Below, in pieces: positions 1-64,000 of a stretch of 64,000 nt of DNA. The position numbers and the translations under genes are program-made. The DNA is from Mesotoga infera (GTDB taxonomy: Bacteria > Thermotogota > Thermotogae > Petrotogales > Kosmotogaceae), in NCBI RefSeq assembly GCF_900157305.1, contig NZ_LS974202.1:2170001-2234000 (forward strand). The letters are read 5' to 3'. The notes beneath the pieces are model-generated. The model made no database searches and was not told where the DNA came from. It worked only from the letters and a program-made list of their open reading frames with translations. Positions within the stretch are counted from its first letter, which is position 1, and each line of letters starts with the position of its first letter.

Positions 1-759
1 AACGCTCAGCCGGCGATTCTGGCTCACAGCATAGCGATTTCCGATCTTCTGAGCGATTACGGCTCGAGGCCCAATATAGTGGCCGGACTCTCGCTCGGAG
101 AGTTCAGTGCGCTGGTGGTTGCCGGATCGCTAAGTTACTCTGACGCGTTGAGACTGGTGAGGTTGAGGGGATTGGCAATGCAGGAGGCAATCTCTCCTGG
201 AGAAGGCACTATGGCCGCGATAGTCGGTTTACCCGAAGAACTCGTAGAGAGAATCTGTGGGGAGGTTTCCCCGGAGGGAGACGTGATAGTGGCAAATTAC
301 AACTGCCCCGGACAATTGGTCGTCTCCGGTCTGACGGCATTGGTGAGAAAAGTGGTCCTACTTGCCCAGGAGCGTGGTGCGAGAAGGACGGTCGAGCTTT
401 CGGTAAGTGCACCATTCCATAGCAAATTCCTTCAGCCCGTCGGAGAAGTACTGAAAGAGTTTTTAAAAGGCATCCAGGTAAGGGCTCCGAAGATACCCGT
501 CATATCCAACGTGACGGCCGAGTTCTTTCCCGACGATCCGGAAAAGATAAAGGAGCTTCTCATAGTTCAGGCCTTCAGCCCGGTGAAGTGGGAACAAACG
601 ATCAGGAAGATGCTTTCCATCGGTGTCGACAGATTCGTGGAAGTTGGCCCTGGAAGAGTGCTCAATTCATTTGTGAAGAAGATAGACAGAAACGCACAGG
701 TGAGTTCTACGGATGTGGAAAATCTGGCTCAACTGCGTGAGATAGAGATAAACGCATAA
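1..759 (+). CDS. fabD: Malonyl-CoA:ACP transacylase, 5' end missing
   Basis: Transfers malonyl from CoA to acyl carrier protein, feeding type II fatty-acid synthesis in the cytoplasm. The reading frame is open from base 1, so the N-terminus (roughly the first 60 to 70 residues) lies outside the window. Seen: the nucleophile elbow GLSLGEF with its serine codon at 91-93, and the catalytic-histidine region APFHSKFLQP with the His codon at 418-420. A VGPGRVL motif near the C-terminus is also typical of FabD. It is followed after 18 nt by acpP and then fabF, which fixes the pathway. Identification is firm; only the start is unknown. Confidence 0.95.
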   Translation, partial: NAQPAILAHSIAISDLLSDYGSRPNIVAGLSLGEFSALVVAGSLSYSDALRLVRLRGLAMQEAISPGEGTMAAIVGLPEELVERICGEVSPEGDVIVANYNCPGQLVVSGLTALVRKVVLLAQERGARRTVELSVSAPFHSKFLQPVGEVLKEFLKGIQVRAPKIPVISNVTAEFFPDDPEKIKELLIVQAFSPVKWEQTIRKMLSIGVDRFVEVGPGRVLNSFVKKIDRNAQVSSTDVENLAQLREIEINA

Positions 760-777
760 TAAAAGAGGTGAATTACT

Positions 778-1026
778 GTGGAGAAGACTGCAAATATCAG
801 AGAAAAGGTAATTACTATCGTAGCACAGCACTTGGGAGTGGATGCAAAAAGCGTGTGTGGAGATTCGAGATTTGTCGAAGATCTTGGAGCAGATTCGCTG
901 GACCTTGTCGATCTCGTAATGGAGCTGGAGGATGAGTTCTCTATACAGATAAACGATAGTGAAACGGGAAAGTTCAAGACCATCGACGATGTAGTATCGT
1001 TTATAAACACGCTTGAAGAGAAGTGA
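778..1026 (+). CDS. acpP: Acyl carrier protein
   Basis: Small acidic carrier (82 aa) that holds growing acyl chains on a phosphopantetheine arm. Seen: the modification motif GADSLDLVDLVM with the acceptor serine at residue 40, and the usual four-helix length. The start is GTG at 778, 8 nt after an AAAAGAGGTG ribosome site at 761-770. It lies between fabD and fabF, and its stop overlaps or touches the fabF start region, so translation of the two is probably coupled. Confidence 0.96.
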   Translation: MEKTANIREKVITIVAQHLGVDAKSVCGDSRFVEDLGADSLDLVDLVMELEDEFSIQINDSETGKFKTIDDVVSFINTLEEK

Positions 1027-1028
1027 AA

Positions 1029-2255
1029 ATGAAAAGAGTAGTAATCACCGGCCTGGGAGTCGTCAGTCCAATAGGCAACAATCTTTCTGAATTCTGGAAC
1101 TCTCTGAAGAACGGTAAATCGGGGATCGACTGGATAGAGGGCTTCGATACCTCCCAGTTTCAGGTTAAGATCGCCGGACAGGTGAAGAACTTCGATCCAT
1201 TGAGGTACATGGACAGAAAGGAGGTCCGAAGGAACGCAAGGTTCGTACAGCTGGCGATTGCCAGCGCACAGGAGGCCTTCGAAGATAGTCGTCTAGATGA
1301 AAGCGTATTCGACAGGGAGCGCGCCGGCGTGATCTACGGAGTCGGTCTTGGAGGGATGGATGTTTTAGAGGAGCAGCACGGACAGCTCCTATCAAAGGGG
1401 CCTGGAAGGGTCAGTCCCTTTCTAATCCCCATGACCATTGCCAACATGGCACCGGGTGTGCTGGCCATCAGGTTCGGTTTCAAGGGTACGAATTTCACGA
1501 TATCGACTGCCTGTGCCTCGAGTACGAACGCCCTGGGTGAGGCGGCCCGGCTGATAGCGGGAGGTCTTCTAGATGTGGCGATTAGTGGGGGCAGTGAAGC
1601 GACGATAACACCCCTGGCGCTTGCCGGATTTGCCAACATGACAGCCCTTTCAACAAGGGGTCCCGAAAGGGCCAGCTGTCCTTTCGACCTGAATCGCGAC
1701 GGTTTCGTTATGGCAGAAGGTTCGGCGACTCTAATTCTCGAGGAGTATGAACACGCCCTGAAAAGGCACGCAAAAATATACGCAGAAATCGTTGGCTACG
1801 GTTCGACGGACGATGCGTATCATATAACCTCGCCAGAAGAATCGGGAGAAGGTGCTTTCAGGGCAATGGTAATGGCTCTCGAGTCGGCGAGGATTGATCC
1901 AGGCGAAGTCGATTATCTGAACGCTCACGGCACTTCCACTCCCCTGAACGACATAACCGAAACAAAAGCTATCAAGAGGCTATTCGGATGCAGGCAGGAT
2001 CTGAACATCAGTTCTACGAAATCCATGCACGGACACGCGCTGGGTGCGGCCGGAGCGATAGAAGCGGTAGCCACGATAATGGCGATGAACAACTCTCTGG
2101 TACCTCCGACGATAAATTACGAGACTCCCGATCCGCAGTGCGATCTGAATTATACTCCAAACAAAGCCTTCGCCAGAGAAATACAATTCGCCATGAGCAA
2201 CTCACTGGGTTTTGGCGGACACAATGCGACGCTTCTGTTCAAGAGAATTTCATAA
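1029..2255 (+). CDS. fabF: 3-oxoacyl-[ACP] synthase II
   Basis: Condensing enzyme that elongates acyl-ACP with malonyl-ACP. Seen: the Cys-His-His catalytic set, with Cys162 in TACASS, HGTSTPLND and HGHALGAAGA. The length of 408 aa is normal for FabF. I place the start at ATG 1029 (MKRVVITGLG, the usual FabF N-terminus). The GTG at 1023 is in frame, but a purine-rich site would lie only about 2 nt before it. It is the last gene of the fab cluster and a strong terminator follows. Confidence 0.96.
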   Translation: MKRVVITGLGVVSPIGNNLSEFWNSLKNGKSGIDWIEGFDTSQFQVKIAGQVKNFDPLRYMDRKEVRRNARFVQLAIASAQEAFEDSRLDESVFDRERAGVIYGVGLGGMDVLEEQHGQLLSKGPGRVSPFLIPMTIANMAPGVLAIRFGFKGTNFTISTACASSTNALGEAARLIAGGLLDVAISGGSEATITPLALAGFANMTALSTRGPERASCPFDLNRDGFVMAEGSATLILEEYEHALKRHAKIYAEIVGYGSTDDAYHITSPEESGEGAFRAMVMALESARIDPGEVDYLNAHGTSTPLNDITETKAIKRLFGCRQDLNISSTKSMHGHALGAAGAIEAVATIMAMNNSLVPPTINYETPDPQCDLNYTPNKAFAREIQFAMSNSLGFGGHNATLLFKRIS

Positions 2256-2284
2256 GCTGAGGAGAAATTTGCCACACTCTGGAA

Positions 2285-2309
2285 GGGGCGCAGAAGCGCC
2301 CCGTTTTTT
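2285..2309 (+). terminator. Rho-independent terminator after fabF
   Basis: A perfect 7-bp GC stem (GGGGCGC 2285-2291, GCGCCCC 2296-2302) with an AGAA loop is followed by GTTTTTTA. It closes the fab cluster. It lies at the convergent end of trmB, whose stop codon is in the T tract, and it may also limit read-through from that side. Confidence 0.9.
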
Positions 2310-3252
2310 ATTGTTGGACAATCGATGCAAGTCTATTCACAGCCAGTTTCACGGCAGGCGTTCTGAAGGGTTTGGCTTGACTATCGAGCTGAACCAGCCA
2401 GCCCGCTTCCTTACGTACCAGATTGATGTAAAACCTCTGGCTGTAATCGTTGTCAACGGTTATCGTTTCCACCAGGTAACTTTCTTCTCCCATTGATTTG
2501 AATACCCTCAAAAACTTCACCAGAGATTCGCCCTCGATTATCGGAACATTGTAAATCTCTTCCAGCCTGTCCATATCGATTTCCCCGCTCAACCACTTGT
2601 GAGGCATCTCTTCCTCCTTCAAAACATCGCGCCTGGCAGTACTGCTCTCGAGAGTGCTGTAAAGCCTGAAAATCTGCCTTCCTGCCGATAGCCACTTGGC
2701 TTCATACCTTGTGTTCACCCCCTCTGAGGGATTCTTTTCCATAGCTCCTATATTGTATAATCCGGTCGATTCCAGACTCGAGACCATCCCAAGCGCGAAG
2801 TCTTCCGAATCGGTGTAAAGTTGAAAAAAACCGCCTGGTTTCAACACCCTCGAGACCTTCTCCATGAACTCTCTACTGTTCAAGCGTCTACCCGAGTGTC
2901 TCTTTTTGGGCCAGGGGCAGGGGAAATTCATATAAACTCCATCGAAAGAGTCCGACGGAAGGACTCTGTCCAGCGCGAACTGCGCATCTATCAGGAGAAC
3001 ACGAAGGTTTTTCAAACCCTTTCTCAGGACGGATTTAAGGAGTTTCTGGCAGCTAACCATCGAGAGTTCAAGCCCAACAAAATTCCATTCTGGTTTGTTC
3101 TGAGCCATCTGAAGAAGAAACTCGCCACCTCCGAAGCCTATTTCGAGGAAGTTCGGACCGGCACGATGGAAGAGTTCTACGATCTTCAAAGGCAGCTCAT
3201 ATTCGGTCGCATCGATGAAATTTCCTAAAAAATGATCCACTTTTCTCTCCAT
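2308..3252 (-). CDS. trmB: tRNA (guanine-N7-)-methyltransferase, long Thermotogota form
   Basis: Makes m7G46 in tRNA with S-adenosylmethionine. Seen: the SAM-binding motif FLEIGFGGGEF, then NFPCPWPKKRH (family FPDPWPKKRH; here Asp is replaced by Cys) and TRYEAKWLSAG, where ordinary TrmB proteins end. About 105 more residues follow with no domain I recognise. I start the gene at ATG 3252 (314 aa) because GGAG lies 5 nt upstream and a promoter at 3288-3316 would begin transcription near 3281. A longer reading from GTG 3327 starts inside or before that promoter and has no ribosome site. Convergent with fabF, divergent from hpt. Confidence 0.9.
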   Translation of the reverse strand: MERKVDHFLGNFIDATEYELPLKIVELFHRAGPNFLEIGFGGGEFLLQMAQNKPEWNFVGLELSMVSCQKLLKSVLRKGLKNLRVLLIDAQFALDRVLPSDSFDGVYMNFPCPWPKKRHSGRRLNSREFMEKVSRVLKPGGFFQLYTDSEDFALGMVSSLESTGLYNIGAMEKNPSEGVNTRYEAKWLSAGRQIFRLYSTLESSTARRDVLKEEEMPHKWLSGEIDMDRLEEIYNVPIIEGESLVKFLRVFKSMGEESYLVETITVDNDYSQRFYINLVRKEAGWLVQLDSQAKPFRTPAVKLAVNRLASIVQQ

Positions 3253-3287
3253 TAGCGCTCCGTGATGTACGTTTTTCCATCTAGAAG

Positions 3288-3316
3288 ATTGTATCCGAAA
3301 TACGTTTCCATTTCCA
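3288..3316 (-). promoter_or_regulatory. Predicted trmB promoter
   Basis: On the minus strand, TGGAAA (3316-3311) and TACAAT (3293-3288) are 17 nt apart. The predicted start near 3281 leaves a short leader carrying GGAG before the ATG at 3252. Prediction from sequence only. Confidence 0.45.
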
Positions 3317-3365
3317 GTATTTAACACTCTAAACCGCGTACGGGACTATGCGTCGCGTTCGTTAA

Positions 3366-3374
3366 TGATATAAT
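3366..3374 (+). promoter_or_regulatory. Extended -10 promoter of hpt
   Basis: TGATATAAT is a perfect TATAAT preceded by the extended -10 dinucleotide TG. No good -35 box is visible 17 nt upstream. GGAGGTG follows 15 nt later and then the hpt start codon. This probably drives the long + strand run beginning with hpt. Confidence 0.6.
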
Positions 3375-3398
3375 TATCCTAACTCTCTGGAGGTGAAT

Positions 3399-3938
3399 AT
3401 GATGCACTTTGATCCTTCGAAAATCGAAGTACTATATTCGGAAAAAGATCTCGAGAGAATTGTAGAACGGCTCGCGAGCGAAATAAATGCTTATTATACG
3501 CCTATCACCGATGAAATCACGGCCGTCTGTATTTTGAAAGGATCGGTACACTTTTACAGTGATTTGCTCAAGAGAATCAATCTAAAGGTGAGATACAATT
3601 TTGTTCACGTTTCCAGTTATTCGGGAAGTTCAACTACTGGTCGGATAAGGGTGAAGACCTGGGTGGACGAGTCGGTTACCGATAAATACGTCCTGCTGGT
3701 TGAAGATATCGTCGATACCGGTGGGACACTTCGATACATAATAAACTACATATGGAAGCAGAAACCCGCCGGCGTGAAGCTGGTATCGCTTTTCGAAAAG
3801 ACTATTCATGAGCACGGTGTCAAAATCGATTTTACCGGCGACAGAATAGGAGATCTGTTCGTCGTTGGCTATGGGCTGGACTTCGATGAAGTGTACCGGA
3901 ATTTGCCGTATGTGGGTTATCTGAAGTCGGACTTATGA
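3399..3938 (+). CDS. hpt: Hypoxanthine phosphoribosyltransferase
   Basis: Purine salvage: converts hypoxanthine or guanine plus PRPP to IMP or GMP. Seen: the PRPP-binding motif VLLVEDIVDTGGTL, the SSYSGSSTTG flexible loop region, and the C-terminal GLDFDEVYRNLPYVG typical of bacterial Hpt. The length (179 aa) is normal. GGAGGTG at 3389-3395 favours ATG 3399 or 3402 over the in-frame GTG at 3393, which lies inside the ribosome site. It overlaps the next gene by an ATGA junction. Confidence 0.95.
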   Translation: MMHFDPSKIEVLYSEKDLERIVERLASEINAYYTPITDEITAVCILKGSVHFYSDLLKRINLKVRYNFVHVSSYSGSSTTGRIRVKTWVDESVTDKYVLLVEDIVDTGGTLRYIINYIWKQKPAGVKLVSLFEKTIHEHGVKIDFTGDRIGDLFVVGYGLDFDEVYRNLPYVGYLKSDL

Positions 3939-4246
3939 ACAGAGGAAGTATTACGGTACTGGTTATTTCGATTTTGCTTTTGTGTGCCTGTGCGATATCA
4001 GTCGCGTTCGTTCTGAAGAGTGTTCGTTCGTTTCGTGATACTAGCAGGCTAATGGTAGAGGCTTCTATCAGGAGAGGTGTACTCGAATCTGCAAAGAAAT
4101 TGCTGGACTTCAGTGTTGAGGAGAAATGCGAGTTGTATCTTGAGATGAACGGTTACTCTCTGAGAACGGAGTTCGTTAATGCCAGATGGTTGGTTCGGAT
4201 AGAGAGCGGGGATTTCAAAAAGATAATATATGCCGAGGGTAGGTGA
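3935..4246 (+). CDS. Small membrane-anchored protein of unknown function
   Basis: A 103-residue protein starting at an ATGA overlap with hpt. Seen: a short polar start (MNRGS) followed by one strong hydrophobic segment at residues about 6-28, then a mainly helical and beta soluble part with two cysteines. The layout (short N-terminal tail, one membrane helix, small globular domain) is like minor pilins or pseudopilins, but there is no clear prepilin cleavage motif, so I do not assign it. The coupling to hpt and the downstream degV is positional only. Confidence 0.6.
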   Translation: MNRGSITVLVISILLLCACAISVAFVLKSVRSFRDTSRLMVEASIRRGVLESAKKLLDFSVEEKCELYLEMNGYSLRTEFVNARWLVRIESGDFKKIIYAEGR

Positions 4247-4252
4247 CTCACT

Positions 4253-5140
4253 TTGCTGGCTATATCCATAGATTCCGGATGTGCTCCGGTCAAGGGATTC
4301 GTAAAAAAGCACGGATTGTTTTTTATGGGTATGAAAGTGATAATTGATGAAAAAGAATACGGCGACAGTTTCGAGTTCCAGGAAAATGAGTTCTATAAAA
4401 TAGTAGATTCTTCCAGAGACTTTCATACCGCGCAACCTCCGTTGGGTCAGGTGCTTGAATACTACAACGACATCAAATCTAAAGGCTTTACACAACTTCT
4501 CGATATACATTTTTCCTCAAAGATGTCGGGACTTTACGAAACATGCCTCATGGCGTCAAAAATGGTAGAGGGCCTGGATGTGTTTGTGGTGGACACCAAA
4601 AAGGTCTCTATAGGTGCTTTTTTGGTTTCTAAGAGGTTGATAGAACTTGCCAAAAGTGGAATGGAGATTTCCAGAGTGTTGGAGGAAGTGCCCCGGGCGA
4701 TTAGCAACTCTTTTATGGAATTCAGCGTTCCAACCCTGAAGTACCTGATTAAGAACGGTAGAATAGGGAAGGCTCAGGGTCTTGCCGGGACACTCCTGAA
4801 CATAAAGCCGATTCTCTCAGTGGACGAAGAGGGTTTTATAACTCCTATAGCCAAATTGAGAGGGATGAAAAAACTCCAAGAACAAATGGTTTCGAATGTT
4901 GTCGAGTTTCTCCAGGAAAGAAGGAAAGACGTCGTTCTCTACTCCATATACGGTAGCGAGGAATACCGTCCCATGATGGAGGAGACCCGTGATCGGGCAA
5001 TTGAGGCTTTGAAGGAGACGCTGGGAATAAGGCTGGAGGATCTAGAGCTTATTAATGGTCGTATCTGGCCCACCATAGCCTGTCACAGTGGACCCGCCGT
5101 TTTCGGACTGGCCTGTTACGGGGAGAAGAACAGTTCATAA
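4253..5140 (+). CDS. DegV family fatty-acid-binding protein
   Basis: DegV-type proteins bind a fatty acid and, in other bacteria, work as FakB partners of the fatty-acid kinase FakA. Seen: the N-terminal AISIDSGCAP, the TAQPPLGQ loop (family TSQPS), IHFSSKMSGLYET with the ligand-contacting serines, and SVPTLKYLIKNGRIGKAQG, all in family order; 295 aa. The start is TTG 4253 with AGGTGA 6 nt upstream. Its stop overlaps the recG start (TAATG). No FakA (DAK-domain) gene is in the window. Confidence 0.88.
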   Translation: MLAISIDSGCAPVKGFVKKHGLFFMGMKVIIDEKEYGDSFEFQENEFYKIVDSSRDFHTAQPPLGQVLEYYNDIKSKGFTQLLDIHFSSKMSGLYETCLMASKMVEGLDVFVVDTKKVSIGAFLVSKRLIELAKSGMEISRVLEEVPRAISNSFMEFSVPTLKYLIKNGRIGKAQGLAGTLLNIKPILSVDEEGFITPIAKLRGMKKLQEQMVSNVVEFLQERRKDVVLYSIYGSEEYRPMMEETRDRAIEALKETLGIRLEDLELINGRIWPTIACHSGPAVFGLACYGEKNSS

Positions 5141-7497
5141 TGCTCCTGGAAAATTTTCTGAAGTGCGCTGAAGAGGTAATTTCACTTTTCGAAAGAGAAG
5201 GCAAAGAGGCTTCGCTACACTCGGAACTGGTTAGACTCTCTTCTCTGATAGACCCGGAAGAGTTCGATTTCTTTCCTTCTTTGAAAGAGTACCTGGAGAA
5301 GTTCCTGTCATATTTCTCACCCCTTGACTCTCTGCCTCGTGACAGAAGGATGACAAGGATAGAGAACGGCCATAAGATGATCGACAAACTCCGCGAAATC
5401 TTCTTGGTCAGAAGCGAAGAGGAAGTTATGAGCCTGCTGGGAAAACCCGTTGCGGCAGCGACTTCGATCAAGTACGCCACCTCAGTCGGTGAATCAAGGT
5501 CGAAGATACTAAAGCGAATGGGAATAGAGACTGCGGGAGATCTCGTAAACTACTTTCCGCGCGACTACGAAGACAGGAGAACGATAGTCCCCATATCCTC
5601 CATAGTCGTTGAAGAGAAGGTCAGCATAAAGGGGAAACTTCTGAATTATTCGGCGAAAAAAGTCTCGGGTTACACCATCATTTCAGCCGTTGTGAGCGAT
5701 GGCTTCGGTCAGATTCTTCTCAAGTGGTTCAATCAGGACTATATTCTGCAGAGACTGGTTAAGGACCGTGTATATCTAATACACGGAACCGCGAAGAAAA
5801 CACCTTTCGGTCCGCTGGAAATGAACTCGCCAGAAATAGAGAAAATTGAGGGAGAAGTACCCCGGGAGATCCTTCCGGTTTATTCTCTGACCTCGGGCAT
5901 ATCCATGAAAATGATGCGCAAGATAATGAAAAGAAACCTTGGGGTAGTTAAGTCGCTCGATGAGTTGTTGCCAGATTTCGTCAGGCATGAGAGAGATTTG
6001 ATGTCTAGAAGACATGCGATGATTTCGATCCACTTTCCCCTCAGTCTTTTCGAGATGACGAGGGCCAGAAAGTACCTCGTCTATGAAGAGTTCTTCCTAT
6101 TCGAGCTGGCCATTCTTTACAACCGTTCCCGGCTGAGAAAGAGCAGGGGAGGTATCGCGAAAACCATCACCGGTGAACTCTCGAAAAGACTGATTGCGAG
6201 ATTGCCTTTCGAACTTACAGGCGATCAGATCAAAGTCTTTGAAGAGATAAGGGAAGATATGAGATCTTCCAACCCTATGAATAGGCTGCTCCAGGGTGAT
6301 GTCGGTTCCGGCAAGACCATGGTGGCCGAACTGGCAATGGTGGACAATTTCGAAGCCGGTTACCAAAGTGCTTTGATGGTGCCGACTTCTGTTCTGGCGA
6401 TGCAGCATTTCGAAAAGCTGTCCAGCGATCTCGAACCGCTCGGAATAAAAGTCGAACTACTCACCGGCTCGCTCAAGAAGAGCGAGCAGGATCGAATCAG
6501 GCTCGGTCTAGTTATGGGGGAGATAGACATCGTTATCGGCACGCACTCACTGATACAGGAAGGCGTCGATTTCGAAAATCTGGGCTTGATCGTTGTAGAT
6601 GAACAGCACAGATTCGGGGTGAGACAGAGGGAGGCACTGACCACGAAGGGGCACCTCGTCGACAGCCTCATCATGACCGCAACGCCTATTCCTAGGACCT
6701 TAGCCATGACGGCGTATGGCGATCTCGATGTATCGACCATCATAACCATGCCCAAGGGGCGAAACCCAGTGAGGACACTACTAATCTCCAGAAGCAGGAC
6801 GCGCGAGCTGTATTCTTTCATAATGGAAGAACTGAAAATGGGACACCAGATCTTCTTCATCTATCCGTTGGTGGAGGAGTCGGAACAGATAGATCTTAAA
6901 AACGCTACCGACGAAGCGGAGAGGTTGAGAAGCGAAATCTTTCCGGGTGTGGGCGTAGAGCTTCTGCATGGAAGAATGAGCGACCTTGAGAAACAGGAAG
7001 TTATGGGGCGTTTTCGCTCGAAGGAGAGCATGATACTCGTTTCGACGACAGTGGTCGAAGTCGGCATAGATGTACCCTCCGCAACAGTTATGGTGATCGA
7101 ACACCCGGAGAGATTTGGGCTGGCGCAGCTCCACCAGCTCAGAGGAAGGGTCGGAAGGAGTTCGTTGAAATCTTACTGTATCATGGTCTTGAACAGTGGT
7201 GTATCTAAAGAAGCGCTCGACAGGTTGCGCGATTTCTCCAGTACGTCAGACGGTTTCACGGTTGCGGAACTTGATCTTAAATTGAGGGGTCCGGGCGAAT
7301 TTATGGGGTTGAGGCAGCACGGTTTGCCGCAATTCTCACTTGGTGACATAGTTAGAGACTCCGATCTACTCACGGCCGCTCGTGAAGATGCGGCTAAACT
7401 GCTCAGGAGCGATCCGGATTTGCAGAGTTCGGGTGCATTGCGCCTTGAGATAGAAAAGAGGTTTTCCGACAGTATTAACCTGATAGAGGTGGGATAG
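5140..7497 (+). CDS. recG: ATP-dependent DNA helicase RecG
   Basis: Remodels stalled replication forks and Holliday junctions. Seen: a wedge/OB region with LVNYFPRDYEDRR, Walker A GDVGSGKT at about residue 387, DEQH at about 487, TATPIPRTLAMTAYGDLD, and the motif VI region QLRGRVGRS, ending with GLRQHGLPQFSLGDI. The length (785 aa) exceeds the usual ~690. The extra ~100 residues are N-terminal, as known for Thermotoga RecG. The start overlaps the degV stop by one base, and rsmD follows directly. Confidence 0.96.
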   Translation: MLLENFLKCAEEVISLFEREGKEASLHSELVRLSSLIDPEEFDFFPSLKEYLEKFLSYFSPLDSLPRDRRMTRIENGHKMIDKLREIFLVRSEEEVMSLLGKPVAAATSIKYATSVGESRSKILKRMGIETAGDLVNYFPRDYEDRRTIVPISSIVVEEKVSIKGKLLNYSAKKVSGYTIISAVVSDGFGQILLKWFNQDYILQRLVKDRVYLIHGTAKKTPFGPLEMNSPEIEKIEGEVPREILPVYSLTSGISMKMMRKIMKRNLGVVKSLDELLPDFVRHERDLMSRRHAMISIHFPLSLFEMTRARKYLVYEEFFLFELAILYNRSRLRKSRGGIAKTITGELSKRLIARLPFELTGDQIKVFEEIREDMRSSNPMNRLLQGDVGSGKTMVAELAMVDNFEAGYQSALMVPTSVLAMQHFEKLSSDLEPLGIKVELLTGSLKKSEQDRIRLGLVMGEIDIVIGTHSLIQEGVDFENLGLIVVDEQHRFGVRQREALTTKGHLVDSLIMTATPIPRTLAMTAYGDLDVSTIITMPKGRNPVRTLLISRSRTRELYSFIMEELKMGHQIFFIYPLVEESEQIDLKNATDEAERLRSEIFPGVGVELLHGRMSDLEKQEVMGRFRSKESMILVSTTVVEVGIDVPSATVMVIEHPERFGLAQLHQLRGRVGRSSLKSYCIMVLNSGVSKEALDRLRDFSSTSDGFTVAELDLKLRGPGEFMGLRQHGLPQFSLGDIVRDSDLLTAAREDAAKLLRSDPDLQSSGALRLEIEKRFSDSINLIEVG

Positions 7498-8073
7498 TTG
7501 TTGACGTTGACTGGCGGCGAATGGTCCCGTAGAAGGATAGAGGTAACGGCGAGAGAAGTGACCCGGTACACCCCGCAGATCGCTAGAAAAGCGATTTTCG
7601 ATATAATTGATGTGGAAGGGAAAAACTTTCTGGACGCCTTTTCCGGGAGCGGCGTGATGGTTTTCGAGGCCCTTAGTCGGCGAGCAAAACAGGCGACGGC
7701 GATCGATGTTTCGCATACAGCATGCAAGACTATCCGGAGAAACATGGGTCGTCTCGATCCTTCGATGAAGCTCGAGATTCTCTGCGGGGATTTTCGTAGA
7801 ATGCTGCCCCTCCTTGCGGAAAGGGAAGAGCGGTTCGACTTCGTTTTCGCCGATCCGCCATTCGATCGCAACTATATGCCTTCCTTCTTGAAATCTCTTT
7901 CGGAGAACATTTCAATTCTAAACCTCGGCTCGCTGATAATAGTCGAAACTTCAGAGGGAGAATCGCTCTTTGAAGAAAGAGAAGAGGCGCGCTTTTTAAA
8001 ACTGATTGACAGGAGGAATTACGCGAACGTGGTATTCACGTTCCTGGTGATGTCAAATGAAGTTCCTCGTTGA
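7498..8073 (+). CDS. rsmD: 16S rRNA (guanine966-N2)-methyltransferase, RsmD family
   Basis: Methylates a guanine of 16S rRNA using SAM. Seen: TGGEWSRRRI near the N-terminus (family IIGG..+G+), the SAM-binding NFLDAFSGSGVMVFEAL, and the catalytic FADPPFDRNYM (DPP[YF] motif); 191 aa. The start is TTG 7498, immediately after the recG stop, with GAGGTGG 5 nt upstream; TTG 7501 is an alternative. The 3' end overlaps the next gene by 17 nt. Confidence 0.9.
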   Translation: MLTLTGGEWSRRRIEVTAREVTRYTPQIARKAIFDIIDVEGKNFLDAFSGSGVMVFEALSRRAKQATAIDVSHTACKTIRRNMGRLDPSMKLEILCGDFRRMLPLLAEREERFDFVFADPPFDRNYMPSFLKSLSENISILNLGSLIIVETSEGESLFEEREEARFLKLIDRRNYANVVFTFLVMSNEVPR

Positions 8074-8536
8074 CGAATCGCTTTCAAAACTCGGAAGAAA
8101 GCTTAGAATACTGGGACTGGACACGGCAGTTTGCAGCTGGCAAACTTTCGACTCTTTGATAGTGGAGAGAGACATCTTTTTGACTACCAGCAGGCGTTTC
8201 CTTGAAAGGGCCATTAAAAGTCGTTTACGCTGTTACCTTCTAAAATCGAACAACTGGAGGAGTCAGCTGAAGTCCGTCTTTCAGAGGTACTCGATTCGGG
8301 TGGAAGATCTAAAGCCTTTCAGTCGTTGCTCGGTCTGCAACGGTGAACTAGAAGAGGCTTCCCCTGAAGATCTTTGCTCGGTTCCCGAGTACGTACTGCT
8401 GAACAACGAAAATCTGCGAAAGTGCCAAAACTGCGGCAGGGTTTACTGGAAGGGCAGCCACGTAGAACATATGAGGTCGCTCTATCGGATAATTGCTGAG
8501 ACGAGTGGTGGTAAAACTGAACAGAGTCCATTTTGA
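8057..8536 (+). CDS. Mut7-C RNase domain protein (PIN-like plus zinc ribbon)
   Basis: The Mut7-C family (formerly DUF82) is a predicted PIN-like ribonuclease fused to a zinc ribbon. Seen: KFLVDESLSKLGRKLRILG with the conserved acidic residue, FLTTSRRFLERA in the position of the family's DxxLLxxA segment, then CSVCNGEL and CQNCGRVYWKGSH, giving the four zinc cysteines and the typical Y/WxGSH end. 159 aa. It overlaps rsmD upstream and probably the histidine kinase downstream. The substrate is unknown. Confidence 0.85.
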   Translation: MKFLVDESLSKLGRKLRILGLDTAVCSWQTFDSLIVERDIFLTTSRRFLERAIKSRLRCYLLKSNNWRSQLKSVFQRYSIRVEDLKPFSRCSVCNGELEEASPEDLCSVPEYVLLNNENLRKCQNCGRVYWKGSHVEHMRSLYRIIAETSGGKTEQSPF

Positions 8537-11213
8537 AACTTCGTATGAGAAGATAATACAAAGACTAATGAAGAGGATCTCCGAGTATTTCTCGGGTGAT
8601 GTATCTCTTTACATTCTCGAAAAATACAAAGGCGTTTACAAAGAGATCATATTCGGTGAGAAGCTCCAGAGGTCCGGTCGGGAGATAAGACTCGAATCGA
8701 ACGAGTCGCTGGAAGAGTTCACCACCGGTGTTTTCTCAGGGACCGTCACGGTGCATAGCCACTCGGATTCCGCCGAGGAGTCGAGAGACCTACACTTTTT
8801 GAATCATGAGGGCGATCTACTCGGTTTGCTCTCACTTCCACGTGGCTCTTATGTAGCCAGCTCCCTGAAGGAATGGATTTCAGAACTGGAGATGGCGCTT
8901 CACTATTCTCTGACACGTAACTACGAACAGGAAGGTTACAGAAGGCTGAAGCTGGCCTCGCGCCTCACATCAGTACTTGAGAGCGAAACAATGATAGAGC
9001 GGCTGATTTACTCTTCTTTGGAGGTTGCCAGAGAGATGCTAAGGGTGAGATGGATCTTCTTTCTGGAGCAGTCGGAAAGCAAATTCACTCTTAAGGCCGC
9101 GATTGGAGAGGGTAGAAATCCTCTGAAGAGCATCGAGTTCCAGCTTTCCGCCCAACAGCTGAATTATCTTACTTCAGGCAGACTGTTCATTTCGGCGAAG
9201 AAATCAGAGATTTCTTCGGTTTTCTTCGACGACGTATCGGCGGTGGGATCCTTCATCGTGGTACCTCTACTCTCTGAAGGCGATTTCATAGGCTTCTTTT
9301 TGGCCGCCGACCGGGAAGAAGTAGAAGGGGAGTTCAGACCTTACAAACATCTGGACGAGGAAGACGTGAGGTTGCTTGATGATGTGGGTCGGAGAACGGG
9401 CGTCGCGATAAGCAAGATCCGACTAACTTCTAGACTGGAACTGGAAGTCAGAAAACTGAAGCAACTCAGCAAGAGACACGAGGAATCGATAAGCGAGCAA
9501 AAGGATCAACTATTCAAACTGGGCGCGCTTCACAAGATATCTCAAGCAATGAGGAAAAGCCTCGATTATGAGAGAATTGTAAATATTCTCCTGGTCGGAG
9601 CGACACATTCGGCTGGCCTTAGGTTCGATAGAGCCTTGTTTCTGAAGAAAAACTCGCGCATGGCGCTTCTAACAGTGGAGGCAAAGATCGTGAGGGGCGA
9701 AGGCGAGTTCGAAAGGACCGTGTACGGCGATCTTTCGAGGTATCTACAGGATGTCTCGCTGGAGCGTCACTTCATAGCCGAAAAAGATAATCACATTTCC
9801 GTTTCATATCTCGGGAACATGATTCTCGAGAGAGTCGTCAACCGTCGAAAGATTGTCCATGTGACACCCGACATGGGTCGTTTCAGAAGCGAAGAGCTCT
9901 CAATACTAAATAAAATAGTCGGGGCACAGGATTATCTGGTGGCGCCGGTTTCCGGAGAAAAGGATGTTCAGGGTGTCATAGTGGTCGATAAAGTCCTGAC
10001 TGGAAACAAAATAAGCAACGCCGACATGGAGATACTGGGTTTGCTGGCCGACAGCGCCGGGGTGGCTCTCGAATTGACGGGGAATTACGAAAGGTTACTG
10101 GAGATAACCGACAGCCTGGAGAAAGAAAGAAACCTTTCCAACTATTACCGTAAATTCGTGTCAAGTATACTTCAGTCTCTCGAGTCGTCGATTGTGGTCT
10201 GTTCTCCGTCCGGAGAGATAACCGAAGTTAATCGCACCGCCGAGCTTCTGTTCGACGCAAGGCGGGAGGAGTTGATCGGCAAGAAAATCGAAATTCTGGC
10301 CGATAAACTTGAGGGTGTTATGGAGTTGCTTTTCGATGTCTTGAGAATCGGTGAAACTATAACTCTCAGCGATCAGAGATTCGATAATCTCGGTGAAAGA
10401 TACTTCGACGTAAAGATCACTCCTCTCAGGCAGGACAGTGGAGGCCATCTCGCCGGTGTGATTATCTCCATGGATGAAGTTACAAGGCGCAAAAAGCTCG
10501 AACAGGAATTCAAGAGCAGAGAAAAGCTAGCCGCACTCGGCGAGATGTCGGCCAGAGTTGCACATGAAATTAGGAACCCCATAACGATAATAGGCGGATT
10601 TATCAAGAGGATGGCCGCCACAAACGATAGGGAAAAGATGGGAGAATATGCGACAATATTGAGAGAAGAACTCGGAAGACTCGACGGTATAGTGAGGGAA
10701 GTGCTGGAAATCTCCAGAGCAAGAACCAGTATCCAGGAAGAGGGATTCGACCTTCTGGCACTTACGAAAGAAGTGCTGGACGGCTTTCAAGAAAGAGCTC
10801 AGGAAGATAATGTAAAGTTAATTCTGGAATCGAAAGAAGAGAAGCTGGAATATTACGCAGATAAAAATAGAATCAAACAGGTTATAATCAACCTTGTTCA
10901 GAATGCGATTGAAGCATCTGAACATTACGGAGAGGTGCTGGTAAAGATAGATAAAGACCCGAAAAATATAGTCTTTTCGGTATGGAATCGTGGAAAAGTC
11001 ATTCCTCAGGAGATTCTGAAGAGAATATTCGAACCCTTCTTCACAACGAAAACTCTGGGTACCGGGCTGGGCCTTTCTATATGTAGAAAGATAGTTCAGG
11101 AGCATGGAGGCGAAATCGAAGCCGATAGCGGAGAAAAAGGCACTGTGTTCACCTTCAGATTGCCGCTTCAAAAGATAGGGAGGTTTGATCATGAAAAAGA
11201 TACTTATCGTTGA
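8493..11213 (+). CDS. Cytoplasmic GAF/PAS sensor histidine kinase
   Basis: A 906-residue kinase with no transmembrane segment that I can see, so it should sense an intracellular signal. Layout: a ~150-residue N-terminal region, a GAF-like domain (~155-305), coiled coil (~310-345), a second GAF-like domain (~350-545), PAS (~560-665), HisKA with AHEIRNP (phospho-His ~691), and HATPase with NLVQNAIEAS and TLGTGLGLSICRKI. The start is uncertain: TTG 8493, GTG 8505 and GTG 8508 are all in frame without a decisive ribosome site. It overlaps the receiver gene by 23 nt, so the two form a pair. Confidence 0.9.
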   Translation: MLRRVVVKLNRVHFETSYEKIIQRLMKRISEYFSGDVSLYILEKYKGVYKEIIFGEKLQRSGREIRLESNESLEEFTTGVFSGTVTVHSHSDSAEESRDLHFLNHEGDLLGLLSLPRGSYVASSLKEWISELEMALHYSLTRNYEQEGYRRLKLASRLTSVLESETMIERLIYSSLEVAREMLRVRWIFFLEQSESKFTLKAAIGEGRNPLKSIEFQLSAQQLNYLTSGRLFISAKKSEISSVFFDDVSAVGSFIVVPLLSEGDFIGFFLAADREEVEGEFRPYKHLDEEDVRLLDDVGRRTGVAISKIRLTSRLELEVRKLKQLSKRHEESISEQKDQLFKLGALHKISQAMRKSLDYERIVNILLVGATHSAGLRFDRALFLKKNSRMALLTVEAKIVRGEGEFERTVYGDLSRYLQDVSLERHFIAEKDNHISVSYLGNMILERVVNRRKIVHVTPDMGRFRSEELSILNKIVGAQDYLVAPVSGEKDVQGVIVVDKVLTGNKISNADMEILGLLADSAGVALELTGNYERLLEITDSLEKERNLSNYYRKFVSSILQSLESSIVVCSPSGEITEVNRTAELLFDARREELIGKKIEILADKLEGVMELLFDVLRIGETITLSDQRFDNLGERYFDVKITPLRQDSGGHLAGVIISMDEVTRRKKLEQEFKSREKLAALGEMSARVAHEIRNPITIIGGFIKRMAATNDREKMGEYATILREELGRLDGIVREVLEISRARTSIQEEGFDLLALTKEVLDGFQERAQEDNVKLILESKEEKLEYYADKNRIKQVIINLVQNAIEASEHYGEVLVKIDKDPKNIVFSVWNRGKVIPQEILKRIFEPFFTTKTLGTGLGLSICRKIVQEHGGEIEADSGEKGTVFTFRLPLQKIGRFDHEKDTYR

Positions 11214-11541
11214 AGATGAGAAAAACATGAGATTTCTCTTAAAGGAAGAACTCGAAGAAGAAGGTTACGAAGTGATTGTCGCAAGCAACGCCCAGGAGGC
11301 GGAGAACTTCCTCGACAGTGGAGTTCACTTTGACCTCGTTACGATAGACATAGAGATGGAAGGAATGAATGGTCTCGAACTGGCCGGCCTTATGAGAAAG
11401 CGGTTGCCCGACTTGAAAATAGTTCTTCTCACTGCTTACACACATTACAAACACGATCTCTCTTCATGGGCAGCGGATTCTTACATAGTAAAATCGCCTG
11501 ATTTTTCCGAATTGAAAACGGTGATAAGAGAATTGATATAG
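11191..11541 (+). CDS. Stand-alone response regulator receiver
   Basis: A receiver domain only (116 aa) with no DNA-binding or enzymatic output. Seen: the acidic pair in LIVEDEKN, the phospho-acceptor Asp53 in TIDIEMEGMNG, the switch Thr in LLTAYTH, and the Lys in YIVKSPD. ATG 11191 is preceded by GGGAGG at 7 nt. The gene lies inside the end of the histidine kinase gene and 33 nt before the giant SLBB gene. It may be a CheY-like relay that controls a protein rather than transcription, possibly linked to polysaccharide export (inference from position). Confidence 0.92.
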   Translation: MKKILIVEDEKNMRFLLKEELEEEGYEVIVASNAQEAENFLDSGVHFDLVTIDIEMEGMNGLELAGLMRKRLPDLKIVLLTAYTHYKHDLSSWAADSYIVKSPDFSELKTVIRELI

Positions 11542-11574
11542 ATATAGGAAAATATAAAGAGAGGGGGACATAGA

Positions 11575-14500
11575 ATGCACTTAAAAAAGACAATTATGAT
11601 TGTACTTCTGGCACTAGTGTCCGTTCTGGTTATGGCCTACAAAATCAGACCGGGTGACGTTCTGTTCGTTTCGGTCTATGGTTCCGCAGAGCTTTCGGGA
11701 GAAATCGTTGTGGGGCCGGACGGCACGGCGTCGATACCTCCACTGGGCAGCGTGGCAGTACTTGGCAAGACTCTTGAAGAAGCCGAGTCGCTTTTATCCG
11801 GAAAGTATCTGAGCGGAGGAATTCTGGCTACGAGACCGCAAGTGACAGTTTCTGTAAAGTCTTACGCACCTTTCATGTTTTACGTCCTCGGAGAGGTTAA
11901 CAAACCCGGCGCCATAGAATGGACGAAGGACAATCTAACAGTATCGCAGATAATAGCACTGGCCGGAGGGTTAAAGGACGGTGCAGACCTTTCCTCCTCC
12001 TTCCTGGTAGAGAGCAACGGAAATAGAAAACATATTGACCTATCTTCTTTTCAGGTCGGTGGAGAGGCATCATCGATTACACTGGCCGAAGGCACGACGC
12101 TCTTCATACCTGCCGGTGCCAAAGCCTGGATAAGGAGCATCGGAGAGTTCAGATCTCCCACCCTGATAAGGTATAACCCTGGATTGACACTCACTCAGGT
12201 GATTGCCCAGTCGGGAGGTTTGACGGAAAACGCCGACAAGAAAGAGATTTTGATAATGGGAGAAGGAGTTCAGGGGAGTAAAAAGGTGGTCGATCTCAAC
12301 TCCGTGCTCTCCGGTGCCATCATTGACCCATTGATCCCCGCTGGCAGCATAGTGGTCGCCAACGACTCCTCCATTAAATCGGTGAAGTTGCTGGGCGAGG
12401 TTGGTTCGCCATCGTCGATAAGTTTCAGGGACGGACTGACACTGATTCAAGCGATAGGGCAGGCAGGCGGTGTCAAATCCGGCGCCGCAAGCCAGCTGTT
12501 CATAATAAGAAGCGAACTCTCCGAACCTTTGAGAATCGAGTTGATCTCTCTGTTGAGAGGCGAAATCAAGGATGTGCCGCTTAAGCCTGGAGATACCATT
12601 TTCATTCCCCGTGAAAGCGAGAAGTTCGTTTATATCTCCTCGCCAACCTTTGGAGGAAAGGTACAGTTCGGCGTCGATGAGTCGATTACTCTGGCCAACG
12701 CTCTGGTGAAAGTGGACCTGTACAACCCTGCCAGCGACGAAAGTTCGATACTTGTAGAGCCTTCCGGAGAGCGTATGGAAGTTCGTCTCAACGAAGATAG
12801 AGTTCTTCAATCGGGTTCTATGATAATCGTAAGCGGCGGAACTAAAAGCATTTATATCGCCGGTGAGGTAAACTTTCCCGGTATGATGCAGTTCGGAAAC
12901 TTCGATGAAATCACTCTGGCAAAAGTGATATCGAGGGCCGGTGGTTACACCGAAAAGGCCGGCAGCGTGGAGGTAATCTCTCCCAGCGGGAAGTCGGTAT
13001 ATTCGATTGAACAGGCTTTGAGGAGCGATGTGAAGCTCTCTGTGCAATCGATAGTCCTGGTAGAGAGGATCGAAGAGAGATATGTATATGTCGTGGCTCC
13101 TGGGAGCGGTGGAAGGATAGATTTCAAGGAGAGTGAAAGCTTCACTCTGAAGAACCTCCTGGCCAGACTCAACCTTCTCAATCTGAACTCCTCAAAGGAA
13201 ATCGAAGTTATTGAACCGTCTGGAGAAGTCAGCACGGTGGCCGCCTTAAAGTTAAAAGATAACGATCTGCCGCTTCAGACAGGAGCGATCGTCATTGTGC
13301 CAGCATTGGGCTCGTGGGTTTATGTTTTCGGAGAGGTGTCCAGACCGGGGAAGATCGAAGTTGACGGAGAAGACCTCACACTCACCAGGGTGCTTAGTTC
13401 AAGCGGTGGATACACGAGTGTGGCCGATATATCGAGTGTTGAGGTTCTATCGGCTGGAAAGAGTGTGACCGTCAATCTGCAGGAGATCCTCAAAGGTAGT
13501 ATCCCCGATGTCAAAATAAAATACGACGATCTTATATACATACCCAGACTGGATAACAGGTTTGTTTACGTTGTGTCGCGCAACAAAGGAGGAAAAGTAG
13601 ATTTCGGCAGCGGTGAGAACATAACCTTGAGAAACGCACTGGCCAAGCTCAACCTTGTGGAAGTGTCTTCGGAGAAAACCGTTCGTGCCATTGAGCCTGA
13701 CGGAAAGATCACGGAATTGAGTATAAAATCTCTTGAGAACTCGGATGTGGTGATCGAAACAGGTACCATAATCTTCTACCCGGAACCATACAGCACGGCT
13801 TCTGTACTGGGCCAGGTAAGAAACCCTGGAACGGTAACGCTTCAACCTGACGTTCCATTCACGCTCTCCAACATCCTCGCTGCAGCCGGTGGCCTCACAG
13901 AACGGGCAGATCACAAGAGAATCACCGTCATGGTCACCGACAGCTCATCGGTGACTATATATGACATGGATAGTATTTCAAGTGGAAAGGCTATATACAT
14001 AAAAGATGGCTCTACTGTCTTCGTTCCGGAACTTGAGAGCTTCTACGTGTACGTAGTTGGAGGCGTTAAGGCTCCCGGCGTCAAGACTCTTGATCGCGAT
14101 GGAGGTCTCCCAACAGTCACGAAGGCAATCGCATTGGCTGGCGGATTGATCGATCCGACTGCGAGCAGCATCGAGATCGTTGAGAACCAGAGCAGACAGA
14201 AGCTTGACCTCCAGCGGATAATGAGGGGCGATTCTCCCGATGTTAAGATCGCTTCCGGTTCGGTTATATATGTGCCAGAAATCCCCGGAAAATACATTTA
14301 TATAGTATCCGACAGCGGCGGCGGAAGGGTCGATTTCAATTCCAGTGAGTCTCTGACACTCAGAAACGCCCTGGCCAAGGAGAACTTGCTCGATCTCGCC
14401 TCCGATGGTAGGGTGACGATCATTTCTCCCGACGGAAGCAAGAGGGAGAGGATCCTCTCCGATCTGAAAGATAGCGACATTTCGCTCCAGTCGGGTTCGA

Positions 14501-16308
14501 TAATACTCTATCCAGTTACCCAGAGGCAGATATATATTCTCGGAGCCGTTAGAAGTCCAGGGACGGTTCTCTTCAAACCCGCCGAGAAGCTTACCCTATC
14601 GACTCTCATAGCTAAGGTCGGCGGAACTACTCCCGAGGCTCTAATGTCGAAAGTCCAGATTACCGACCAGTTCAGCAGGACCAGCACCGTGGATCTTGAA
14701 ATGATTCTTCAGGGCAAGGCCCTGGATGTGAAGCTCGAGGATAGAACTTTCGTGTACGTTCCGGTTTATGAACCCATAACGGTCAGTGTTCTCGGTGAGG
14801 TACGCAACCCCGGTCAGGTTACCTTTTCAAAGACCGAGATCCCCGGTCTGCTCCTTGCGATTTCTAAGGCCGGAGGGTTGACCGGTGAGGCCTCTTCGGA
14901 GATCAAGATTGTCGGTCAGGAAAACCAGTCTTACTGGTATCAACTCATGGAAGGTCAGGACATAACCCTGAAAAACGGTCAGACTGTATTTGTACCCGGT
15001 AGAGAAAGATACGTCTACATAACCGGTGAAGTCGCCTCGACGGGTAGATACGATTTCACCGCCGAAGAGAGAATGACGGTCATGAGAACTCTCATAAAGG
15101 CTGGAGGAGCGAGAGAGACAGCCTCCGACGAGTTAAGGGTTATTACCCCGTCGGGACAGGTTATACCCGTGAAACTTTCAGAGCTCCTTTCGGGAAAGAG
15201 TGATCCGACTCTCGAAACGGCGAGCACGATCGTGGTTCCAAAGAAGGTCGCCAGAATAACCGTTTTGGGAGCCGTCAGAAATCCCGGAACGTACATCTTC
15301 AATCGCGACGAGAGTTCGTCCCTCGCCGACGTTGTTGCAAAGGCCGGTGGTCTTACCGACCAGAAGAACGTTGACAGAATTCTAGTTCAGATTTCGAACG
15401 AAATCAAAGAGTTCACAGTTGCCTCCATAGAGAAGAGGAGCGATAACCTTCCTGACAACACATTTGTTTACGTGACCTCGCTCGAAGCTGCGTATGTTAC
15501 TGTGCTGGGAGACGTTCCAAGGCCTGGTAGGTATTCCCTTGAAGGGACCCAACCGGTGTCGGTAGCCGAGATAATAGCTACTGCCGGTGGCCTTGGAGAC
15601 ACCGTCAACACCTTGAGCATCGTGTCGGCCGACGGTAAGATCAAGCTTCTGAACGCACTCAAGATCGAGGATCTCACCAGAAATTTCTTGCAGAAGAGGG
15701 ATACAATAATCGTCTTGAAGAACTACGACTCTTATGTGTCGATAATAGGCGATGTGAAATCCCCGGGTATCTTCTCTATCGGCGATTACGGAGAACTGTC
15801 GCTGGCAGAACTGATCACGATGGCTGGTGGCTTCAACAGTCTTGAGTTCAGCAGAAAAGTGCAGATACAGAACGCTGCGAAGACCGAAGAACTGACCGTC
15901 GGACCGGACAACTTCCTTCTCCTTTCCACTAAAGAACTGGAACCGGGATCTGTGGTCTTCGTTCCATATATACAGACACAGAGGGTTTATGTCTTCGGAG
16001 AGGTTCTCAGACCGGGAGTGGTGAAATTTCTCGAGGGAATGACGGCTATAGAAGCGGTTATAGAAGCCGGCGGCCCGACAAGCTACGCTGTTCTCGGCAA
16101 TGCGCTTCTCTTTCAGGATCCACAGAAAGAGCCCCTTGTACTCAACCTGGACCAGCAGAAGGGAAGCCCGGTGAAGGGAAACGTAAAGCTAGTTCCCGGA
16201 AATATAATTTACGTTCCGCAATCATCGATCGTCAACATAAAGGATATAATGTCAATCGTCGCCTCGTCACTTAGTATAGTGAACTCGGCTGTCGGGATCT
16301 TCAAGTGA
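11575..16308 (+). CDS. Giant SLBB-repeat polysaccharide export protein (Wza-like)
   Basis: A 1577-residue exported protein. Seen: a signal peptide (residues ~1-22), a Poly_export domain (YKIRPGDVLFVSVYG to RPQVTVSVKSY, ~22-100), then about 18 consecutive SLBB modules of ~80 residues. Fourteen show the signature V.GEV..PG ... AGG. Four (4th, 6th, 8th, 11th) are a variant type with GG[KR][VI]DF and NALAK.NL instead. The last ~25 residues (from ~1555) form an amphipathic or hydrophobic helix, as in Wza, where such helices form the outer-membrane pore. Ordinary Wza-type proteins have two or three SLBB modules in ~380 residues. Genes for a PHP phosphatase and a Wzc-like kinase follow. The role is inferred: a conduit or scaffold for polysaccharide across a wide periplasm. 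Confidence 0.88.
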   Translation: MHLKKTIMIVLLALVSVLVMAYKIRPGDVLFVSVYGSAELSGEIVVGPDGTASIPPLGSVAVLGKTLEEAESLLSGKYLSGGILATRPQVTVSVKSYAPFMFYVLGEVNKPGAIEWTKDNLTVSQIIALAGGLKDGADLSSSFLVESNGNRKHIDLSSFQVGGEASSITLAEGTTLFIPAGAKAWIRSIGEFRSPTLIRYNPGLTLTQVIAQSGGLTENADKKEILIMGEGVQGSKKVVDLNSVLSGAIIDPLIPAGSIVVANDSSIKSVKLLGEVGSPSSISFRDGLTLIQAIGQAGGVKSGAASQLFIIRSELSEPLRIELISLLRGEIKDVPLKPGDTIFIPRESEKFVYISSPTFGGKVQFGVDESITLANALVKVDLYNPASDESSILVEPSGERMEVRLNEDRVLQSGSMIIVSGGTKSIYIAGEVNFPGMMQFGNFDEITLAKVISRAGGYTEKAGSVEVISPSGKSVYSIEQALRSDVKLSVQSIVLVERIEERYVYVVAPGSGGRIDFKESESFTLKNLLARLNLLNLNSSKEIEVIEPSGEVSTVAALKLKDNDLPLQTGAIVIVPALGSWVYVFGEVSRPGKIEVDGEDLTLTRVLSSSGGYTSVADISSVEVLSAGKSVTVNLQEILKGSIPDVKIKYDDLIYIPRLDNRFVYVVSRNKGGKVDFGSGENITLRNALAKLNLVEVSSEKTVRAIEPDGKITELSIKSLENSDVVIETGTIIFYPEPYSTASVLGQVRNPGTVTLQPDVPFTLSNILAAAGGLTERADHKRITVMVTDSSSVTIYDMDSISSGKAIYIKDGSTVFVPELESFYVYVVGGVKAPGVKTLDRDGGLPTVTKAIALAGGLIDPTASSIEIVENQSRQKLDLQRIMRGDSPDVKIASGSVIYVPEIPGKYIYIVSDSGGGRVDFNSSESLTLRNALAKENLLDLASDGRVTIISPDGSKRERILSDLKDSDISLQSGSIILYPVTQRQIYILGAVRSPGTVLFKPAEKLTLSTLIAKVGGTTPEALMSKVQITDQFSRTSTVDLEMILQGKALDVKLEDRTFVYVPVYEPITVSVLGEVRNPGQVTFSKTEIPGLLLAISKAGGLTGEASSEIKIVGQENQSYWYQLMEGQDITLKNGQTVFVPGRERYVYITGEVASTGRYDFTAEERMTVMRTLIKAGGARETASDELRVITPSGQVIPVKLSELLSGKSDPTLETASTIVVPKKVARITVLGAVRNPGTYIFNRDESSSLADVVAKAGGLTDQKNVDRILVQISNEIKEFTVASIEKRSDNLPDNTFVYVTSLEAAYVTVLGDVPRPGRYSLEGTQPVSVAEIIATAGGLGDTVNTLSIVSADGKIKLLNALKIEDLTRNFLQKRDTIIVLKNYDSYVSIIGDVKSPGIFSIGDYGELSLAELITMAGGFNSLEFSRKVQIQNAAKTEELTVGPDNFLLLSTKELEPGSVVFVPYIQTQRVYVFGEVLRPGVVKFLEGMTAIEAVIEAGGPTSYAVLGNALLFQDPQKEPLVLNLDQQKGSPVKGNVKLVPGNIIYVPQSSIVNIKDIMSIVASSLSIVNSAVGIFK

Positions 16309-16325
16309 TCGAGTGAGGTTGGAGT

Positions 16326-16985
16326 GTGAACATAGATCTACACACCCATCTATTGCCGGGAGTCGATGATGGCAGTTCAGATGTGGAAGAATCACTAAAA
16401 ATTCTCGAAAGAATGAAGAGCGGGGGCGTAGAGAGAGTCTATCTGACTCCGCATCTTTATTCACCGCGTACTCCAACAGATATCTTTGCGATCAAAGAAA
16501 GCTGGAGGAAACACTCGGCTTCTCTCAACTCCTCGGGGGTTGAGGTGTTCCTGGGTTCGGAAATTTTTTTGAGACCTGAGGTGCTGACCGGTGAAATCAT
16601 TTCAATGGGAGAGACGAATGTGTTGCTTGTGGAACTCCCCACAGACGCAAGGCCGCATTACTTAGTCGAAGCCATAGAAACCCTTCAGAAGAGGGGATTC
16701 AAGATTGTTCTGGCGCATGTAGAGAGGTACGGCTTTCTTTTCAAAAAGAGTCTTCTCCCTTTCTCCAGGAGTAAACTTGAAGATGAAGTATTTCGCCTCA
16801 AAGATATGGGTGTGCTTTTCCAGGTCAACTGGGATAGCCTAAAGGATTGGCGTACGGTTTTACTCCTGGAGAAGAGAATGGTCGAAACTATTGGTAGCGA
16901 TAAACACCACAACAGCGACGGAAGAGGAGTTATAGATTTCTCTTCGGAATTGGCGAGTCAATTCATAAATGATTATTATCTGTGA
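16326..16985 (+). CDS. PHP-type tyrosine-protein phosphatase, CpsB/YwqE-like
   Basis: Metal-dependent phosphatase that removes phosphate from the tyrosine tail of capsule kinases. Seen: the metal-binding motifs DLHTHLLPGVDDG, TPHLYSP, LGSEIF, HVERYGF and GSDKHH in family order; 219 aa. The start is GTG 16326 behind GAGGTTGGAG. It lies between the SLBB export gene and the kinase gene, the usual capsule arrangement, so the downstream kinase is its probable substrate. Confidence 0.88.
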   Translation: MNIDLHTHLLPGVDDGSSDVEESLKILERMKSGGVERVYLTPHLYSPRTPTDIFAIKESWRKHSASLNSSGVEVFLGSEIFLRPEVLTGEIISMGETNVLLVELPTDARPHYLVEAIETLQKRGFKIVLAHVERYGFLFKKSLLPFSRSKLEDEVFRLKDMGVLFQVNWDSLKDWRTVLLLEKRMVETIGSDKHHNSDGRGVIDFSSELASQFINDYYL

Positions 16986-16999
16986 TCGGAGGTGCACCT

Positions 17000-19213
17000 G
17001 TGAGCGAGCTAGAGGGCAGTGATTACAGGGAGCTAACACTGGAAGATATTTTTAGAATGTTCAAAAAAAGACTGTCTCTTTTTATCTCTATCACGCTGGC
17101 CGTGGTTGTAGTGACGGGAATATACCTCGTGTTTGCCACCCCCATCTACGAAGCCAGCGTTACGATCAAGGTCGATCCTACTTCACAATCTTCGGTGAGC
17201 GATCTATTCACAAATTCGTTGACAGGAAGCTCCATATCTAGAGATATATCAACGGAAGTCGAATTGATCAAAAGCCGCACGAACATAGAGGAGATAATCG
17301 CCGAACTCGATCTTGTAAACAGAGTATACTCGAGCGAAGCTCGCGAGAGATTGATATCGGAGGGCTACACCGAGAAAGACCTGGTTATGTCCCTTACGAG
17401 ATCGATTTCAAATATGATCACCGTATCGCCCGTTAAGGACACGAGGATCGTCAAAGTTTCTGTTCAAAACAAGGATCCAGTTCTCGCCAGAGATATGGCC
17501 AACACTCTTGCGATGGTCTATAACAAGAAACTGGCCGAGCTGTCGAAAAGAGATTTGACCAGAAAAAGGGAGTTCATAGAGGCTCAGATTCCTTTGTTGG
17601 AGAAGGACTTAAAGGAATCTACGGATATGATGAAAAACTTCAAAGAAGAGACGGGTATCTACGTGCTGGACAAGCATTCCGACCTTCTCTTCCAGATGCT
17701 TTCCAGTTACGATAGACAGTACAACGAGTTGAAGATTTCGGCCGAAGAGAAGAAGGCCGAAATCCAGACCTATCAGGGAATGCTCGACGACTTCAACGGA
17801 ACGGACAGCAGAGATGTGAAATCGATGTGGATCCAGACATCGGAAAGTTTCTCGGTGAATCCCGTCCTGACAAGTCTAAGGCAGAGTCTATCCAAACTGC
17901 AGGTAGAACTGGCCGCACTCCAGGAGCAGTATCCATTGACCGATCAGAGAGTCAAATCCAAGATCACTGAGATATCCAAAACTGAAAGTCTGATAGCCGA
18001 TGAGGTGAAGAGAGAGTTCATAACCTCTGGTCAGGGAATGACACTCAATCCGGCCTATCAGCAGATTTTAACGGGCGTTATAACTGCCGAGGCCGATTTG
18101 CAGATACTGGAGGCCTCCATCAACGCCGTTGCCGATATGCGGGAGCAGTACCAGATTGAATTGAGAAGCCTTCCACTCAAGGAGCAACAGCTTCTCGACC
18201 TGCAGAGGCAGATCACAGTCAAAGAGAGCCTCTACACGCTTCTTCTCGAAAGGCTGGAAGAGGCCAAGATCAGCGAGGCCGCAGTCGTTGGCAACGCGGC
18301 GATAGTCGATCCGGCAACTATACCGCAGACTGCCGTTAAGCCTAACAAAAGGCTTTCCCTGGCGATTGGTGCAGTACTCGGCATCTTCCTGGGTATGTTG
18401 ATGGTCTTTTTGGCCGAGTATCTGGATAAAACGCTCAAGACCGAGGAGGAGATAGAGAGGTTCAGCAGACAGCCAATCATCGGCAGGATACCTACGATAG
18501 AGGGTATCAGGGAAGAGATGTACGTAGAGAAGAGTCCCACTGCGCCCTCGGCCGAGTCCATGAAACTAGCCGCCAGTAACCTCTCCTTTACCATGGGAGA
18601 TGGGAAGACCGTCGCGGTAACCTCCGTTCTTCCAACCGAAGGCAAGAGCTTCGTAATAGCCAATCTGGCCTATTCAATGGCCAGTAGCGGGCAGCGCGTT
18701 ATACTGGTGGATTTCGATATGCGCAGACCCAGAGTCGAGAAGATCTTGAAATCAACGAAGAAGCAATACGGAGTCACCGATGTAGTAATGGGTAAAGTCG
18801 AACTGGAGAGCGTCATTGAGAGATACACCGATAATATGGATTTCATCGGCGTGGGTACCGTTCCTCCCAATCCGACGATCGTGCTCTCTTCTAAAAACAT
18901 AGATGTATTGCTTGAGAAACTGAAAGAAAAATATGACAGAATACTGATAGACATGCCTCCGGCGGTTGTCACATCCGACGTTTCTCTGGTCGGAAACAAG
19001 CTCGACGGAATAGTTCTGGTCGTAAAACCCGGCAGAGCGATAAGGGACGGCTTGAGAATCGTCATTGACAACTTAAAAACCGTCGGGGTAAGAATTCTCG
19101 GCGTTATAGTGAATGGTGTCGACGAGAAGAACTCCTCCTATTATTACCATTACTACTATTACTACAACGAAGAGGGAAAGAAGAAAAAGCGAAGAACCAG
19201 AAAGAATAAATAG
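17000..19213 (+). CDS. Polysaccharide co-polymerase with BY-kinase domain (Wzc-like)
   Basis: Inner-membrane protein that controls chain length and export of polysaccharide. Seen: a first membrane helix in the Wzz-like domain (residues ~20-45), a long periplasmic coiled-coil region, a second helix (~450-475), then a BY-kinase with Walker A SVLPTEGKS (~545), Walker A' VILVDFDMRRP, and a C-terminal tyrosine cluster of eight Tyr (YYYHYYYYY) followed by a basic tail. The start is GTG 17000 because GGAGGTG lies 5 nt upstream; the in-frame GTG at 16982 precedes that site and overlaps the phosphatase stop. 737 aa. Confidence 0.92.
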   Translation: MSELEGSDYRELTLEDIFRMFKKRLSLFISITLAVVVVTGIYLVFATPIYEASVTIKVDPTSQSSVSDLFTNSLTGSSISRDISTEVELIKSRTNIEEIIAELDLVNRVYSSEARERLISEGYTEKDLVMSLTRSISNMITVSPVKDTRIVKVSVQNKDPVLARDMANTLAMVYNKKLAELSKRDLTRKREFIEAQIPLLEKDLKESTDMMKNFKEETGIYVLDKHSDLLFQMLSSYDRQYNELKISAEEKKAEIQTYQGMLDDFNGTDSRDVKSMWIQTSESFSVNPVLTSLRQSLSKLQVELAALQEQYPLTDQRVKSKITEISKTESLIADEVKREFITSGQGMTLNPAYQQILTGVITAEADLQILEASINAVADMREQYQIELRSLPLKEQQLLDLQRQITVKESLYTLLLERLEEAKISEAAVVGNAAIVDPATIPQTAVKPNKRLSLAIGAVLGIFLGMLMVFLAEYLDKTLKTEEEIERFSRQPIIGRIPTIEGIREEMYVEKSPTAPSAESMKLAASNLSFTMGDGKTVAVTSVLPTEGKSFVIANLAYSMASSGQRVILVDFDMRRPRVEKILKSTKKQYGVTDVVMGKVELESVIERYTDNMDFIGVGTVPPNPTIVLSSKNIDVLLEKLKEKYDRILIDMPPAVVTSDVSLVGNKLDGIVLVVKPGRAIRDGLRIVIDNLKTVGVRILGVIVNGVDEKNSSYYYHYYYYYNEEGKKKKRRTRKNK

Positions 19214-19230
19214 AACGGGGAGAGGATCCT

Positions 19231-19974
19231 GTGAACCTAGCTCTCAAGGGAATTCTTTATAGTTTGGTGGCAGGCCTGGCAACCACTCTGGGAGCCCTGC
19301 CCTTCATGGCGATGAAGAAGGGAATATCCAGGCGAACCTTGGATATACTTCTGGGTTTTGCGGCCGGCGTGATGCTTGCGGCGACTGCCTTTTCGCTGGT
19401 CGTACCTTCGATAGAGCTGGGGGGACCGCTGAGGTTTGTAATAGGGTTCACCCTAGGGGCGATCTTCGTCGATATAATGGATAAGCTCGCTCCGCACGAG
19501 CATTTGATAAAGGGATACGAAGGACCTCTCGAACACTCGAAAGTCAGTAAAATTTGGCTCTTCGTGATCGCCATAACGCTGCACAACTTTCCGGAAGGAA
19601 TGGCAGTTGGAGTCGGCGCCTTTACGACCGAAGCTCTGGTAATTGCTATGGCTATCGGCGTACAGAATATTCCCGAAGGTGCAGCCGTTATGGCCAGCCT
19701 GGTTGGAGCTGGTTACAAACCCACCCGTGCATTGAGGATTTCCTTTCTCACAGGAATGGTAGAGGTTGTCGGAGGTCTTCTCGGAGCGATACTCATAAGT
19801 GTGGTGAGACCGCTTCTCCCTTACGCCATGGCCTTCGCGGGCGGCGCAATGCTCTTTGTAATAAGCGATGAAGTAGTGCCGGAGACCCACAGTGGCGGCT
19901 TTGAAAGAGCCTCTACCTATTCGCTGATATTTGGCTTCATAGTGATGGCTCTACTTGACAATATTCTTGGGTGA
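19231..19974 (+). CDS. ZIP family divalent metal transporter
   Basis: Membrane importer for zinc or similar divalent cations. Seen: about eight hydrophobic segments over 247 aa, with the two signature helices HNFPEGMAVGVG and GVQNIPEGAAVM that carry the metal-binding His, Asn, Pro and Glu of ZIP proteins. The start is GTG 19231 behind GGGGAGAGGA. It sits between the kinase and the O-antigen-ligase-like gene with short gaps. Its presence in this block is probably co-transcription; a functional link to polysaccharide is not shown. Confidence 0.9.
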   Translation: MNLALKGILYSLVAGLATTLGALPFMAMKKGISRRTLDILLGFAAGVMLAATAFSLVVPSIELGGPLRFVIGFTLGAIFVDIMDKLAPHEHLIKGYEGPLEHSKVSKIWLFVIAITLHNFPEGMAVGVGAFTTEALVIAMAIGVQNIPEGAAVMASLVGAGYKPTRALRISFLTGMVEVVGGLLGAILISVVRPLLPYAMAFAGGAMLFVISDEVVPETHSGGFERASTYSLIFGFIVMALLDNILG

Positions 19975-19982
19975 GGTGAAAG

Positions 19983-22778
19983 ATGATGAAAACGACGATG
20001 AAAAAGATGAATAAGGTGCTGGACTTCGAAATTGTGGTGTATATAGTCATGACGCTGCTCATACCTCTGTTCGTTACCAAGGGCTTCACCCATGAGCCTT
20101 CAACGGCCAAACACTTTTTCTACGTCGTCGGTTTCACACTGATACTTTTGAGCGTATTAATAAGGAAAAAACGAGAGAATATTGAGTTCAATTACGTCCA
20201 TGTGGCGCTCCTGGGTATCGGGATGGCGGCCTTGCTGTCTCTTATAACTGTGGCAAGCGACAACCCGCAGTACCTAAGATACTCTCTAGAAGTCGCCCTT
20301 TATACCTTCTTTCTGGGGCTGACGGCCATCTATATATCCAACAAGTTCAATACGATTGAAAAAATCGAGATAACGCTGCTCTTTTTCATCATAGGTGCTT
20401 CGATAGTGTCGATCGACGCATTGCTCAATTTCTACGCGGGATGGGATATCTTTCTGGGGAAGGTGGGCGAACCCTTTGCCAGGGCTTCGGCCAGATCGAC
20501 GATTGGAAACCCGAACTTCGTTTCCGACTATATGGGAATGACGATACCGCTCGTCTTATATTTCATAATATCGAGGAAACCTTTGGCCTTCATCTTTAAA
20601 GGGTTTGGAGGTCAACTGATCCTGAAGATTGCGATGGTGACACTGCTGGCTCCTATGGTTGCCGCCGTCTTCGTATCGCAGACCAGGACTGTCATTACAG
20701 CTATATTCGTTGGGAACGTCGTCTTCTTGCTCGCATATGTTTTTCTCAAGAAGAAAAGAAAGCCCGAATTATCCGACGATCCGGCGGCCGGGAAATTCAG
20801 AAGACTGTCCTTAATCTTTCTCGCAATCGCCCTGACAATAGTCGTAGTGTTGGCCTTTCTTTACCTTACGCCTTCTCCGCTGACCGGTCAGGGGGATATC
20901 AATATCACCGCCAGACTGGAGTACGCCCTTACCTCTTCGGGCTCCTGGAAGGAGCGCTTTTCAGCTTGGGAGAACTCGATAGCTCAGTGGTTCGATAGCG
21001 ACAATAGACTCAGAATTCCCTTCGGTACGGGAATAGGTACCTTCCAGCTCTACCATCTACTCTACAGCCCGCAGGTGTTAGCCAGCAATCCCGACTACAT
21101 GATCGTATGGAATAACTTCAAGAGAACTCACAACGATTATATTCAGGGCCTGAGTGAGATGGGTCTGATAGGCTTTTTCTTCATAATCGCGATGGTGACC
21201 TTTCTAGTCTTAAAGTTTTTTAAAACTCTATACTCGATAGATAACAAAAGAGATCTGCTTTTGTACGGGGCACTCGGCGCGGGGATCTTTTCCTTCGCCG
21301 CCCACAGCTTCTTCGAATTCCCCCTCCACATGCAGCCGAACCTTATGCTGGCGCTTTTTATATCTGCCCTGGCCATGGGAAAGTACTTCGCTGGAGGTTC
21401 AAGAAAGCTCGACCTTCCCAGAACCCTTCTCGCCGGGCTGTTGATTCCACTGGCCGGAGCGCTAATTTTTCTGAAGGCATCCGCTTTTCTGGGTGAGGGT
21501 TACTTCAGGATGGGGCAGACAGATCAGCAGTATTACCAAGCTTATTATAACCAGGCCCAAAGTCTGGATGTCTCGGCACTTCAGGAAGTGAGAAATAACA
21601 TTGACTCCTTTACCGGAAGCTACAGCTACCTGGCCGACGTCAGTGCCTATATGGAAAAGAAAGGTAACGAATTGAAGGCCAAGTACCCTGGGGCCAGTCC
21701 AATTGAACTGCTCGAAGCGGCCGATAATGAAAGAATGAGCGAAATATCAAGATTGAAAACGGAGATCAACAACCGTTTAAGGCAGTACGATACCCTAATG
21801 GACAGGGCGCTTCAGTATTACAATGGGGCCATTGTGAATTTTAAAAGATCGAACAGAATATACCCGGTACTTGGGAAACCGCTCTGGTATATCGCTGGAC
21901 TCGGCATGAAATCAAATCATCTCGAAGAAGCCAGAAACAATCCGGAACTCATGTTCGATGTTCTCACTGGCGAGGATGAATTTACTTCCGATATCATCCC
22001 GGAATTCAAAGGCAGTCTGGAAGTAATTCCCCTTCCGGAAAGAGAGATCAGGACCCTGCCGTTTAAGGATATAGCATCCGTCAATAAAGCCGCTTTCAAC
22101 AATCCAGAACTTGTCAACGGACTCCAGCTGTACTTCATCACCCAGCTGCAGATGATACTGGATGCCGCCGATTACTATGAGTCTTCGGTGATACTCTTCA
22201 GCGAAAGGCAGACGCCAAGAATACTCGGAAGGCTTTACACCAGCGTCAACAGCGAGCTAAAAAAATACTACAACTTCATAGACACCCGAAACTCGCTCAT
22301 CCAAAGTGCCTTTGGAAGCTCAGAAGAATTCAAGAAGATAGTTTTCGACACCATAGACATGGCCGCTGAAAAGGCTTTGTACTGGTTCGACTTGGCCGTC
22401 AGACTTCTCCCAGGGACCTGGAACCGTTACCCGGACTGGAAAAATGTATATCTCGAATACATGACATCAATAGAAACCGTGGGACGTTCCCTCGCTGAAA
22501 AAAGCCAGTTGCTCCTTTCGGTTGCCGAAAGACATGCTTGGGCCGCCGAAAACATGGGACCAGACTCACCCGGTGATACTCTTCAGTACGCTATAGCCTG
22601 GGGTAAAAATTACCTATCCGGTGAAGAATTGAACGATTACAAATCGAAGCTGAGTGAGATCTACTCCAGAGTGGTAGAAATGAATCGTGAACTCATAAGA
22701 AACGGAGGTTCGATCACGGAGACTAAAAAAGAGGAAATCAACACTCTTATAGGGCTTTATGAGTCGCTCCAGATGTAA
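19983..22778 (+). CDS. O-antigen ligase/polymerase-like membrane protein with long soluble C-terminus
   Basis: A 931-residue protein. Residues ~1-500 contain about 12 to 13 hydrophobic helices. GRASARS... is absent; instead the segment FARASARSTIGNPNFVSDY and the HNDYIQGLSEMGLIG motif (Wzy_C/WaaL family) mark it as an O-antigen ligase or polymerase. The last ~430 residues are soluble, helix-rich and unrecognised; similar proteins in other bacteria carry TPR-like C-terminal domains. The start is ATG 19983 behind GAGGTGAAAG. It ends the export block; no terminator is obvious before the metG promoter. Likely role: polymerising or attaching the exported polysaccharide. Confidence 0.82.
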   Translation: MMKTTMKKMNKVLDFEIVVYIVMTLLIPLFVTKGFTHEPSTAKHFFYVVGFTLILLSVLIRKKRENIEFNYVHVALLGIGMAALLSLITVASDNPQYLRYSLEVALYTFFLGLTAIYISNKFNTIEKIEITLLFFIIGASIVSIDALLNFYAGWDIFLGKVGEPFARASARSTIGNPNFVSDYMGMTIPLVLYFIISRKPLAFIFKGFGGQLILKIAMVTLLAPMVAAVFVSQTRTVITAIFVGNVVFLLAYVFLKKKRKPELSDDPAAGKFRRLSLIFLAIALTIVVVLAFLYLTPSPLTGQGDINITARLEYALTSSGSWKERFSAWENSIAQWFDSDNRLRIPFGTGIGTFQLYHLLYSPQVLASNPDYMIVWNNFKRTHNDYIQGLSEMGLIGFFFIIAMVTFLVLKFFKTLYSIDNKRDLLLYGALGAGIFSFAAHSFFEFPLHMQPNLMLALFISALAMGKYFAGGSRKLDLPRTLLAGLLIPLAGALIFLKASAFLGEGYFRMGQTDQQYYQAYYNQAQSLDVSALQEVRNNIDSFTGSYSYLADVSAYMEKKGNELKAKYPGASPIELLEAADNERMSEISRLKTEINNRLRQYDTLMDRALQYYNGAIVNFKRSNRIYPVLGKPLWYIAGLGMKSNHLEEARNNPELMFDVLTGEDEFTSDIIPEFKGSLEVIPLPEREIRTLPFKDIASVNKAAFNNPELVNGLQLYFITQLQMILDAADYYESSVILFSERQTPRILGRLYTSVNSELKKYYNFIDTRNSLIQSAFGSSEEFKKIVFDTIDMAAEKALYWFDLAVRLLPGTWNRYPDWKNVYLEYMTSIETVGRSLAEKSQLLLSVAERHAWAAENMGPDSPGDTLQYAIAWGKNYLSGEELNDYKSKLSEIYSRVVEMNRELIRNGGSITETKKEEINTLIGLYESLQM

Positions 22779-22784
22779 TTCTGG

Positions 22785-22813
22785 TATACATTCAAATAGA
22801 TTAGTGCTATAAT
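22785..22813 (+). promoter_or_regulatory. Predicted metG promoter
   Basis: TATACA (22785-22790) and a perfect TATAAT (22808-22813) are 17 nt apart, and TGC directly before TATAAT makes an extended -10. GAGGAGGTG follows, then the metG start. Confidence 0.6.
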
Positions 22814-22830
22814 ATTCGAGGAGGTGTCCT

Positions 22831-24741
22831 GTGAAAGGGAGCTACTATGTGACCACACCTATTTATTATATAAACAGCGAACCGCATATCGGCTCGGCGT
22901 ACACCACTATAGTCGCAGACGTTGTTTCAAGATACAGAAGGCTTTCCAATAGTGATGTTTTCTTTCTGACAGGAACCGACGAGCACGGTCAGAAAGTATT
23001 GAGCGAAGCCGTTTCGAGGGAAATGGACACACAGAAATATTGTGATATACTGGCTGGAAAGTTCAAGCAATTATGGAAAGAGCTCGAAATAAGTAACGAC
23101 GGTTTCGTGAGGACCACTGATGACTACCATGTGAAGGCCGTTCGTTTTTTCGTGAACAAAATGAAGGAAAAGGGAGATATTTACAAGGGCAAATACGAGG
23201 GATGGTATTGTGTCCCGGACGAGACTTTCTGGAACAAAGAAGATCTTAAAGAAGGAAACCTCTGCCCCGAGTGCGGAAGAGAAGTAAAATGGGTCAGCGA
23301 AGAGAATTACTTCTTCAGGCTTTCGAAATACAACCAGGCGCTCATAGATCTTTTCAACGAAAATCCGGAGTTCGTTCAACCTGATTTCAGAAGGAATGAA
23401 ATGATGAGGATTCTGGAAGCTGGCCTCAAGGATCTAAGCATAACCAGGACCTCTTTTAATTGGGGCGTTCCCATGCCCGAAGATCCTGAGCACGTAATAT
23501 ACGTATGGGTTGACGCCCTGATAAACTATCTAAGCGCCATCGGTTATCCCGACAACATGGAGATGTTCTGGCGTTACTGGCCGGCCAATGTCCATCTAAT
23601 AGGCAAAGAGATAAACAGGTTCCATTCGATAATATGGCCCGCCATGCTGATGTCGGCAGACCTTCCCCTTCCCGTTCAAATCTACGCCCACGGATGGCTC
23701 ACCATAAACGGTCAGAAGATATCCAAGTCGCTCGGAAACGCCATCAGCCCTAGAGAGTTCATAAATATCTACGGCAACGACGCTTTGAGGTATTATCTGC
23801 TAAGGGACATACAGTTTGGCAAAGACGGCGACTTCTCCGAGGATAACCTGATCGGAAGGATAAACGCCGATCTGGCTAACGATCTGGGAAACCTCCTTCA
23901 TAGAACCGTTGTGATGATCGATAAATTCAACGGTGGGCTGGTACCACATCCAAAAGAGAGGAACACGACAGATGACGAATTGATTGCCCTGGCGGAAAGG
24001 ACTTTCGTCACTTACAGGGAGTCTATGGATAGCCTGCGTTTCACACAGGCCCTGGAAGCTGTATGGGAGCTCATAAGATTCGCCAACAAATACATAGACC
24101 TCACAGAGCCGTGGAAGCTTGGAAAGGACCCTGAGATGAAGGGGAGGATAGATACCGTACTGCACAATCTGGCTTGCGCATTGAAGAATGTCTCACTTAT
24201 GATAGAACCCGTGATGTTTCACACGGCGAGAGAAATAAGGCGCAGACTCGGAATCTCCTGGGAGATGAATCTCGCCGATCTTTCGTGGAGCGAATTGCCC
24301 GGGAACATGAGAGTCAATCACGGAGAGCCTATCTTCCCTAGGATAGATCTTACTACGCACAGGAAGGTGACGGAAATGAATGAAGACAAAGGCAAATTTC
24401 AGGAGCAGGAAGAGAATTTAATAGACATAGAGAGTTTCTCGAAAGTCGAACTGAGAGTCGCACTGGTGGAAGGGGCCGAAAGGGTAGAGAAGTCCAAAAA
24501 ACTGATCAAACTGCAATTGGATCTTGGAGAGATTGGAAAGAGGCAAGTTGTCGCCGGTATAGCACATCATTACAGCCCGGAAGAACTGGTGGGTTTGAAA
24601 GTGATAGTGGTTGCCAATTTGAAGCCCGCAAAACTCATGGGTATCGAATCTCACGGTATGATACTCGCTGCCAAGGCCGGCGATACACTGACATTGCTCA
24701 CGGTTCATAAAGATATGACTCCAGGAGCTAAGATTTCATGA
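22831..24741 (+). CDS. metG: Methionyl-tRNA synthetase with C-terminal tRNA-binding domain
   Basis: Charges tRNA-Met. Seen: the HIGH-type motif in SEPHIGSAY, a zinc-knob pair CPECG (one of the expected cysteine pairs; the other has partly changed), the KMSKS-type loop GQKISKSLGN, the anticodon-binding helical domain, and from ~residue 535 an EMAP/Trbp111-type domain (VELRVALVEGAE to the C-terminus). 636 aa. The start is GTG 22831 with GGAGGTG at 22820-22826. gyrA follows with a 21-nt gap. Confidence 0.95.
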   Translation: MKGSYYVTTPIYYINSEPHIGSAYTTIVADVVSRYRRLSNSDVFFLTGTDEHGQKVLSEAVSREMDTQKYCDILAGKFKQLWKELEISNDGFVRTTDDYHVKAVRFFVNKMKEKGDIYKGKYEGWYCVPDETFWNKEDLKEGNLCPECGREVKWVSEENYFFRLSKYNQALIDLFNENPEFVQPDFRRNEMMRILEAGLKDLSITRTSFNWGVPMPEDPEHVIYVWVDALINYLSAIGYPDNMEMFWRYWPANVHLIGKEINRFHSIIWPAMLMSADLPLPVQIYAHGWLTINGQKISKSLGNAISPREFINIYGNDALRYYLLRDIQFGKDGDFSEDNLIGRINADLANDLGNLLHRTVVMIDKFNGGLVPHPKERNTTDDELIALAERTFVTYRESMDSLRFTQALEAVWELIRFANKYIDLTEPWKLGKDPEMKGRIDTVLHNLACALKNVSLMIEPVMFHTAREIRRRLGISWEMNLADLSWSELPGNMRVNHGEPIFPRIDLTTHRKVTEMNEDKGKFQEQEENLIDIESFSKVELRVALVEGAERVEKSKKLIKLQLDLGEIGKRQVVAGIAHHYSPEELVGLKVIVVANLKPAKLMGIESHGMILAAKAGDTLTLLTVHKDMTPGAKIS

Positions 24742-24762
24742 GGAAAGAGGGGGGTCTTATCT

Positions 24763-27186
24763 TTGTCTGAAGAGATCATCCACAAAAACATTGACGATGA
24801 ACTTATAAATTCATACATGCTCTACTCAATGAGCGTCATAGTGGGTAGAGCAATTCCCGATGTTAGAGACGGCTTGAAACCGGTACAACGAAGGATACTG
24901 TATGGAATGTCCGAGCTCGGGCTGAGACACAATCAAAGCTTCAAAAAGAGCGCCCGTATAGTTGGAGAAGTAATGGGAAAGTTCCATCCACATGGCGATG
25001 CTGCCATATACGACGCTCTCGTAAGACTTGCCCAGAACTTCTCGATGCGTTATCCTCTTGTTGAAGGCCAGGGAAACTTCGGCTCCATAGACAGAGATCC
25101 TCCTGCCGCTATGAGATATACCGAAGCCCGTATGGAGACCCTTTCAGAAGAGCTTTTACAGGACATAGATAAGAATACTGTGCCGATGCTTCCCAACTTT
25201 GACGGTTCCTTGCGCGAACCCGATGTTCTGCCGGCGAAAATACCCAATCTCTTGCTGAACGGCACTTCGGGAATAGCCGTAGGCATGATGACCAGCATAC
25301 CTCCTCACAACCTGACAGAGGTGGTGAACGCTCTGGAGCTTTTGATTGAACAGCCTGAATGTGATATAGATGCCCTTCTTGCCCATATAAAAGGTCCAGA
25401 CTTTCCGACAGGTGGAATGGTTATGGACGGTCGAACCATATCCACCATATACCACGAAGGAAAGGGAAGGATCATCCTGAGAGGTATTGCCGAAATAGAA
25501 GAGAGCAAGGGGAATCAGTATATAGTTATCCATGAGATCCCTTATAACGTTTCCAAAGCCGATCTTATTGAGCAAATAGTCGTTTCGGCACAGAATGTGC
25601 GTGATATACAGATCAGGAACATTAGAGACGAGTCCGACAAAAAAGGGCTAAGAGTCGTAATCGAGCTCAAACGCGGAGCCGATCCTAACGTTGTTCTGAA
25701 CCTTCTCTTCAAGCATACACAGCTCCAGACGACTTTCAGCGTTAACATGCTGGTTATCGATGAAAAGAAGCGACCCAGGGTTATGAACCTCAAGCAGATG
25801 TTGCAGGCCTTCCTCACCCACAGAGTCAATATTATTCGCGCGAGAACTGAATACGAACTCGAGCGTGATTCCAAGAGGGCCCACATAGTGGAAGGTCTCA
25901 CCAAGGCTCTGAGATCTATAGATACGGTAGTCGACATCATAAGGAATTCCTACGACGATGAAGCCACAAAAAACCTCATGGAGACGCTCGATATAACACA
26001 GGAACAGAGCGCCGCGATTCTCGATATGAAGATGGGGAAACTCACAGGAATAGAGGTAGAGAAACTGCTCAAAGAATACCGAGAACTCGTCGCCAGAATC
26101 AACGAATACAGGAAGATACTCTCAAGCGAAACCGAAATTTATTCGATCATAAAGTCAGAGCTTGAGGAATTGAAGAACAAGTACGGAGATGCCCGCAGAA
26201 CCAGAATAGATCTGGGAAACGGTACGGATTTCGATATTGAAGATGTTATACCAGACGAGGAGATAGTGGTTCTTGTCACGAAACGCGGTTACATAAAATC
26301 CACTCCTCTTGAGAGCTATCGCAAGCAGGGAAGGGGCGGAAAGGGTGTGATCGGTGTCAGGACTAGCGAAGAGGACTTCGTAGTGAATATTTTGACCACC
26401 ACCCGGCTAAGCAAGACCGTGATCATCACCTCGAAGGGAAAGGCCTATGTCTTGAGCAACCATCTTATAGACCATTCTTCGAGAGATGCCAAGGGAAAAC
26501 TCCTGGCCAATTATATCAAGATAGAGTCCGACGAATCTGTCCAGGCCGTTCTCTCTATAAGAAACGAAGAAGTTGAAGGCAAATATCTGGTAATAACTAC
26601 CAAATCCGGTAAGATCAAGAGAACGCCTTTCGAGGCCTTCCTGAACGTTCGCAGCTCCGGAATCAAAGCTATAAGTCTTGCCGATGATGATAGAGTGATA
26701 GACGCATCTCTCACCGTTGAGGAAAGCGATACGATAATCATTTCTACTCGGTACGGCATGGTAATAAGGTTCCCACTAGAACAGGTCCGCGCAATGGGAA
26801 GGAGTGCGGCCGGTGTAATGGGGATAAGACTCAGAAAGAGTGACGAAGTGGTAAGCGCCAACGTTGTCAGGGCCGACGACGCCAGATTTCTTTTCACAGC
26901 CACCGAAAAGGGCGGAGGCAAAAGAACCGATATCTCCGAATACAGGTGTCAAAACCGTGGTGGCATGGGAGTGAAAAACATATACGGTCTCGAGCGAATA
27001 GGGAACGTTGTAGGAACACTGGTCGTAACGGGCGAAGACGAAATCATACTTGCCACCCGAGGCGGAATGTCTATAAGAATTCCTATCGATCAGGTCAGAT
27101 CTACTGGTAGAGTCACAAAAGGGGTGCGAATAGTAGATCTTAAAGAAGAGGATATAGTTGCCAGCATGGCCGTAGTTGTGGAATGA
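24763..27186 (+). CDS. gyrA: DNA gyrase subunit A
   Basis: Breaks and rejoins DNA for negative supercoiling with GyrB. Seen: [22 protein letters not shown], the quinolone-region [12 protein letters not shown], catalytic Tyr119 in MRYTEARM, and a C-terminal six-bladed pinwheel with a GyrA-box-like QGRGGKG. That box favours GyrA over ParC. 807 aa. The start is TTG 24763 after a G-rich ribosome site at 24742-24754. No gyrB is in the window. lexA follows after 31 nt, so gyrA and lexA may be co-transcribed. Confidence 0.95.
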
Positions 27187-27217
27187 GGGTTTCAGAGAGA
27201 ATAGGGGGTGTCTGGCA

Positions 27218-27844
27218 TTGACATTGACAGAGAAGCAAAAGAAGATTCTTGAGTTTATCGAGAACTTTATCAAGCTTTACGGCTATCCGCCGAGCATAAG
27301 GGACATCTGTCGAGACTTCGATATTTCCTCTCCTAGAGGTGTGGCCAAACACCTTGAATCTCTGGAGAAGAAGGGTTACATCGAACGTACCGGTGTTTCG
27401 AGAGGAATAAGAGTCCTCAAAAGCCCTGACGGCACATCGATAGAACCGGGTAGCGATGTCGTAATGCTTCCCGTGATCGGTAATATAGCGGCGGGAGAAG
27501 CTGTTCAAGCCATTCAGGCAGAAGAGGAGAATATACCCGTTCCACTGTGGATGATAAGGCGCGGCTTCGAGTACTATATTCTGAAAGTTACCGGTAACAG
27601 CATGATCGATTCACATATTATCAGCGGTGATTTCGTGATAATCAGAAAACAGGAATGGGCTAACAACGGAGACATCGTAGTGGCTCTGATAGACGAAGAG
27701 TACGCCACTTTGAAGAAATATGAGAATGAAGGGCAGAAGATACGGCTGATACCATCAAATCCAGATATGCTGCCGATGGTTATCGAAACCAGCAGGGTGA
27801 AGATTCAGGGAAAACTATCCGGAATTCTCCGCTGGTACAAGTGA
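27218..27844 (+). CDS. lexA: LexA repressor (SOS response)
   Basis: Repressor that cleaves itself when RecA is activated by DNA damage. Seen: an N-terminal winged helix (LEFIENF to HLESLEKKGYIERT), the Ala92-Gly93 cleavage site in GNIAAGEAV, the catalytic Ser128 in TGNSMID and Lys166 in YATLKKY. 208 aa. I start it at TTG 27218 (MTLTEKQKKI, the family N-terminus), 7 nt after AGGGGGTG; an in-frame GTG at 27176 lies inside gyrA. No operator palindrome is obvious just upstream. Confidence 0.94.
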   Translation: MTLTEKQKKILEFIENFIKLYGYPPSIRDICRDFDISSPRGVAKHLESLEKKGYIERTGVSRGIRVLKSPDGTSIEPGSDVVMLPVIGNIAAGEAVQAIQAEEENIPVPLWMIRRGFEYYILKVTGNSMIDSHIISGDFVIIRKQEWANNGDIVVALIDEEYATLKKYENEGQKIRLIPSNPDMLPMVIETSRVKIQGKLSGILRWYK

Positions 27845-27890
27845 TCTCGTAATAAAAGCCAAATCTGTCCCAACATGCGCGGAGGATATA

Positions 27891-28349
27891 ATGAAATTAT
27901 CCATAGCATCTGATCACGCTGCTTTTGAGTTGAAATTCTTTATTGCTGAGTATCTAAAGAAAGGCCACGAAGTCATTGATTTTGGCCCCGAATCGCCAGA
28001 AAGGTCCGTCGATTATCCAGACTTCGCGCGTCGTGTCTGTAAGTCTGTGCTGAGCGGTGAAACCGAATTTGGGATTCTTCTTTGCGGAACGGGAATTGGA
28101 ATGTCGATGGCCGCGAACAAATACAGGGGAATCAGGGCGGCTCTCTGTCTCTTTCCGGAGATGGCCGCGCTGGCGAGAAAGCACAACCACGCCAATGTAC
28201 TGGTGCTTGGAGGCCGGCTTATGGGTTCTGAACTCGCAGCATGGACGGTTGACACGTTTCTCTCAACCGCCCAGGAGGGCGGCAGGCATACCAGAAGGGT
28301 CGAAAAGATCGAATCGCTCCCAGTCGAAGATCTGGAGCGATCTAAATGA
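27891..28349 (+). CDS. rpiB: Ribose-5-phosphate isomerase B
   Basis: Interconverts ribose 5-phosphate and ribulose 5-phosphate in the pentose phosphate pathway; some family members act on allose or galactose 6-phosphate. Seen: SIASDHAAFELK, the active-site Cys in LLCGTGIGMSMAANK, HNHANVLVLGGR, and a normal length of 152 aa. The start is ATG 27891 with GGAGG 5 nt upstream. It overlaps the next gene by ATGA. Confidence 0.93.
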   Translation: MKLSIASDHAAFELKFFIAEYLKKGHEVIDFGPESPERSVDYPDFARRVCKSVLSGETEFGILLCGTGIGMSMAANKYRGIRAALCLFPEMAALARKHNHANVLVLGGRLMGSELAAWTVDTFLSTAQEGGRHTRRVEKIESLPVEDLERSK

Positions 28350-29308
28350 AGATCTATTACGACAGACGCCACCTCTTTCATCTTCCCATGAAGGAACTGG
28401 ATAACGGTGAATGGATAGAAAATCCCGAAAAGCCCGAAAGGATAGAAACGATCCGAAGTGCCCTCGAGGGAAATGGCTTTGTGATAAATGAACCAAGAGA
28501 CTACCATGTCTCTCATATTTTCGCCGTTCATACCCCGGAATACGTTGAATGGCTAAAACAAAAGAGTATGACCGTTTCGCCCAAGAGGGAGTATTTTCCA
28601 GAAGTGTTCGGATACGATAAGCTATTCGATACAGGAACACCGGTCACGACGGGCTGTTATATCGCTTCGCTTGCCGGAGTTTCGACAGTTCTCAACTGTG
28701 TCGATTCACTGCTGGAGGACGAGGCGGTCGCCTACGCACTTTGCCGTCCGCCCGGTCATCACGCCGGAGTAGCCACTGGAGGCGGCTATTGTTACTTCAA
28801 CAACGCCGCGATAGCAACCAAGTATTACCAGAAACACACTAGAGGGTTCGTCGCCATACTTGATCTCGATTTCCACCATGGAAACGGGACTCAAGAGATC
28901 TTCTATTACGACGATACAGTGCTTTATGTCTCCATACATGGAGACCCTAGGTTTTTTTATCCCTGGATCAGCGGAAATTCCTGGGAGATAGGTGAAGATT
29001 CAGGTGAGGGATTCAACGTTAACTTCCCACTCGATGGTGGCATCGAAGGTCCGGAATACATAAGAACTCTGACCAAAGCTCTCCAGGAGATTAACGATTT
29101 TTCGCCGGATCTGCTTGTGGTGTCTCTTGGAACTGATACGCATGCAGCCGATGGAGTTGGTCATTTTGGGCTCATAGATTCGGATTTCTCCATGATTGGC
29201 AAATTGGTAGGAGAGATTGAAACACCCAAGCTGATCATCCAGGAGGGAGGCTACAATCCCCAGGCGAACGCTGTTTCTGTTTTGAATTTCATCAAAGCTT
29301 TGAAATAG
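28346..29308 (+). CDS. Histone deacetylase family amidohydrolase (acetylpolyamine/acetoin-utilisation type)
   Basis: Zinc hydrolase that removes acyl groups from amines, such as acetylpolyamines. Seen: RPPGHHAG with the two active-site histidines, DLDFHHGNGTQEIFY with zinc ligands, and IQEGGYNP near the C-terminus carrying the transition-state-tyrosine region. 320 aa. It overlaps rpiB by 4 nt. The true substrate is not evident. Confidence 0.88.
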   Translation: MKIYYDRRHLFHLPMKELDNGEWIENPEKPERIETIRSALEGNGFVINEPRDYHVSHIFAVHTPEYVEWLKQKSMTVSPKREYFPEVFGYDKLFDTGTPVTTGCYIASLAGVSTVLNCVDSLLEDEAVAYALCRPPGHHAGVATGGGYCYFNNAAIATKYYQKHTRGFVAILDLDFHHGNGTQEIFYYDDTVLYVSIHGDPRFFYPWISGNSWEIGEDSGEGFNVNFPLDGGIEGPEYIRTLTKALQEINDFSPDLLVVSLGTDTHAADGVGHFGLIDSDFSMIGKLVGEIETPKLIIQEGGYNPQANAVSVLNFIKALK

Positions 29309-29325
29309 ATTGTCCGTGAATACAA

Positions 29326-29358
29326 ACAGGTGCGACCAATGGTCGCACCTGTTCTTTT
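29326..29358. terminator. Bidirectional terminator
   Basis: A perfect 12-bp stem (ACAGGTGCGACC 29326-29337 with GGTCGCACCTGT 29341-29352) and a 3-nt loop. T-rich sequence follows on the + side (TTCTTTT), and AAA-rich sequence precedes it, giving U's on the - strand. It separates the deacetylase gene from the convergent bamA. Confidence 0.88.
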
Positions 29359-29362
29359 GGGT

Positions 29363-31834
29363 TCAGAAGGCCGGTCCAAAACCGAAGAAGGGTGTTCCGT
29401 AGTAAAGCTTTCCATCAGCGGCGCTTTTGCCGGCCAGATAGGAGTTGTATCCGTAACCGAGGCGTACCATTCCGATTATGGGAATGCTTATGTCCAGACA
29501 TACGCCAAAATCTGCCACGAAGTTACCACCAATCACATCTCCCGTACTGACCTGTCTGAAGAAGACGAGATCTCCGAATCCAACCAGATCAACCGGAACC
29601 GAAGCCGTTTCCGGCGTGAGCGGATATCTCAACTGCGCCGATCCCACAGTTACTCCGTAGGAGCTTTGGCCTATACTCTGAGAGCCCCTGACTCTTATGT
29701 ACATGTCCGGAGATAGGAGGTAACTTCTGTAAACTCCGTAGGGGGAAAGAGGAAAAAGCTGATCGGTCTTTATCCTAAAACCCAGAACGGGATCGCCGAT
29801 AGACATAAAGTGAGTGTATTCACCACTAAGTGATAGGAAAAGCTTATTATCCTTTCCGAACAGTCCTCTAAGGGTAAGACCTGCGCCGAAACCGGTCCCC
29901 ATTGTCGGGCGAAATATGTCGTCTCTGGTGGAAAATTTGTAACTCAGTCCTGTGAACATTCCGTCGAAACTCTGAAGAACATTTTCGGTATCTATGGTTC
30001 CATCGATCTTAGTCTTTGTGGCGACCTCACTCGTCGATCTTATGTACTCATAGCCAGCAGTTACGCCTACACTTTGATCGGGCGAGATGTTGTATATGGG
30101 CGTGAGGGAAAAGAGAAACTCCGTTTCTTGCGATTTCGAAGTCACTATCGTGTCTGTTGAATCGATGGTAGTAGTGAAGCCTGAAAACTTCAACTTGGCC
30201 GAAGTATCCAAGTTCAAGTTAGTTCCGCCGATTTTCGGAATCGAATAGCCAATCGTGGTATCCAGAGACGGACTTCTGGTGGTGGTTTCCGTTCCGTTCT
30301 TGGTAATAACCACCTCCTTATTGTTTGGAAGAGGGAGCGTGACGCTGAGGGTTGTCGATATCTTCTGACCGTATCCCCAGACGTTTAGGAGACCCAGGTC
30401 GAGATAAACGTTCAGACCGTTCTGCCACCCTCCTCCTCCGCCTATCCGGTTGTTCTTGTTACTGTCTTCGAGGGTGATCTCCACGTCTATGGCATCTTTC
30501 CCGACAGGTACCGGTACTATATCCACTTTTGCGAAGTAGCCAGTATTATTGAGGAAGGCATAGGTATTCCTCAGATCATTTAGCGAGAGAACTTCATTCT
30601 TCTTTATTACTATCTTGTCGTTTATCAGATAGTCTTTAGTTTTTTGGGGACCCACGAAGGAAACTTTCACATCCCTAACGGTAGGTTCTGTGATCTTGAA
30701 ACTGAAAAAGCCTATCTTGGGATCTATGACGGGTTCGAGCCTTATGAAGGGGTACTCCTTCTGAGTGTAGAGATCCTGTACCGCCTGCATAGCCTTTGCC
30801 GCGGTTTCGTTGTCCACTTCCTGACCCTCGATCAGTCCAGATGCCATGAAGATCTCGCCCTTGGTTATCTTGACGTTTCCCTCGACGAAAACACTCTTCA
30901 GCGTGAAAGGGGAACTGACATATTCAATGGGAACAAAAGAGATTCTCATAGACAGGGCACTGCTTTCTTTTACATTTTCCGGAAGGGTGACCTGTCTCAC
31001 ATTCTTCAGTGTACTGTTGAAAGAGAGGATCATGGCTTGATAAGTCCGCTCGTCGATACCCCACTGGCCATTGGGATTAGCGTAGTATGTTGAATAGATG
31101 GCCTTTATGGCTCTGTTTATATCCTCAACTTTGGGTATATACTTTTTCTTGGAGTTGATCCACCTGATGAGCGGGGATGTATCATAGTATTGCTTCAAAT
31201 AGCTGAGTTGGGTCTTATCGAGTAGATATTTCACCGTTTCTGACGAGAAAGGCGCATCAATCGTAACTTCCCAAAGATACGCCACTTTTACAGTGAAAGT
31301 GACCTTAATCTTGTCGGTTATCTTTCCCGAGACTATATCGGCCTTGTCTTTGTCCGTTGTCCATTCGATTGTGGCGAAGGGCGGTATGTAACCTTTGCTG
31401 AGAAGCACCCCTTCCATTGCTTCGAGCGTCAGGGGGATTTCAAACATTAGTCTCGAAGGGTTAAGCGGTTTTCCGTTTTTTATGGTAGAGGTAGCTTCCA
31501 GCGTCTCCTTTTCCACTATCTTGGGGCCATCGAAAACCACCGAAACCTCCACGATCGGATACTCTTTCACCTGTATAGTCAAGAGCCTTGTGCTTTTGTC
31601 GTACTCATAAGTGATCGAAGAAAAGTAACTACTAGCCTCAAGTCTTGCAATAGCCTCTTTCAGATCTGATTCCGAAATCTCTATGTTTCTCTCGACCTTC
31701 AAAATCTCCAGGATCTCACTATCGGAAACGACCCTGTTGTCGAGGACCGCTATTCTTGAAGGAACTATGTTCCCAAAAGCAAGACAGAACAGTGAAACAA
31801 ACAAAAAAATAAGGACTCGCTTTTTAACGGACAT
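29363..31834 (-). CDS. bamA: Outer-membrane assembly protein BamA/Omp85
   Basis: Inserts beta-barrel proteins in the outer membrane, the toga in Thermotogota. Seen: a signal peptide (~1-21), several POTRA-like domains over roughly residues 25-470 (the clearest are LKSVFVEGNVKITKGE and VRDVKVSFVG), then a C-terminal barrel of alternating beta strands ending in Phe (FGFGPAF). 823 aa. ATG 31834 has GGGAGG 8 nt upstream. It overlaps the HATPase gene by 11 nt and is the last gene of the long - strand run. Confidence 0.9.
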   Translation of the reverse strand: MSVKKRVLIFLFVSLFCLAFGNIVPSRIAVLDNRVVSDSEILEILKVERNIEISESDLKEAIARLEASSYFSSITYEYDKSTRLLTIQVKEYPIVEVSVVFDGPKIVEKETLEATSTIKNGKPLNPSRLMFEIPLTLEAMEGVLLSKGYIPPFATIEWTTDKDKADIVSGKITDKIKVTFTVKVAYLWEVTIDAPFSSETVKYLLDKTQLSYLKQYYDTSPLIRWINSKKKYIPKVEDINRAIKAIYSTYYANPNGQWGIDERTYQAMILSFNSTLKNVRQVTLPENVKESSALSMRISFVPIEYVSSPFTLKSVFVEGNVKITKGEIFMASGLIEGQEVDNETAAKAMQAVQDLYTQKEYPFIRLEPVIDPKIGFFSFKITEPTVRDVKVSFVGPQKTKDYLINDKIVIKKNEVLSLNDLRNTYAFLNNTGYFAKVDIVPVPVGKDAIDVEITLEDSNKNNRIGGGGGWQNGLNVYLDLGLLNVWGYGQKISTTLSVTLPLPNNKEVVITKNGTETTTRSPSLDTTIGYSIPKIGGTNLNLDTSAKLKFSGFTTTIDSTDTIVTSKSQETEFLFSLTPIYNISPDQSVGVTAGYEYIRSTSEVATKTKIDGTIDTENVLQSFDGMFTGLSYKFSTRDDIFRPTMGTGFGAGLTLRGLFGKDNKLFLSLSGEYTHFMSIGDPVLGFRIKTDQLFPLSPYGVYRSYLLSPDMYIRVRGSQSIGQSSYGVTVGSAQLRYPLTPETASVPVDLVGFGDLVFFRQVSTGDVIGGNFVADFGVCLDISIPIIGMVRLGYGYNSYLAGKSAADGKLYYGTPFFGFGPAF

Positions 31835-32387
31835 CTGAATAACCTCCCAGCGAATTTTCAGCTTCTTGAAGAAGATCTAGGATCATTTTCATTTTGACTG
31901 GAGTCGTGAAACAGTTGTTCCCGAGGGCTTCTCTAAACTGCGACGATTCAACCGCGTATCCATCGTCATCGAGACTCCTCTGTATGTACCAGTCTATCTC
32001 TCCTTTCATGGTTATTATCGAAAAGAGCGCCATCGCTACATCTCCGATAGGCTGACAATCGACATGCGATAATACGAAGAGGGCACTTACGGTTGTACCT
32101 TTTTCGGCACTGGATTTCAATTCGAATTCTCCGCCCGTCGAGAGCGCGGCGAATTTCAGCATGGGTAAGCCCAGTCCAAATTTTACTTTCTTATTTTTTT
32201 GAGTATAAAAGGGATCGAGAACCGATTCTTGAAGCTCCTCGGGTATTCCCCTTCCGACATCGCGTACCGTGAAGCGGAAGAACCTATCTGTATGTTCTTC
32301 GATATCCAGCCATGCCTTTCCAGTACCAGATTCCACGGCATTCTGAGCGATATCTACAATATGATCACATAAAGTTCTCAGTCCCAT
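31824..32387 (-). CDS. HATPase_c (GHKL) domain protein
   Basis: A GHKL ATPase with no dimerisation/phospho-His domain, like an anti-sigma kinase. Seen: the N-box in HIVDIAQNAVES, the G1 box RDVGRGIPEE, and KFGLGLPMLK as the G2 region, then a ~70-residue C-terminal part of unknown role. 187 aa. It overlaps the PHP gene by 10 nt and bamA by 11 nt. Proteins of this type occur with DRTGG and PHP proteins near [FeFe]-hydrogenase genes in other anaerobes (family knowledge); no hydrogenase is seen here. Confidence 0.8.
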   Translation of the reverse strand: MGLRTLCDHIVDIAQNAVESGTGKAWLDIEEHTDRFFRFTVRDVGRGIPEELQESVLDPFYTQKNKKVKFGLGLPMLKFAALSTGGEFELKSSAEKGTTVSALFVLSHVDCQPIGDVAMALFSIITMKGEIDWYIQRSLDDDGYAVESSQFREALGNNCFTTPVKMKMILDLLQEAENSLGGYSDVR

Positions 32388-33103
32388 ATTATCTTCACGC
32401 GCTTTCCTCCTGAGATCAGTCCCAATCTAAACTCGTCGAAGGTTCTTTTCTCGGCCATCATAGAAATAGTAGGCCGCACGAGATTCAAACTATGGGCGTC
32501 GCTCGAGTGGATTATATTATCGGTCTTGAGATCGATCTTTTTCAAACTTTCTTTGAATGAAACTTCCACTGGAAAATCCCTGTAATTCTCCGGTATGAAG
32601 CCCAGTTGAATTACCAAACCCATCTTTCTATCGATATGGGCCATAACACAGATGCCTCCGCGCTCCTTCACCGTGGAGATCGCCTCATCGATTCCCAGAA
32701 GCGTCGGCTGCCCCAGCCAGATATTTTCCATAGAAGTGAAAGAGTCGTCTTCGCCGACATAAAGCTGATAACCGGAGATCTCAGGGTCGATCTCGATTTT
32801 TGCCAGCTTCTCGTCAAGCAACCATCGGGAGTATTCTTCTGCAACCGAAACATCGGGAAAGTAAGCGAGAACATGCACGTCATCTAGAGTGTGGATTTCC
32901 ATACCTGGGATCACATTTATGCCCGATCTCTTAAGTACCTCCGTGAAAACCCTGACATTGCCTGCGCTATTGTGGTCCGTGATTGCTATCCAGTCGACAC
33001 CTCTCTCGCAACAGACGCGCGCGATTTCATTAGGAGTCATTGTGATATCGGCGCACGGTGAAAGACAACTGTGAATATGAAAATCACAGAAAAAAGATTC
33101 CAA
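32378..33103 (-). CDS. PHP domain metallohydrolase
   Basis: PHP-fold protein, a probable phosphoesterase. Seen: DFHIHSCLSPCAD, ITDHNSAGN, GMEIHTLDD, MAHIDRKMG and SSDAHSL, the expected metal-binding set. 241 aa. It lies between the HATPase and DRTGG genes in an operon-like run, suggesting it acts in the same signalling module. The substrate is unknown. Confidence 0.85.
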   Translation of the reverse strand: MESFFCDFHIHSCLSPCADITMTPNEIARVCCERGVDWIAITDHNSAGNVRVFTEVLKRSGINVIPGMEIHTLDDVHVLAYFPDVSVAEEYSRWLLDEKLAKIEIDPEISGYQLYVGEDDSFTSMENIWLGQPTLLGIDEAISTVKERGGICVMAHIDRKMGLVIQLGFIPENYRDFPVEVSFKESLKKIDLKTDNIIHSSDAHSLNLVRPTISMMAEKRTFDEFRLGLISGGKRVKIIWD

Positions 33104-33109
33104 AGAGAG

Positions 33110-33445
33110 TCAGCCTTTCAATCCGCTTTTTATAAGCCTGGTCGCCACGTCAAACGATGTCTCCTTGCTTTCCATAAGCACGATGTTGTTCTCTTCAGCC
33201 TTCTTCTTTGTAACCTCCTCGAAATGAAGATCGTTGCAGAGAACTATTGCTTTGACTCCAACTATCGAGGCCACTGCCAGTATGTTGGTGTGAGATTGTA
33301 CTGTGAGCCATATCGAATTAGCGGGGGCGTTCCCCATAACATCGCTCAGGAGATCACCTATATAACCATCGGTTACTTCCGCATCAAGAGAAAGAGTCGT
33401 GATTACTTTAAGCTCACATTTTTCAATCAGTTCTTTCAGCCTCAT
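33110..33445 (-). CDS. DRTGG domain protein (first copy)
   Basis: A small (111 aa) protein of the DRTGG type, a domain of unknown biochemical role found in regulatory proteins. Seen: the DAEVTDGYIGDLLSDVMGN segment and AVASIVGVKAIVLCND, matching the family layout. ATG 33445 has GGGAGG 8 nt upstream; an ATG at 33451 would leave only 2 nt. It is paralogous in layout to the DRTGG protein at 34400-34765. Confidence 0.78.
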   Translation of the reverse strand: MRLKELIEKCELKVITTLSLDAEVTDGYIGDLLSDVMGNAPANSIWLTVQSHTNILAVASIVGVKAIVLCNDLHFEEVTKKKAEENNIVLMESKETSFDVATRLIKSGLKG

Positions 33446-33447
33446 GA

Positions 33448-34407
33448 TCATTTCCTCCCGTTTCGGTAGAAGTTCATCTCAACGACCACACCCTTTCCGG
33501 CTTCCGAAACCACTACCATTTTGTCGGAATACCTGCGCATGTTCGGCAGCCCCATTCCCGCACCGAATCCAAGCTCTCTAACATGGTCGGAAGCCGTCGA
33601 GAAGCCTTCCTTCATAGCTTGTTCAACGTTTTCTATTCCCTTTCCGTAATCTTCGACTCTCACCCTGATGACTGACTCATCGTACCAGGCGTATATGTAT
33701 CCTTCACTTCCACTGTGGATCACAACGTTAACTTCGGCCTCATAACAGGCGATCGATACCCTTCTGACCAGACTATCGTCGTCGGTTCTGGTTTTCAGAT
33801 AACTCTTCAACTTCGCCGAACCGACGCCGGCCATATCCACCTCTGTATAATCGATGTGGAATAAAAAATCGGCCGTTTTCTTCTCAACATAGTCTCCGGA
33901 GATCAACGATCTATCGAACCAGTCCACATTTCTTTCCAGGACCTCTTTTCGGCGGGCATCGTGGACATATATGATTCTGAACTTGTCTAGAATCGCGCCT
34001 ATTATGTCTTTCTTCGAAATAATCCCTAATAACCTTCCTTCTGAGTCTACCACCGGGAACCGTCCGTACCTGTAACGGTTGAACCTCTCTATGAGTCCTT
34101 CAAGATCAACATCGGGAGAAAAAGTTATCAAATCTTTGGTCATGTGTTTCTCTATAGGATCGGTTATATGGTTTCCTTCCAGGGCAAGAATTATATCCTC
34201 TATACTGACCAGACCGAGCAAATGATTGTCATTATCGACTATAGGAACTCCAGATATCTTGCATATTCTCATCAATTCTTTGGCCTGCCACATAGTTCTA
34301 TCTTTGGTAAGCGAAATTATATTGGTTACCATTATGTCTTTTGCCGTTATATCGCTGAACAATCCCCTCAATTTCTCGAGAAGATCATCGACGTTTCTCT
34401 CAGTCAA
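33448..34407 (-). CDS. CBS-domain pair fused to HATPase domain
   Basis: A regulatory ATPase. Seen: CBS1 (from DIMVTNIISL, with SGVPIVDNDNHLLGLVS) and CBS2 (MTKDLITFSP to GRFPVVDSEGRLLGIIS), which usually bind adenine nucleotides. A C-terminal RsbW-like ATPase follows, with ACYEAEVNVVIHS, VEDYGKGIEN and FGAGMGLPNMRR. I place the start at TTG 34407 (319 aa) since AGGAAGGGA lies 6 nt upstream; ATG 34431 is in frame but lacks such a site. An energy-sensing role (AMP/ATP) is plausible from the CBS pair, but inferred. Confidence 0.82.
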   Translation of the reverse strand: MTERNVDDLLEKLRGLFSDITAKDIMVTNIISLTKDRTMWQAKELMRICKISGVPIVDNDNHLLGLVSIEDIILALEGNHITDPIEKHMTKDLITFSPDVDLEGLIERFNRYRYGRFPVVDSEGRLLGIISKKDIIGAILDKFRIIYVHDARRKEVLERNVDWFDRSLISGDYVEKKTADFLFHIDYTEVDMAGVGSAKLKSYLKTRTDDDSLVRRVSIACYEAEVNVVIHSGSEGYIYAWYDESVIRVRVEDYGKGIENVEQAMKEGFSTASDHVRELGFGAGMGLPNMRRYSDKMVVVSEAGKGVVVEMNFYRNGRK

Positions 34408-34765
34408 TCTGCTTCCCTTCCTCGAGGGCATCGCTTATCTGTTTTTCGAAAAGGATACCGCAGGCTTTGTACATGGACATCCGGGCGTGGAGCAACGGCA
34501 TCTGGAGTTCATTAGCCAGTTCTATAGTCGTCTCGGGAACGTTTCGCTTCCTGATGATCAAAACGGCCGATGCGCCAACTACCGAAGCAGTTCTTACACA
34601 CTGGGGGGAGTTGAGTCCGGTTATAAGAATCATTCCGGGACCACCGAAAGCGAGGACATCGCTCATAAGATCTGCGGCGCCTACAGAGGCTATTTCAGGA
34701 TTAGAGTCATCAACCCTGTTCAAAGTCTCACAATTAAGCAGTTGAATTATTTCAGACAGTTTCAT
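34400..34765 (-). CDS. DRTGG domain protein (second copy)
   Basis: 121 aa. Seen: NPEIASVGAADLMSDVLAF, then CVRTASVVGASAVLIIRKR, the same order as in the first DRTGG protein. ATG has GGAGGGG 6 nt upstream. It overlaps thyX by 14 nt and the CBS-HATPase gene by 8 nt. It belongs to the same signalling module. Confidence 0.78.
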   Translation of the reverse strand: MKLSEIIQLLNCETLNRVDDSNPEIASVGAADLMSDVLAFGGPGMILITGLNSPQCVRTASVVGASAVLIIRKRNVPETTIELANELQMPLLHARMSMYKACGILFEKQISDALEEGKQID

Positions 34766-35453
34766 TTTCTACCCCTCCAACCAACAGATCTCCTTCATAG
34801 CGGTACTTCAGGAAGGCCTCGTATGAAATTGGACACTTCTCTTTGAGTATACCTGCAATCGCTAGCGCGTATTTCTGGATTTCGTACTGCGCGTGTGAAT
34901 CGGCCCTCTGGTTCAGGAAATTCATCATAGACCTCAGGTTTATCGTCCAGTAAGCCTCCGTGTACATTGATATCGGGAGTATAATACGAGCCATCTCTCT
35001 GGCCACCCCCATCGAGATCAGTTCTTCGTAAGCCTTGAAAGAATTCTCCATCGATTCTCTCATTATCTCAAGGGCCTTACGGTTGAGTTCTTTATCGTCG
35101 AAAGGGATTGATTTCTGCCTGTCCTCCGGGTCGGGGACCCTTATCTCATCGGGAAGGAACCATTCCTCTTCGAACTGTGTGTATCTCCCGCTCCTTTCGT
35201 TGATTGAGGCTATCCGGTGCCTCACCAGTTGCCTCATGACAAATATCGGTAACTTTATATGAAACTTGAAAATCACATGCTCGAAAGGCGAGTGGTGGCC
35301 GTGTTCCATAAGATAATTGATTAACTTTCTGTCCCTCTCGGGGTTTGTCAATCCCCTTCCATAGCTAGTTCTTGCCGCCTGAACGACACTGTTATCGTCA
35401 CCTAGAATCTCTACTAGTTCTACAAAGCCTTTATCTAGAACTTTTATCACCAT
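34752..35453 (-). CDS. thyX: Flavin-dependent thymidylate synthase
   Basis: Makes dTMP from dUMP using FAD, NADPH and methylene-tetrahydrofolate. Seen: the ThyX motif RHRIASINERSGRY (RHRxxSxNxxSxR), the EHGHHSPFEHV stretch and NFLNQRADSHAQYEI. 233 aa. I start at ATG 35453, 5 nt after GGAGG; the ATG at 35465 immediately precedes that ribosome site. It overlaps the end of the TPR gene by 23 nt. Confidence 0.96.
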   Translation of the reverse strand: MVIKVLDKGFVELVEILGDDNSVVQAARTSYGRGLTNPERDRKLINYLMEHGHHSPFEHVIFKFHIKLPIFVMRQLVRHRIASINERSGRYTQFEEEWFLPDEIRVPDPEDRQKSIPFDDKELNRKALEIMRESMENSFKAYEELISMGVAREMARIILPISMYTEAYWTINLRSMMNFLNQRADSHAQYEIQKYALAIAGILKEKCPISYEAFLKYRYEGDLLVGGVENETV

Positions 35454-36612
35454 CAGAACCTCCATCGTTTCTCAAAGCCTTTTCCATCTGTGAAGCCCTT
35501 CTTCTCTTACTAATGTATTCTAGCAGAAATAAGGCGAGGACGACTATTACACCGATCGGAACTACTGTAACGAGAACCATTTCTAAGATGACACGGCGCC
35601 TCAACTCTTTGAGAGCGGCAGAAACAGATTCGTCGAAAGCCTCGTAGCCACTCAGTTGGAGGTAAAACCTCGCGAGATCGTAATACTCCCTGTCACGCAT
35701 CTCGTAGTAGGCCATTCCGAGGTTTCTCACCGCCCTGGAATTCTCGGGCCAGAAGCGAATAGATTGCTGAAGCAGTTCGATCGATTCCAACATCCTTCCC
35801 TCCCGAAAGAGCCCGTCCCCCAGTGCAAGTGCTGCGCTGGATGCCAACTTGGGTGGAAGCTTACCCAGATCTAAGCTTTCCAGCATCTTTATCCCTTCAC
35901 CATCTTTTCCCGTTCTCAGGTAAGCGTTTGCCGCATAATAGATAGAAATGGGATCATTGAGTGCCAGAGAGTGAAAGTCCTCTATGACTGTTTCGAACAT
36001 TCCGGCCGAAAACTCGCTCTCAATCAAGTCCGATCCCAAAAGAGGCCCGAGACCGTTTTCAAATATTCCTTTCCTGACTTCTTTCAAGGTTTCAAGATTC
36101 ATGTAACTCGAGCTGGAATAAAGCTCTAGCATCACTTTGTGGGGAAGGTATTGACCGGAATCTCTTCCGAGTATCTCAACGGCCAGCGAGTTGATTATTT
36201 TTGATGAACGTGGATCGGAAGTTTCAAGCCAGTCGTAATAATGGAGCCTCAACGAGACCGCTTCCAGCAAAGGTCCCTGATTGGTAAGTGTTCCGAGCAT
36301 ATTCAAAGCCGAAACCGTTGACGTGGAGACCATAGAGTCGACCACGGCCAGGGAAAGAGCGATATCGTCCGGAAGGTTGGCGCCCGCGAGCGAAGATTTC
36401 AAATTAGTGAACCATGTCTTGTAATTGGGTTGTATAGTTTCCTTGAATTTCAGACCGACAGCTATCGTCAAAATGGCTCTGCAATCGATTTCTTTAATGT
36501 CTAAATACTGCGCCCGTTCAAGATAGTCCTTCGAAAGGATAATCCCGGCATTTTCAAAGGCGAAAACGGCCGTGCAAATAAGAATTGTCGCAAAGATCGT
36601 ATAGAGTTTCAA
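35431..36612 (-). CDS. Exported TPR-like protein with C-terminal membrane anchor
   Basis: 393 aa. Seen: a signal peptide (~1-19), helical repeats over ~60-330 with TPR-like spacing (for example LGDGLFREGRMLESIELLQQ and AVRNLGMAYYEMRDREYYD), and one transmembrane helix at ~345-370 followed by a basic cytoplasmic tail. The start is TTG 36612 behind GGGGTGA. It is probably a periplasmic scaffold; the partner is unknown. Confidence 0.75.
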   Translation of the reverse strand: MKLYTIFATILICTAVFAFENAGIILSKDYLERAQYLDIKEIDCRAILTIAVGLKFKETIQPNYKTWFTNLKSSLAGANLPDDIALSLAVVDSMVSTSTVSALNMLGTLTNQGPLLEAVSLRLHYYDWLETSDPRSSKIINSLAVEILGRDSGQYLPHKVMLELYSSSSYMNLETLKEVRKGIFENGLGPLLGSDLIESEFSAGMFETVIEDFHSLALNDPISIYYAANAYLRTGKDGEGIKMLESLDLGKLPPKLASSAALALGDGLFREGRMLESIELLQQSIRFWPENSRAVRNLGMAYYEMRDREYYDLARFYLQLSGYEAFDESVSAALKELRRRVILEMVLVTVVPIGVIVVLALFLLEYISKRRRASQMEKALRNDGGSDGDKSSR

Positions 36613-37403
36613 AATGATTCACCCCAGAAATTTCCCGGACGAACGAAGAGAACATCTTCAGGGAACTCCTTCCGGGCGTCCAATAATACGTAGAGCTCGA
36701 GCGTCTCTGAGAGTGTGATGACTATCCCACTGCCTTCGACCTTTCTGGTGAGTTCCATGCTGAAATACTTCCAGTCGAATTTCTTCATCTCTTCAATCAC
36801 GATAGCTGAGGCAGCGGCTTTTGTGGCGACTTTGGCCTTGTCCAGGTGAAGCTCTCTTCCTCTTCCCCAGTCATAGATCCTGTAGGTCATATCGCTAGCC
36901 TGTTGAACCTCTATCACTTTCGAACCCGGCCCAAGCGAGTGAACAGTACCGGCCTGTAAACATACGAGATCTCCCCTTTCAGGTGTCAGTATCCTGAGAT
37001 CGTCGTTTCTGAGATCTTCGAGGGGCTTTTCCGGTCTGGTTATTCCAGCTGCGATTCTTCCATTCTGAAGGAAATACCAGCATTCATTCTTACCCCAGGG
37101 CTCACCTTCGAGAAATCTTGCCAGTTCATCGTCGGGATGGACCTGAACGGAGAGCCAGTCGTTGGCACATATGTACTTCACCAGCAGGGGAAACCTCGGG
37201 AGATCTTTGTGGAAAAGAGTTTTAGTCAGATCGTTCGGGTAGATACACCTCTCTCCTTCGCAAAGCTCAGTCCTCATATTCTGAAAGTCTGACAGGAGCC
37301 AGACCTCTCCCACCGGATCTTGTGTATCGACTTTATATAGCTCGTTCAACTGACGATCTCCCCATGGTCTAGGAGAGAAGATCGGTTTACTCTTCAGTAT
37401 CAT
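36609..37403 (-). CDS. manA: Class I mannose-6-phosphate isomerase-like protein
   Basis: Interconverts mannose 6-phosphate and fructose 6-phosphate with zinc. Seen: FSPRPWGDRQL, GEVWLLSD, the zinc-site SVQVHPDDE, WGKNECWYFL, LQAGTVHSLG and YDWGR, in family order. 264 aa is the short form, like Bacillus YvyI/Pmi types. ATG 37403 is behind GGAGGTC. Mannose 6-phosphate could supply precursors for the surface polysaccharide, though the genes are far apart. Confidence 0.88.
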   Translation of the reverse strand: MILKSKPIFSPRPWGDRQLNELYKVDTQDPVGEVWLLSDFQNMRTELCEGERCIYPNDLTKTLFHKDLPRFPLLVKYICANDWLSVQVHPDDELARFLEGEPWGKNECWYFLQNGRIAAGITRPEKPLEDLRNDDLRILTPERGDLVCLQAGTVHSLGPGSKVIEVQQASDMTYRIYDWGRGRELHLDKAKVATKAAASAIVIEEMKKFDWKYFSMELTRKVEGSGIVITLSETLELYVLLDARKEFPEDVLFVRPGNFWGESF

Positions 37404-38706
37404 TTCTATCAGACCTCCATTCCTTCAGAAAGAAGTCCATGTCATTTCTCGCTCTGGAAACCTTTTCCCTGTTTCTTTCTCTTTTTTCACGACAGGCGAC
37501 AGGTGAAAGAAGACCGAAGTTGGAATAAACAGGTTTGAGGGGAGATCTTCCAGAAATCGTAACATGCTCTATTAAACTGCCAATCATCGTTGTCTCAGGT
37601 ATTGAAAGTCCACCTACCCCTCTCAGATAACGCTCCACGTTTAATGCCACTACCCTACCAGAGACGATCGCTTCTACGTAGCCTTCGAGACCGGTAATCT
37701 GGCCAGCGAAGAAAAGTCCACTGTGCTGCTTTGAGCCGAGGCTTTTGTCCAGCAGGAGCGGCGAGTTGAGGTAAGTGTTTCTGTGCATGACTCCGTACCT
37801 AACGAATTGGGCGTTTCTCAGGGCCGGAATCATGGAAAAGACTCTCTTCTGCTCTCCCCATTTCAATCTGGTTTGGAATCCGACAAGACTCATTAGCGAG
37901 CCGCTTGAATTCTCCTTTCTGAGCTGAACGACGGCGAAGGGTTCCTTTCCGCTGGAGGGATCAATCAGACCCACAGGCTTCATCGGGCCGAATCTGAGTG
38001 CATCGAAACCGCTTCTGGCTATATCTTCAACGGGCTGACAGCGCTCGAAGAGATATCTGTCCGAGAAATTCTCCATCTCAGAGAGTTCTGCCCCTACCAG
38101 CTCTTTCCAAAAATCGCCGTACTCTTTGCCGTTTAGTGGACAGTTGAGGTAGCTTCCTTCCTCGGAATACCTGTCGGCGAAAAAACCTCTTTCGAAATCG
38201 ATCGACCCGGCCTCAACTATGGGCGAGACGGCATCGAAGAAGAATAGGTGCTCTCCAAATAACTGTCTCAGAAATTTCTCAAGCTTCGGGGAGGTGAGCG
38301 GACCGGTGCACACTACGTTGACTACCCTTTGAAGATCCAGAGAGGAGACCTCTTCTCTACGTATCTCTATAAATGGATTGGATTCGATAAGATCTGTAAC
38401 TTCTCGTGAGAACCCAACCCTGTCAACTGCAAGAGCCTTTCCCGCAGGGACTCTGTGTCGGTGAGCTATCTCGAGTAACTTCGATCCGAGCTTGATGCCC
38501 TCCTCTTTTAGAAGCCCGGAGGCGTTATCGAGCGATTCGGACTTCAAAGAGTTACTACAAACGAGTTCAGCGAAAGAATCACTCTGATGCACACCAGTGC
38601 TCACAGAGGGGCGCATCTCGTACAGCTCGACTTCGATACCCATCTCGGCCAAACTCAGTGCCACTTCGGAGCCAGCCAGACCGCCACCCGTGACCCTTAC
38701 CTTCAT
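37387..38706 (-). CDS. trmFO: Methylenetetrahydrofolate-tRNA-(uracil-5-)-methyltransferase TrmFO
   Basis: Makes m5U54 in tRNA using FAD and methylene-tetrahydrofolate. Seen: the FAD-binding VRVTGGGLAGSEVALSLAE, ELVCSNSLKSES with its conserved Cys, YRYGV-like VRYGVMHRNTYLNSP, and LFFAGQITGLEGYVE. 439 aa from ATG 38706, preceded by AAGGAAGG and in an ATGA overlap with ogg. A longer open frame upstream is only the shadow of ogg. Together with thyX it is a second folate/flavin methyl transfer gene in this operon. Confidence 0.94.
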   Translation of the reverse strand: MKVRVTGGGLAGSEVALSLAEMGIEVELYEMRPSVSTGVHQSDSFAELVCSNSLKSESLDNASGLLKEEGIKLGSKLLEIAHRHRVPAGKALAVDRVGFSREVTDLIESNPFIEIRREEVSSLDLQRVVNVVCTGPLTSPKLEKFLRQLFGEHLFFFDAVSPIVEAGSIDFERGFFADRYSEEGSYLNCPLNGKEYGDFWKELVGAELSEMENFSDRYLFERCQPVEDIARSGFDALRFGPMKPVGLIDPSSGKEPFAVVQLRKENSSGSLMSLVGFQTRLKWGEQKRVFSMIPALRNAQFVRYGVMHRNTYLNSPLLLDKSLGSKQHSGLFFAGQITGLEGYVEAIVSGRVVALNVERYLRGVGGLSIPETTMIGSLIEHVTISGRSPLKPVYSNFGLLSPVACREKRERNREKVSRARNDMDFFLKEWRSDRNDTEE

Positions 38707-39584
38707 TCTTTCCTTCCTTTTTTTCGGTAGTATCTGAAGAGCGCTTCTTGATAATACCCGGCGTATGGGTAGAAAGTTTTCATACCGTATTCCATGACCT
38801 TTTTGGTACTTCCCGAAACTTCGAAGAGATCCTTCATCACTCTCGATATCCATATATCGACGGGAAAGGAATTCAACTCTCCGTATGCGAAGAGAGTTAC
38901 ACAACTCCCGACTTTATAGCCGACACCGTCGAACTTCATCAGTTCATCGAGTTTGATGTTGAGAGGTAGGTGGCGTATCGAATCGAAGTAACTTTCCGAT
39001 TCGAGTGTAAATAGTTTGAGTAACCAGGGTACTCTAAAAGCGATTTTCAGTTCTTCAAGCCGTTGCTGCTCGATATGTCTGGCCTGCTCCAGGTTAGGGA
39101 AGAGAAAGAAGGTTTCCCCTTCGAACTCCACCATGTTTTCGGCAAAGATCGCCGATAGACCGTCGCTCATTTTTCTGATTGTGGGGATGTTGTTTCTTGT
39201 GGAAAGTATGAATTCGACCAACATCTCGAAGGGGTCCTGTCTTAGTATTCTCAGTCCCCGCGCCTCTTCAAGAGCCTTTTTAGATATAATCGAAACCTTG
39301 GAGTTCATCGAGGCGAGCTTCTTTTCGATATCTATGTGTATCTCTTCCAGATTGTCTTCAAGTCCAAAATACGAGATCAATCCAAGGTCTATATCCTTTC
39401 CCAACAGTTTATCAGAAGAGGCCTTAACTCTGAGTTCGTTCCTTTCTTTCTTCAGCCGGACCACGGTATTCCTTACGATTCCTGTCCACCAGCCATCTCT
39501 GGCGGTCCATCGAAAGGTCTGCCCACAATCGAGTGTGGCATCTAGATCCAGTGATTTATCTATTCTCAAACAAAACTTTGTCAC
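38703..39584 (-). CDS. ogg: 8-oxoguanine DNA glycosylase/lyase (OGG1 type)
   Basis: Removes 8-oxoguanine from DNA. Seen: an N-terminal TBP-like beta domain (DATLDCGQTFRW), ILRQDPFEMLVEFILS, and the HhH-GPD region FDGVGYKVGSCV with the catalytic Lys, followed by FPVDIWISRVM with the catalytic Asp. 293 aa; GTG 39584 behind GAGGTGA. The N-terminal domain makes this OGG1-like rather than the archaeal AGOG or the short Ogg type. Confidence 0.9.
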   Translation of the reverse strand: MTKFCLRIDKSLDLDATLDCGQTFRWTARDGWWTGIVRNTVVRLKKERNELRVKASSDKLLGKDIDLGLISYFGLEDNLEEIHIDIEKKLASMNSKVSIISKKALEEARGLRILRQDPFEMLVEFILSTRNNIPTIRKMSDGLSAIFAENMVEFEGETFFLFPNLEQARHIEQQRLEELKIAFRVPWLLKLFTLESESYFDSIRHLPLNIKLDELMKFDGVGYKVGSCVTLFAYGELNSFPVDIWISRVMKDLFEVSGSTKKVMEYGMKTFYPYAGYYQEALFRYYRKKGRKE

Positions 39585-39889
39585 AATCTCACCTCGAAAG
39601 ACTCCGCGATGTGTTTGAGCAACCGGAAGGCGTTGTCTTCACGAAATTCGCCTACAACTATAAGGTAGCACTCGTTTCTCATTCCATCCAGATAAACGGC
39701 GGTCAACGGAACACCGCCTCTCAAGGTAGAACTCCTGGAACCAGTGGCTTTCGAGAGAGCGATAACAAGAGGTGGTATCTCCTCAAGATCGTAACCTTCT
39801 TCAAAGGATTTCCCGTTCTTATCGACTACTCGAAAGACCATCCCGCAGGTCTCACCAAGCTCTCTAATTTTTCTGGCCAGATTCTCCAT
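39581..39889 (-). CDS. Small conserved-looking protein, function not recognised
   Basis: 102 aa, overlapping ogg by 4 nt and queH by 26 nt. No membrane segment or cysteine cluster. A strand-helix-strand pattern with a central LRGGVPLTAVYLDG turn is faintly like Roadblock/LC7 folds, but this is too weak to assign. ATG 39889 has AGGGAG about 10 nt upstream. Its coupling to both neighbours supports it as a real gene. Confidence 0.6.
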   Translation of the reverse strand: MENLARKIRELGETCGMVFRVVDKNGKSFEEGYDLEEIPPLVIALSKATGSRSSTLRGGVPLTAVYLDGMRNECYLIVVGEFREDNAFRLLKHIAESFEVRL

Positions 39890-40664
39890 GTCTATCAGAC
39901 TCCCTGAGTATCCTGCAATTGTACTTTCCCGCTTTCAGCCAATTCCTTCCGTACAGCTCTGACCCTTCCTTCACCAGCAGACCTGAAGGTTTTAGAATGG
40001 CCAGAAACTCCTTCAGAGAGCTTTCGTCTCTTATGGGTATCTCTTCAAACTCTATCGAACGCCCCCTGTACCTCCACAGATAAGCGAGATCCCGGAACTT
40101 TCCTAATAGGAGTTCAAAATCCTTTCTTTCTCGCTCTTCTCTGTCCTTTTTGGATTTTATGAGGCTGGCCTCGCAGCCGCAGTAGTTCTGAACGTAGATA
40201 CCTTCAAGATACGGTTTTATTTCCTCTCTGCCGGTTCTAAAATTGCCACCTTTATACTCGATTCCATAAGCATTGCCTATTTCCCTTCCGATCGAATTTA
40301 TCGTGTCTATAGACTTTCTTGGACTGGCAAGCAAAGTACTGGTGAATACTTTGGCATTTATCTTTCCCGACGTCATGGCGGCGTTTTTAAGCCTCATCTC
40401 AACACACTTTCTACATCTGGAGCCGCCTTCTTCCTCATCGAAGTATCTCTCGAAAAGTGTTGAAAACTCTTCCGGATCGTATTGTCCCTCCATAAAGTTC
40501 AGGTTTAACCTCCGACAGACTGTTTTGAAGGCTTCGAGTCGTTTTTCGTATTCCTTTTCGGGGAAGATGTTGGGATTGTAGAAGTAGAAAACGGCCTCCG
40601 GGAGCTCCCTTTTTAAAACCGTACTCAACAGATCGGGCGCACAGCAGACGTGTACGAGCGTCAA
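39864..40664 (-). CDS. queH: Epoxyqueuosine reductase QueH
   Basis: Last step of queuosine synthesis in tRNA; an iron-sulfur enzyme that replaces QueG. Seen: VHVCCAPD at the N-terminus, FYNPNIFPEKEYEKR, SRCRKCVEMRL, FTSTLLASPRK, and NYCGCEAS, which give the conserved cysteines. 266 aa. The start is TTG 40664. No other queuosine gene is in the window. Confidence 0.92.
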   Translation of the reverse strand: MTLVHVCCAPDLLSTVLKRELPEAVFYFYNPNIFPEKEYEKRLEAFKTVCRRLNLNFMEGQYDPEEFSTLFERYFDEEEGGSRCRKCVEMRLKNAAMTSGKINAKVFTSTLLASPRKSIDTINSIGREIGNAYGIEYKGGNFRTGREEIKPYLEGIYVQNYCGCEASLIKSKKDREERERKDFELLLGKFRDLAYLWRYRGRSIEFEEIPIRDESSLKEFLAILKPSGLLVKEGSELYGRNWLKAGKYNCRILRESDRHGESGQKN

Positions 40665-41431
40665 AATTCTATCAGCTCCTTTATATCCTTCAAGATACTC
40701 TCACCTATCCCCTTGACTTCAAGCAACTCCTCGAATTTAGAAAAGCGACCGTTACTCTTCCTGTACTCCACTATTCTCGAAGCCAGAACCGGTCCGATTC
40801 CTGGAAGTCTTTCGAGTTCGCTTTCACTTGCGGTGTTTACGTTTATCTTCCCGGAACCGGTTATCGCTACTTCTAACGGTTTTATACACTCCAGAATCGC
40901 CTCGATGTTCGAAGGACCTATACCCGGTACGGAGAGGAGATCGGAAACGGATACAAACTCTCCTTTCTTTTCACGATGATCGATTATGGCTTTCGCCTTG
41001 GAGTCACCGATTCCCGGGATCTTTTTGAGCTCCTCAAGCGGGGCCGTGTTTATGTCGATAGGTTCAGGTCCGACCTCAACCTCTCTCCCGGAGATTTCCC
41101 CAACTTTAATCAGGGGTTTAAGCTTATCGAGCGTTTTGGCACCTATTCCTTTAACGTTCAACAACTCTTCCACATCGTTGAACCCCCCGCTGGCCTTTCT
41201 GTATTCTACGATCGCTTTCGCCTTAGAGGGTCCTATGCCAGGGAGTAAATCCAGTTCCTCTTCGGTAGATACATTGAGATCCAGCGGAAAGGCCACGGTT
41301 TTAACGGATTCCGGCGGGTCTTTCGTATCGGGAATGGACCTGAGATTGCCCGAAACGGCTACAAATCCTATTAATACTAGAACGGTTACAGAACCAATTA
41401 TCTGAATCTCTTTTATCGATAACCTTCTCAT
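40661..41431 (-). CDS. ComEA-like protein with three helix-hairpin-helix units
   Basis: 256 aa with one N-terminal membrane helix (~10-28) and then three tandem ComEA-type double helix-hairpin-helix units: LDLLPGIGPSKAKAIVEYR (~55-110), LKKIPGIGDSKAKAIIDHR (~125-185) and LERLPGIGPVLASRIVEYR (~195-256). ComEA binds incoming DNA outside the membrane during transformation. Most ComEA proteins have a single unit, so three is unusual. It starts at an ATGA overlap. Confidence 0.85.
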   Translation of the reverse strand: MRRLSIKEIQIIGSVTVLVLIGFVAVSGNLRSIPDTKDPPESVKTVAFPLDLNVSTEEELDLLPGIGPSKAKAIVEYRKASGGFNDVEELLNVKGIGAKTLDKLKPLIKVGEISGREVEVGPEPIDINTAPLEELKKIPGIGDSKAKAIIDHREKKGEFVSVSDLLSVPGIGPSNIEAILECIKPLEVAITGSGKINVNTASESELERLPGIGPVLASRIVEYRKSNGRFSKFEELLEVKGIGESILKDIKELIEF

Positions 41432-42168
41432 CTCAACTGTCTGGGAAACCTATCGGTGATGTTCCAGCCAGTTATTCTCTGGAGTGATTGTACATCCAAA
41501 GAGTTGGAGTACTCTCTCGCAGCTGCCGCATCGGGAAAGATTCCCAACACGGCAGCGTAGAATGTTCTCCCGTCAGTGGTAACGGATTTATAGACACATG
41601 CAGGATATCCCTCACTCCTCAGGTCAATTACCTGTGGTGCTATTCCATCGGAAATCGTATGAGAGACCAGCTGGACACCGTAGGCAGTCTTTGATTCGTA
41701 CAGTCCGGGGAGAGGGTTGTTGCCAATAAACATTACTCCGTACATGTCGTTTACCCTAGTGATGAAATACTTCCCCTGCCCCATTTCGACGCATAACTTG
41801 AAAGCTACATCCTGTTCAACTACAACAAAACTGAAACCCGATCCTTCGACAAGGAAATCGAACGAGTTTAGGATGAGTTTCCTGTAGTCGAAGGTTTCGA
41901 GAAAGAAATGCTGTTCTACCGGGATCTTTTGAACATCGCGCGGTACTTCTGTCACGCCCTGTACGACCGGTGGAAGCTCTATTGGGCTCGCCTCGCCTGA
42001 TAAACCGGGAAGGACCGAACTTCTTATCTCTTCAATTATAAGATCGTACTTTTTATTCTCTTCCCTGAGAAGTATCGCATAACCGGCAAGTGTAAAAACT
42101 ATGCCGGAGAGGGCGAGCACGATTAAAATCATTATCTTGACGATTACATCATGTGATTCTCCACTCAT
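41428..42168 (-). CDS. Single-pass membrane protein with SPOR-like C-terminus
   Basis: 246 aa. Seen: a hydrophobic helix at ~10-32, a Pro-rich stretch, a middle domain, and a C-terminal ~75 residues (YGVQLVSHTI... YAAVLGIFPDAAAAREYSNSL) with the beta-alpha-beta pattern of SPOR domains, which bind denuded septal peptidoglycan. The SPOR call is by pattern only. It lies between the ComEA-like gene and the AroB-like gene with ATGA overlaps on both sides. Confidence 0.6.
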   Translation of the reverse strand: MSGESHDVIVKIMILIVLALSGIVFTLAGYAILLREENKKYDLIIEEIRSSVLPGLSGEASPIELPPVVQGVTEVPRDVQKIPVEQHFFLETFDYRKLILNSFDFLVEGSGFSFVVVEQDVAFKLCVEMGQGKYFITRVNDMYGVMFIGNNPLPGLYESKTAYGVQLVSHTISDGIAPQVIDLRSEGYPACVYKSVTTDGRTFYAAVLGIFPDAAAAREYSNSLDVQSLQRITGWNITDRFPRQLR

Positions 42169-43154
42169 AAAACACTCCCAAATTCCATCCAGGGTCTATC
42201 CCTGACCAGCGTTTCAAAATCCCTTGCCGTTATCCAGTGAGAGCTCTCGCCCGAACTGGCGGGCAGGGCGATCTTCACGCCGCCCTTCTGGTTTACCAGG
42301 TCGACTAGAGAGCTAACATCGATCTTCATAGATCGGTCAAGTTTGCCCAGAACCCTCAACGCCTCGTAAAGGTCGTCTTTTCCAGAGCCATCCATCAGTC
42401 CGGAGGTTCTCGCAATATGAAGTTCCAGTATAGCTCCGTAAATCAGGGCGGTGGAGTATTCTGTTCTCAACCTTGAAGCCGATTGTATGAGATCACCCAC
42501 CCAGCATCCGACAACCGTCCTGGAACTGCCAATCGATTTAACGAAGATCGAAGACGCCGAGTAAATGATATCGCCCCAAAGTTCGCGCGTCACCTCATCA
42601 CCGGAAATGATATGGTTCAGGACATATTTGAACAGGCGTTCATCCAATGAGTAAGCCACCAGCAACGGGAAAAAGATCTCCCCTCTATGTATCCGATACA
42701 TGGTGTCGTACGTCAGGTCGGTATCCACGTATACCCTGTCGGGGAGTCCGCAAGATTTCAATAGATTTTTGATGAACTCGAAGTTAATACTGAAACCAGA
42801 GAGCGGTGGCATAATCTGGCTGACGGTGGTAGTTGGATACAGGAAGAGCCTGTCGACCTCTCCGTGGGTTGATGCCGCATAACCGACCAGGTCGATAAGC
42901 GAACCTCCACCTATGACGGTTACCGCTCTTCTTCCCGAGGCTCTGAGTACCTGATAGACTTCCAGAACACGATCTATAGACTTTATGTGTTCTCCACCGG
43001 GCATCAGGTACTCATCTTCAGGATGTATTTGAAGTGCTTTGCGCGCGCCTGAGTCGAGTATTTTTAAAGACTCTGGCACCCTTTCCAGCAACTTTTCACC
43101 GTAAATCAGCTGACAACTGCTTGAAGATTCACTGGTGAAAGTGACTCTTTTCAT
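42165..43154 (-). CDS. Divergent 3-dehydroquinate-synthase-like protein
   Basis: 329 aa. Seen: AroB-like NAD-binding GGGSLIDLVGYAAST followed by LFLYPTTTVSQIMPPLSG and KNLLKSCGLPDRVYVD, in the order of the AroB VPTTLLAQVDSS / KN / P..V..D motifs. The AroB zinc ligands are not preserved: the usual NYGHTFGHA is LIYGAILELHIA here, and the SxGGK substrate loop is lost. It is unlikely to be a normal dehydroquinate synthase. It is translationally coupled to the SPOR-like gene. Confidence 0.68.
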   Translation of the reverse strand: MKRVTFTSESSSSCQLIYGEKLLERVPESLKILDSGARKALQIHPEDEYLMPGGEHIKSIDRVLEVYQVLRASGRRAVTVIGGGSLIDLVGYAASTHGEVDRLFLYPTTTVSQIMPPLSGFSINFEFIKNLLKSCGLPDRVYVDTDLTYDTMYRIHRGEIFFPLLVAYSLDERLFKYVLNHIISGDEVTRELWGDIIYSASSIFVKSIGSSRTVVGCWVGDLIQSASRLRTEYSTALIYGAILELHIARTSGLMDGSGKDDLYEALRVLGKLDRSMKIDVSSLVDLVNQKGGVKIALPASSGESSHWITARDFETLVRDRPWMEFGSVL

Positions 43155-43163
43155 TAGCCTTCT

Positions 43164-44171
43164 CTAGACTCCTTCTTCGGCAAGTGCTTTTAAGAGACGG
43201 ACTGTGTTGAGAACATCGTTGTAATCTACGATTTCATTTGGTGAATGGACGTATCTGGTCGGTACGGAAACCGTTCCGGCCGCGATCCCTTTCCCAGTGA
43301 CCTGATATCCCCTGGCATCGGTTCCACCGAAGATAAGGACCTCGTATTGAACCGGGATAGAACGTATATCTGCCACTTCCTTCAATCTAGATACTACTCT
43401 GGAGGAACTGACGCTTCCACGATCCTTTATCTTTATAGTCGGTCCAGCTCCCAGCTTAAACCCCATTCTTTTGAAAGACTTGGGAGTATCCGGTCCGGCC
43501 GTTACGTCGACCGCAATAGCCATATCCGGCATTATGTCGAATGCCGCAACGCTGGCTCCCACTATTCCAACCTCTTCTTGGACGGCAAATACGAAATAAA
43601 CATCGTCGGCCGGCTCTTTGAGTTCTTTTATCGTCTGTACTAAAATAGCGCAGGCTATCCTGTCGTCCATGGATTTGGAGACGAGTTTCTCGCCTAGATC
43701 TCTGAACTTCGAATCGTAAGTACCAAAGGTACCGATCGGCGCCAACTTTTCGGCTTCTTCTCTGCTGGAGGCTCCGATATCTACGAAAATGTGGTCGAAG
43801 TCAAGGTTCTTCATTATTTCGCCAGCTTCTCTGGCCGATTCACCTTCGGTGCTCACAATTCCGTAAGCACCGCTTTCAAAAATTATCCTCGAACCCAGAA
43901 GCATGTACGGTGAAACGCCTCCGAGCATATCGATTCTCAAGAAGCCTTTATCGTCGATATGGGTCACCACCACCCCAATCTCGTCCATATGGGCATCCAG
44001 GAGCAGCTTCTTTCCACTCTTTCCCTTTTTCATGCATATCAGATTCCCCAGTGCATCGACCCTTAATTCATCGACGTAATCTCTAACTTCCTCCGTGATG
44101 GCCTCTCTTATTGCATCTTCTCTTCCGCTTGGGGAACTTATTTCAACCAGTTTCTTTATCAATTCCTTCAT
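43164..44171 (-). CDS. M42 family aminopeptidase (first of three)
   Basis: TET-type dodecameric metallo-aminopeptidase that degrades peptides in the cytoplasm. Seen: LDAHMDEIGVV, SMDDRIACAIL, VQEEVGIVGA with the catalytic Glu, DVTAGPD, and GGTDARGYQV with VPTRYVHSP. 335 aa. It lies directly after the second M42 gene; paralogues in this row probably have different residue preferences or form mixed complexes. Confidence 0.92.
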   Translation of the reverse strand: MKELIKKLVEISSPSGREDAIREAITEEVRDYVDELRVDALGNLICMKKGKSGKKLLLDAHMDEIGVVVTHIDDKGFLRIDMLGGVSPYMLLGSRIIFESGAYGIVSTEGESAREAGEIMKNLDFDHIFVDIGASSREEAEKLAPIGTFGTYDSKFRDLGEKLVSKSMDDRIACAILVQTIKELKEPADDVYFVFAVQEEVGIVGASVAAFDIMPDMAIAVDVTAGPDTPKSFKRMGFKLGAGPTIKIKDRGSVSSSRVVSRLKEVADIRSIPVQYEVLIFGGTDARGYQVTGKGIAAGTVSVPTRYVHSPNEIVDYNDVLNTVRLLKALAEEGV

Positions 44172-45206
44172 CTAAAGCACCTTCCCTTCTTTTACCAGAA
44201 CGCTGGCAAGCTCTGCTACTCCAAGAAAGTCGTTTATGTTTATTATCGAAGTCGGTGAGTGGATATATCTTGATGGGGTTGAAATGACGCCGGCAGGAAT
44301 TCCCGACATGGTTCTCGCCAGACGTCCGGCATCTGTACCTCCGGCTATCCGCCTCTTGTACTGGAATTTGATCGAATTTCTCCTGGCTGTCTCGACGATG
44401 GTGTCGAAGATCCTTCTGTCCAGAACCAGGCCGCTGTGTGCAAAAGTTAAAACCGGTCCCATACCCAGGCTTGTAGCCCAGCGATACTCCGGGAGTTCGG
44501 GATTGTCTCCGGCAGTGGTGTTCTCGAAAACTAGTGCAGCGTCGGGCTTGATTTGCCTCGCAGCTATTCCGCTCCCTCTAAGTCCAACCTCCTCTTGAAC
44601 GACCCAGGCGAAACAGAGATCGTAATCCAGAGAGAGACCCTGTACATCGTCCAGGACTCTCAGAAGAATTTCGCAACCGGTTCTGTCATCGAAGGCTTTG
44701 GCCACAGCATATTCTCCAACCTCTTCGTAAGCGGTGGAAAAGAAGACAGGATCTCCGATCTTGTGACTCTTTTGGGCCTCTTCCTTCTTTGGATAGCCTA
44801 GATAGATGCGCAGTTTATCCATGGAGGGGGTCTTCAACAGTGTCGAACTCTCCTGTGTGTGAATCGCCTCGAAACCTATCACGCCTGGCAACATTTCCTC
44901 GCCTACGAAGACTTTCTTTCCCATCAGCACCCTTGGGTCGACACCACCTATGGCAGTGAAAGAGAGGGATCCGTCTTCATTGATTCTCTTAACCATTAGG
45001 CCGACTTCGTCGGTGTGGGCCAGAAGCATCAATCTTTTGGAGCTTTTACCGTTCCCTTTCTTTATAGCAATTACGTTGCCTACCGAATCCTTCCAGAGCT
45101 CATCGACCTTTCCCTCTATCTCTTTCTCGATGAAGGAGGCAACTTTTTCTTCAAATCCCGAAACCCCGGGGAGTTCACAAAGTCTGCAAAGTCTTTCGAG
45201 TTTCAT
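44172..45206 (-). CDS. M42 family aminopeptidase (second of three)
   Basis: 344 aa. Seen: LLAHTDEVGLMV, AFDDRTGCEILL, VVQEEVGLRGSGIAA, GGTDAGRLA and TPSRYIHSP. The family position VDV is changed to FENTTAGD here. It is adjacent to the first copy and overlaps the third by 4 nt. Confidence 0.92.
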   Translation of the reverse strand: MKLERLCRLCELPGVSGFEEKVASFIEKEIEGKVDELWKDSVGNVIAIKKGNGKSSKRLMLLAHTDEVGLMVKRINEDGSLSFTAIGGVDPRVLMGKKVFVGEEMLPGVIGFEAIHTQESSTLLKTPSMDKLRIYLGYPKKEEAQKSHKIGDPVFFSTAYEEVGEYAVAKAFDDRTGCEILLRVLDDVQGLSLDYDLCFAWVVQEEVGLRGSGIAARQIKPDAALVFENTTAGDNPELPEYRWATSLGMGPVLTFAHSGLVLDRRIFDTIVETARRNSIKFQYKRRIAGGTDAGRLARTMSGIPAGVISTPSRYIHSPTSIININDFLGVAELASVLVKEGKVL

Positions 45207-46216
45207 ACTGCCTCAACCTCCTCGAGTGAACAGAAGAATCCAGAAAGTAGTCTGGCCGAATTTAGAATGTCGCACACTTGAACCACTTCTACCGGAGTAT
45301 GCATGAAAAGCTGGGGAAGGGAAAGAAGTAAAGTTGGAGTTCCATTTCCTGCCAACTGGACAACGTCGGCATCTGTTCCGGTGTGTCCAGAACCGTAATC
45401 GTACTGAACCGAAAATCCGTTTTTTCTAGCATAGTCGTCGAGTTTCTTGAAGTAGCCTTTGTGAATGTTAGGCCCTCCGACAGTTAGCACAGGTCCATTT
45501 CCCATTTCAATTCCATCTTCTTTGCTGTGGTGCGTAACATCCATGGCGAGACCCAGATCGAATTCAAGAGCTTCAGCTGCGGCTCTGGCACCCATAGCCC
45601 CGACCTCTTCACGTGTGGTGAATATAAAATAAACTGTAGGGTGTTCTCTGTACCTTGATAGAAGTTTCGCTGTCTCTATACTTATCGCAGCACATGCTCT
45701 GTCATCTAGAGCTTTTCCCGAAACCTTTTCGCCCATCTCAAAAGCCGCGAAGTCTACGACTGCGAGGTCGCCTATATCGATTTTATCGAAATCCTGATTG
45801 ATGGAAACGTCTATGAAGAGCTCATCGAAGGAAGGCACATCTCCTTTCGAACCGGGTTTTTGAAGATGCGGGGCCAGCATTCCGATAACGCCCTTCCTTT
45901 CTTTCCCGTCACGACAAACAATCCTGACTTTCTGAGAAATCAGTATCTTCGGATCGACTCCTCCGAGAGATTCGAATCTGGCAAACCCTCTTTCATCTAT
46001 AGCCGATATCACCAGAGAGACTTCATCTATGTGTGTGAAGACCCCCACCCTCCTGGAACTGCCTTTTTTAACGGCGATAAGGTTGCCGATCTCGTCTCTG
46101 TAGATCTCATCCACGTATGGGCTCAATTCGGCTTTTATCACTTCATGAACTCTGTCTTCGTAACCTACAGGTCCGAAAGCGTTCGAAAGTTCGATCAATA
46201 GTCGAGCTGTGTTCAA
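45203..46216 (-). CDS. M42 family aminopeptidase (third of three)
   Basis: 337 aa. Seen: GVFTHIDEVSLVI, ALDDRACAAI, TTREEVGAMGARAA, MDVTHHSKED, and HTGTDADVVQ with LPQLFMHTPVE. The last region differs from the other two copies, which have SRYIHSP, suggesting different specificity. The gene is coupled to minC by a 4-nt overlap, the same neighbourhood as known in Thermotoga. Confidence 0.9.
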   Translation of the reverse strand: MNTARLLIELSNAFGPVGYEDRVHEVIKAELSPYVDEIYRDEIGNLIAVKKGSSRRVGVFTHIDEVSLVISAIDERGFARFESLGGVDPKILISQKVRIVCRDGKERKGVIGMLAPHLQKPGSKGDVPSFDELFIDVSINQDFDKIDIGDLAVVDFAAFEMGEKVSGKALDDRACAAISIETAKLLSRYREHPTVYFIFTTREEVGAMGARAAAEALEFDLGLAMDVTHHSKEDGIEMGNGPVLTVGGPNIHKGYFKKLDDYARKNGFSVQYDYGSGHTGTDADVVQLAGNGTPTLLLSLPQLFMHTPVEVVQVCDILNSARLLSGFFCSLEEVEAV

Positions 46217-46869
46217 TTTGTTCCCCCCTTTACTTCGAACTTGACGTTGTCTGCCTCTTCGACTACGATTCTACCCGTTCTCACGTGGGCGACCGACGGG
46301 ACATCGAAGCGGTCATATTCCTGTGTTATGTAATTTCCAATCTGTAAAAGAGAAGGTGAGAGATCGATAGCGGCTATGATACCTTCTTCACCCTGGGAGT
46401 ATCCAGCCCTCAAGACTCCCCGGGCAGTTCCAAAGACAACTATACTTCCTCCCGAGATCACCTCCGCGCCAGGATGAACATTGCCAACGATAACTACATC
46501 GTAATTATGAACAACGATCTGGCCTGATCTCAAGTTTCTCCGGATGATCTGTGCGCCTCTGACTTCCGTGATCTTTTCTCTAACAAGGTCATATTTCTGA
46601 CCGACTTTGACATCTTTCTGTTCCATACTTCCGACGAGAATATCCTTCACGTGGACTCCGAGATCGCTCAACAAAGATACGATTTTGACTATATCGTCTG
46701 GTTTACTGGTTTCCTGCGTGAGCATCAGGGATATCTCGTCCCCTTCAGAAAAGAAATCCTTCGCATCAGAGAACTTTCTCATTATGTCCTGTCGTAACTC
46801 TTCGACACTTCTGTAAGAATCAATAAGAAGAATCAATCCTTTTTTCGTCATTCTGAAGTCTATTGGCAT
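46213..46869 (-). CDS. minC: Septum site-determining protein MinC
   Basis: Inhibits FtsZ ring assembly away from mid-cell, working with MinD. Seen: an N-terminal FtsZ-interacting domain (~1-100) and a C-terminal beta-helix with IIRRNLRSGQIVVHNYDVVI, GNVHPGAEVISGG and GTARGVLRAG. 218 aa. ATG 46869 has AAAGGAGTG upstream; an in-frame TTG at 46890 precedes that site. No minD or minE is in the window. It is the first gene of the long - strand run. Confidence 0.9.
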   Translation of the reverse strand: MPIDFRMTKKGLILLIDSYRSVEELRQDIMRKFSDAKDFFSEGDEISLMLTQETSKPDDIVKIVSLLSDLGVHVKDILVGSMEQKDVKVGQKYDLVREKITEVRGAQIIRRNLRSGQIVVHNYDVVIVGNVHPGAEVISGGSIVVFGTARGVLRAGYSQGEEGIIAAIDLSPSLLQIGNYITQEYDRFDVPSVAHVRTGRIVVEEADNVKFEVKGGTN

Positions 46870-46891
46870 ACAGATCACTCCTTTCTTCAAG

Positions 46892-46900
46892 ATTTTATCA
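46892..46900 (-). promoter_or_regulatory. Extended -10 element upstream of minC
   Basis: Minus-strand TGATAAAAT (TG plus one base, then TAAAAT) lies 23 nt before the minC start. No good -35 box is visible. It is the only promoter-like sequence I see for the 20-gene - strand run. Confidence 0.45.
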
Positions 46901-46974
46901 CGAAAAACAGCTCTTAAAGTTTAGCCGAAACGGTCGATGGGCTGATGTCGGTGCGGATAATTCCGTTCAGGGCC

Positions 46975-47024
46975 CGTAATGCATCAAAATTAAATCTACT
47001 CAAGAGAGAGTTAATGCATCAAAA
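46975..47024. repeat. Left terminal repeat of the insertion sequence
   Basis: Outer box ATGCATCAAAA starts at 46979 and an inner copy starts at 47014. Between them AATCTACT is shared with the right end. Confidence 0.78.
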
Positions 47025-47030
47025 TAGAAT

Positions 47031-48245
47031 CTATTCAAAATCGAATAGAAGGAGATTGAGAACACCTCCCTTTGAGTTAGATTTAGACTTCATTATCTGT
47101 ATATCAACCAGTGATTCTTGAAAATGTGCTATATTACTCTTGAGTATATATAAATCTAGGGCTTCGTGAACCTTGCGAAGCTCATCTTTTTTTGTGGAGT
47201 CAATCCAGGGAGAGTTAAGAACTCTTTCGTAGGGAGTAGCGAACTTGTCGTACTTTTTCACTATCCTTGTACCATCTCTGGTCTTTTGGATCATCTTATG
47301 AGTAGGCTGGAAATGGTTGTTGTAGAGATTCAAGCTTGCATATAGCTCCTTCAAGATAGTCAGTTCCTCCAAAGTGTCGTATCTGTAATAACCAACGGCC
47401 CTTCTGACCAAAGACCAATTCTTCTGTTCCACATGGGGATTATCGTTCTTGTTGTAACTCCGGGTTCTGGTAAAGACCAATCTTTCATCCAAGCAATACT
47501 TATACAAATGAGCATTAATAAACTCCGAACCATTGTCGGAATGAATTCCCAAAAGAGGGAAAGGAAGTAAAGCTCTCAATGCGATTATAGCTTCGAGGGT
47601 CCATCTTTGAGCTTTGTTCCTTATTGGTGCAACGACACTCCAACCACTGGCAACATCCACCATATTCAGGCTATAACAGAATTCTCCCGAACTATCACCT
47701 CCTTCGTGACCGACAAGATCCACCTCAACAAAACCTGGTTTTGTGTCATCCCATTCGTGATGAGTCTTTATCCTTATGTGTTTCTTCAAGAGAGTACCGG
47801 GTTTTGTATGTGACCTACCCTTCAGTTCCATCTTCTTCCTTTCACTTCGAAGAAGTCTATCCATTGTGGAGGAACTTATTTCCAAAAGCTTCTGCTTAAC
47901 TTCTTCCCTCAAAGACAAATGACCATTCTTGTTCAGATTGTCTATCGCCTCTTCAATAATCGCTTTGAATCTCTTGCCGCAAGGAAAGTCCAGGATCTCC
48001 CATATCTCAACAAGTTTTCTCAATACTTCCAAATCATATTTCTTCTTTCTCCCGCGCCTCTTTGTGAATTTGCTTCTCTTGTTCTTCTTAGAATAACCCC
48101 TCCTAAGTATTAATGATGCATAGCTCCGGTTGTACTCAGTTACCTCAGTAAACTCGTTAAGAATTCTACTCTTCTCCTTCTTTCCAGACTTTCTGTACTT
48201 CTTTGAGTATTTCTCGATCAGTCCAGTCATGTCTATTCTCTTCAT
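47031..48245 (-). CDS. DDE integrase-core transposase
   Basis: 404 aa from ATG 48245; an in-frame TTG at 48266 is possible but less likely. Seen: an N-terminal basic helix-turn-helix region and an rve catalytic core with FVEVDLVGHEG (first Asp), GIHSDNGSEFIN (second Asp) and NPHVEQKNW (Glu). All three DDE residues are present and the frame is intact, so the element may be active. The stop codon lies just inside the left terminal repeat. Confidence 0.88.
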   Translation of the reverse strand: MKRIDMTGLIEKYSKKYRKSGKKEKSRILNEFTEVTEYNRSYASLILRRGYSKKNKRSKFTKRRGRKKKYDLEVLRKLVEIWEILDFPCGKRFKAIIEEAIDNLNKNGHLSLREEVKQKLLEISSSTMDRLLRSERKKMELKGRSHTKPGTLLKKHIRIKTHHEWDDTKPGFVEVDLVGHEGGDSSGEFCYSLNMVDVASGWSVVAPIRNKAQRWTLEAIIALRALLPFPLLGIHSDNGSEFINAHLYKYCLDERLVFTRTRSYNKNDNPHVEQKNWSLVRRAVGYYRYDTLEELTILKELYASLNLYNNHFQPTHKMIQKTRDGTRIVKKYDKFATPYERVLNSPWIDSTKKDELRKVHEALDLYILKSNIAHFQESLVDIQIMKSKSNSKGGVLNLLLFDFE

Positions 48246-48319
48246 CTTCGCGTCAACCTCTTTCAACTTGTCATTCGCGAAGATTATCCCCTTTACCCTT
48301 ACCTTTCGAGTAGTTTCAT

Positions 48320-48369
48320 TTTTGATGCATCGTTACCCTTTTCAAGTAGATTTTTTGTGATGCATATCG
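48320..48369. repeat. Right terminal repeat of the insertion sequence
   Basis: On the minus strand, an outer ATGCATCA box starts at 48365 and an inner ATGCATCAAAA box starts at 48330, the same 35-bp spacing as at the left end. Confidence 0.78.
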
Positions 48370-48374
48370 GGGCC

Positions 48375-48403
48375 TTGACCGGAGAAGCATAATAGTGTAA
48401 TAT
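48375..48403 (+). promoter_or_regulatory. Predicted tRNA operon promoter
   Basis: TTGACC (48375-48380) and TAATAT (48398-48403) are 17 nt apart, and the predicted start lies about 6 to 9 nt before tRNA-Glu. The -35 box begins right after the IS target duplication. Confidence 0.6.
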
Positions 48404-48418
48404 AAATTACGTGCTTAC

Positions 48419-48494
48419 GCCCTCATCGTCTAGTGGCCTAGGACACTGGCCTTTCACGCCGGCGACCGGGGTTCAAATCCCCGTGAGGGCGCCA
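48419..48494 (+). tRNA. tRNA-Glu (anticodon TTC)
   Basis: 76 nt with an encoded CCA. The acceptor GCCCTCA (48419-48425) pairs with TGAGGGC (48484-48490), the discriminator is G, the loop CTTTCAC holds TTC, and the T arm has GGTTCAAATC. Confidence 0.97.
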
Positions 48495-48499
48495 GTGGT

Positions 48500-48574
48500 G
48501 GAAGCGTAGCTCAGAGGAAGAGCGTCTGCCTTACAAGCAGAAGGCCACAGGTTCGATCCCTGTCGCTTCCACCA
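48500..48574 (+). tRNA. tRNA-Val (anticodon TAC)
   Basis: 75 nt with an encoded CCA. The acceptor GGAAGCG pairs with CGCTTCC (48564-48570), the discriminator is A, the anticodon loop CTTACAA lies between TCTGC and GCAGA, and the T arm has GGTTCGATC. Confidence 0.97.
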
Positions 48575-48581
48575 GATTGAT

Positions 48582-48657
48582 GGCGAGGTAGCTCAGCAGG
48601 TAGAGCAGCGGACTGAAAATCCGTGTGTCGACGGTTCGATTCCGTCCCTTGCCACCA
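48582..48657 (+). tRNA. tRNA-Phe (anticodon GAA)
   Basis: 76 nt with an encoded CCA. The acceptor GGCGAGG pairs with CCTTGCC, including one G-T pair. The anticodon loop CTGAAAA gives GAA, and the T arm has GGTTCGATTC. Confidence 0.97.
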
Positions 48658-48679
48658 GAGTTAAAGCTAGTTGTTACAC

Positions 48680-48710
48680 CGCCCCCTCGACAAGGGGCGT
48701 TTTTTCTTTT
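48680..48710 (+). terminator. Terminator of the tRNA operon
   Basis: CGCCCC (48680-48685) pairs with GGGGCG (48694-48699) around an 8-nt loop, followed by TTTTTTCTTTT. Confidence 0.88.
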
Positions 48711-48714
48711 AAAA

Positions 48715-48739
48715 TGTAGTGTAAAGTAGCTGCTACAAT
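48715..48739 (+). promoter_or_regulatory. niaR promoter with overlapping dyad (candidate NiaR operator)
   Basis: TGTAG (48715-48719) and CTACA (48733-48737) form a dyad. The extended -10 TGCTACAAT (48731-48739) overlaps its right arm. NiaR controls niacin genes by binding dyads with TGTxxAC-like arms in other bacteria, so autoregulation is plausible. The site is inferred. Confidence 0.5.
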
Positions 48740-48756
48740 CTGTAAAGGGAGGATAG

Positions 48757-49284
48757 ATGGTGAACAAACAGACCAGGTTGATGAAAATAACGAAGCTTCT
48801 CCAGAATTCGAGCGGTACGGTCAGCGGAAGCGAGTTGGCAAGGTTGACAGGCGTCAGCAGACAAATGATTGTCAAAGATATTGAAGAACTACGCGAACAG
48901 GGTTACAGGATTCAATCCGGCCAGAAAGGTTACTCTCTATCTTCACAAAAAAAGTGCAGAATGACTCTGTCGGTAAAGCACGGAAATTCTGATATAGTGG
49001 ACGAACTATCCACGATTCTATCGGAAGGTGGAGCTGTGATAGATGTGATAATAATGCACCCGGTCTATGGAGAGATTCGGGGAGTGTTGAATCTACATGA
49101 CTTCGATGACCTGAATAGATTCATCGCCTCTCTTAGGTCCAGCGAGGCTGTTCCTCTCCTGGCGCTTTCAAAGGACGGTGTTCATCTACATACGATTGAG
49201 GCAGATTCCGAAGACGATCTTGAAAAAATCAGGGCAACGCTTGAAAAGAAAGGATATCTGGCTGTCAGGGGGGTGGGTTCGTGA
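48757..49284 (+). CDS. niaR: Niacin-responsive repressor NiaR (HTH plus 3H domain)
   Basis: Senses nicotinic acid and represses NAD precursor genes. Seen: a winged HTH (ITKLLQNSSG, ARLTGVSRQMIVKDIEELR) and the 3H domain with its conserved histidines in IMHPVYGEIRG, LNLHDFDDL and GVHLHTIEA. 175 aa. ATG 48757 has GGGAGG just upstream; GTG 48760 is an alternative. It overlaps the transporter gene by GTGA, which points to niacin uptake as the target. Confidence 0.9.
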   Translation: MVNKQTRLMKITKLLQNSSGTVSGSELARLTGVSRQMIVKDIEELREQGYRIQSGQKGYSLSSQKKCRMTLSVKHGNSDIVDELSTILSEGGAVIDVIIMHPVYGEIRGVLNLHDFDDLNRFIASLRSSEAVPLLALSKDGVHLHTIEADSEDDLEKIRATLEKKGYLAVRGVGS

Positions 49285-50558
49285 ACATCGACGAGGTTAT
49301 ACAAAGAAGCATTTCTTCTGGAAGGAGATTGAAACTGCTCGTTTTAACTTCACTCGAATGGATGCTAGTTGCGGGAGGGGTTATGATCACCTCGCTGACG
49401 CTTCCCTCGATTATCGAAGGACTTTCCGGAACACAGGGAGACCAGACGACCATGGCGAGCTCTGTTTTCATCGGCATGTTGGTGGGTGCTCTGGTATCGG
49501 GAGCGATATCCGATAGGTTTGGAAGAAAGTGGACCAATCTTTGTTTACTGATACTCGCCACGGTTGGAACAGGCATCACGGGATTGGCTCCATCGATGAG
49601 GCTTTTTTCGGTATTCAGATTTCTTTCCGGACTGGGTTACGGTGGACTTCTTCCCGTTGTCAACGCCTATCTCACGGAGTTTTCTTCGATAAAGATAAGG
49701 GGACTTTACCTCACACTTCTCGAATCTAGCTGGGCTCTTGGAAGTATAATGGTTGGAGCCTTCACTATGATCACGCTTGATTACTTGGGCTGGCAGTGGT
49801 CATATTATTTTCTCTTTATTTTCGGACTGCCCCTGATAATGATCGGTCTCTTCCTTCCGGAAAGCCCCAAGTATGAGTTCATGAAGAAGGGAAAAAAAGC
49901 CCTGGAAAAGATACTTAGAACCTCCATAAGTGAAGAAGTGGAGATGCACGAAAGGGAGAAACAACCCCTTCTCAGCTTATTCAAGAGAGGTCTGGCAAGA
50001 AGAACCGTCATGATATGGTTCAGCTGGTTTACGGTGAGTTTTGTCTATTACGGTATCTATACCTGGGCACCTAAGATATTCGCTTCTAAGGGATTAACGC
50101 CTGTATCATCGCTGTGGTACACCTTTTTCATGCTCATCATGCAGCTTCCGGGTTACTTGACGGCTGCCTTATTGATAGAGAGGATTGGAAGAAAAACCAC
50201 CCTGACTTTCTTCTTCGTTGCTACCGCGATTTCGGCTCTGATAATGGGATTGGTTACGAGTTCAAGCTTTTTGATATTCGCAAGCGTTCTGATTTCTATG
50301 TCCGTTCTCGGAACTTGGGGAATGGTTTATGCTTATACACCGGAACTCTATCCTACAGAGATGAGGGGATTGGGAAACGGTACTTCCGGAGTGATGGCCA
50401 GAACGGCCGGCATAATTGCCCCGTATTTCACGAGTTTCTTTATGAGCCGTACTGGCGACGTTCTGTACGTTATGCTCTTCATGTCGGCCATGAGCGTTAT
50501 GGCTGCGATAGTAGTGGCTTTTTTTGGAGTTGAGACGAAAGAAAAGATAATAGAGTGA
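49281..50558 (+). CDS. niaP: MFS transporter, probable niacin permease NiaP
   Basis: 425 aa with about 12 membrane helices. Seen: the MFS signature GAISDRFGRKWTN after helix 2 and ERIGRKTTL after helix 8, plus FLSGLGYGGLLPVVNAYLTE as in sugar/acid MFS members. The niacin call rests mainly on translational coupling to niaR and general NiaP-like length and layout. No other substrate evidence is visible. Confidence 0.8.
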   Translation: MNIDEVIQRSISSGRRLKLLVLTSLEWMLVAGGVMITSLTLPSIIEGLSGTQGDQTTMASSVFIGMLVGALVSGAISDRFGRKWTNLCLLILATVGTGITGLAPSMRLFSVFRFLSGLGYGGLLPVVNAYLTEFSSIKIRGLYLTLLESSWALGSIMVGAFTMITLDYLGWQWSYYFLFIFGLPLIMIGLFLPESPKYEFMKKGKKALEKILRTSISEEVEMHEREKQPLLSLFKRGLARRTVMIWFSWFTVSFVYYGIYTWAPKIFASKGLTPVSSLWYTFFMLIMQLPGYLTAALLIERIGRKTTLTFFFVATAISALIMGLVTSSSFLIFASVLISMSVLGTWGMVYAYTPELYPTEMRGLGNGTSGVMARTAGIIAPYFTSFFMSRTGDVLYVMLFMSAMSVMAAIVVAFFGVETKEKIIE

Positions 50559-50620
50559 TTTCCTGCAGCTCCCACTGAGGATCGTATGGGTGGTAGTATT
50601 GTCTTCGGGAGGTTTAGAAG

Positions 50621-51373
50621 ATGGTGATGAGACCTGAAGATGTGCTTTTCATGATGATTCTCTTCGGGAGGGGAATTGTGAGTTCCGGCGGTTCTGCAAC
50701 CGATGTTGAAATGGCGCTTGAATCGATCGGGAAAAAGAACGGTTTCAAGACCGAGGTAGCTTCAACTCCCACAGTAATTCACATATCTCTCGTCGAATTG
50801 GACGGGAGAAGCTGGTCCAGGATAGAGCGGATAAAAGTTGAGCGGCCCGATTTTTATAGAATAACCTCTTACAGAAACCTTCTACAGGAATACCTCAACG
50901 ACAAAACTTCCTGGGTCGATATCATTGAGAGTCTGAAACTTCTCGAATCAACCAGGGAGCGCTATCCTCTTCTACTGAGGAGTTTTTGCTCGGGTATCGC
51001 AGCAATGGCTTTTTCATACATGTTTGGAGGTAATCTACTTGAATCGTTGTTTTCTGGCGTGATAACCGCTCCGATTTTTCTCTTGCTTTCATTGATGCCT
51101 TCCAACAGAATGTTGATAGATTTTCTGGCGGGGTTCATGACTACCATTCTGGCAGTTCTCTGCGGTTTCTTTTTCAATCTGAATTCTTCGAAAATAATAA
51201 TCGGTTCGATAATGCCCTATGTCCCTGGCATTATTATAACGAACTCGATTCTCGAGTTGGCCAACCGGAACCTTGTGTCTGGCAGTTCGAAATTCACGGA
51301 AGCGATACTCATACTAGTATCTCTGGTGTTTGGAGCCAGTTCGGCCTTTTTCGTGGCAGGTGGTCTGGTTTGA
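50621..51373 (+). CDS. ThrE-type exporter, large subunit (PF06738-like)
   Basis: 250 aa. Seen: a cytoplasmic N-terminal part with MMILFGRGIVSSGGSATDVE, then about five hydrophobic helices from ~residue 115. This matches the N-terminal half of threonine/serine exporters. ATG 50621 is behind GGGAGG. It is coupled to the next gene, which supplies the other half. The substrate is unproved. Confidence 0.85.
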   Translation: MVMRPEDVLFMMILFGRGIVSSGGSATDVEMALESIGKKNGFKTEVASTPTVIHISLVELDGRSWSRIERIKVERPDFYRITSYRNLLQEYLNDKTSWVDIIESLKLLESTRERYPLLLRSFCSGIAAMAFSYMFGGNLLESLFSGVITAPIFLLLSLMPSNRMLIDFLAGFMTTILAVLCGFFFNLNSSKIIIGSIMPYVPGIIITNSILELANRNLVSGSSKFTEAILILVSLVFGASSAFFVAGGLV

Positions 51374-51816
51374 TTTTCAGAGTACTGGCCTCGTTCATTG
51401 CTGGAGCGGGATTTGCCGTTATATTCAGCGTTCCTACTAGCATAATACCTATCGCCTCGTGCGTTGCCGCACTCGGTTGGCTGGTCTATGAATTAGCCTT
51501 GGGATTGCTGGGACTTGCCCTCTCGGTTTTTCTTTCATCGTTGATCATAGGGATTCTTTCTAGGTTAATAGCTACGCTTAAGAACTTGCCACTTCAGCCC
51601 CTCATAGTGGTAGGAATAGTTCCACTCGTTCCAGGTTCTTCGGCCTTCTACGCTATGCAGAACTTCATGTCCGAAGATCTCTTCAAAGCCTTTGAGTACA
51701 GTTACCTGACCTTTTCCAGCGCCTCTGGCATTGTCATAGGACTGGTAGCCTCATCGACAGTATTCAAAATAATAGAGAAAATTATTGAACTGCATAGTAA
51801 AAATAACAACTTTTAA
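51370..51816 (+). CDS. ThrE-type exporter, small subunit (PF12821-like)
   Basis: 148 aa of four to five membrane helices. Seen: PLIVVGIVPLVPGSSAFYAMQNF, the ThrE_2 signature. The start is TTG 51370, overlapping the preceding stop. Together the pair rebuilds the single-chain ThrE of actinobacteria. Confidence 0.83.
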   Translation: MIFRVLASFIAGAGFAVIFSVPTSIIPIASCVAALGWLVYELALGLLGLALSVFLSSLIIGILSRLIATLKNLPLQPLIVVGIVPLVPGSSAFYAMQNFMSEDLFKAFEYSYLTFSSASGIVIGLVASSTVFKIIEKIIELHSKNNNF

Positions 51817-51994
51817 TTGCCTTTTAGATATGTAATATGTATGTTTTAATGAAAATACTGAAATGTATTTTATCTATAGCATACGTTTTTTGAAATAAAT
51901 GACCTATTATTTCTTATTTTTGCTGAAGATTCCATGATTGGGTTTTATACTATCGATACATGCTGATTTTATTGTTTGCTTGACCCTCGAAATA
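51817..51994. other. AT-rich intergenic region
   Basis: About 180 bp, clearly more AT-rich than the rest of the window. I see no coding frame, tRNA or clear terminator hairpin. It ends at the DUF2089 promoter and may be an UP-element-like or protein-binding region. Confidence 0.5.
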
Positions 51995-52024
51995 TTGACT
52001 TTCCACTTTGAAAACTGGTATAGT
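51995..52024 (+). promoter_or_regulatory. Promoter of the DUF2089 gene
   Basis: TTGACT (51995-52000), an 18-nt spacer, and TATAGT (52019-52024) preceded by TGG as an extended -10. Transcription would start near 52031, which rules out the in-frame start at 52008. Confidence 0.68.
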
Positions 52025-52076
52025 GAACACAAGTACTGATTTGTGCTATTTGCAGACCAGAATGGGAGTGCTATCA

Positions 52077-52451
52077 TTGAAGAGAAGACTGACCAAGTGC
52101 CCGGTTTGCGATGGAGAACTCAAGATAACTGAATACACATGTCCTTCATGCAAAATAACCATAAGAGGGGACTTCTATCAGGATGAGATAGTCTCACTTT
52201 CCGAAGAGATGCTTGACTTTCTCAAAGTTTTCATCAAGAACAGAGGAAATCTCTCAGAGTTGCAGAAAGAGCTGAACATTTCGTACCCCACAGCAAGAAG
52301 CAAGCTGGAAGAGCTGGTTACCAGCCTGGGATATGAAGTCGTCGGCCGCCAGGTTCAGGAGGCTTCAAAAATCATAAAGAAGCTCGAGGATGGTTTGATC
52401 GAACCAGAAGAGGCTGTAAAACTACTCAACCGTATCAAGGGCAAGCGTTGA
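52077..52451 (+). CDS. DUF2089 family zinc-ribbon HTH protein
   Basis: 124 aa. Seen: a zinc ribbon CPVCDGEL ... CPSCKITIRGDF at the N-terminus, then LSEEMLDFLKVFIKNRGNL and ISYPTARSKLEELV, a winged HTH. TTG 52077 follows GGGAGTG by 5 nt and gives the usual family start (KRRLTKCPVC). It is probably a transcription regulator. Its last 17 nt overlap the end of the convergent URO-D-like gene. Confidence 0.82.
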   Translation: MKRRLTKCPVCDGELKITEYTCPSCKITIRGDFYQDEIVSLSEEMLDFLKVFIKNRGNLSELQKELNISYPTARSKLEELVTSLGYEVVGRQVQEASKIIKKLEDGLIEPEEAVKLLNRIKGKR

Positions 52452-53454
52452 ATCCATTCCTGGCTTTCAGTACGTTTTTTACCTGTAACATGTTTTCAAA
52501 AGGAGTCCCACGAGGTATCTCACAACCGGCAGCAATGAAGGTTCTACTGTCGGATACTTCCAAACATCTCTCGACTGAATCGGTAACCTTTTCCACGTTG
52601 CCTTTGAACATAACCGATACCGGGTCGAAGTTGCCACATATCGACACCTTCCCGCCACCCAATTTTACCGCCGAAGCGAAATCGACCATCCAGTCAACAT
52701 CGATTATATCGGCTCCTGTGTTTATCATTAAAGAAAGAATCGGTGTCGTATCTCCGCAGATGTGGAGTTTGACTTTCGCGCCCGCCTCATGAATACGCTT
52801 AATCAGAAGCTTTTCATAGGGAAGTCCGAATTTGGAATACGATCTCGGTCCTATAACCGAACAGATTGCGTCTCCTATACCTATGAAATCGGCCCCGGCT
52901 TTCACCTGTTCAAGGGCGAAAATGGTTTCCTGCTCGAGACAGAATTCCAGTAACTCCACGACGAACTCAGGTCTCTCGAAAAAATCTTCCATAATTCCGA
53001 CTGGAGTTCTGAGGTCAGCGGCCAGAGCGAGTGGCCCTTCTACCCATCCGAGGATCGGGTATTCGGCCGAGACGTGATTGTTGTAAAAATCGACGGCGCT
53101 GATTCTGTCGCTCATCCTCTTACCAACTGATGGTTCTACCACCTTCAGCTTCAACGGCTCCGGTGTCGAAAGCAGTGGAAACCCGAAGTAGGGGATATCA
53201 TCTTTCGGAAAGATCACCTCCCCTCCAAGGTCGTTGACTTCTCTGGTAGGATCGGAAATGGCGCTTACCATATCTATTCCGAAATCCTCGCAGCACCTGA
53301 TATTTCCTTCGCAAAGGACCCTGAAATCGGTGGCGTACTCTCTGTAGGTCTTGCCTATATAATTCGCCGCGAAAGCCATTATTATATTCAAATTAGGTAC
53401 CCGATCCACACTTCGTCCTTCGATTCTCGCAAAGACTCTCTCTCTTGAAGTCAA
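52435..53454 (-). CDS. Uroporphyrinogen decarboxylase-family protein (MtaA/MtbA-like)
   Basis: 339 aa. Seen: VFARIEGRSVDRVPN at the N-terminus, then LHICGDTTPIL, CGNFDPVSVMF and AAGCEIPRGTP, the His-Cys-Cys zinc set of methylcobamide:CoM-type methyltransferases rather than heme-pathway HemE. TTG 53454 follows GGGAGGT by 6 nt; the in-frame TTG at 53475 precedes that site. No corrinoid protein or methyltransferase partner is next to it, so the substrate is unknown. Confidence 0.83.
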   Translation of the reverse strand: MTSRERVFARIEGRSVDRVPNLNIIMAFAANYIGKTYREYATDFRVLCEGNIRCCEDFGIDMVSAISDPTREVNDLGGEVIFPKDDIPYFGFPLLSTPEPLKLKVVEPSVGKRMSDRISAVDFYNNHVSAEYPILGWVEGPLALAADLRTPVGIMEDFFERPEFVVELLEFCLEQETIFALEQVKAGADFIGIGDAICSVIGPRSYSKFGLPYEKLLIKRIHEAGAKVKLHICGDTTPILSLMINTGADIIDVDWMVDFASAVKLGGGKVSICGNFDPVSVMFKGNVEKVTDSVERCLEVSDSRTFIAAGCEIPRGTPFENMLQVKNVLKARNGFNACP

Positions 53455-53577
53455 AACAGCACCTCCCGAAAACAAGATTCGAATACTCTCCCGTATAGAT
53501 TGTAATATCTTTTCTGGGAGAATGTAGAATAAAATTGAAATGAATGATCATTTAGATTCAAAAAGGAGTGCTTTGGT

Positions 53578-54492
53578 TTGCATGTCTTGAAAACTATATT
53601 CACTGTGCTCTTCATTTTACTGATCGCAATCATAGTACACGCGCTCTTCAGTGTTACAATGGCAAGGATATACCTGGGACGCATAGACCATGATGGAGAA
53701 TACATAACCGTTGGAAAAGAAAAGCTGTATATCGAAGTTTCCGGAGCGGGTGATCCGATTATACTGATACACGGTTTTTTAGGCTCTCACTTCGATTTCG
53801 AATCAATAGTTGAAGAACTTTCGACATTTAGGAAAGTCTATGCCGTCGATCTACCGGGCTTCGGTCTTTCTAGAGCTTCTCTGGAGGGAGATTACAGCAG
53901 AAAGGGTTATGCCGATCTTGTCAGCGCTTTGATGCACATTCTCAATATAGATCGAGCCGATATTCTTGGTCATTCAATGGGTGGAGAAATTGCTCTTAAT
54001 CTTGCCTATTATTATCCGGAGAGAGTGAAGAGTCTCATATTGGTCGATTCAATGGGATATTCGAAGATGGATTTCTTGTCGTCTCTTATTGAGGGCAACG
54101 AATTTCTGAACCATGTGTTCATGAGGTACTTCTTTCAGACTTATATGGTTCAGCGTTTTACTTTCAGACAGAAATTAGGAGATGTTTCGAAGTTCAACCG
54201 TGAGTTCTTCAATTTGAGTTTTTCGCTGATAGACCATGTCTCCCCTGCCTTTCTATACAGGCTGAATTCGCAGAATGACAGTGGAGCGCTTTCAGAGAGG
54301 ATTGGAGATATAAAATCTAGGACGCTTATCATCTGGGGAGAGAAAGACAGGATAGCGCCGGTAGCCGATGGCGAAAGGCTCAAAACAGATATCCTGGGCA
54401 GTGAGTTGGAAATTATAACAGGTGCTGGCCATTTGCCAATGTTGGAAGATCCACATCTCTTTCTCGAGAAGTTGAAGCATTTTCTGAATTAG
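53578..54492 (+). CDS. Membrane-anchored alpha/beta hydrolase
   Basis: 304 aa. Seen: an N-terminal hydrophobic helix (~4-26), the oxyanion segment ILIHGFLGSHFDF, the nucleophile elbow GHSMGGEIAL, the acid in IIWGEKDRIAPV and the catalytic His in TGAGHLPMLEDP. The start is TTG 53578 with AAAAGGAGTG upstream. An esterase or lipase-like role is likely; the substrate is unknown. Confidence 0.88.
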   Translation: MHVLKTIFTVLFILLIAIIVHALFSVTMARIYLGRIDHDGEYITVGKEKLYIEVSGAGDPIILIHGFLGSHFDFESIVEELSTFRKVYAVDLPGFGLSRASLEGDYSRKGYADLVSALMHILNIDRADILGHSMGGEIALNLAYYYPERVKSLILVDSMGYSKMDFLSSLIEGNEFLNHVFMRYFFQTYMVQRFTFRQKLGDVSKFNREFFNLSFSLIDHVSPAFLYRLNSQNDSGALSERIGDIKSRTLIIWGEKDRIAPVADGERLKTDILGSELEIITGAGHLPMLEDPHLFLEKLKHFLN

Positions 54493-54532
54493 ACAGAACA
54501 TTACAGAGTCTATTGAACGACAGGAGGCTTTC

Positions 54533-55504
54533 ATGGATAAATTCGTCCGACCGGAAGTTGTTGTCAGCAGGTGCTTGGGGTTTGAAAGCTGTAGGTATAA
54601 TGCCCAAACCGTGCCCAGCAAATTCGTATCCACTCTGGGCAACTTCGTCAATTACACGACTGTCTGTCCGGAAGTGGAGATAGGACTCGGCGTTCCGAGG
54701 TCACCCATCAGGCTGATAGACATGGGTGGGGCGATCAGGTTGATTCAGCCTTCCACCGGATTGGACGTAACGGAGAAGATGAACACCTACACCTCTTCCT
54801 TTCTCTCTTCTCTCAAAAACGTCGATGGATTCATTCTGAAGGCTTTATCTCCGTCCTGCGGCATTAAGGACGTCAAGGTCTACCCAGGTGTGGGAAAGGT
54901 TATGGCAACCGGAAAAGACAGCGGTATTTTCGGTGGAGAGGTAGTCGCCCGCTTCGCCCACCTTCCGGTAGAAGACGAAGGGAGACTCACCAACTTCGTT
55001 CTGAGAGAGCACTTCCTCACTACGCTCTTCACTGTGGCCAGATTCAGAGAACTCAATATGAATCGTTCAATAAAGGGTTTGGTGGATTTTCAGAGCGACA
55101 ACAAGCTGCTCTTCATGTCCTACAATCAGAACGAGATGAGAACAATGGGAAGAATAGCCGGAAATCTCGAAAAAAAAGATCTGGACGAAGTCTTCGATCG
55201 ATACGCGCCGCATTTTTACCGTGCGATGTCAACGCCACCGAAACATACATCTCACATAAATGTTCTAATGCATGGATTGGGATACTTTTCACGATATCTT
55301 TCTTCATCGGAAAGGAAATTCTTTCTGGACTCTCTAGAAAGATACCGCCAGGCGAAAATTCCCCTGAGCGTTCCTCTGCATATATTGAAGTCGTACGTGG
55401 TCGCCTTCGAGAATGAATACTTGGCGAGACAGACTTTTTTCGAACCGTACCCCGAAGAGCTTGTGGAGATAAGCGACTCTGGTAAAGGACGGGCTTCGAA
55501 ATGA
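54533..55504 (+). CDS. DUF523-DUF1722 fusion (TudS/YbgA-like)
   Basis: 323 aa. Residues ~1-165 are DUF523, with conserved cysteines in SRCLGFESCRYN, TTVCPEVEIGLG and SPSCGIKD. DUF523 relatives include the iron-sulfur thiouracil desulfidase TudS. Residues ~170-320 are DUF1722 (LVDFQSDNKLLFMSYNQ), as in YbgA. The photolyase gene follows after 16 nt, the same pairing as ybgA-phr in enterobacteria. Function unproved; a nucleobase repair or salvage role is an inference. Confidence 0.85.
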   Translation: MDKFVRPEVVVSRCLGFESCRYNAQTVPSKFVSTLGNFVNYTTVCPEVEIGLGVPRSPIRLIDMGGAIRLIQPSTGLDVTEKMNTYTSSFLSSLKNVDGFILKALSPSCGIKDVKVYPGVGKVMATGKDSGIFGGEVVARFAHLPVEDEGRLTNFVLREHFLTTLFTVARFRELNMNRSIKGLVDFQSDNKLLFMSYNQNEMRTMGRIAGNLEKKDLDEVFDRYAPHFYRAMSTPPKHTSHINVLMHGLGYFSRYLSSSERKFFLDSLERYRQAKIPLSVPLHILKSYVVAFENEYLARQTFFEPYPEELVEISDSGKGRASK

Positions 55505-55520
55505 AACGCCGAAGGTAGTC

Positions 55521-56870
55521 ATGAGGAAAGAGAGCATTCATAAATTAAACAATGTCTCTTCGAGAACGGGAAGATTCGTGCTTTACTGGATGCAGGCTTC
55601 TCAGAGAGCGATTGATAACGATGCTCTCGATTATGCCTGTGAAATCTCGAACGACCTTTCTTTACCTCTTCTCGTTCTATTCGTTCTTCACGTGGGATAC
55701 CCTTCGGCCAACAGTAGAAGCTTCACTTTCATGCTGGAAGGTCTGGAGGAAACGGAGAAAAGACTGAAAGAAAGGGGGATCACCTTCCTTTCGAAGGTTG
55801 GAAACCCGGTGGATGAAGTTTTAAAAATTGCCAAAAACGCATCGGTTCTGGTATCGGATGTTGGATACCTCAGACACCAACTGTTCTGGAGAGATAGCAT
55901 AGCCCGGAGAGTCGAATCTCCATTTTTTGTAGTGGAAAGTAACGTTATACTGCCAGTTGGGCAGGTAAGTAAAAAAGAAGAATTCAGTGCAGCCACTATA
56001 AGGCCGAAGATTAAACGTCTACTGATTGATACCCCGAAAAGCCCGGCGATAGAAAGTTGTTTTTCGAAAGTTCTTGATATAGAAAACTTCGAGACTGTTT
56101 CTCTGTCAACCTTTTTGAAAGATCTGAAGTTCGGGGACGACGCCCCGGCGGTTTCTAGTTTCAAAGGTGGAACTGCGCAGGCCATCGAGATACTGGAGAG
56201 TTTTCTGAGAGACAAAATAGACATATTCTGCAGGGAGAGGAACGACCCGAACAGCGATGTGTTATCGAATATGAGTCCGTACCTTCACTTCGGTCAGATA
56301 TCTCCTTCATACATCGCCAAGAAGGTAATCGAAAAGCGATCTCCATGCGAAGAAGCTTATCTGGAAGAGTTAATAATTAGGCGGGAGCTGAGCATGAATT
56401 TCACTATGTACAACCCCAACTACGATCGTTTCGAAGGATTGCCTGTATGGGCAAAAAAGACGCTGAACGAACATAGGGGAGATATGAGAGAGTACATTTA
56501 CTCAAAGGAACAGTTCGAAAACTGCTCCACGCATGACCCTTACTGGAACGCTGCTCAAATGGAGATGGCATTCACTGGAAAGATGCACGGATACATGCGC
56601 ATGTACTGGGGAAAAAAGATACTTGAGTGGAGCGAATCTCCGGAAGTGGCACTTGAAACGGCCCTATATCTAAATGACAAGTACGAACTTGACGGACGCG
56701 ATCCCAACGGCTATGCTGGCGTCATGTGGTGTCTTGGAAAGCACGACAGGGCTTGGGCCGAGAGAAAAGTCACCGGCAAAGTTCGCTACATGAGCTCGGC
56801 CGGATTAAGGCGTAAATTCGATGCCGACGGATATGTGAGAAAAATAAGCAGACTCGCTCAATCGACGTAG
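55521..56870 (+). CDS. phr: Class II cyclobutane pyrimidine dimer photolyase
   Basis: Repairs UV pyrimidine dimers with light and FAD. Seen: FVLYWMQASQRAIDNDAL, FGQISPSYIAKKV, ELIIRRELSMNFTMYNPNYD, and the class II signature DGRDPNGYAGVMWCLGKHD followed by AERKVTGKVRYM. 449 aa. Class I photolyases (E. coli type) lack these motifs. ATG 55521. Tail-to-tail overlap of 13 nt with the next gene on the other strand. Confidence 0.93.
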   Translation: MRKESIHKLNNVSSRTGRFVLYWMQASQRAIDNDALDYACEISNDLSLPLLVLFVLHVGYPSANSRSFTFMLEGLEETEKRLKERGITFLSKVGNPVDEVLKIAKNASVLVSDVGYLRHQLFWRDSIARRVESPFFVVESNVILPVGQVSKKEEFSAATIRPKIKRLLIDTPKSPAIESCFSKVLDIENFETVSLSTFLKDLKFGDDAPAVSSFKGGTAQAIEILESFLRDKIDIFCRERNDPNSDVLSNMSPYLHFGQISPSYIAKKVIEKRSPCEEAYLEELIIRRELSMNFTMYNPNYDRFEGLPVWAKKTLNEHRGDMREYIYSKEQFENCSTHDPYWNAAQMEMAFTGKMHGYMRMYWGKKILEWSESPEVALETALYLNDKYELDGRDPNGYAGVMWCLGKHDRAWAERKVTGKVRYMSSAGLRRKFDADGYVRKISRLAQST

Positions 56871-57661
56871 AGGGTTCCCGAGAACTGCTCGGTTTTCACT
56901 TTCGAAGAATCGACTTCGACATCCATATTCACCAGGATTTTGTACTCTCCGGCCGTCAAATCTAGTAGCTTGATGGCGATCGACGGGTAAGTAAAGGCCT
57001 GCGTGACGAAATCGTCTTTGTCGGGACTCTTCAACTTCGCCTGTACCTGTATCTGGTCGCCAGAGAGTTTTACGTTCAGTATCGACAGCTGATAACCTCC
57101 GGTTGGTTTTGAACCGGCTTTGATTATTATGACAGGCTCCCTTCCAGTCAGCGGTGTTCTCACAAACTCCCCTTCCTTTTCTAGACCGATTTCTATTCCT
57201 GCGGAAAGTCTATCCTTAGCAACCAGATCGACAAGAAGATAATTCACTTCTATCACTTCTTCGCCTCCATCTGTGGAAATCTTGGCTTCGATCCCCATAA
57301 CTTTCAACGAGTATCCAGAGGGATAAGATACGAGCAACGGTTTCAGGGTGTAGTACATTCCCTCCCGTACAAGCGTCAGCTTCTTCGAATACGAATCGTT
57401 TTCCGAATAGATTTCCAGAGAGGTTTCAATTGTTTCTTCCTCTCCCGAAGGTTTGAAGAGCCATCCTCCAAGAACGACGATCGTGCTATTGGAACCGGTG
57501 TTTGAAATCACCGTGTATCCTATGCTGGAAGTCCTACTGCCTGCCTGGTTCTGAAATTGAAAAGGTTGATCGCTTAACAGCGGGGTTATATTCACCAGAA
57601 AACTGCTCCCGAGAAGTGCTGTAGAAACGATCAGAACAGTGATCAAAATTGTAACCTTCAC
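56858..57661 (-). CDS. Exported PrcB-like protein
   Basis: 267 aa from GTG 57661, 6 nt after GGGAGGTG; an upstream TTG at 57697 is in frame but precedes that site. Seen: a signal peptide or anchor (~1-22), and near the C-terminus KAGSKPTGGYQLSILNVKLS, a hallmark of PrcB domains, which in Treponema belong to a protease complex. No protease gene neighbours it. Confidence 0.72.
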   Translation of the reverse strand: MKVTILITVLIVSTALLGSSFLVNITPLLSDQPFQFQNQAGSRTSSIGYTVISNTGSNSTIVVLGGWLFKPSGEEETIETSLEIYSENDSYSKKLTLVREGMYYTLKPLLVSYPSGYSLKVMGIEAKISTDGGEEVIEVNYLLVDLVAKDRLSAGIEIGLEKEGEFVRTPLTGREPVIIIKAGSKPTGGYQLSILNVKLSGDQIQVQAKLKSPDKDDFVTQAFTYPSIAIKLLDLTAGEYKILVNMDVEVDSSKVKTEQFSGTLYVD

Positions 57662-57682
57662 AAGAGACACCTCCCTATCTTG

Positions 57683-57688
57683 ATTATA
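57683..57688 (-). promoter_or_regulatory. Predicted -10 box of the PrcB-like gene
   Basis: Minus-strand TATAAT. No convincing -35 box 17 nt upstream. It lies about 22 nt before the GTG start. Confidence 0.4.
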
Positions 57689-57767
57689 TGACTGCAAGAA
57701 CTCGTAGCCGGTTTGCGCAATTCATCATAACACTCCATTTATAGTTTTCAAAGGCCTCTCAAAGACT

Positions 57768-57791
57768 CGAAAAGCCTATAAACGCTTTTCG
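57768..57791. promoter_or_regulatory. Perfect inverted repeat upstream of sugar ABC operon (site 1)
   Basis: CGAAAAGC (57768-57775) and GCTTTTCG (57784-57791) are perfect 8-bp arms around CTATAAAC. It lies just upstream of the AT-rich -10 region (TATTAT 57811-57816). No T tract follows on the + strand, so I read it as an operator candidate. Confidence 0.5.
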
Positions 57792-57823
57792 TTATTCATC
57801 TTGAGAGTTGTATTATAGAGATA

Positions 57824-57840
57824 TGGGGTACTTTACCCCA
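57824..57840. promoter_or_regulatory. Perfect inverted repeat in leader of sugar ABC operon (site 2)
   Basis: TGGGGTA (57824-57830) and TACCCCA (57834-57840) around CTT. It lies 21 nt before the binding-protein start codon and probably at or after the transcription start, the usual place for a repressor site. Confidence 0.55.
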
Positions 57841-57860
57841 ACTTTACGGGAGGTGTTTTT

Positions 57861-59141
57861 ATGAATAGGCGTTCTCTTTTTGTCATGTTTCTCTGTCTTA
57901 TCATTCCAATTTCATTGCTTGTTGGAAAAACTATCGAATTGCAGTTCTGGACTCACGAAGATCCCAACAGAACTCTGATCGAAAACCGCTACATCGAGGA
58001 GTTCCAGAAAATGTACCCCAATGTGGTTATCAAGAGAGTGACGCAGTCATCCACAAAAATCCAGGAGCTTGTTCTCACGGCGTTTGCTGCGAACCAGGGC
58101 CCGGACATCTTCAATATGTCTATTGAAGACGAGTACGCTTATATAGTGAACCAGCGTGTGGCTCCAGTCAACTATGAAGCCGCCGGATACGAAAACAAAG
58201 AGGCCCTGATAAACGCTTACCTTCCAGGAACGCTTGACCCTGTAGTCTTTGAAGGAGAGATCTATGGTCTGCCGCTGGAGATAACCAACTGGTGTATTCT
58301 GTTGAACAAGAAGGTCTTTAGAGATGCCGGACTAGACCCGGAAAAGGACTATCCGAAAACATGGGAAGAGATGGTTGAAGTGTCCGAGAAACTAACCATC
58401 AGAGAAGGTCAAATCATAACCAGAAGAGGTTTCGATTTCAGATATCCCTATTATCTGGTCGCTTTCATGCCTATGGTGGAGCAGCTTGGTGGAAAATTGA
58501 TAAGCGATGACGGTAAAACGGCGATCGTTAACGATGAGGCTTGGCTGAAGTTCCTCGATTTCATGGCCGCATGGGGACCTAACGGTCTTAATCTCGGATC
58601 TCCAACCTACAAGAACGCCAGAAGCCTTTTCAACATGGACAACAACGATATTGGAATGTGTACAACCGGTCTCTACCAGCTGGCAAGAATCAAGGCCGAC
58701 AACCCTGCTTTTTACGATAGCCGCGAATGGATGGTCGTCCCATTCCCACAGTTCGAAAATGCCGTGAATTACGTTCCGGCCCATTACTATGGCCACTATT
58801 ACATGGTGAACGCTCAGAAACCCAAGGAAAACCAGGAGATGGCATGGAAGTTCATCGCCTTCATGCTGAGCCATCCAGAAGAATATCTGGAAAAAGTGGC
58901 GATAATTCAACCTACGAAAGAGCTGCTGGAATCAGACACTTTCAAGAATTATCCATATTCTGATGTCTTCATATCCGACCTTGAGAAATCGACGGTCGTC
59001 TATTTCTCCGAATACTCGGCGAAGATCCAATCTCTAATAAAAGAGGCCGTAGAATCTGTCATGTTGAGTAACGTTTCGTCTCGCGACGCATTGAACACGC
59101 TCAGAAGAAAGGTTCAGGAAGTTCTCGACGAACAATACTGA
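57861..59141 (+). CDS. ABC transporter sugar-binding protein
   Basis: Family 1 extracellular solute-binding protein, 426 aa. Seen: a signal peptide (~1-22), IELQFWTHEDPNRTLIE at the mature N-terminus, AFAANQGPDIFNM, LPLEITNWCILLNKKVF and FAKPKENQEMAWKFI-like sequence. ATG 57861 with GGAGGTG upstream. Two permease genes follow. The sugar or oligosaccharide is unknown. Confidence 0.9.
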   Translation: MNRRSLFVMFLCLIIPISLLVGKTIELQFWTHEDPNRTLIENRYIEEFQKMYPNVVIKRVTQSSTKIQELVLTAFAANQGPDIFNMSIEDEYAYIVNQRVAPVNYEAAGYENKEALINAYLPGTLDPVVFEGEIYGLPLEITNWCILLNKKVFRDAGLDPEKDYPKTWEEMVEVSEKLTIREGQIITRRGFDFRYPYYLVAFMPMVEQLGGKLISDDGKTAIVNDEAWLKFLDFMAAWGPNGLNLGSPTYKNARSLFNMDNNDIGMCTTGLYQLARIKADNPAFYDSREWMVVPFPQFENAVNYVPAHYYGHYYMVNAQKPKENQEMAWKFIAFMLSHPEEYLEKVAIIQPTKELLESDTFKNYPYSDVFISDLEKSTVVYFSEYSAKIQSLIKEAVESVMLSNVSSRDALNTLRRKVQEVLDEQY

Positions 59142-59154
59142 TAATTGATTTCTT

Positions 59155-59187
59155 GCCCGCCGCTTTGGCGGGCCGTTTATTCTTTTT
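59155..59187 (+). terminator. Intra-operon hairpin between binding protein and permease
   Basis: GCCCGCC (59155-59161) and GGCGGGC (59167-59173) around GCTTT, followed by a T-rich tract to 59187. It probably ends most transcripts after the binding-protein gene, so that more of it is made than of the permeases, or it stabilises the upstream mRNA. Confidence 0.72.
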
Positions 59188-59208
59188 GCGAAAGGAGTGG
59201 GTTCACCC

Positions 59209-60123
59209 TTGAAGCGCATTCTAAAGAAAGGGATAGAGCACAAGAAGGCCCGGTGGGGGTGGTTTTTTGTTTTACCGTCGTTGGCCTTCTTTGCTGTATT
59301 TTCCTTTTATCCGATAGTGAACGCCCTATATACGAGTCTTTTCAGAAAAAGGCTGCTTTCGCTGCGGCCCCCTACTTTCATTGGACTGGAGAATTATGAG
59401 TATCTACTGAAATCTCCCGATTTCTGGAACTCGATCAAGGCAACCCTCATCTTCACAATTGGAACTTTTATACCAATACTGGTCTTTAGCCTTCTACTTG
59501 CGTCTTTCATAATGTCCAGGAAGAGATTCCAGAAGTTCTTTCAGATGGCTTTCTATTCACCGGCCGTTCTTTCCTCCGTTGTTGCCGCGGCGATATGGTT
59601 GCTGATTCTCGATCCAAGAGGACTGGCAAACACGGGCGCAAACTTTCTGCTGGGAACGAAGGGTATCGACTATAAATGGCTGGCATCGGCTAACATGGTG
59701 AGGTTTTCAACGATACTGGTTTACTTCTGGAAGTACATAGGCTATTTCACGATAATATACATCACGGGACTGGCGAGCATTCCACAGAGTTTGCATGAAG
59801 CGGCAATGATAGATGGCGCTAACGGTTGGAAGGACTTCTGGCACATAACGATACCTCTTTTGAAACCTACAACAGTCCTGGTTTCGATAATGTCTATGTT
59901 GCAGTGCCTGAAGACTTTCAGTACCCAATACCTGTTTACGCAATCGGGGGCTCCACTGGAACCGATAAACGTTATCACTCTAAATATCTACAACACGGCG
60001 ATCAGAGATCATAACATCGGAAGGGCCAGCGCGATGAGTATCATTCTCTTTATCATAATGCTTTTCTTTACCTGGCTTCAGTTCAAAGCCAGTAGGTCAG
60101 GTGGAGAAGTAGATTATATGTGA
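59209..60123 (+). CDS. ABC sugar transporter permease (MalF-type)
   Basis: 304 aa with about six membrane helices. Seen: a cytoplasmic start, WFFVLPSLAFFAVFSFYPI, and the EAA loop LHEAAMIDGANGWKDFWHI. TTG 59209 (MKRILKKG) follows AGGAGTGG by 8 nt; the in-frame GTG at 59197 is inside that site. Confidence 0.9.
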   Translation: MKRILKKGIEHKKARWGWFFVLPSLAFFAVFSFYPIVNALYTSLFRKRLLSLRPPTFIGLENYEYLLKSPDFWNSIKATLIFTIGTFIPILVFSLLLASFIMSRKRFQKFFQMAFYSPAVLSSVVAAAIWLLILDPRGLANTGANFLLGTKGIDYKWLASANMVRFSTILVYFWKYIGYFTIIYITGLASIPQSLHEAAMIDGANGWKDFWHITIPLLKPTTVLVSIMSMLQCLKTFSTQYLFTQSGAPLEPINVITLNIYNTAIRDHNIGRASAMSIILFIIMLFFTWLQFKASRSGGEVDYM

Positions 60124-60131
60124 GGTGGATT

Positions 60132-60983
60132 GTGAAGATAATTAAAGGACAATCTTTGCTTGTGGATATAGTAATCTGGACTCTTCTCATAGCCACCGCA
60201 TTGTTGATACTGTCTCCCATAGTTTTCATGTTCACCGCCTCGTTGATGCCGGCCAGAGATATTGTCAAGATGCCTTATCGCTGGATACCCGAGGAGCTTT
60301 ATCTGGACAACTATGCGCAGGCGATAAAAGGGAACGACGGAAGCTACATATACCCCCGCAATATACTCAATTCCTTCATCGTGGCAGGTATTGTATCGGT
60401 TACGACCGTACTGCTGTCGGCCCTCACCGGCTATGGACTGGCGAAGTTTCCCTTTAAGGGGAGAAATCTCGTCTTTTTGCTGATCATGGCGACAATGATG
60501 ATACCCTTCGAGGCGATCATGATACCGCTTTATCTGGTAGCCACTTCGCTGAACATCCAGAATACTTATATAGGATTGATACTTCCGTTTTTGACTAACG
60601 CTTTCGGTATCTTTTTAATGAGGCAGTATCTCATAACCTTCCCCGACGAGATACTGGATGCGGCTAGAATAGATGGATCGGGAGAACTGAGTATTTTTTG
60701 GAGGATCATACTGCCCAACAGCGCTCCGGCCGTAGCCACCCTCGCGATACTCACTTTCAGAAGCCAGTGGGACAACTTACTCTGGCCGCTACTTATTTCC
60801 CAGAGCGAGGAAATGAAAACGATACCGTTATATATAGTAAAATTCGCCATGGAGAAGCACACCAACGAAGGAGCAATGATGGCGGCAGCTTCAATCGCGA
60901 GTATCCCCATTTTGATACTCTTCATAACTCTTTCGAAGTACTTTGTGAGCGGTGCTTCCCTATATTCGTCAAGAAAGGGTTAA
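60132..60983 (+). CDS. ABC sugar transporter permease (MalG-type)
   Basis: 283 aa with about six membrane helices. Seen: MIPLYLVATSLN and the EAA loop DAARIDGSGELSIFWRIILP. GTG 60132 follows GAGGTG by 4 nt; the in-frame GTG at 60120 overlaps the previous stop. No ATPase gene follows, so an ATPase encoded elsewhere must energise the system. Ends tail-to-tail with the next gene. Confidence 0.9.
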   Translation: MKIIKGQSLLVDIVIWTLLIATALLILSPIVFMFTASLMPARDIVKMPYRWIPEELYLDNYAQAIKGNDGSYIYPRNILNSFIVAGIVSVTTVLLSALTGYGLAKFPFKGRNLVFLLIMATMMIPFEAIMIPLYLVATSLNIQNTYIGLILPFLTNAFGIFLMRQYLITFPDEILDAARIDGSGELSIFWRIILPNSAPAVATLAILTFRSQWDNLLWPLLISQSEEMKTIPLYIVKFAMEKHTNEGAMMAAASIASIPILILFITLSKYFVSGASLYSSRKG

Positions 60984-61927
60984 TCTATACCGTACACAGG
61001 TTTCACAATACCGAAGAAGGCGCCTTTCATGCTGAAAAGTTCCTGGAAGGCGCCCACTTCGATTATAGACACTGAATCGTTGAACCTACAGAGGAGATAA
61101 TCTTTGCCGTCTTCCCAGTCTTTTGCTATTACCGCCTGAACCGGCGAAACATCGAAATAAAGGGATGCAACAGGTTTGAGATCGAGAACGTCGAAGAAAG
61201 AGACCGCTTTTTCCTGAGGTTCCACCACAGCGATGTATTTGTCGCCAACAGCTACATCGAGCGCGTAATTGGTAGTCAATTTTCCCGTTACTCGAAGAAG
61301 CCCGTCGGAAAACTCCAGTACCAGTGTGCCCTCACTTCCGGCGGCGACAAAAAATCTCTCGCCAGAAGCCGCTATTGCGTGTACAGTTATACCTCCTTCC
61401 ATCCTGTCTATTCCAGATGGAAAGAGCCGCTGAACCTCTTCGAATCCTTCAGGGTTTCGTTTGAAAAGGAAAAGACCATCCACCTCCGTTCCGGCGAGTA
61501 TGAAGTTGTCGTGATAGGCTAGGGAATTCACCCAACCTTTAACAGACAGGGTCTGAACCAGTTTGTATAGATGCGAGCCGAAGAACTTGTAGATTTTCAA
61601 ACCGTGTGTTCCGTCTGCCACAAAAACCTCGAGCGTCTTTGTGTTAACATCTATGGCCTCGCAGTGAAAGGTGCTTACATGTGTAACAGGTTTCAGGGAT
61701 AATCTCGATACCAAAACAAAACCACGATCTCTCAACACGTTGAAAACTAAGCCGCCAGACTCGATACCTCCGCTTGAAAGGGATGTGACTGGCACTATAC
61801 TGATCCGCCATTCACCGTTCGTGTGATTCACATTTACCAGACCCTGAAAGCCCAGCCCGAAGAAATAATCAGTAGCCAATACGAAAATGGTATTGATGAG
61901 AAAGACAAACAGCAGGATTTTTCTCAT
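60980..61927 (-). CDS. Exported beta-propeller-like protein
   Basis: 315 aa with a signal peptide (~1-19). The rest is a row of beta-rich repeats with LVIVD/YVTN-like units (CEAIDVNTKTLEVFVADG, IAASGERFFVAAGSEG, VAVGDKYIAVVEP), suggesting a propeller of about six or seven blades. Function unknown. It shares its upstream region with the HTH gene at 62060 and is convergent with the sugar permease. Confidence 0.65.
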   Translation of the reverse strand: MRKILLFVFLINTIFVLATDYFFGLGFQGLVNVNHTNGEWRISIVPVTSLSSGGIESGGLVFNVLRDRGFVLVSRLSLKPVTHVSTFHCEAIDVNTKTLEVFVADGTHGLKIYKFFGSHLYKLVQTLSVKGWVNSLAYHDNFILAGTEVDGLFLFKRNPEGFEEVQRLFPSGIDRMEGGITVHAIAASGERFFVAAGSEGTLVLEFSDGLLRVTGKLTTNYALDVAVGDKYIAVVEPQEKAVSFFDVLDLKPVASLYFDVSPVQAVIAKDWEDGKDYLLCRFNDSVSIIEVGAFQELFSMKGAFFGIVKPVYGID

Positions 61928-61983
61928 AGAACCACCTCCGCCTATAGTCTATTACAATACCTCATTCTAAGTATTCATTTTCG

Positions 61984-62008
61984 AGAGTAAGGGTCTCGAC
62001 CTTACTCT
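61984..62008. promoter_or_regulatory. Perfect 9-bp inverted repeat between divergent genes
   Basis: AGAGTAAGG (61984-61992) and CCTTACTCT (62000-62008) with a 7-nt spacer. It sits between the start of the propeller gene and the -10 of the HTH gene. It is a candidate operator for either gene; the lack of a T tract argues against a terminator. Confidence 0.5.
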
Positions 62009-62036
62009 TGTTGCTGCATCAGAAAGACTTAAGAGA

Positions 62037-62042
62037 TATAAT
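62037..62042 (+). promoter_or_regulatory. -10 box of the small HTH gene
   Basis: TATAAT at 62037-62042. A weak TTGCTG lies 20 nt upstream. The ribosome site CGGGGTG follows just before ATG 62060. Confidence 0.45.
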
Positions 62043-62059
62043 TATATCGGGGTGATACA

Positions 62060-62548
62060 ATGAGCAAGAGAGAGTATCTCCGCAAACTTCTGGCAGAGGG
62101 ACGCGGTGCCGATGAGATAGCCGATCTTTTCGGTCTTACCACTGAAAAGCTCCGAGCCTACCTGGGCGAGGAGGAACAGTCCAGACTCGCGGTATCACAG
62201 GTGAAGTCTGACTTGAAAAAGCTAGAAGAATTTCCCCTGGATAGTCTTGAAAACATTTTGCTATTCTCCTTCAGAGTTATTCTTGAATCAATCGGTTTTC
62301 TCTTTGGAGATCTGGAGCGCGACCTTTACGACTCTTCGAATGATAGAACCTCAAGATTGATAAAACATCTTCTTGATGGAGCCTATCTCCTTCTGGCAAT
62401 CAACAGGCTCGAGATAGTTGGTGCGAGCATTCCCGCGCTGCGTAATGATTCAAGATTTTCAAGAGCCTGCCAGAACAAGGCCTTTATAGCGGAAAAACTG
62501 CTGGATATAGCCGAAAGAATAGAGCGAGATCTAAGCGGAGGCCTATGA
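62060..62548 (+). CDS. Small protein with N-terminal HTH-like segment
   Basis: 162 aa. Seen: EYLRKLLAEGRGADEIADLF and LTTEKLRAYLG near the N-terminus, resembling a helix-turn-helix of the resolvase type, then an all-helical C-terminal part. No known family recognised. It may bind the palindrome upstream of itself. It lies just before the large unrecognised gene. Confidence 0.65.
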   Translation: MSKREYLRKLLAEGRGADEIADLFGLTTEKLRAYLGEEEQSRLAVSQVKSDLKKLEEFPLDSLENILLFSFRVILESIGFLFGDLERDLYDSSNDRTSRLIKHLLDGAYLLLAINRLEIVGASIPALRNDSRFSRACQNKAFIAEKLLDIAERIERDLSGGL

Positions 62549-62589
62549 ATGTTTTGGGAGTTGTTCGAAAGTGACAAAGGTAAGTGTAG

Positions 62590-62595
62590 TATAAT
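62590..62595 (+). promoter_or_regulatory. -10 box of the last gene
   Basis: A perfect TATAAT lies 34 nt before TTG 62629. No clear -35 box. Confidence 0.4.
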
Positions 62596-62628
62596 CAACC
62601 TGGATAATGATCGAAAAGAGGGACAGTC

Positions 62629-64000
62629 TTGTCTGATTTAAATGATCGCGGGTTCAAGGGTTTTCTTTCAGCGATGGATGTCGTTGAAAAAGCCGATGAG
62701 AGTTTCGAGGGGAAAGGCTGGAGAGCGATAGCCGAGACACAATCTGCAGCGGTTGTAGCTTCCAAGGCCCCGTCTATTTTCTCGATTTTCGGCAAGTTGT
62801 TCGAGCAGAAATTCCTTTTTTTATACAGGGGACCACGAGGTGAAGTCCTTACTTATCAGTCGAAAAAGCTTACTGATCTCTCACAGGCTGTTCTCGATGC
62901 GGCGCTTTCTCAGAAGGATTTCAATAATGATTTCTTAGATCTTTTCTCACTTTTCAAAGAAGCGCCCGATATGATTGAGAAAACCATCGCCCACTATGCC
63001 ACGCAAATTTCTCAGGGTGGTGAAGATCTGTTTTCCGCTTTGAGAGAGATGAAGATTCTCTACGAGAAAGTGAAAAAGAAGTTCGGCCAGTATGCCGCCA
63101 AGCTACCCCTTAACAACCTGGTGACGGCCATCTTCAAACTGCACTGTGCTTTTCTGCCATCGATCGAGGAAGATATGGTGGATTTTCTCAAGCAATTTCC
63201 GCCAGAACCGGAGGGGATGGAGAGCTTTGTAGAAAACCAGCTCCTTCTGGCGGTAGGAGAACCGGAAGAAAGTGAAATAGCTGTCCAACTTTCCAGAGTT
63301 GAAACAGTGATACATGAACTTCAGAAGTACTGTTCTAGCTATCTGCCATGGTTTATTGTACCGGAAGGAGTCTTCGTATCGTATCTGGAGAAGGGGATGG
63401 AGAGAATTCCTTCGCTTGAGGCGTGGTTCGAGGGTGTGAAGGATGCAAGAACAAGGTACGGCCTTTCGCAAACTCACTGGGAGCAGTCGCGACGCTGGTA
63501 CTTCGAAAAGATTGGAGCCGGTTTGATCACGCTGTTTCAAAGATCTATATCTGGCCAATCGTGTTGGACAATAGTGGAGGAGAAACAGATAAAGGACCCT
63601 CTCTCTCACGCCGGCGAGACAGTGCGTTATACGGCGAAAAGAACCGATTTCAAAATAGTACGCGACGACGATCAGGAAGGTTCTTACACGCTCTGTTCTA
63701 TAGATGAGATGAACATAACTTCCAGTGGTCTGAAAAAGGCGACAAAGACCTTTCCATATGAGAACGTAAATTTCAATTTCAACGAACTCAAAATTTCGAA
63801 AGAAGCCTTTCTTGACAGCAAAGGTGCCAGATTTGCCGGATACACTTGGAAATACCTTCTTCCAGGTGGTGGTCAGGACAGAGAGGCCAAAAACAACGAA
63901 AGAGTAGAATGCTTCGTATATTATGTGATCACGGTACTGTCAAAGGGTTTTGGTACACCTATTCTGAAGCTTTTCTTTGCGAAAGAAGAAAACGCAAAAC
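62629..64000 (+). CDS. Large unrecognised protein, 3' end missing
   Basis: The frame is open from TTG 62629 (GAGGGA 5 nt upstream) to the window end, at least 457 aa. No signal peptide, membrane helix or familiar motif. The N-terminal ~250 residues look helical (LSALREMKILYEKVKKKF), the rest mixed, with SGLKKATKTFPYENV-like beta segments. I cannot assign a family. The uninterrupted frame, promoter-like box and ribosome site make it a real gene. Confidence 0.72.
   Translation, partial: MSDLNDRGFKGFLSAMDVVEKADESFEGKGWRAIAETQSAAVVASKAPSIFSIFGKLFEQKFLFLYRGPRGEVLTYQSKKLTDLSQAVLDAALSQKDFNNDFLDLFSLFKEAPDMIEKTIAHYATQISQGGEDLFSALREMKILYEKVKKKFGQYAAKLPLNNLVTAIFKLHCAFLPSIEEDMVDFLKQFPPEPEGMESFVENQLLLAVGEPEESEIAVQLSRVETVIHELQKYCSSYLPWFIVPEGVFVSYLEKGMERIPSLEAWFEGVKDARTRYGLSQTHWEQSRRWYFEKIGAGLITLFQRSISGQSCWTIVEEKQIKDPLSHAGETVRYTAKRTDFKIVRDDDQEGSYTLCSIDEMNITSSGLKKATKTFPYENVNFNFNELKISKEAFLDSKGARFAGYTWKYLLPGGGQDREAKNNERVECFVYYVITVLSKGFGTPILKLFFAKEENAK

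What the first reader, a model, noticed from the sequence alone, without database searches (positions are those of the whole stretch)
11575..16308. Giant SLBB protein that could form a very long export tube
The protein has a Poly_export domain, about 18 SLBB modules and an amphipathic C-terminal helix like the pore helix of Wza. Wza stacks three rings from about 380 residues; this one could stack many more. Thermotogota have a toga that separates far from the cell body at the poles, so a long conduit or tether across that space is plausible.
Basis: partly seen in the sequence, partly recalled or inferred. Interest (0 to 1): 0.8.

Follow-up and report, generated by a model that had tools for sequence, protein, structure and literature searches.

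The report
Length-matched giant Wza-like sugar exporter
The gene encodes an oversized relative of the capsule-export pore Wza, with 18 repeat modules instead of two; across the phylum the number of modules tracks the length of the rod protein that holds the outer sheath away from the cell, which suggests the exporter is built to bridge that unusually wide gap.

Summary
The ORF (11575-16308, 1577 aa) has a Sec signal, a Poly_export domain and exactly 18 SLBB modules that tile residues 99-1550. A predicted 22-residue C-terminal helix follows. It sits in an operon with CpsB phosphatase, a Wzc-type co-polymerase/kinase and a Wzy-like polymerase or ligase. The genome looks like Mesotoga (Thermotogota).

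Long multi-SLBB exporters are phylum-wide: 83 of 103 genomes, 748-1732 aa, 8-20 modules. Pseudomonadota mostly have 180-480 aa.

The main new result is that SLBB number tracks the length of the OmpA (Omp-alpha) coiled-coil spacer that sets the toga-to-wall gap. Genus-level r is 0.91 (n=26). Phylogenetic contrasts give r=0.70, p=1e-7. Co-polymerase and BamA lengths scarcely scale. The fitted 32-37 Å of spacer per module is near the ~33 Å of a Wza ring. Ends of the stack are conserved while internal modules duplicate, and the C-terminal 26 residues are identical across Mesotoga although up to 21 of 26 codons differ.

I favour a periplasm-bridging export tower matched to the spacer-held gap, not the wide polar space. 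Ring stacking, pore formation and export are inferred; a tether or bead-string is not excluded.

The parts
11575..16308 (+). giant OPX (Wza-family) protein, 1577 aa
11575..11634 (+). Sec-type signal peptide, residues 1-20; no cysteine in the whole protein, so not a lipoprotein as Wza is
   Evidence: sequence reading; (0 Cys)
11635..11859 (+). Poly_export (PES, D1) domain, residues 21-95
   Evidence: PDB match to Wza over residues 20-219, E 3e-18; fold match to Wza of the Wza-Wzc complex E 9.5e-18
11869..16221 (+). 18 SLBB modules in tandem, residues 99-1549
   Evidence: beta-grasp secondary structure of the modules in the models
12619..12849 (+). odd-type SLBB module 4 (no GEVxxPG / AGG motifs)
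   Evidence: odd modules form one clade, support 0.988
13084..13317 (+). odd-type SLBB module 6
13558..13797 (+). odd-type SLBB module 8
14287..14529 (+). odd-type SLBB module 11
16222..16305 (+). C-terminal 28-residue tail with predicted helix (residues 1555-1576); last 26 residues identical in seven Mesotoga-type genomes
16326..16985 (+). CpsB/CapC (PHP-type) tyrosine phosphatase
   Evidence: PF19567 E 1.5e-33
16982..19213 (+). Wzc-type polysaccharide co-polymerase with BY-kinase domain
   Evidence: Wzz, GNVR and AAA_31 domains; TIGR01007
19983..22778 (+). O-antigen ligase/polymerase-like membrane protein (Wzy_C)
   Evidence: PF04932 E 2.4e-11
19231..19974 (+). ZIP metal transporter inside the operon; conserved in Kosmotogaceae, role unknown
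8493..11541 (+). histidine kinase and response regulator upstream, conserved next to the gene in Kosmotogaceae

Best explanation
It is the outer-envelope subunit of a Wzx/Wzy-type polysaccharide export machine, an OPX protein related to Wza. Its SLBB stack has been lengthened by internal duplication so that the translocon can bridge the unusually wide toga gap. The N-terminal PES ring would dock on the Wzc-type co-polymerase encoded two genes downstream. About 18 SLBB rings would form a walled tunnel, and the conserved C-terminal helix would cross or anchor in the outer membrane. The number of rings is matched by selection to the length of the OmpA coiled-coil rod that sets the toga-to-wall distance. 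Shown: domain content, operon, phylum-wide distribution, covariation with the spacer, conserved ends with variable middle, selection on the C-terminus. Inferred: oligomeric rings, open channel, membrane crossing, the exported polymer.
For: Domains and fold. Operon with CpsB, Wzc and Wzy-like genes: conserved in Kosmotogaceae. OPX and co-polymerase are present or absent together in genomes at least 90% complete (both absent 6, one absent 1 and 1, both present 74; Fisher p 1.4e-7). Module number against OmpA spacer length over 46 genomes: r 0.92; genus means n=26 r 0.91, Spearman 0.94; without Kosmotogaceae r 0.895; contrasts on an RpoB tree r 0.70, p 1e-7; genome-size contrasts r 0.095. Robust to dropping the eight most influential contrasts (r 0.59), and 0 of 2000 tip permutations reach it. 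Co-polymerase length does not follow module number (contrast r 0.13); BamA hardly scales (720-845 aa, log slope 0.06, against 0.73 for the SLBB stack). Spacer per module is 32 Angstrom by contrasts (bootstrap 21-52) and 37 raw, against about 33 per Wza ring. First and last modules are orthologous across genera while middle modules duplicate. Last 26 residues invariant at protein level with up to 21 of 26 codons changed.
Against: No ring or oligomer was modelled. Monomer models have pTM 0.33-0.39, so geometry between modules is unknown. Pfam Wza_C is not matched, the helix is 22 residues (Wza's is about 35) and its pLDDT is low. The confidence interval of the slope also fits an extended bead-string of about 40 Angstrom per module. 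A published survey found no link between OPX length and periplasm thickness across other bacteria (PMC9603273). Kosmotoga has more modules than its spacer predicts (20 for 64 nm). BamA length also shows a weak contrast correlation with the SLBB stack (r 0.39, p 0.013).
Confidence: 0.6

Rival explanations
1. [quoted passage not shown]
For: Length follows the OmpA spacer. Both termini are conserved and the middle is variable, as for a spacer.
Against: It keeps the PES domain that docks Wza on Wzc and lies in an export operon. It is lost together with the co-polymerase, while the toga spacer genes stay: genomes of one family (G008, G012, G015) have SLH spacer proteins but neither OPX nor PCP. OmpA already does the tethering.
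Confidence: 0.15
2. It spans the gap as an extended bead-string whose SLBB modules bind the polymer and guide it, rather than as a closed stack of rings.
For: Spacer length per module is 39 Angstrom on average in the raw data, close to the long dimension of a single beta-grasp domain (my estimate); SLBB domains as a superfamily bind soluble ligands (PMC1796856).
Against: Wza, the solved long relative, forms closed stacked octameric rings (2J58; Wza-Wzc complex, PMC12881504). The contrast-based slope of 32 Angstrom per module fits ring stacking equally well.
Confidence: 0.15
3. Repeat number drifts neutrally and the correlation with the spacer is a by-product of shared ancestry or of a general tendency to longer envelope proteins in some lineages.
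For: BamA shows a weak contrast correlation with the SLBB stack (r 0.39, p 0.013), and spacer against co-polymerase gives r 0.38. Only about 26 genera were sampled.
Against: Contrasts with the spacer remain r 0.70, p 1e-7, with the sign agreeing in 29 of 33. BamA varies by only 17% in length while the stack varies 2.6-fold. Genome size is unrelated. Module number is constant at 18 across Mesotoga genomes with only 55% identity in the SLBB part, which speaks against drift.
Confidence: 0.1

Closest known systems
Wza of E. coli (Class 1 OPX; PDB 2J58, Wza-Wzc complex 9R64)
   Same: PES domain followed by SLBB modules, terminal helix, gene next to a Wzc-type co-polymerase; best structure match of the N-terminal half (E 9.5e-18)
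   Different: 18 SLBB modules instead of 2; no lipoprotein cysteine; shorter helix not matched by Pfam Wza_C; within the phylum the stack varies 2.6-fold in length
OPX Class 3 proteins such as M. xanthus WzaB (9N9A) and long OPX proteins with up to 14 SLBB (PMC9603273)
   Same: Poly_export plus SLBB architecture; that survey already lists Class 1 proteins with 1-14 SLBB hits, and by PF10531 alone this one has 12-14
   Different: the survey does not mention Thermotogota in its main text, reports no link of length to periplasm thickness, and its median lengths are 256-824 aa by class
KpsD (Class 2, SLBB plus GfcC)
   Same: periplasmic beta-grasp domains ahead of a terminal segment
   Different: the weak Caps_syn_GfcC_C match here (E 1.1e-8) lies at residues 133-186, inside an SLBB module, so no separate GfcC domain is present
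OmpA / Omp-alpha toga spacer of Thermotoga maritima (PMC3387000)
   Same: its coiled-coil length (about 50 nm gap in T. maritima) is the quantity that module number follows
   Different: unrelated fold: SLH domain, coiled coil, C-terminal membrane segment

Membership tests
OPX (outer membrane polysaccharide export) family | Poly_export (PF02563) domain | tested here: met
   residues 21-95, 66.8 bits against cut-off 28
OPX (outer membrane polysaccharide export) family | one or more SLBB domains after Poly_export | tested here: met
   18 modules; PF10531 and PF22461 far over cut-off
OPX (outer membrane polysaccharide export) family | signal for export across the inner membrane | tested here: inconclusive
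   typical Sec signal by eye (MHLKKTIMIVLLALVSVLVMA), no signal-peptide program available
OPX Class 1 (Wza type) | C-terminal outer-membrane-spanning Wza_C helix (PF18412) | tested here: inconclusive
   Pfam gives no Wza_C hit even at E<=10; AlphaFold2 gives a 22-residue helix at low pLDDT; moderate amphipathicity; 26 residues invariant at protein level with 14-21 of 26 codons changed in five of six relatives
OPX Class 1 (Wza type) | lipoprotein signal (Cys) | tested here: not met
   no Cys in the protein; about 22% of Class 1 proteins lack it too (PMC9603273), so it is usual rather than strictly defining
OPX Class 1 (Wza type) | octameric ring with axial channel | not testable with these tools
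   only single chains can be modelled
Wzx/Wzy-dependent export system | co-polymerase (PCP) partner | tested here: met
   Wzz/GNVR/BY-kinase gene at 16982-19213; co-occurrence across genomes p 1.4e-7
OPX Class 2 (KpsD type) | separate GfcC domain | tested here: not met
   only one short stretch, lying inside an SLBB module

The most novel reading that the evidence does not exclude
The exporter and the toga spacer are a co-evolving pair of molecular rulers: OmpA coiled-coil length sets the gap and selection adjusts the number of SLBB rings so that a closed protein tunnel of up to about 60-70 nm joins the two membranes. That would be one of the longest protein-walled export channels built from a single type of polypeptide.
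Probability: 0.45. Interest if true: 0.85.

Novelty: new variant of a known kind. Interest (0 to 1): 0.72.

Why it matters
How trans-envelope machines are fitted to the distance between membranes has been studied in E. coli through the Lpp spacer (PMC5736177, PMC8824477). Here evolution seems to have run the same experiment across about 26 genera: spacer and exporter lengths change together over a 2.6-fold range. If confirmed, module counts could predict toga width from sequence, and Thermotogota would give natural length variants of the capsule translocon. It also qualifies a published negative result (no link of OPX length to periplasm thickness across bacteria, PMC9603273) by showing a strong link within one phylum.

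Tried and rejected
Counting modules with Pfam alone gives 12-14 and misses degenerate modules; a self-built profile was needed. TamB was tried as a second bridge that should scale, but it is absent from all 103 genomes. Secretins were tried as a second test: raw Spearman with spacer length is 0.81, but Kosmotoga and G033 break the pattern and contrasts are not significant (r 0.28, p 0.086), so this is not counted as support. Co-polymerase and BamA served as negative controls; both show weak positive trends, reported in the text. The scan of public genomes for relatives outside the phylum returned only short or partial matches and was used only to reach a Pseudomonadota sample. The weak NuoF, ComEA, cupin and JmjC profile matches fall inside SLBB modules and were rejected as separate domains. 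Reading the covariation as an exact ring count was rejected because the slope interval (21-52 Å per module) is too wide.

Full report
What is there. The frame at 11575-16308 on the + strand encodes 1577 residues without interruption. Residues 1-20 look like a Sec signal, and the protein has no cysteine, so it is not a lipoprotein. Residues 21-95 match Poly_export and the rest matches SLBB families many times over. A profile built from the protein's own modules finds 18 consecutive modules from residue 99 to about 1550 with no gaps, the weakest at E 1.7e-19. Four of them (4, 6, 8, 11) lack the usual GEVxxPG and AGG motifs and form a clade of their own with the matching modules of relatives (support 0.988). 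The last 28 residues follow the last module, and AlphaFold2 makes residues 1555-1576 helical.

Structure. Two overlapping parts were modelled (residues 22-826 and 742-1577; mean pLDDT 74 and 73). The individual modules have the expected beta-grasp pattern, but pTM is 0.33 and 0.39, so how modules sit against each other is not known. The first part finds Wza of the Wza-Wzc complex as best solved structure (E 9.5e-18, 267 aligned columns), and the second part also finds Wza first. By sequence the first 220 residues match Wza at E 3e-18.

Neighbourhood. The gene lies between a sensor kinase/response regulator pair and genes for a CpsB-type phosphatase, a Wzc-type co-polymerase with kinase domain, a ZIP transporter and a Wzy_C protein. 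The same order is found in other Kosmotogaceae. Among genomes at least 90% complete, Poly_export and Wzz genes are almost always present or absent together (Fisher p 1.4e-7). This ties the protein to the export pathway and not to toga structure as such.

Distribution. 83 of 103 Thermotogota genomes have a Poly_export gene, nearly always one copy. In 41 genomes read in full the protein has 748-1732 residues; with gaps between modules filled, 8 to 20 modules were counted in the 46 genomes compared with the spacer. All seven Mesotoga-type genomes have 18. The genome taken for T. maritima, identified only by its size of 1,860,725 bases, has 992 residues and 11 modules. In a sample of 150 Pseudomonadota genomes most Poly_export frames are 180-480 residues and the longest listed is 1037 (that list is cut off).

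Covariation with the toga spacer. T. maritima OmpA1 has an SLH domain, a 316-residue coiled coil that holds the toga about 50 nm away, and a C-terminal hydrophobic anchor (PMC3387000). I extracted this protein type (tyrS-linked, and aspS-linked or other paralogues) from 46 genomes and measured the stretch between the SLH domain and the C-terminal membrane segment. Module number against mean spacer length gives r 0.916, and SLBB residues against spacer length r 0.935. Genus means (n=26) give r 0.907 and Spearman 0.943. Without Kosmotogaceae r is 0.895. Independent contrasts on an RpoB tree (45 tips) give r 0.703, p 1e-7; each paralogue alone gives 0.70-0.72. The result survives removal of the eight most influential contrasts (r 0.59, p 1e-4), and none of 2000 tip permutations reaches it. 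Inside one genus (g9, 11-15 modules) the trend has the same sign, r 0.77 with six genomes, p 0.07.

Controls. Genome size is unrelated after contrasts (r 0.095). Co-polymerase lengths run from 598 to 765 and do not follow module number (contrast r 0.13), though they follow the spacer weakly (r 0.38, p 0.012). BamA runs from 720 to 845 with a log slope of 0.06 against spacer, compared with 0.73 for the SLBB stack. Secretin lengths follow the spacer in raw data (Spearman 0.81) but not by contrasts (p 0.086), because Kosmotoga departs from the trend.

Physical size. One spacer residue in a coiled coil is 1.485 Å (my knowledge). Mesotoga's spacer of 466-491 residues is then about 70 nm, T. maritima's 45 nm. 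Reduced-major-axis fits give 37 Å of spacer per module in raw data and 32 Å by contrasts (bootstrap 21-52). Wza is 140 Å tall and the Wza-Wzc complex spans about 250 Å of periplasm (PMC12881504). Taking about 40 Å for the helix barrel (my estimate), the three Wza rings average about 33 Å. The agreement is encouraging but cannot separate stacked rings from an extended chain of domains.

How it grew. Terminal modules are orthologous between genera (last-module clade support 0.99; module 2 clade 0.99 within Kosmotogaceae). The middle holds lineage-specific duplicates, including neighbouring pairs within one protein (support 0.92-0.99). Constant ends and a variable middle are what length adjustment predicts. 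The last 26 residues are identical in seven Mesotoga-type genomes; in five of these the SLBB part is only 55-57% identical to this one and 14-21 of the 26 codons differ. The constraint is therefore on the protein. This supports an essential role of the C-terminal helix, membrane insertion being the obvious candidate.

Verdict. The protein is an OPX family member by domain tests. Class 1 membership is unsettled, because Wza_C is not matched by profile and ring formation could not be tested. I put 0.6 on a gap-bridging export conduit of spacer-matched length, with a tether and a bead-string guide as main rivals. Limits: partial RpoB tree with midpoint rooting, several metagenome assemblies, some paralogue assignments made by exclusion, control lengths taken from open frames, and no direct measurement of toga width outside T. 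maritima found in the papers read.

Noticed in passing
L240:1709-15391 (-), i.e. G000:C1 about 322209-335891, outside the window: The same genome encodes a 4560-aa secretin with what look like dozens of about 70-aa N-domain-like repeats ahead of the secretin domain; other Mesotoga-type genomes have 3900-3921 aa frames, against 631-735 in several Petrotogaceae-type genomes. Repeats were judged by eye only.
   Followed up: partly
L095/L154 and L155 (G024, genome size 2974229 as for Mesotoga prima): Two OmpA-type spacer genes, one next to tyrS (562 aa) and one next to aspS (579 aa), are present, whereas PMC3387000 reports only one ompA gene in M. prima.
   Followed up: partly
genomes G034-G050 (Petrotogaceae-like family f2): The aspS-linked spacer gene lies about 10 kb from the OPX gene in many of these genomes, so spacer and exporter are physically linked there.
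   Followed up: no
genomes G008-G017 (family f7): Several members lack both Poly_export and Wzz genes but keep SLH spacer proteins: a natural loss of the export pathway without loss of the toga spacer.
   Followed up: partly
all 103 Thermotogota genomes: No TamB (PF04357) match in any genome, although control diderms have it.
   Followed up: no
window 19231-19974: A ZIP metal transporter gene sits between the co-polymerase and Wzy_C genes and keeps that place in Kosmotoga-type genomes; its link to polysaccharide export is unexplained.
   Followed up: no
window 29363-31834 (-): BamA-like Omp85 protein with POTRA domains, 823 aa, 13 kb from the OPX gene.
   Followed up: partly
G091:C1:17780-17993: The Poly_export match of this Thermotoga genome is split over two frames (89 and 967 aa), suggesting a frameshift or sequencing error.
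   Followed up: no
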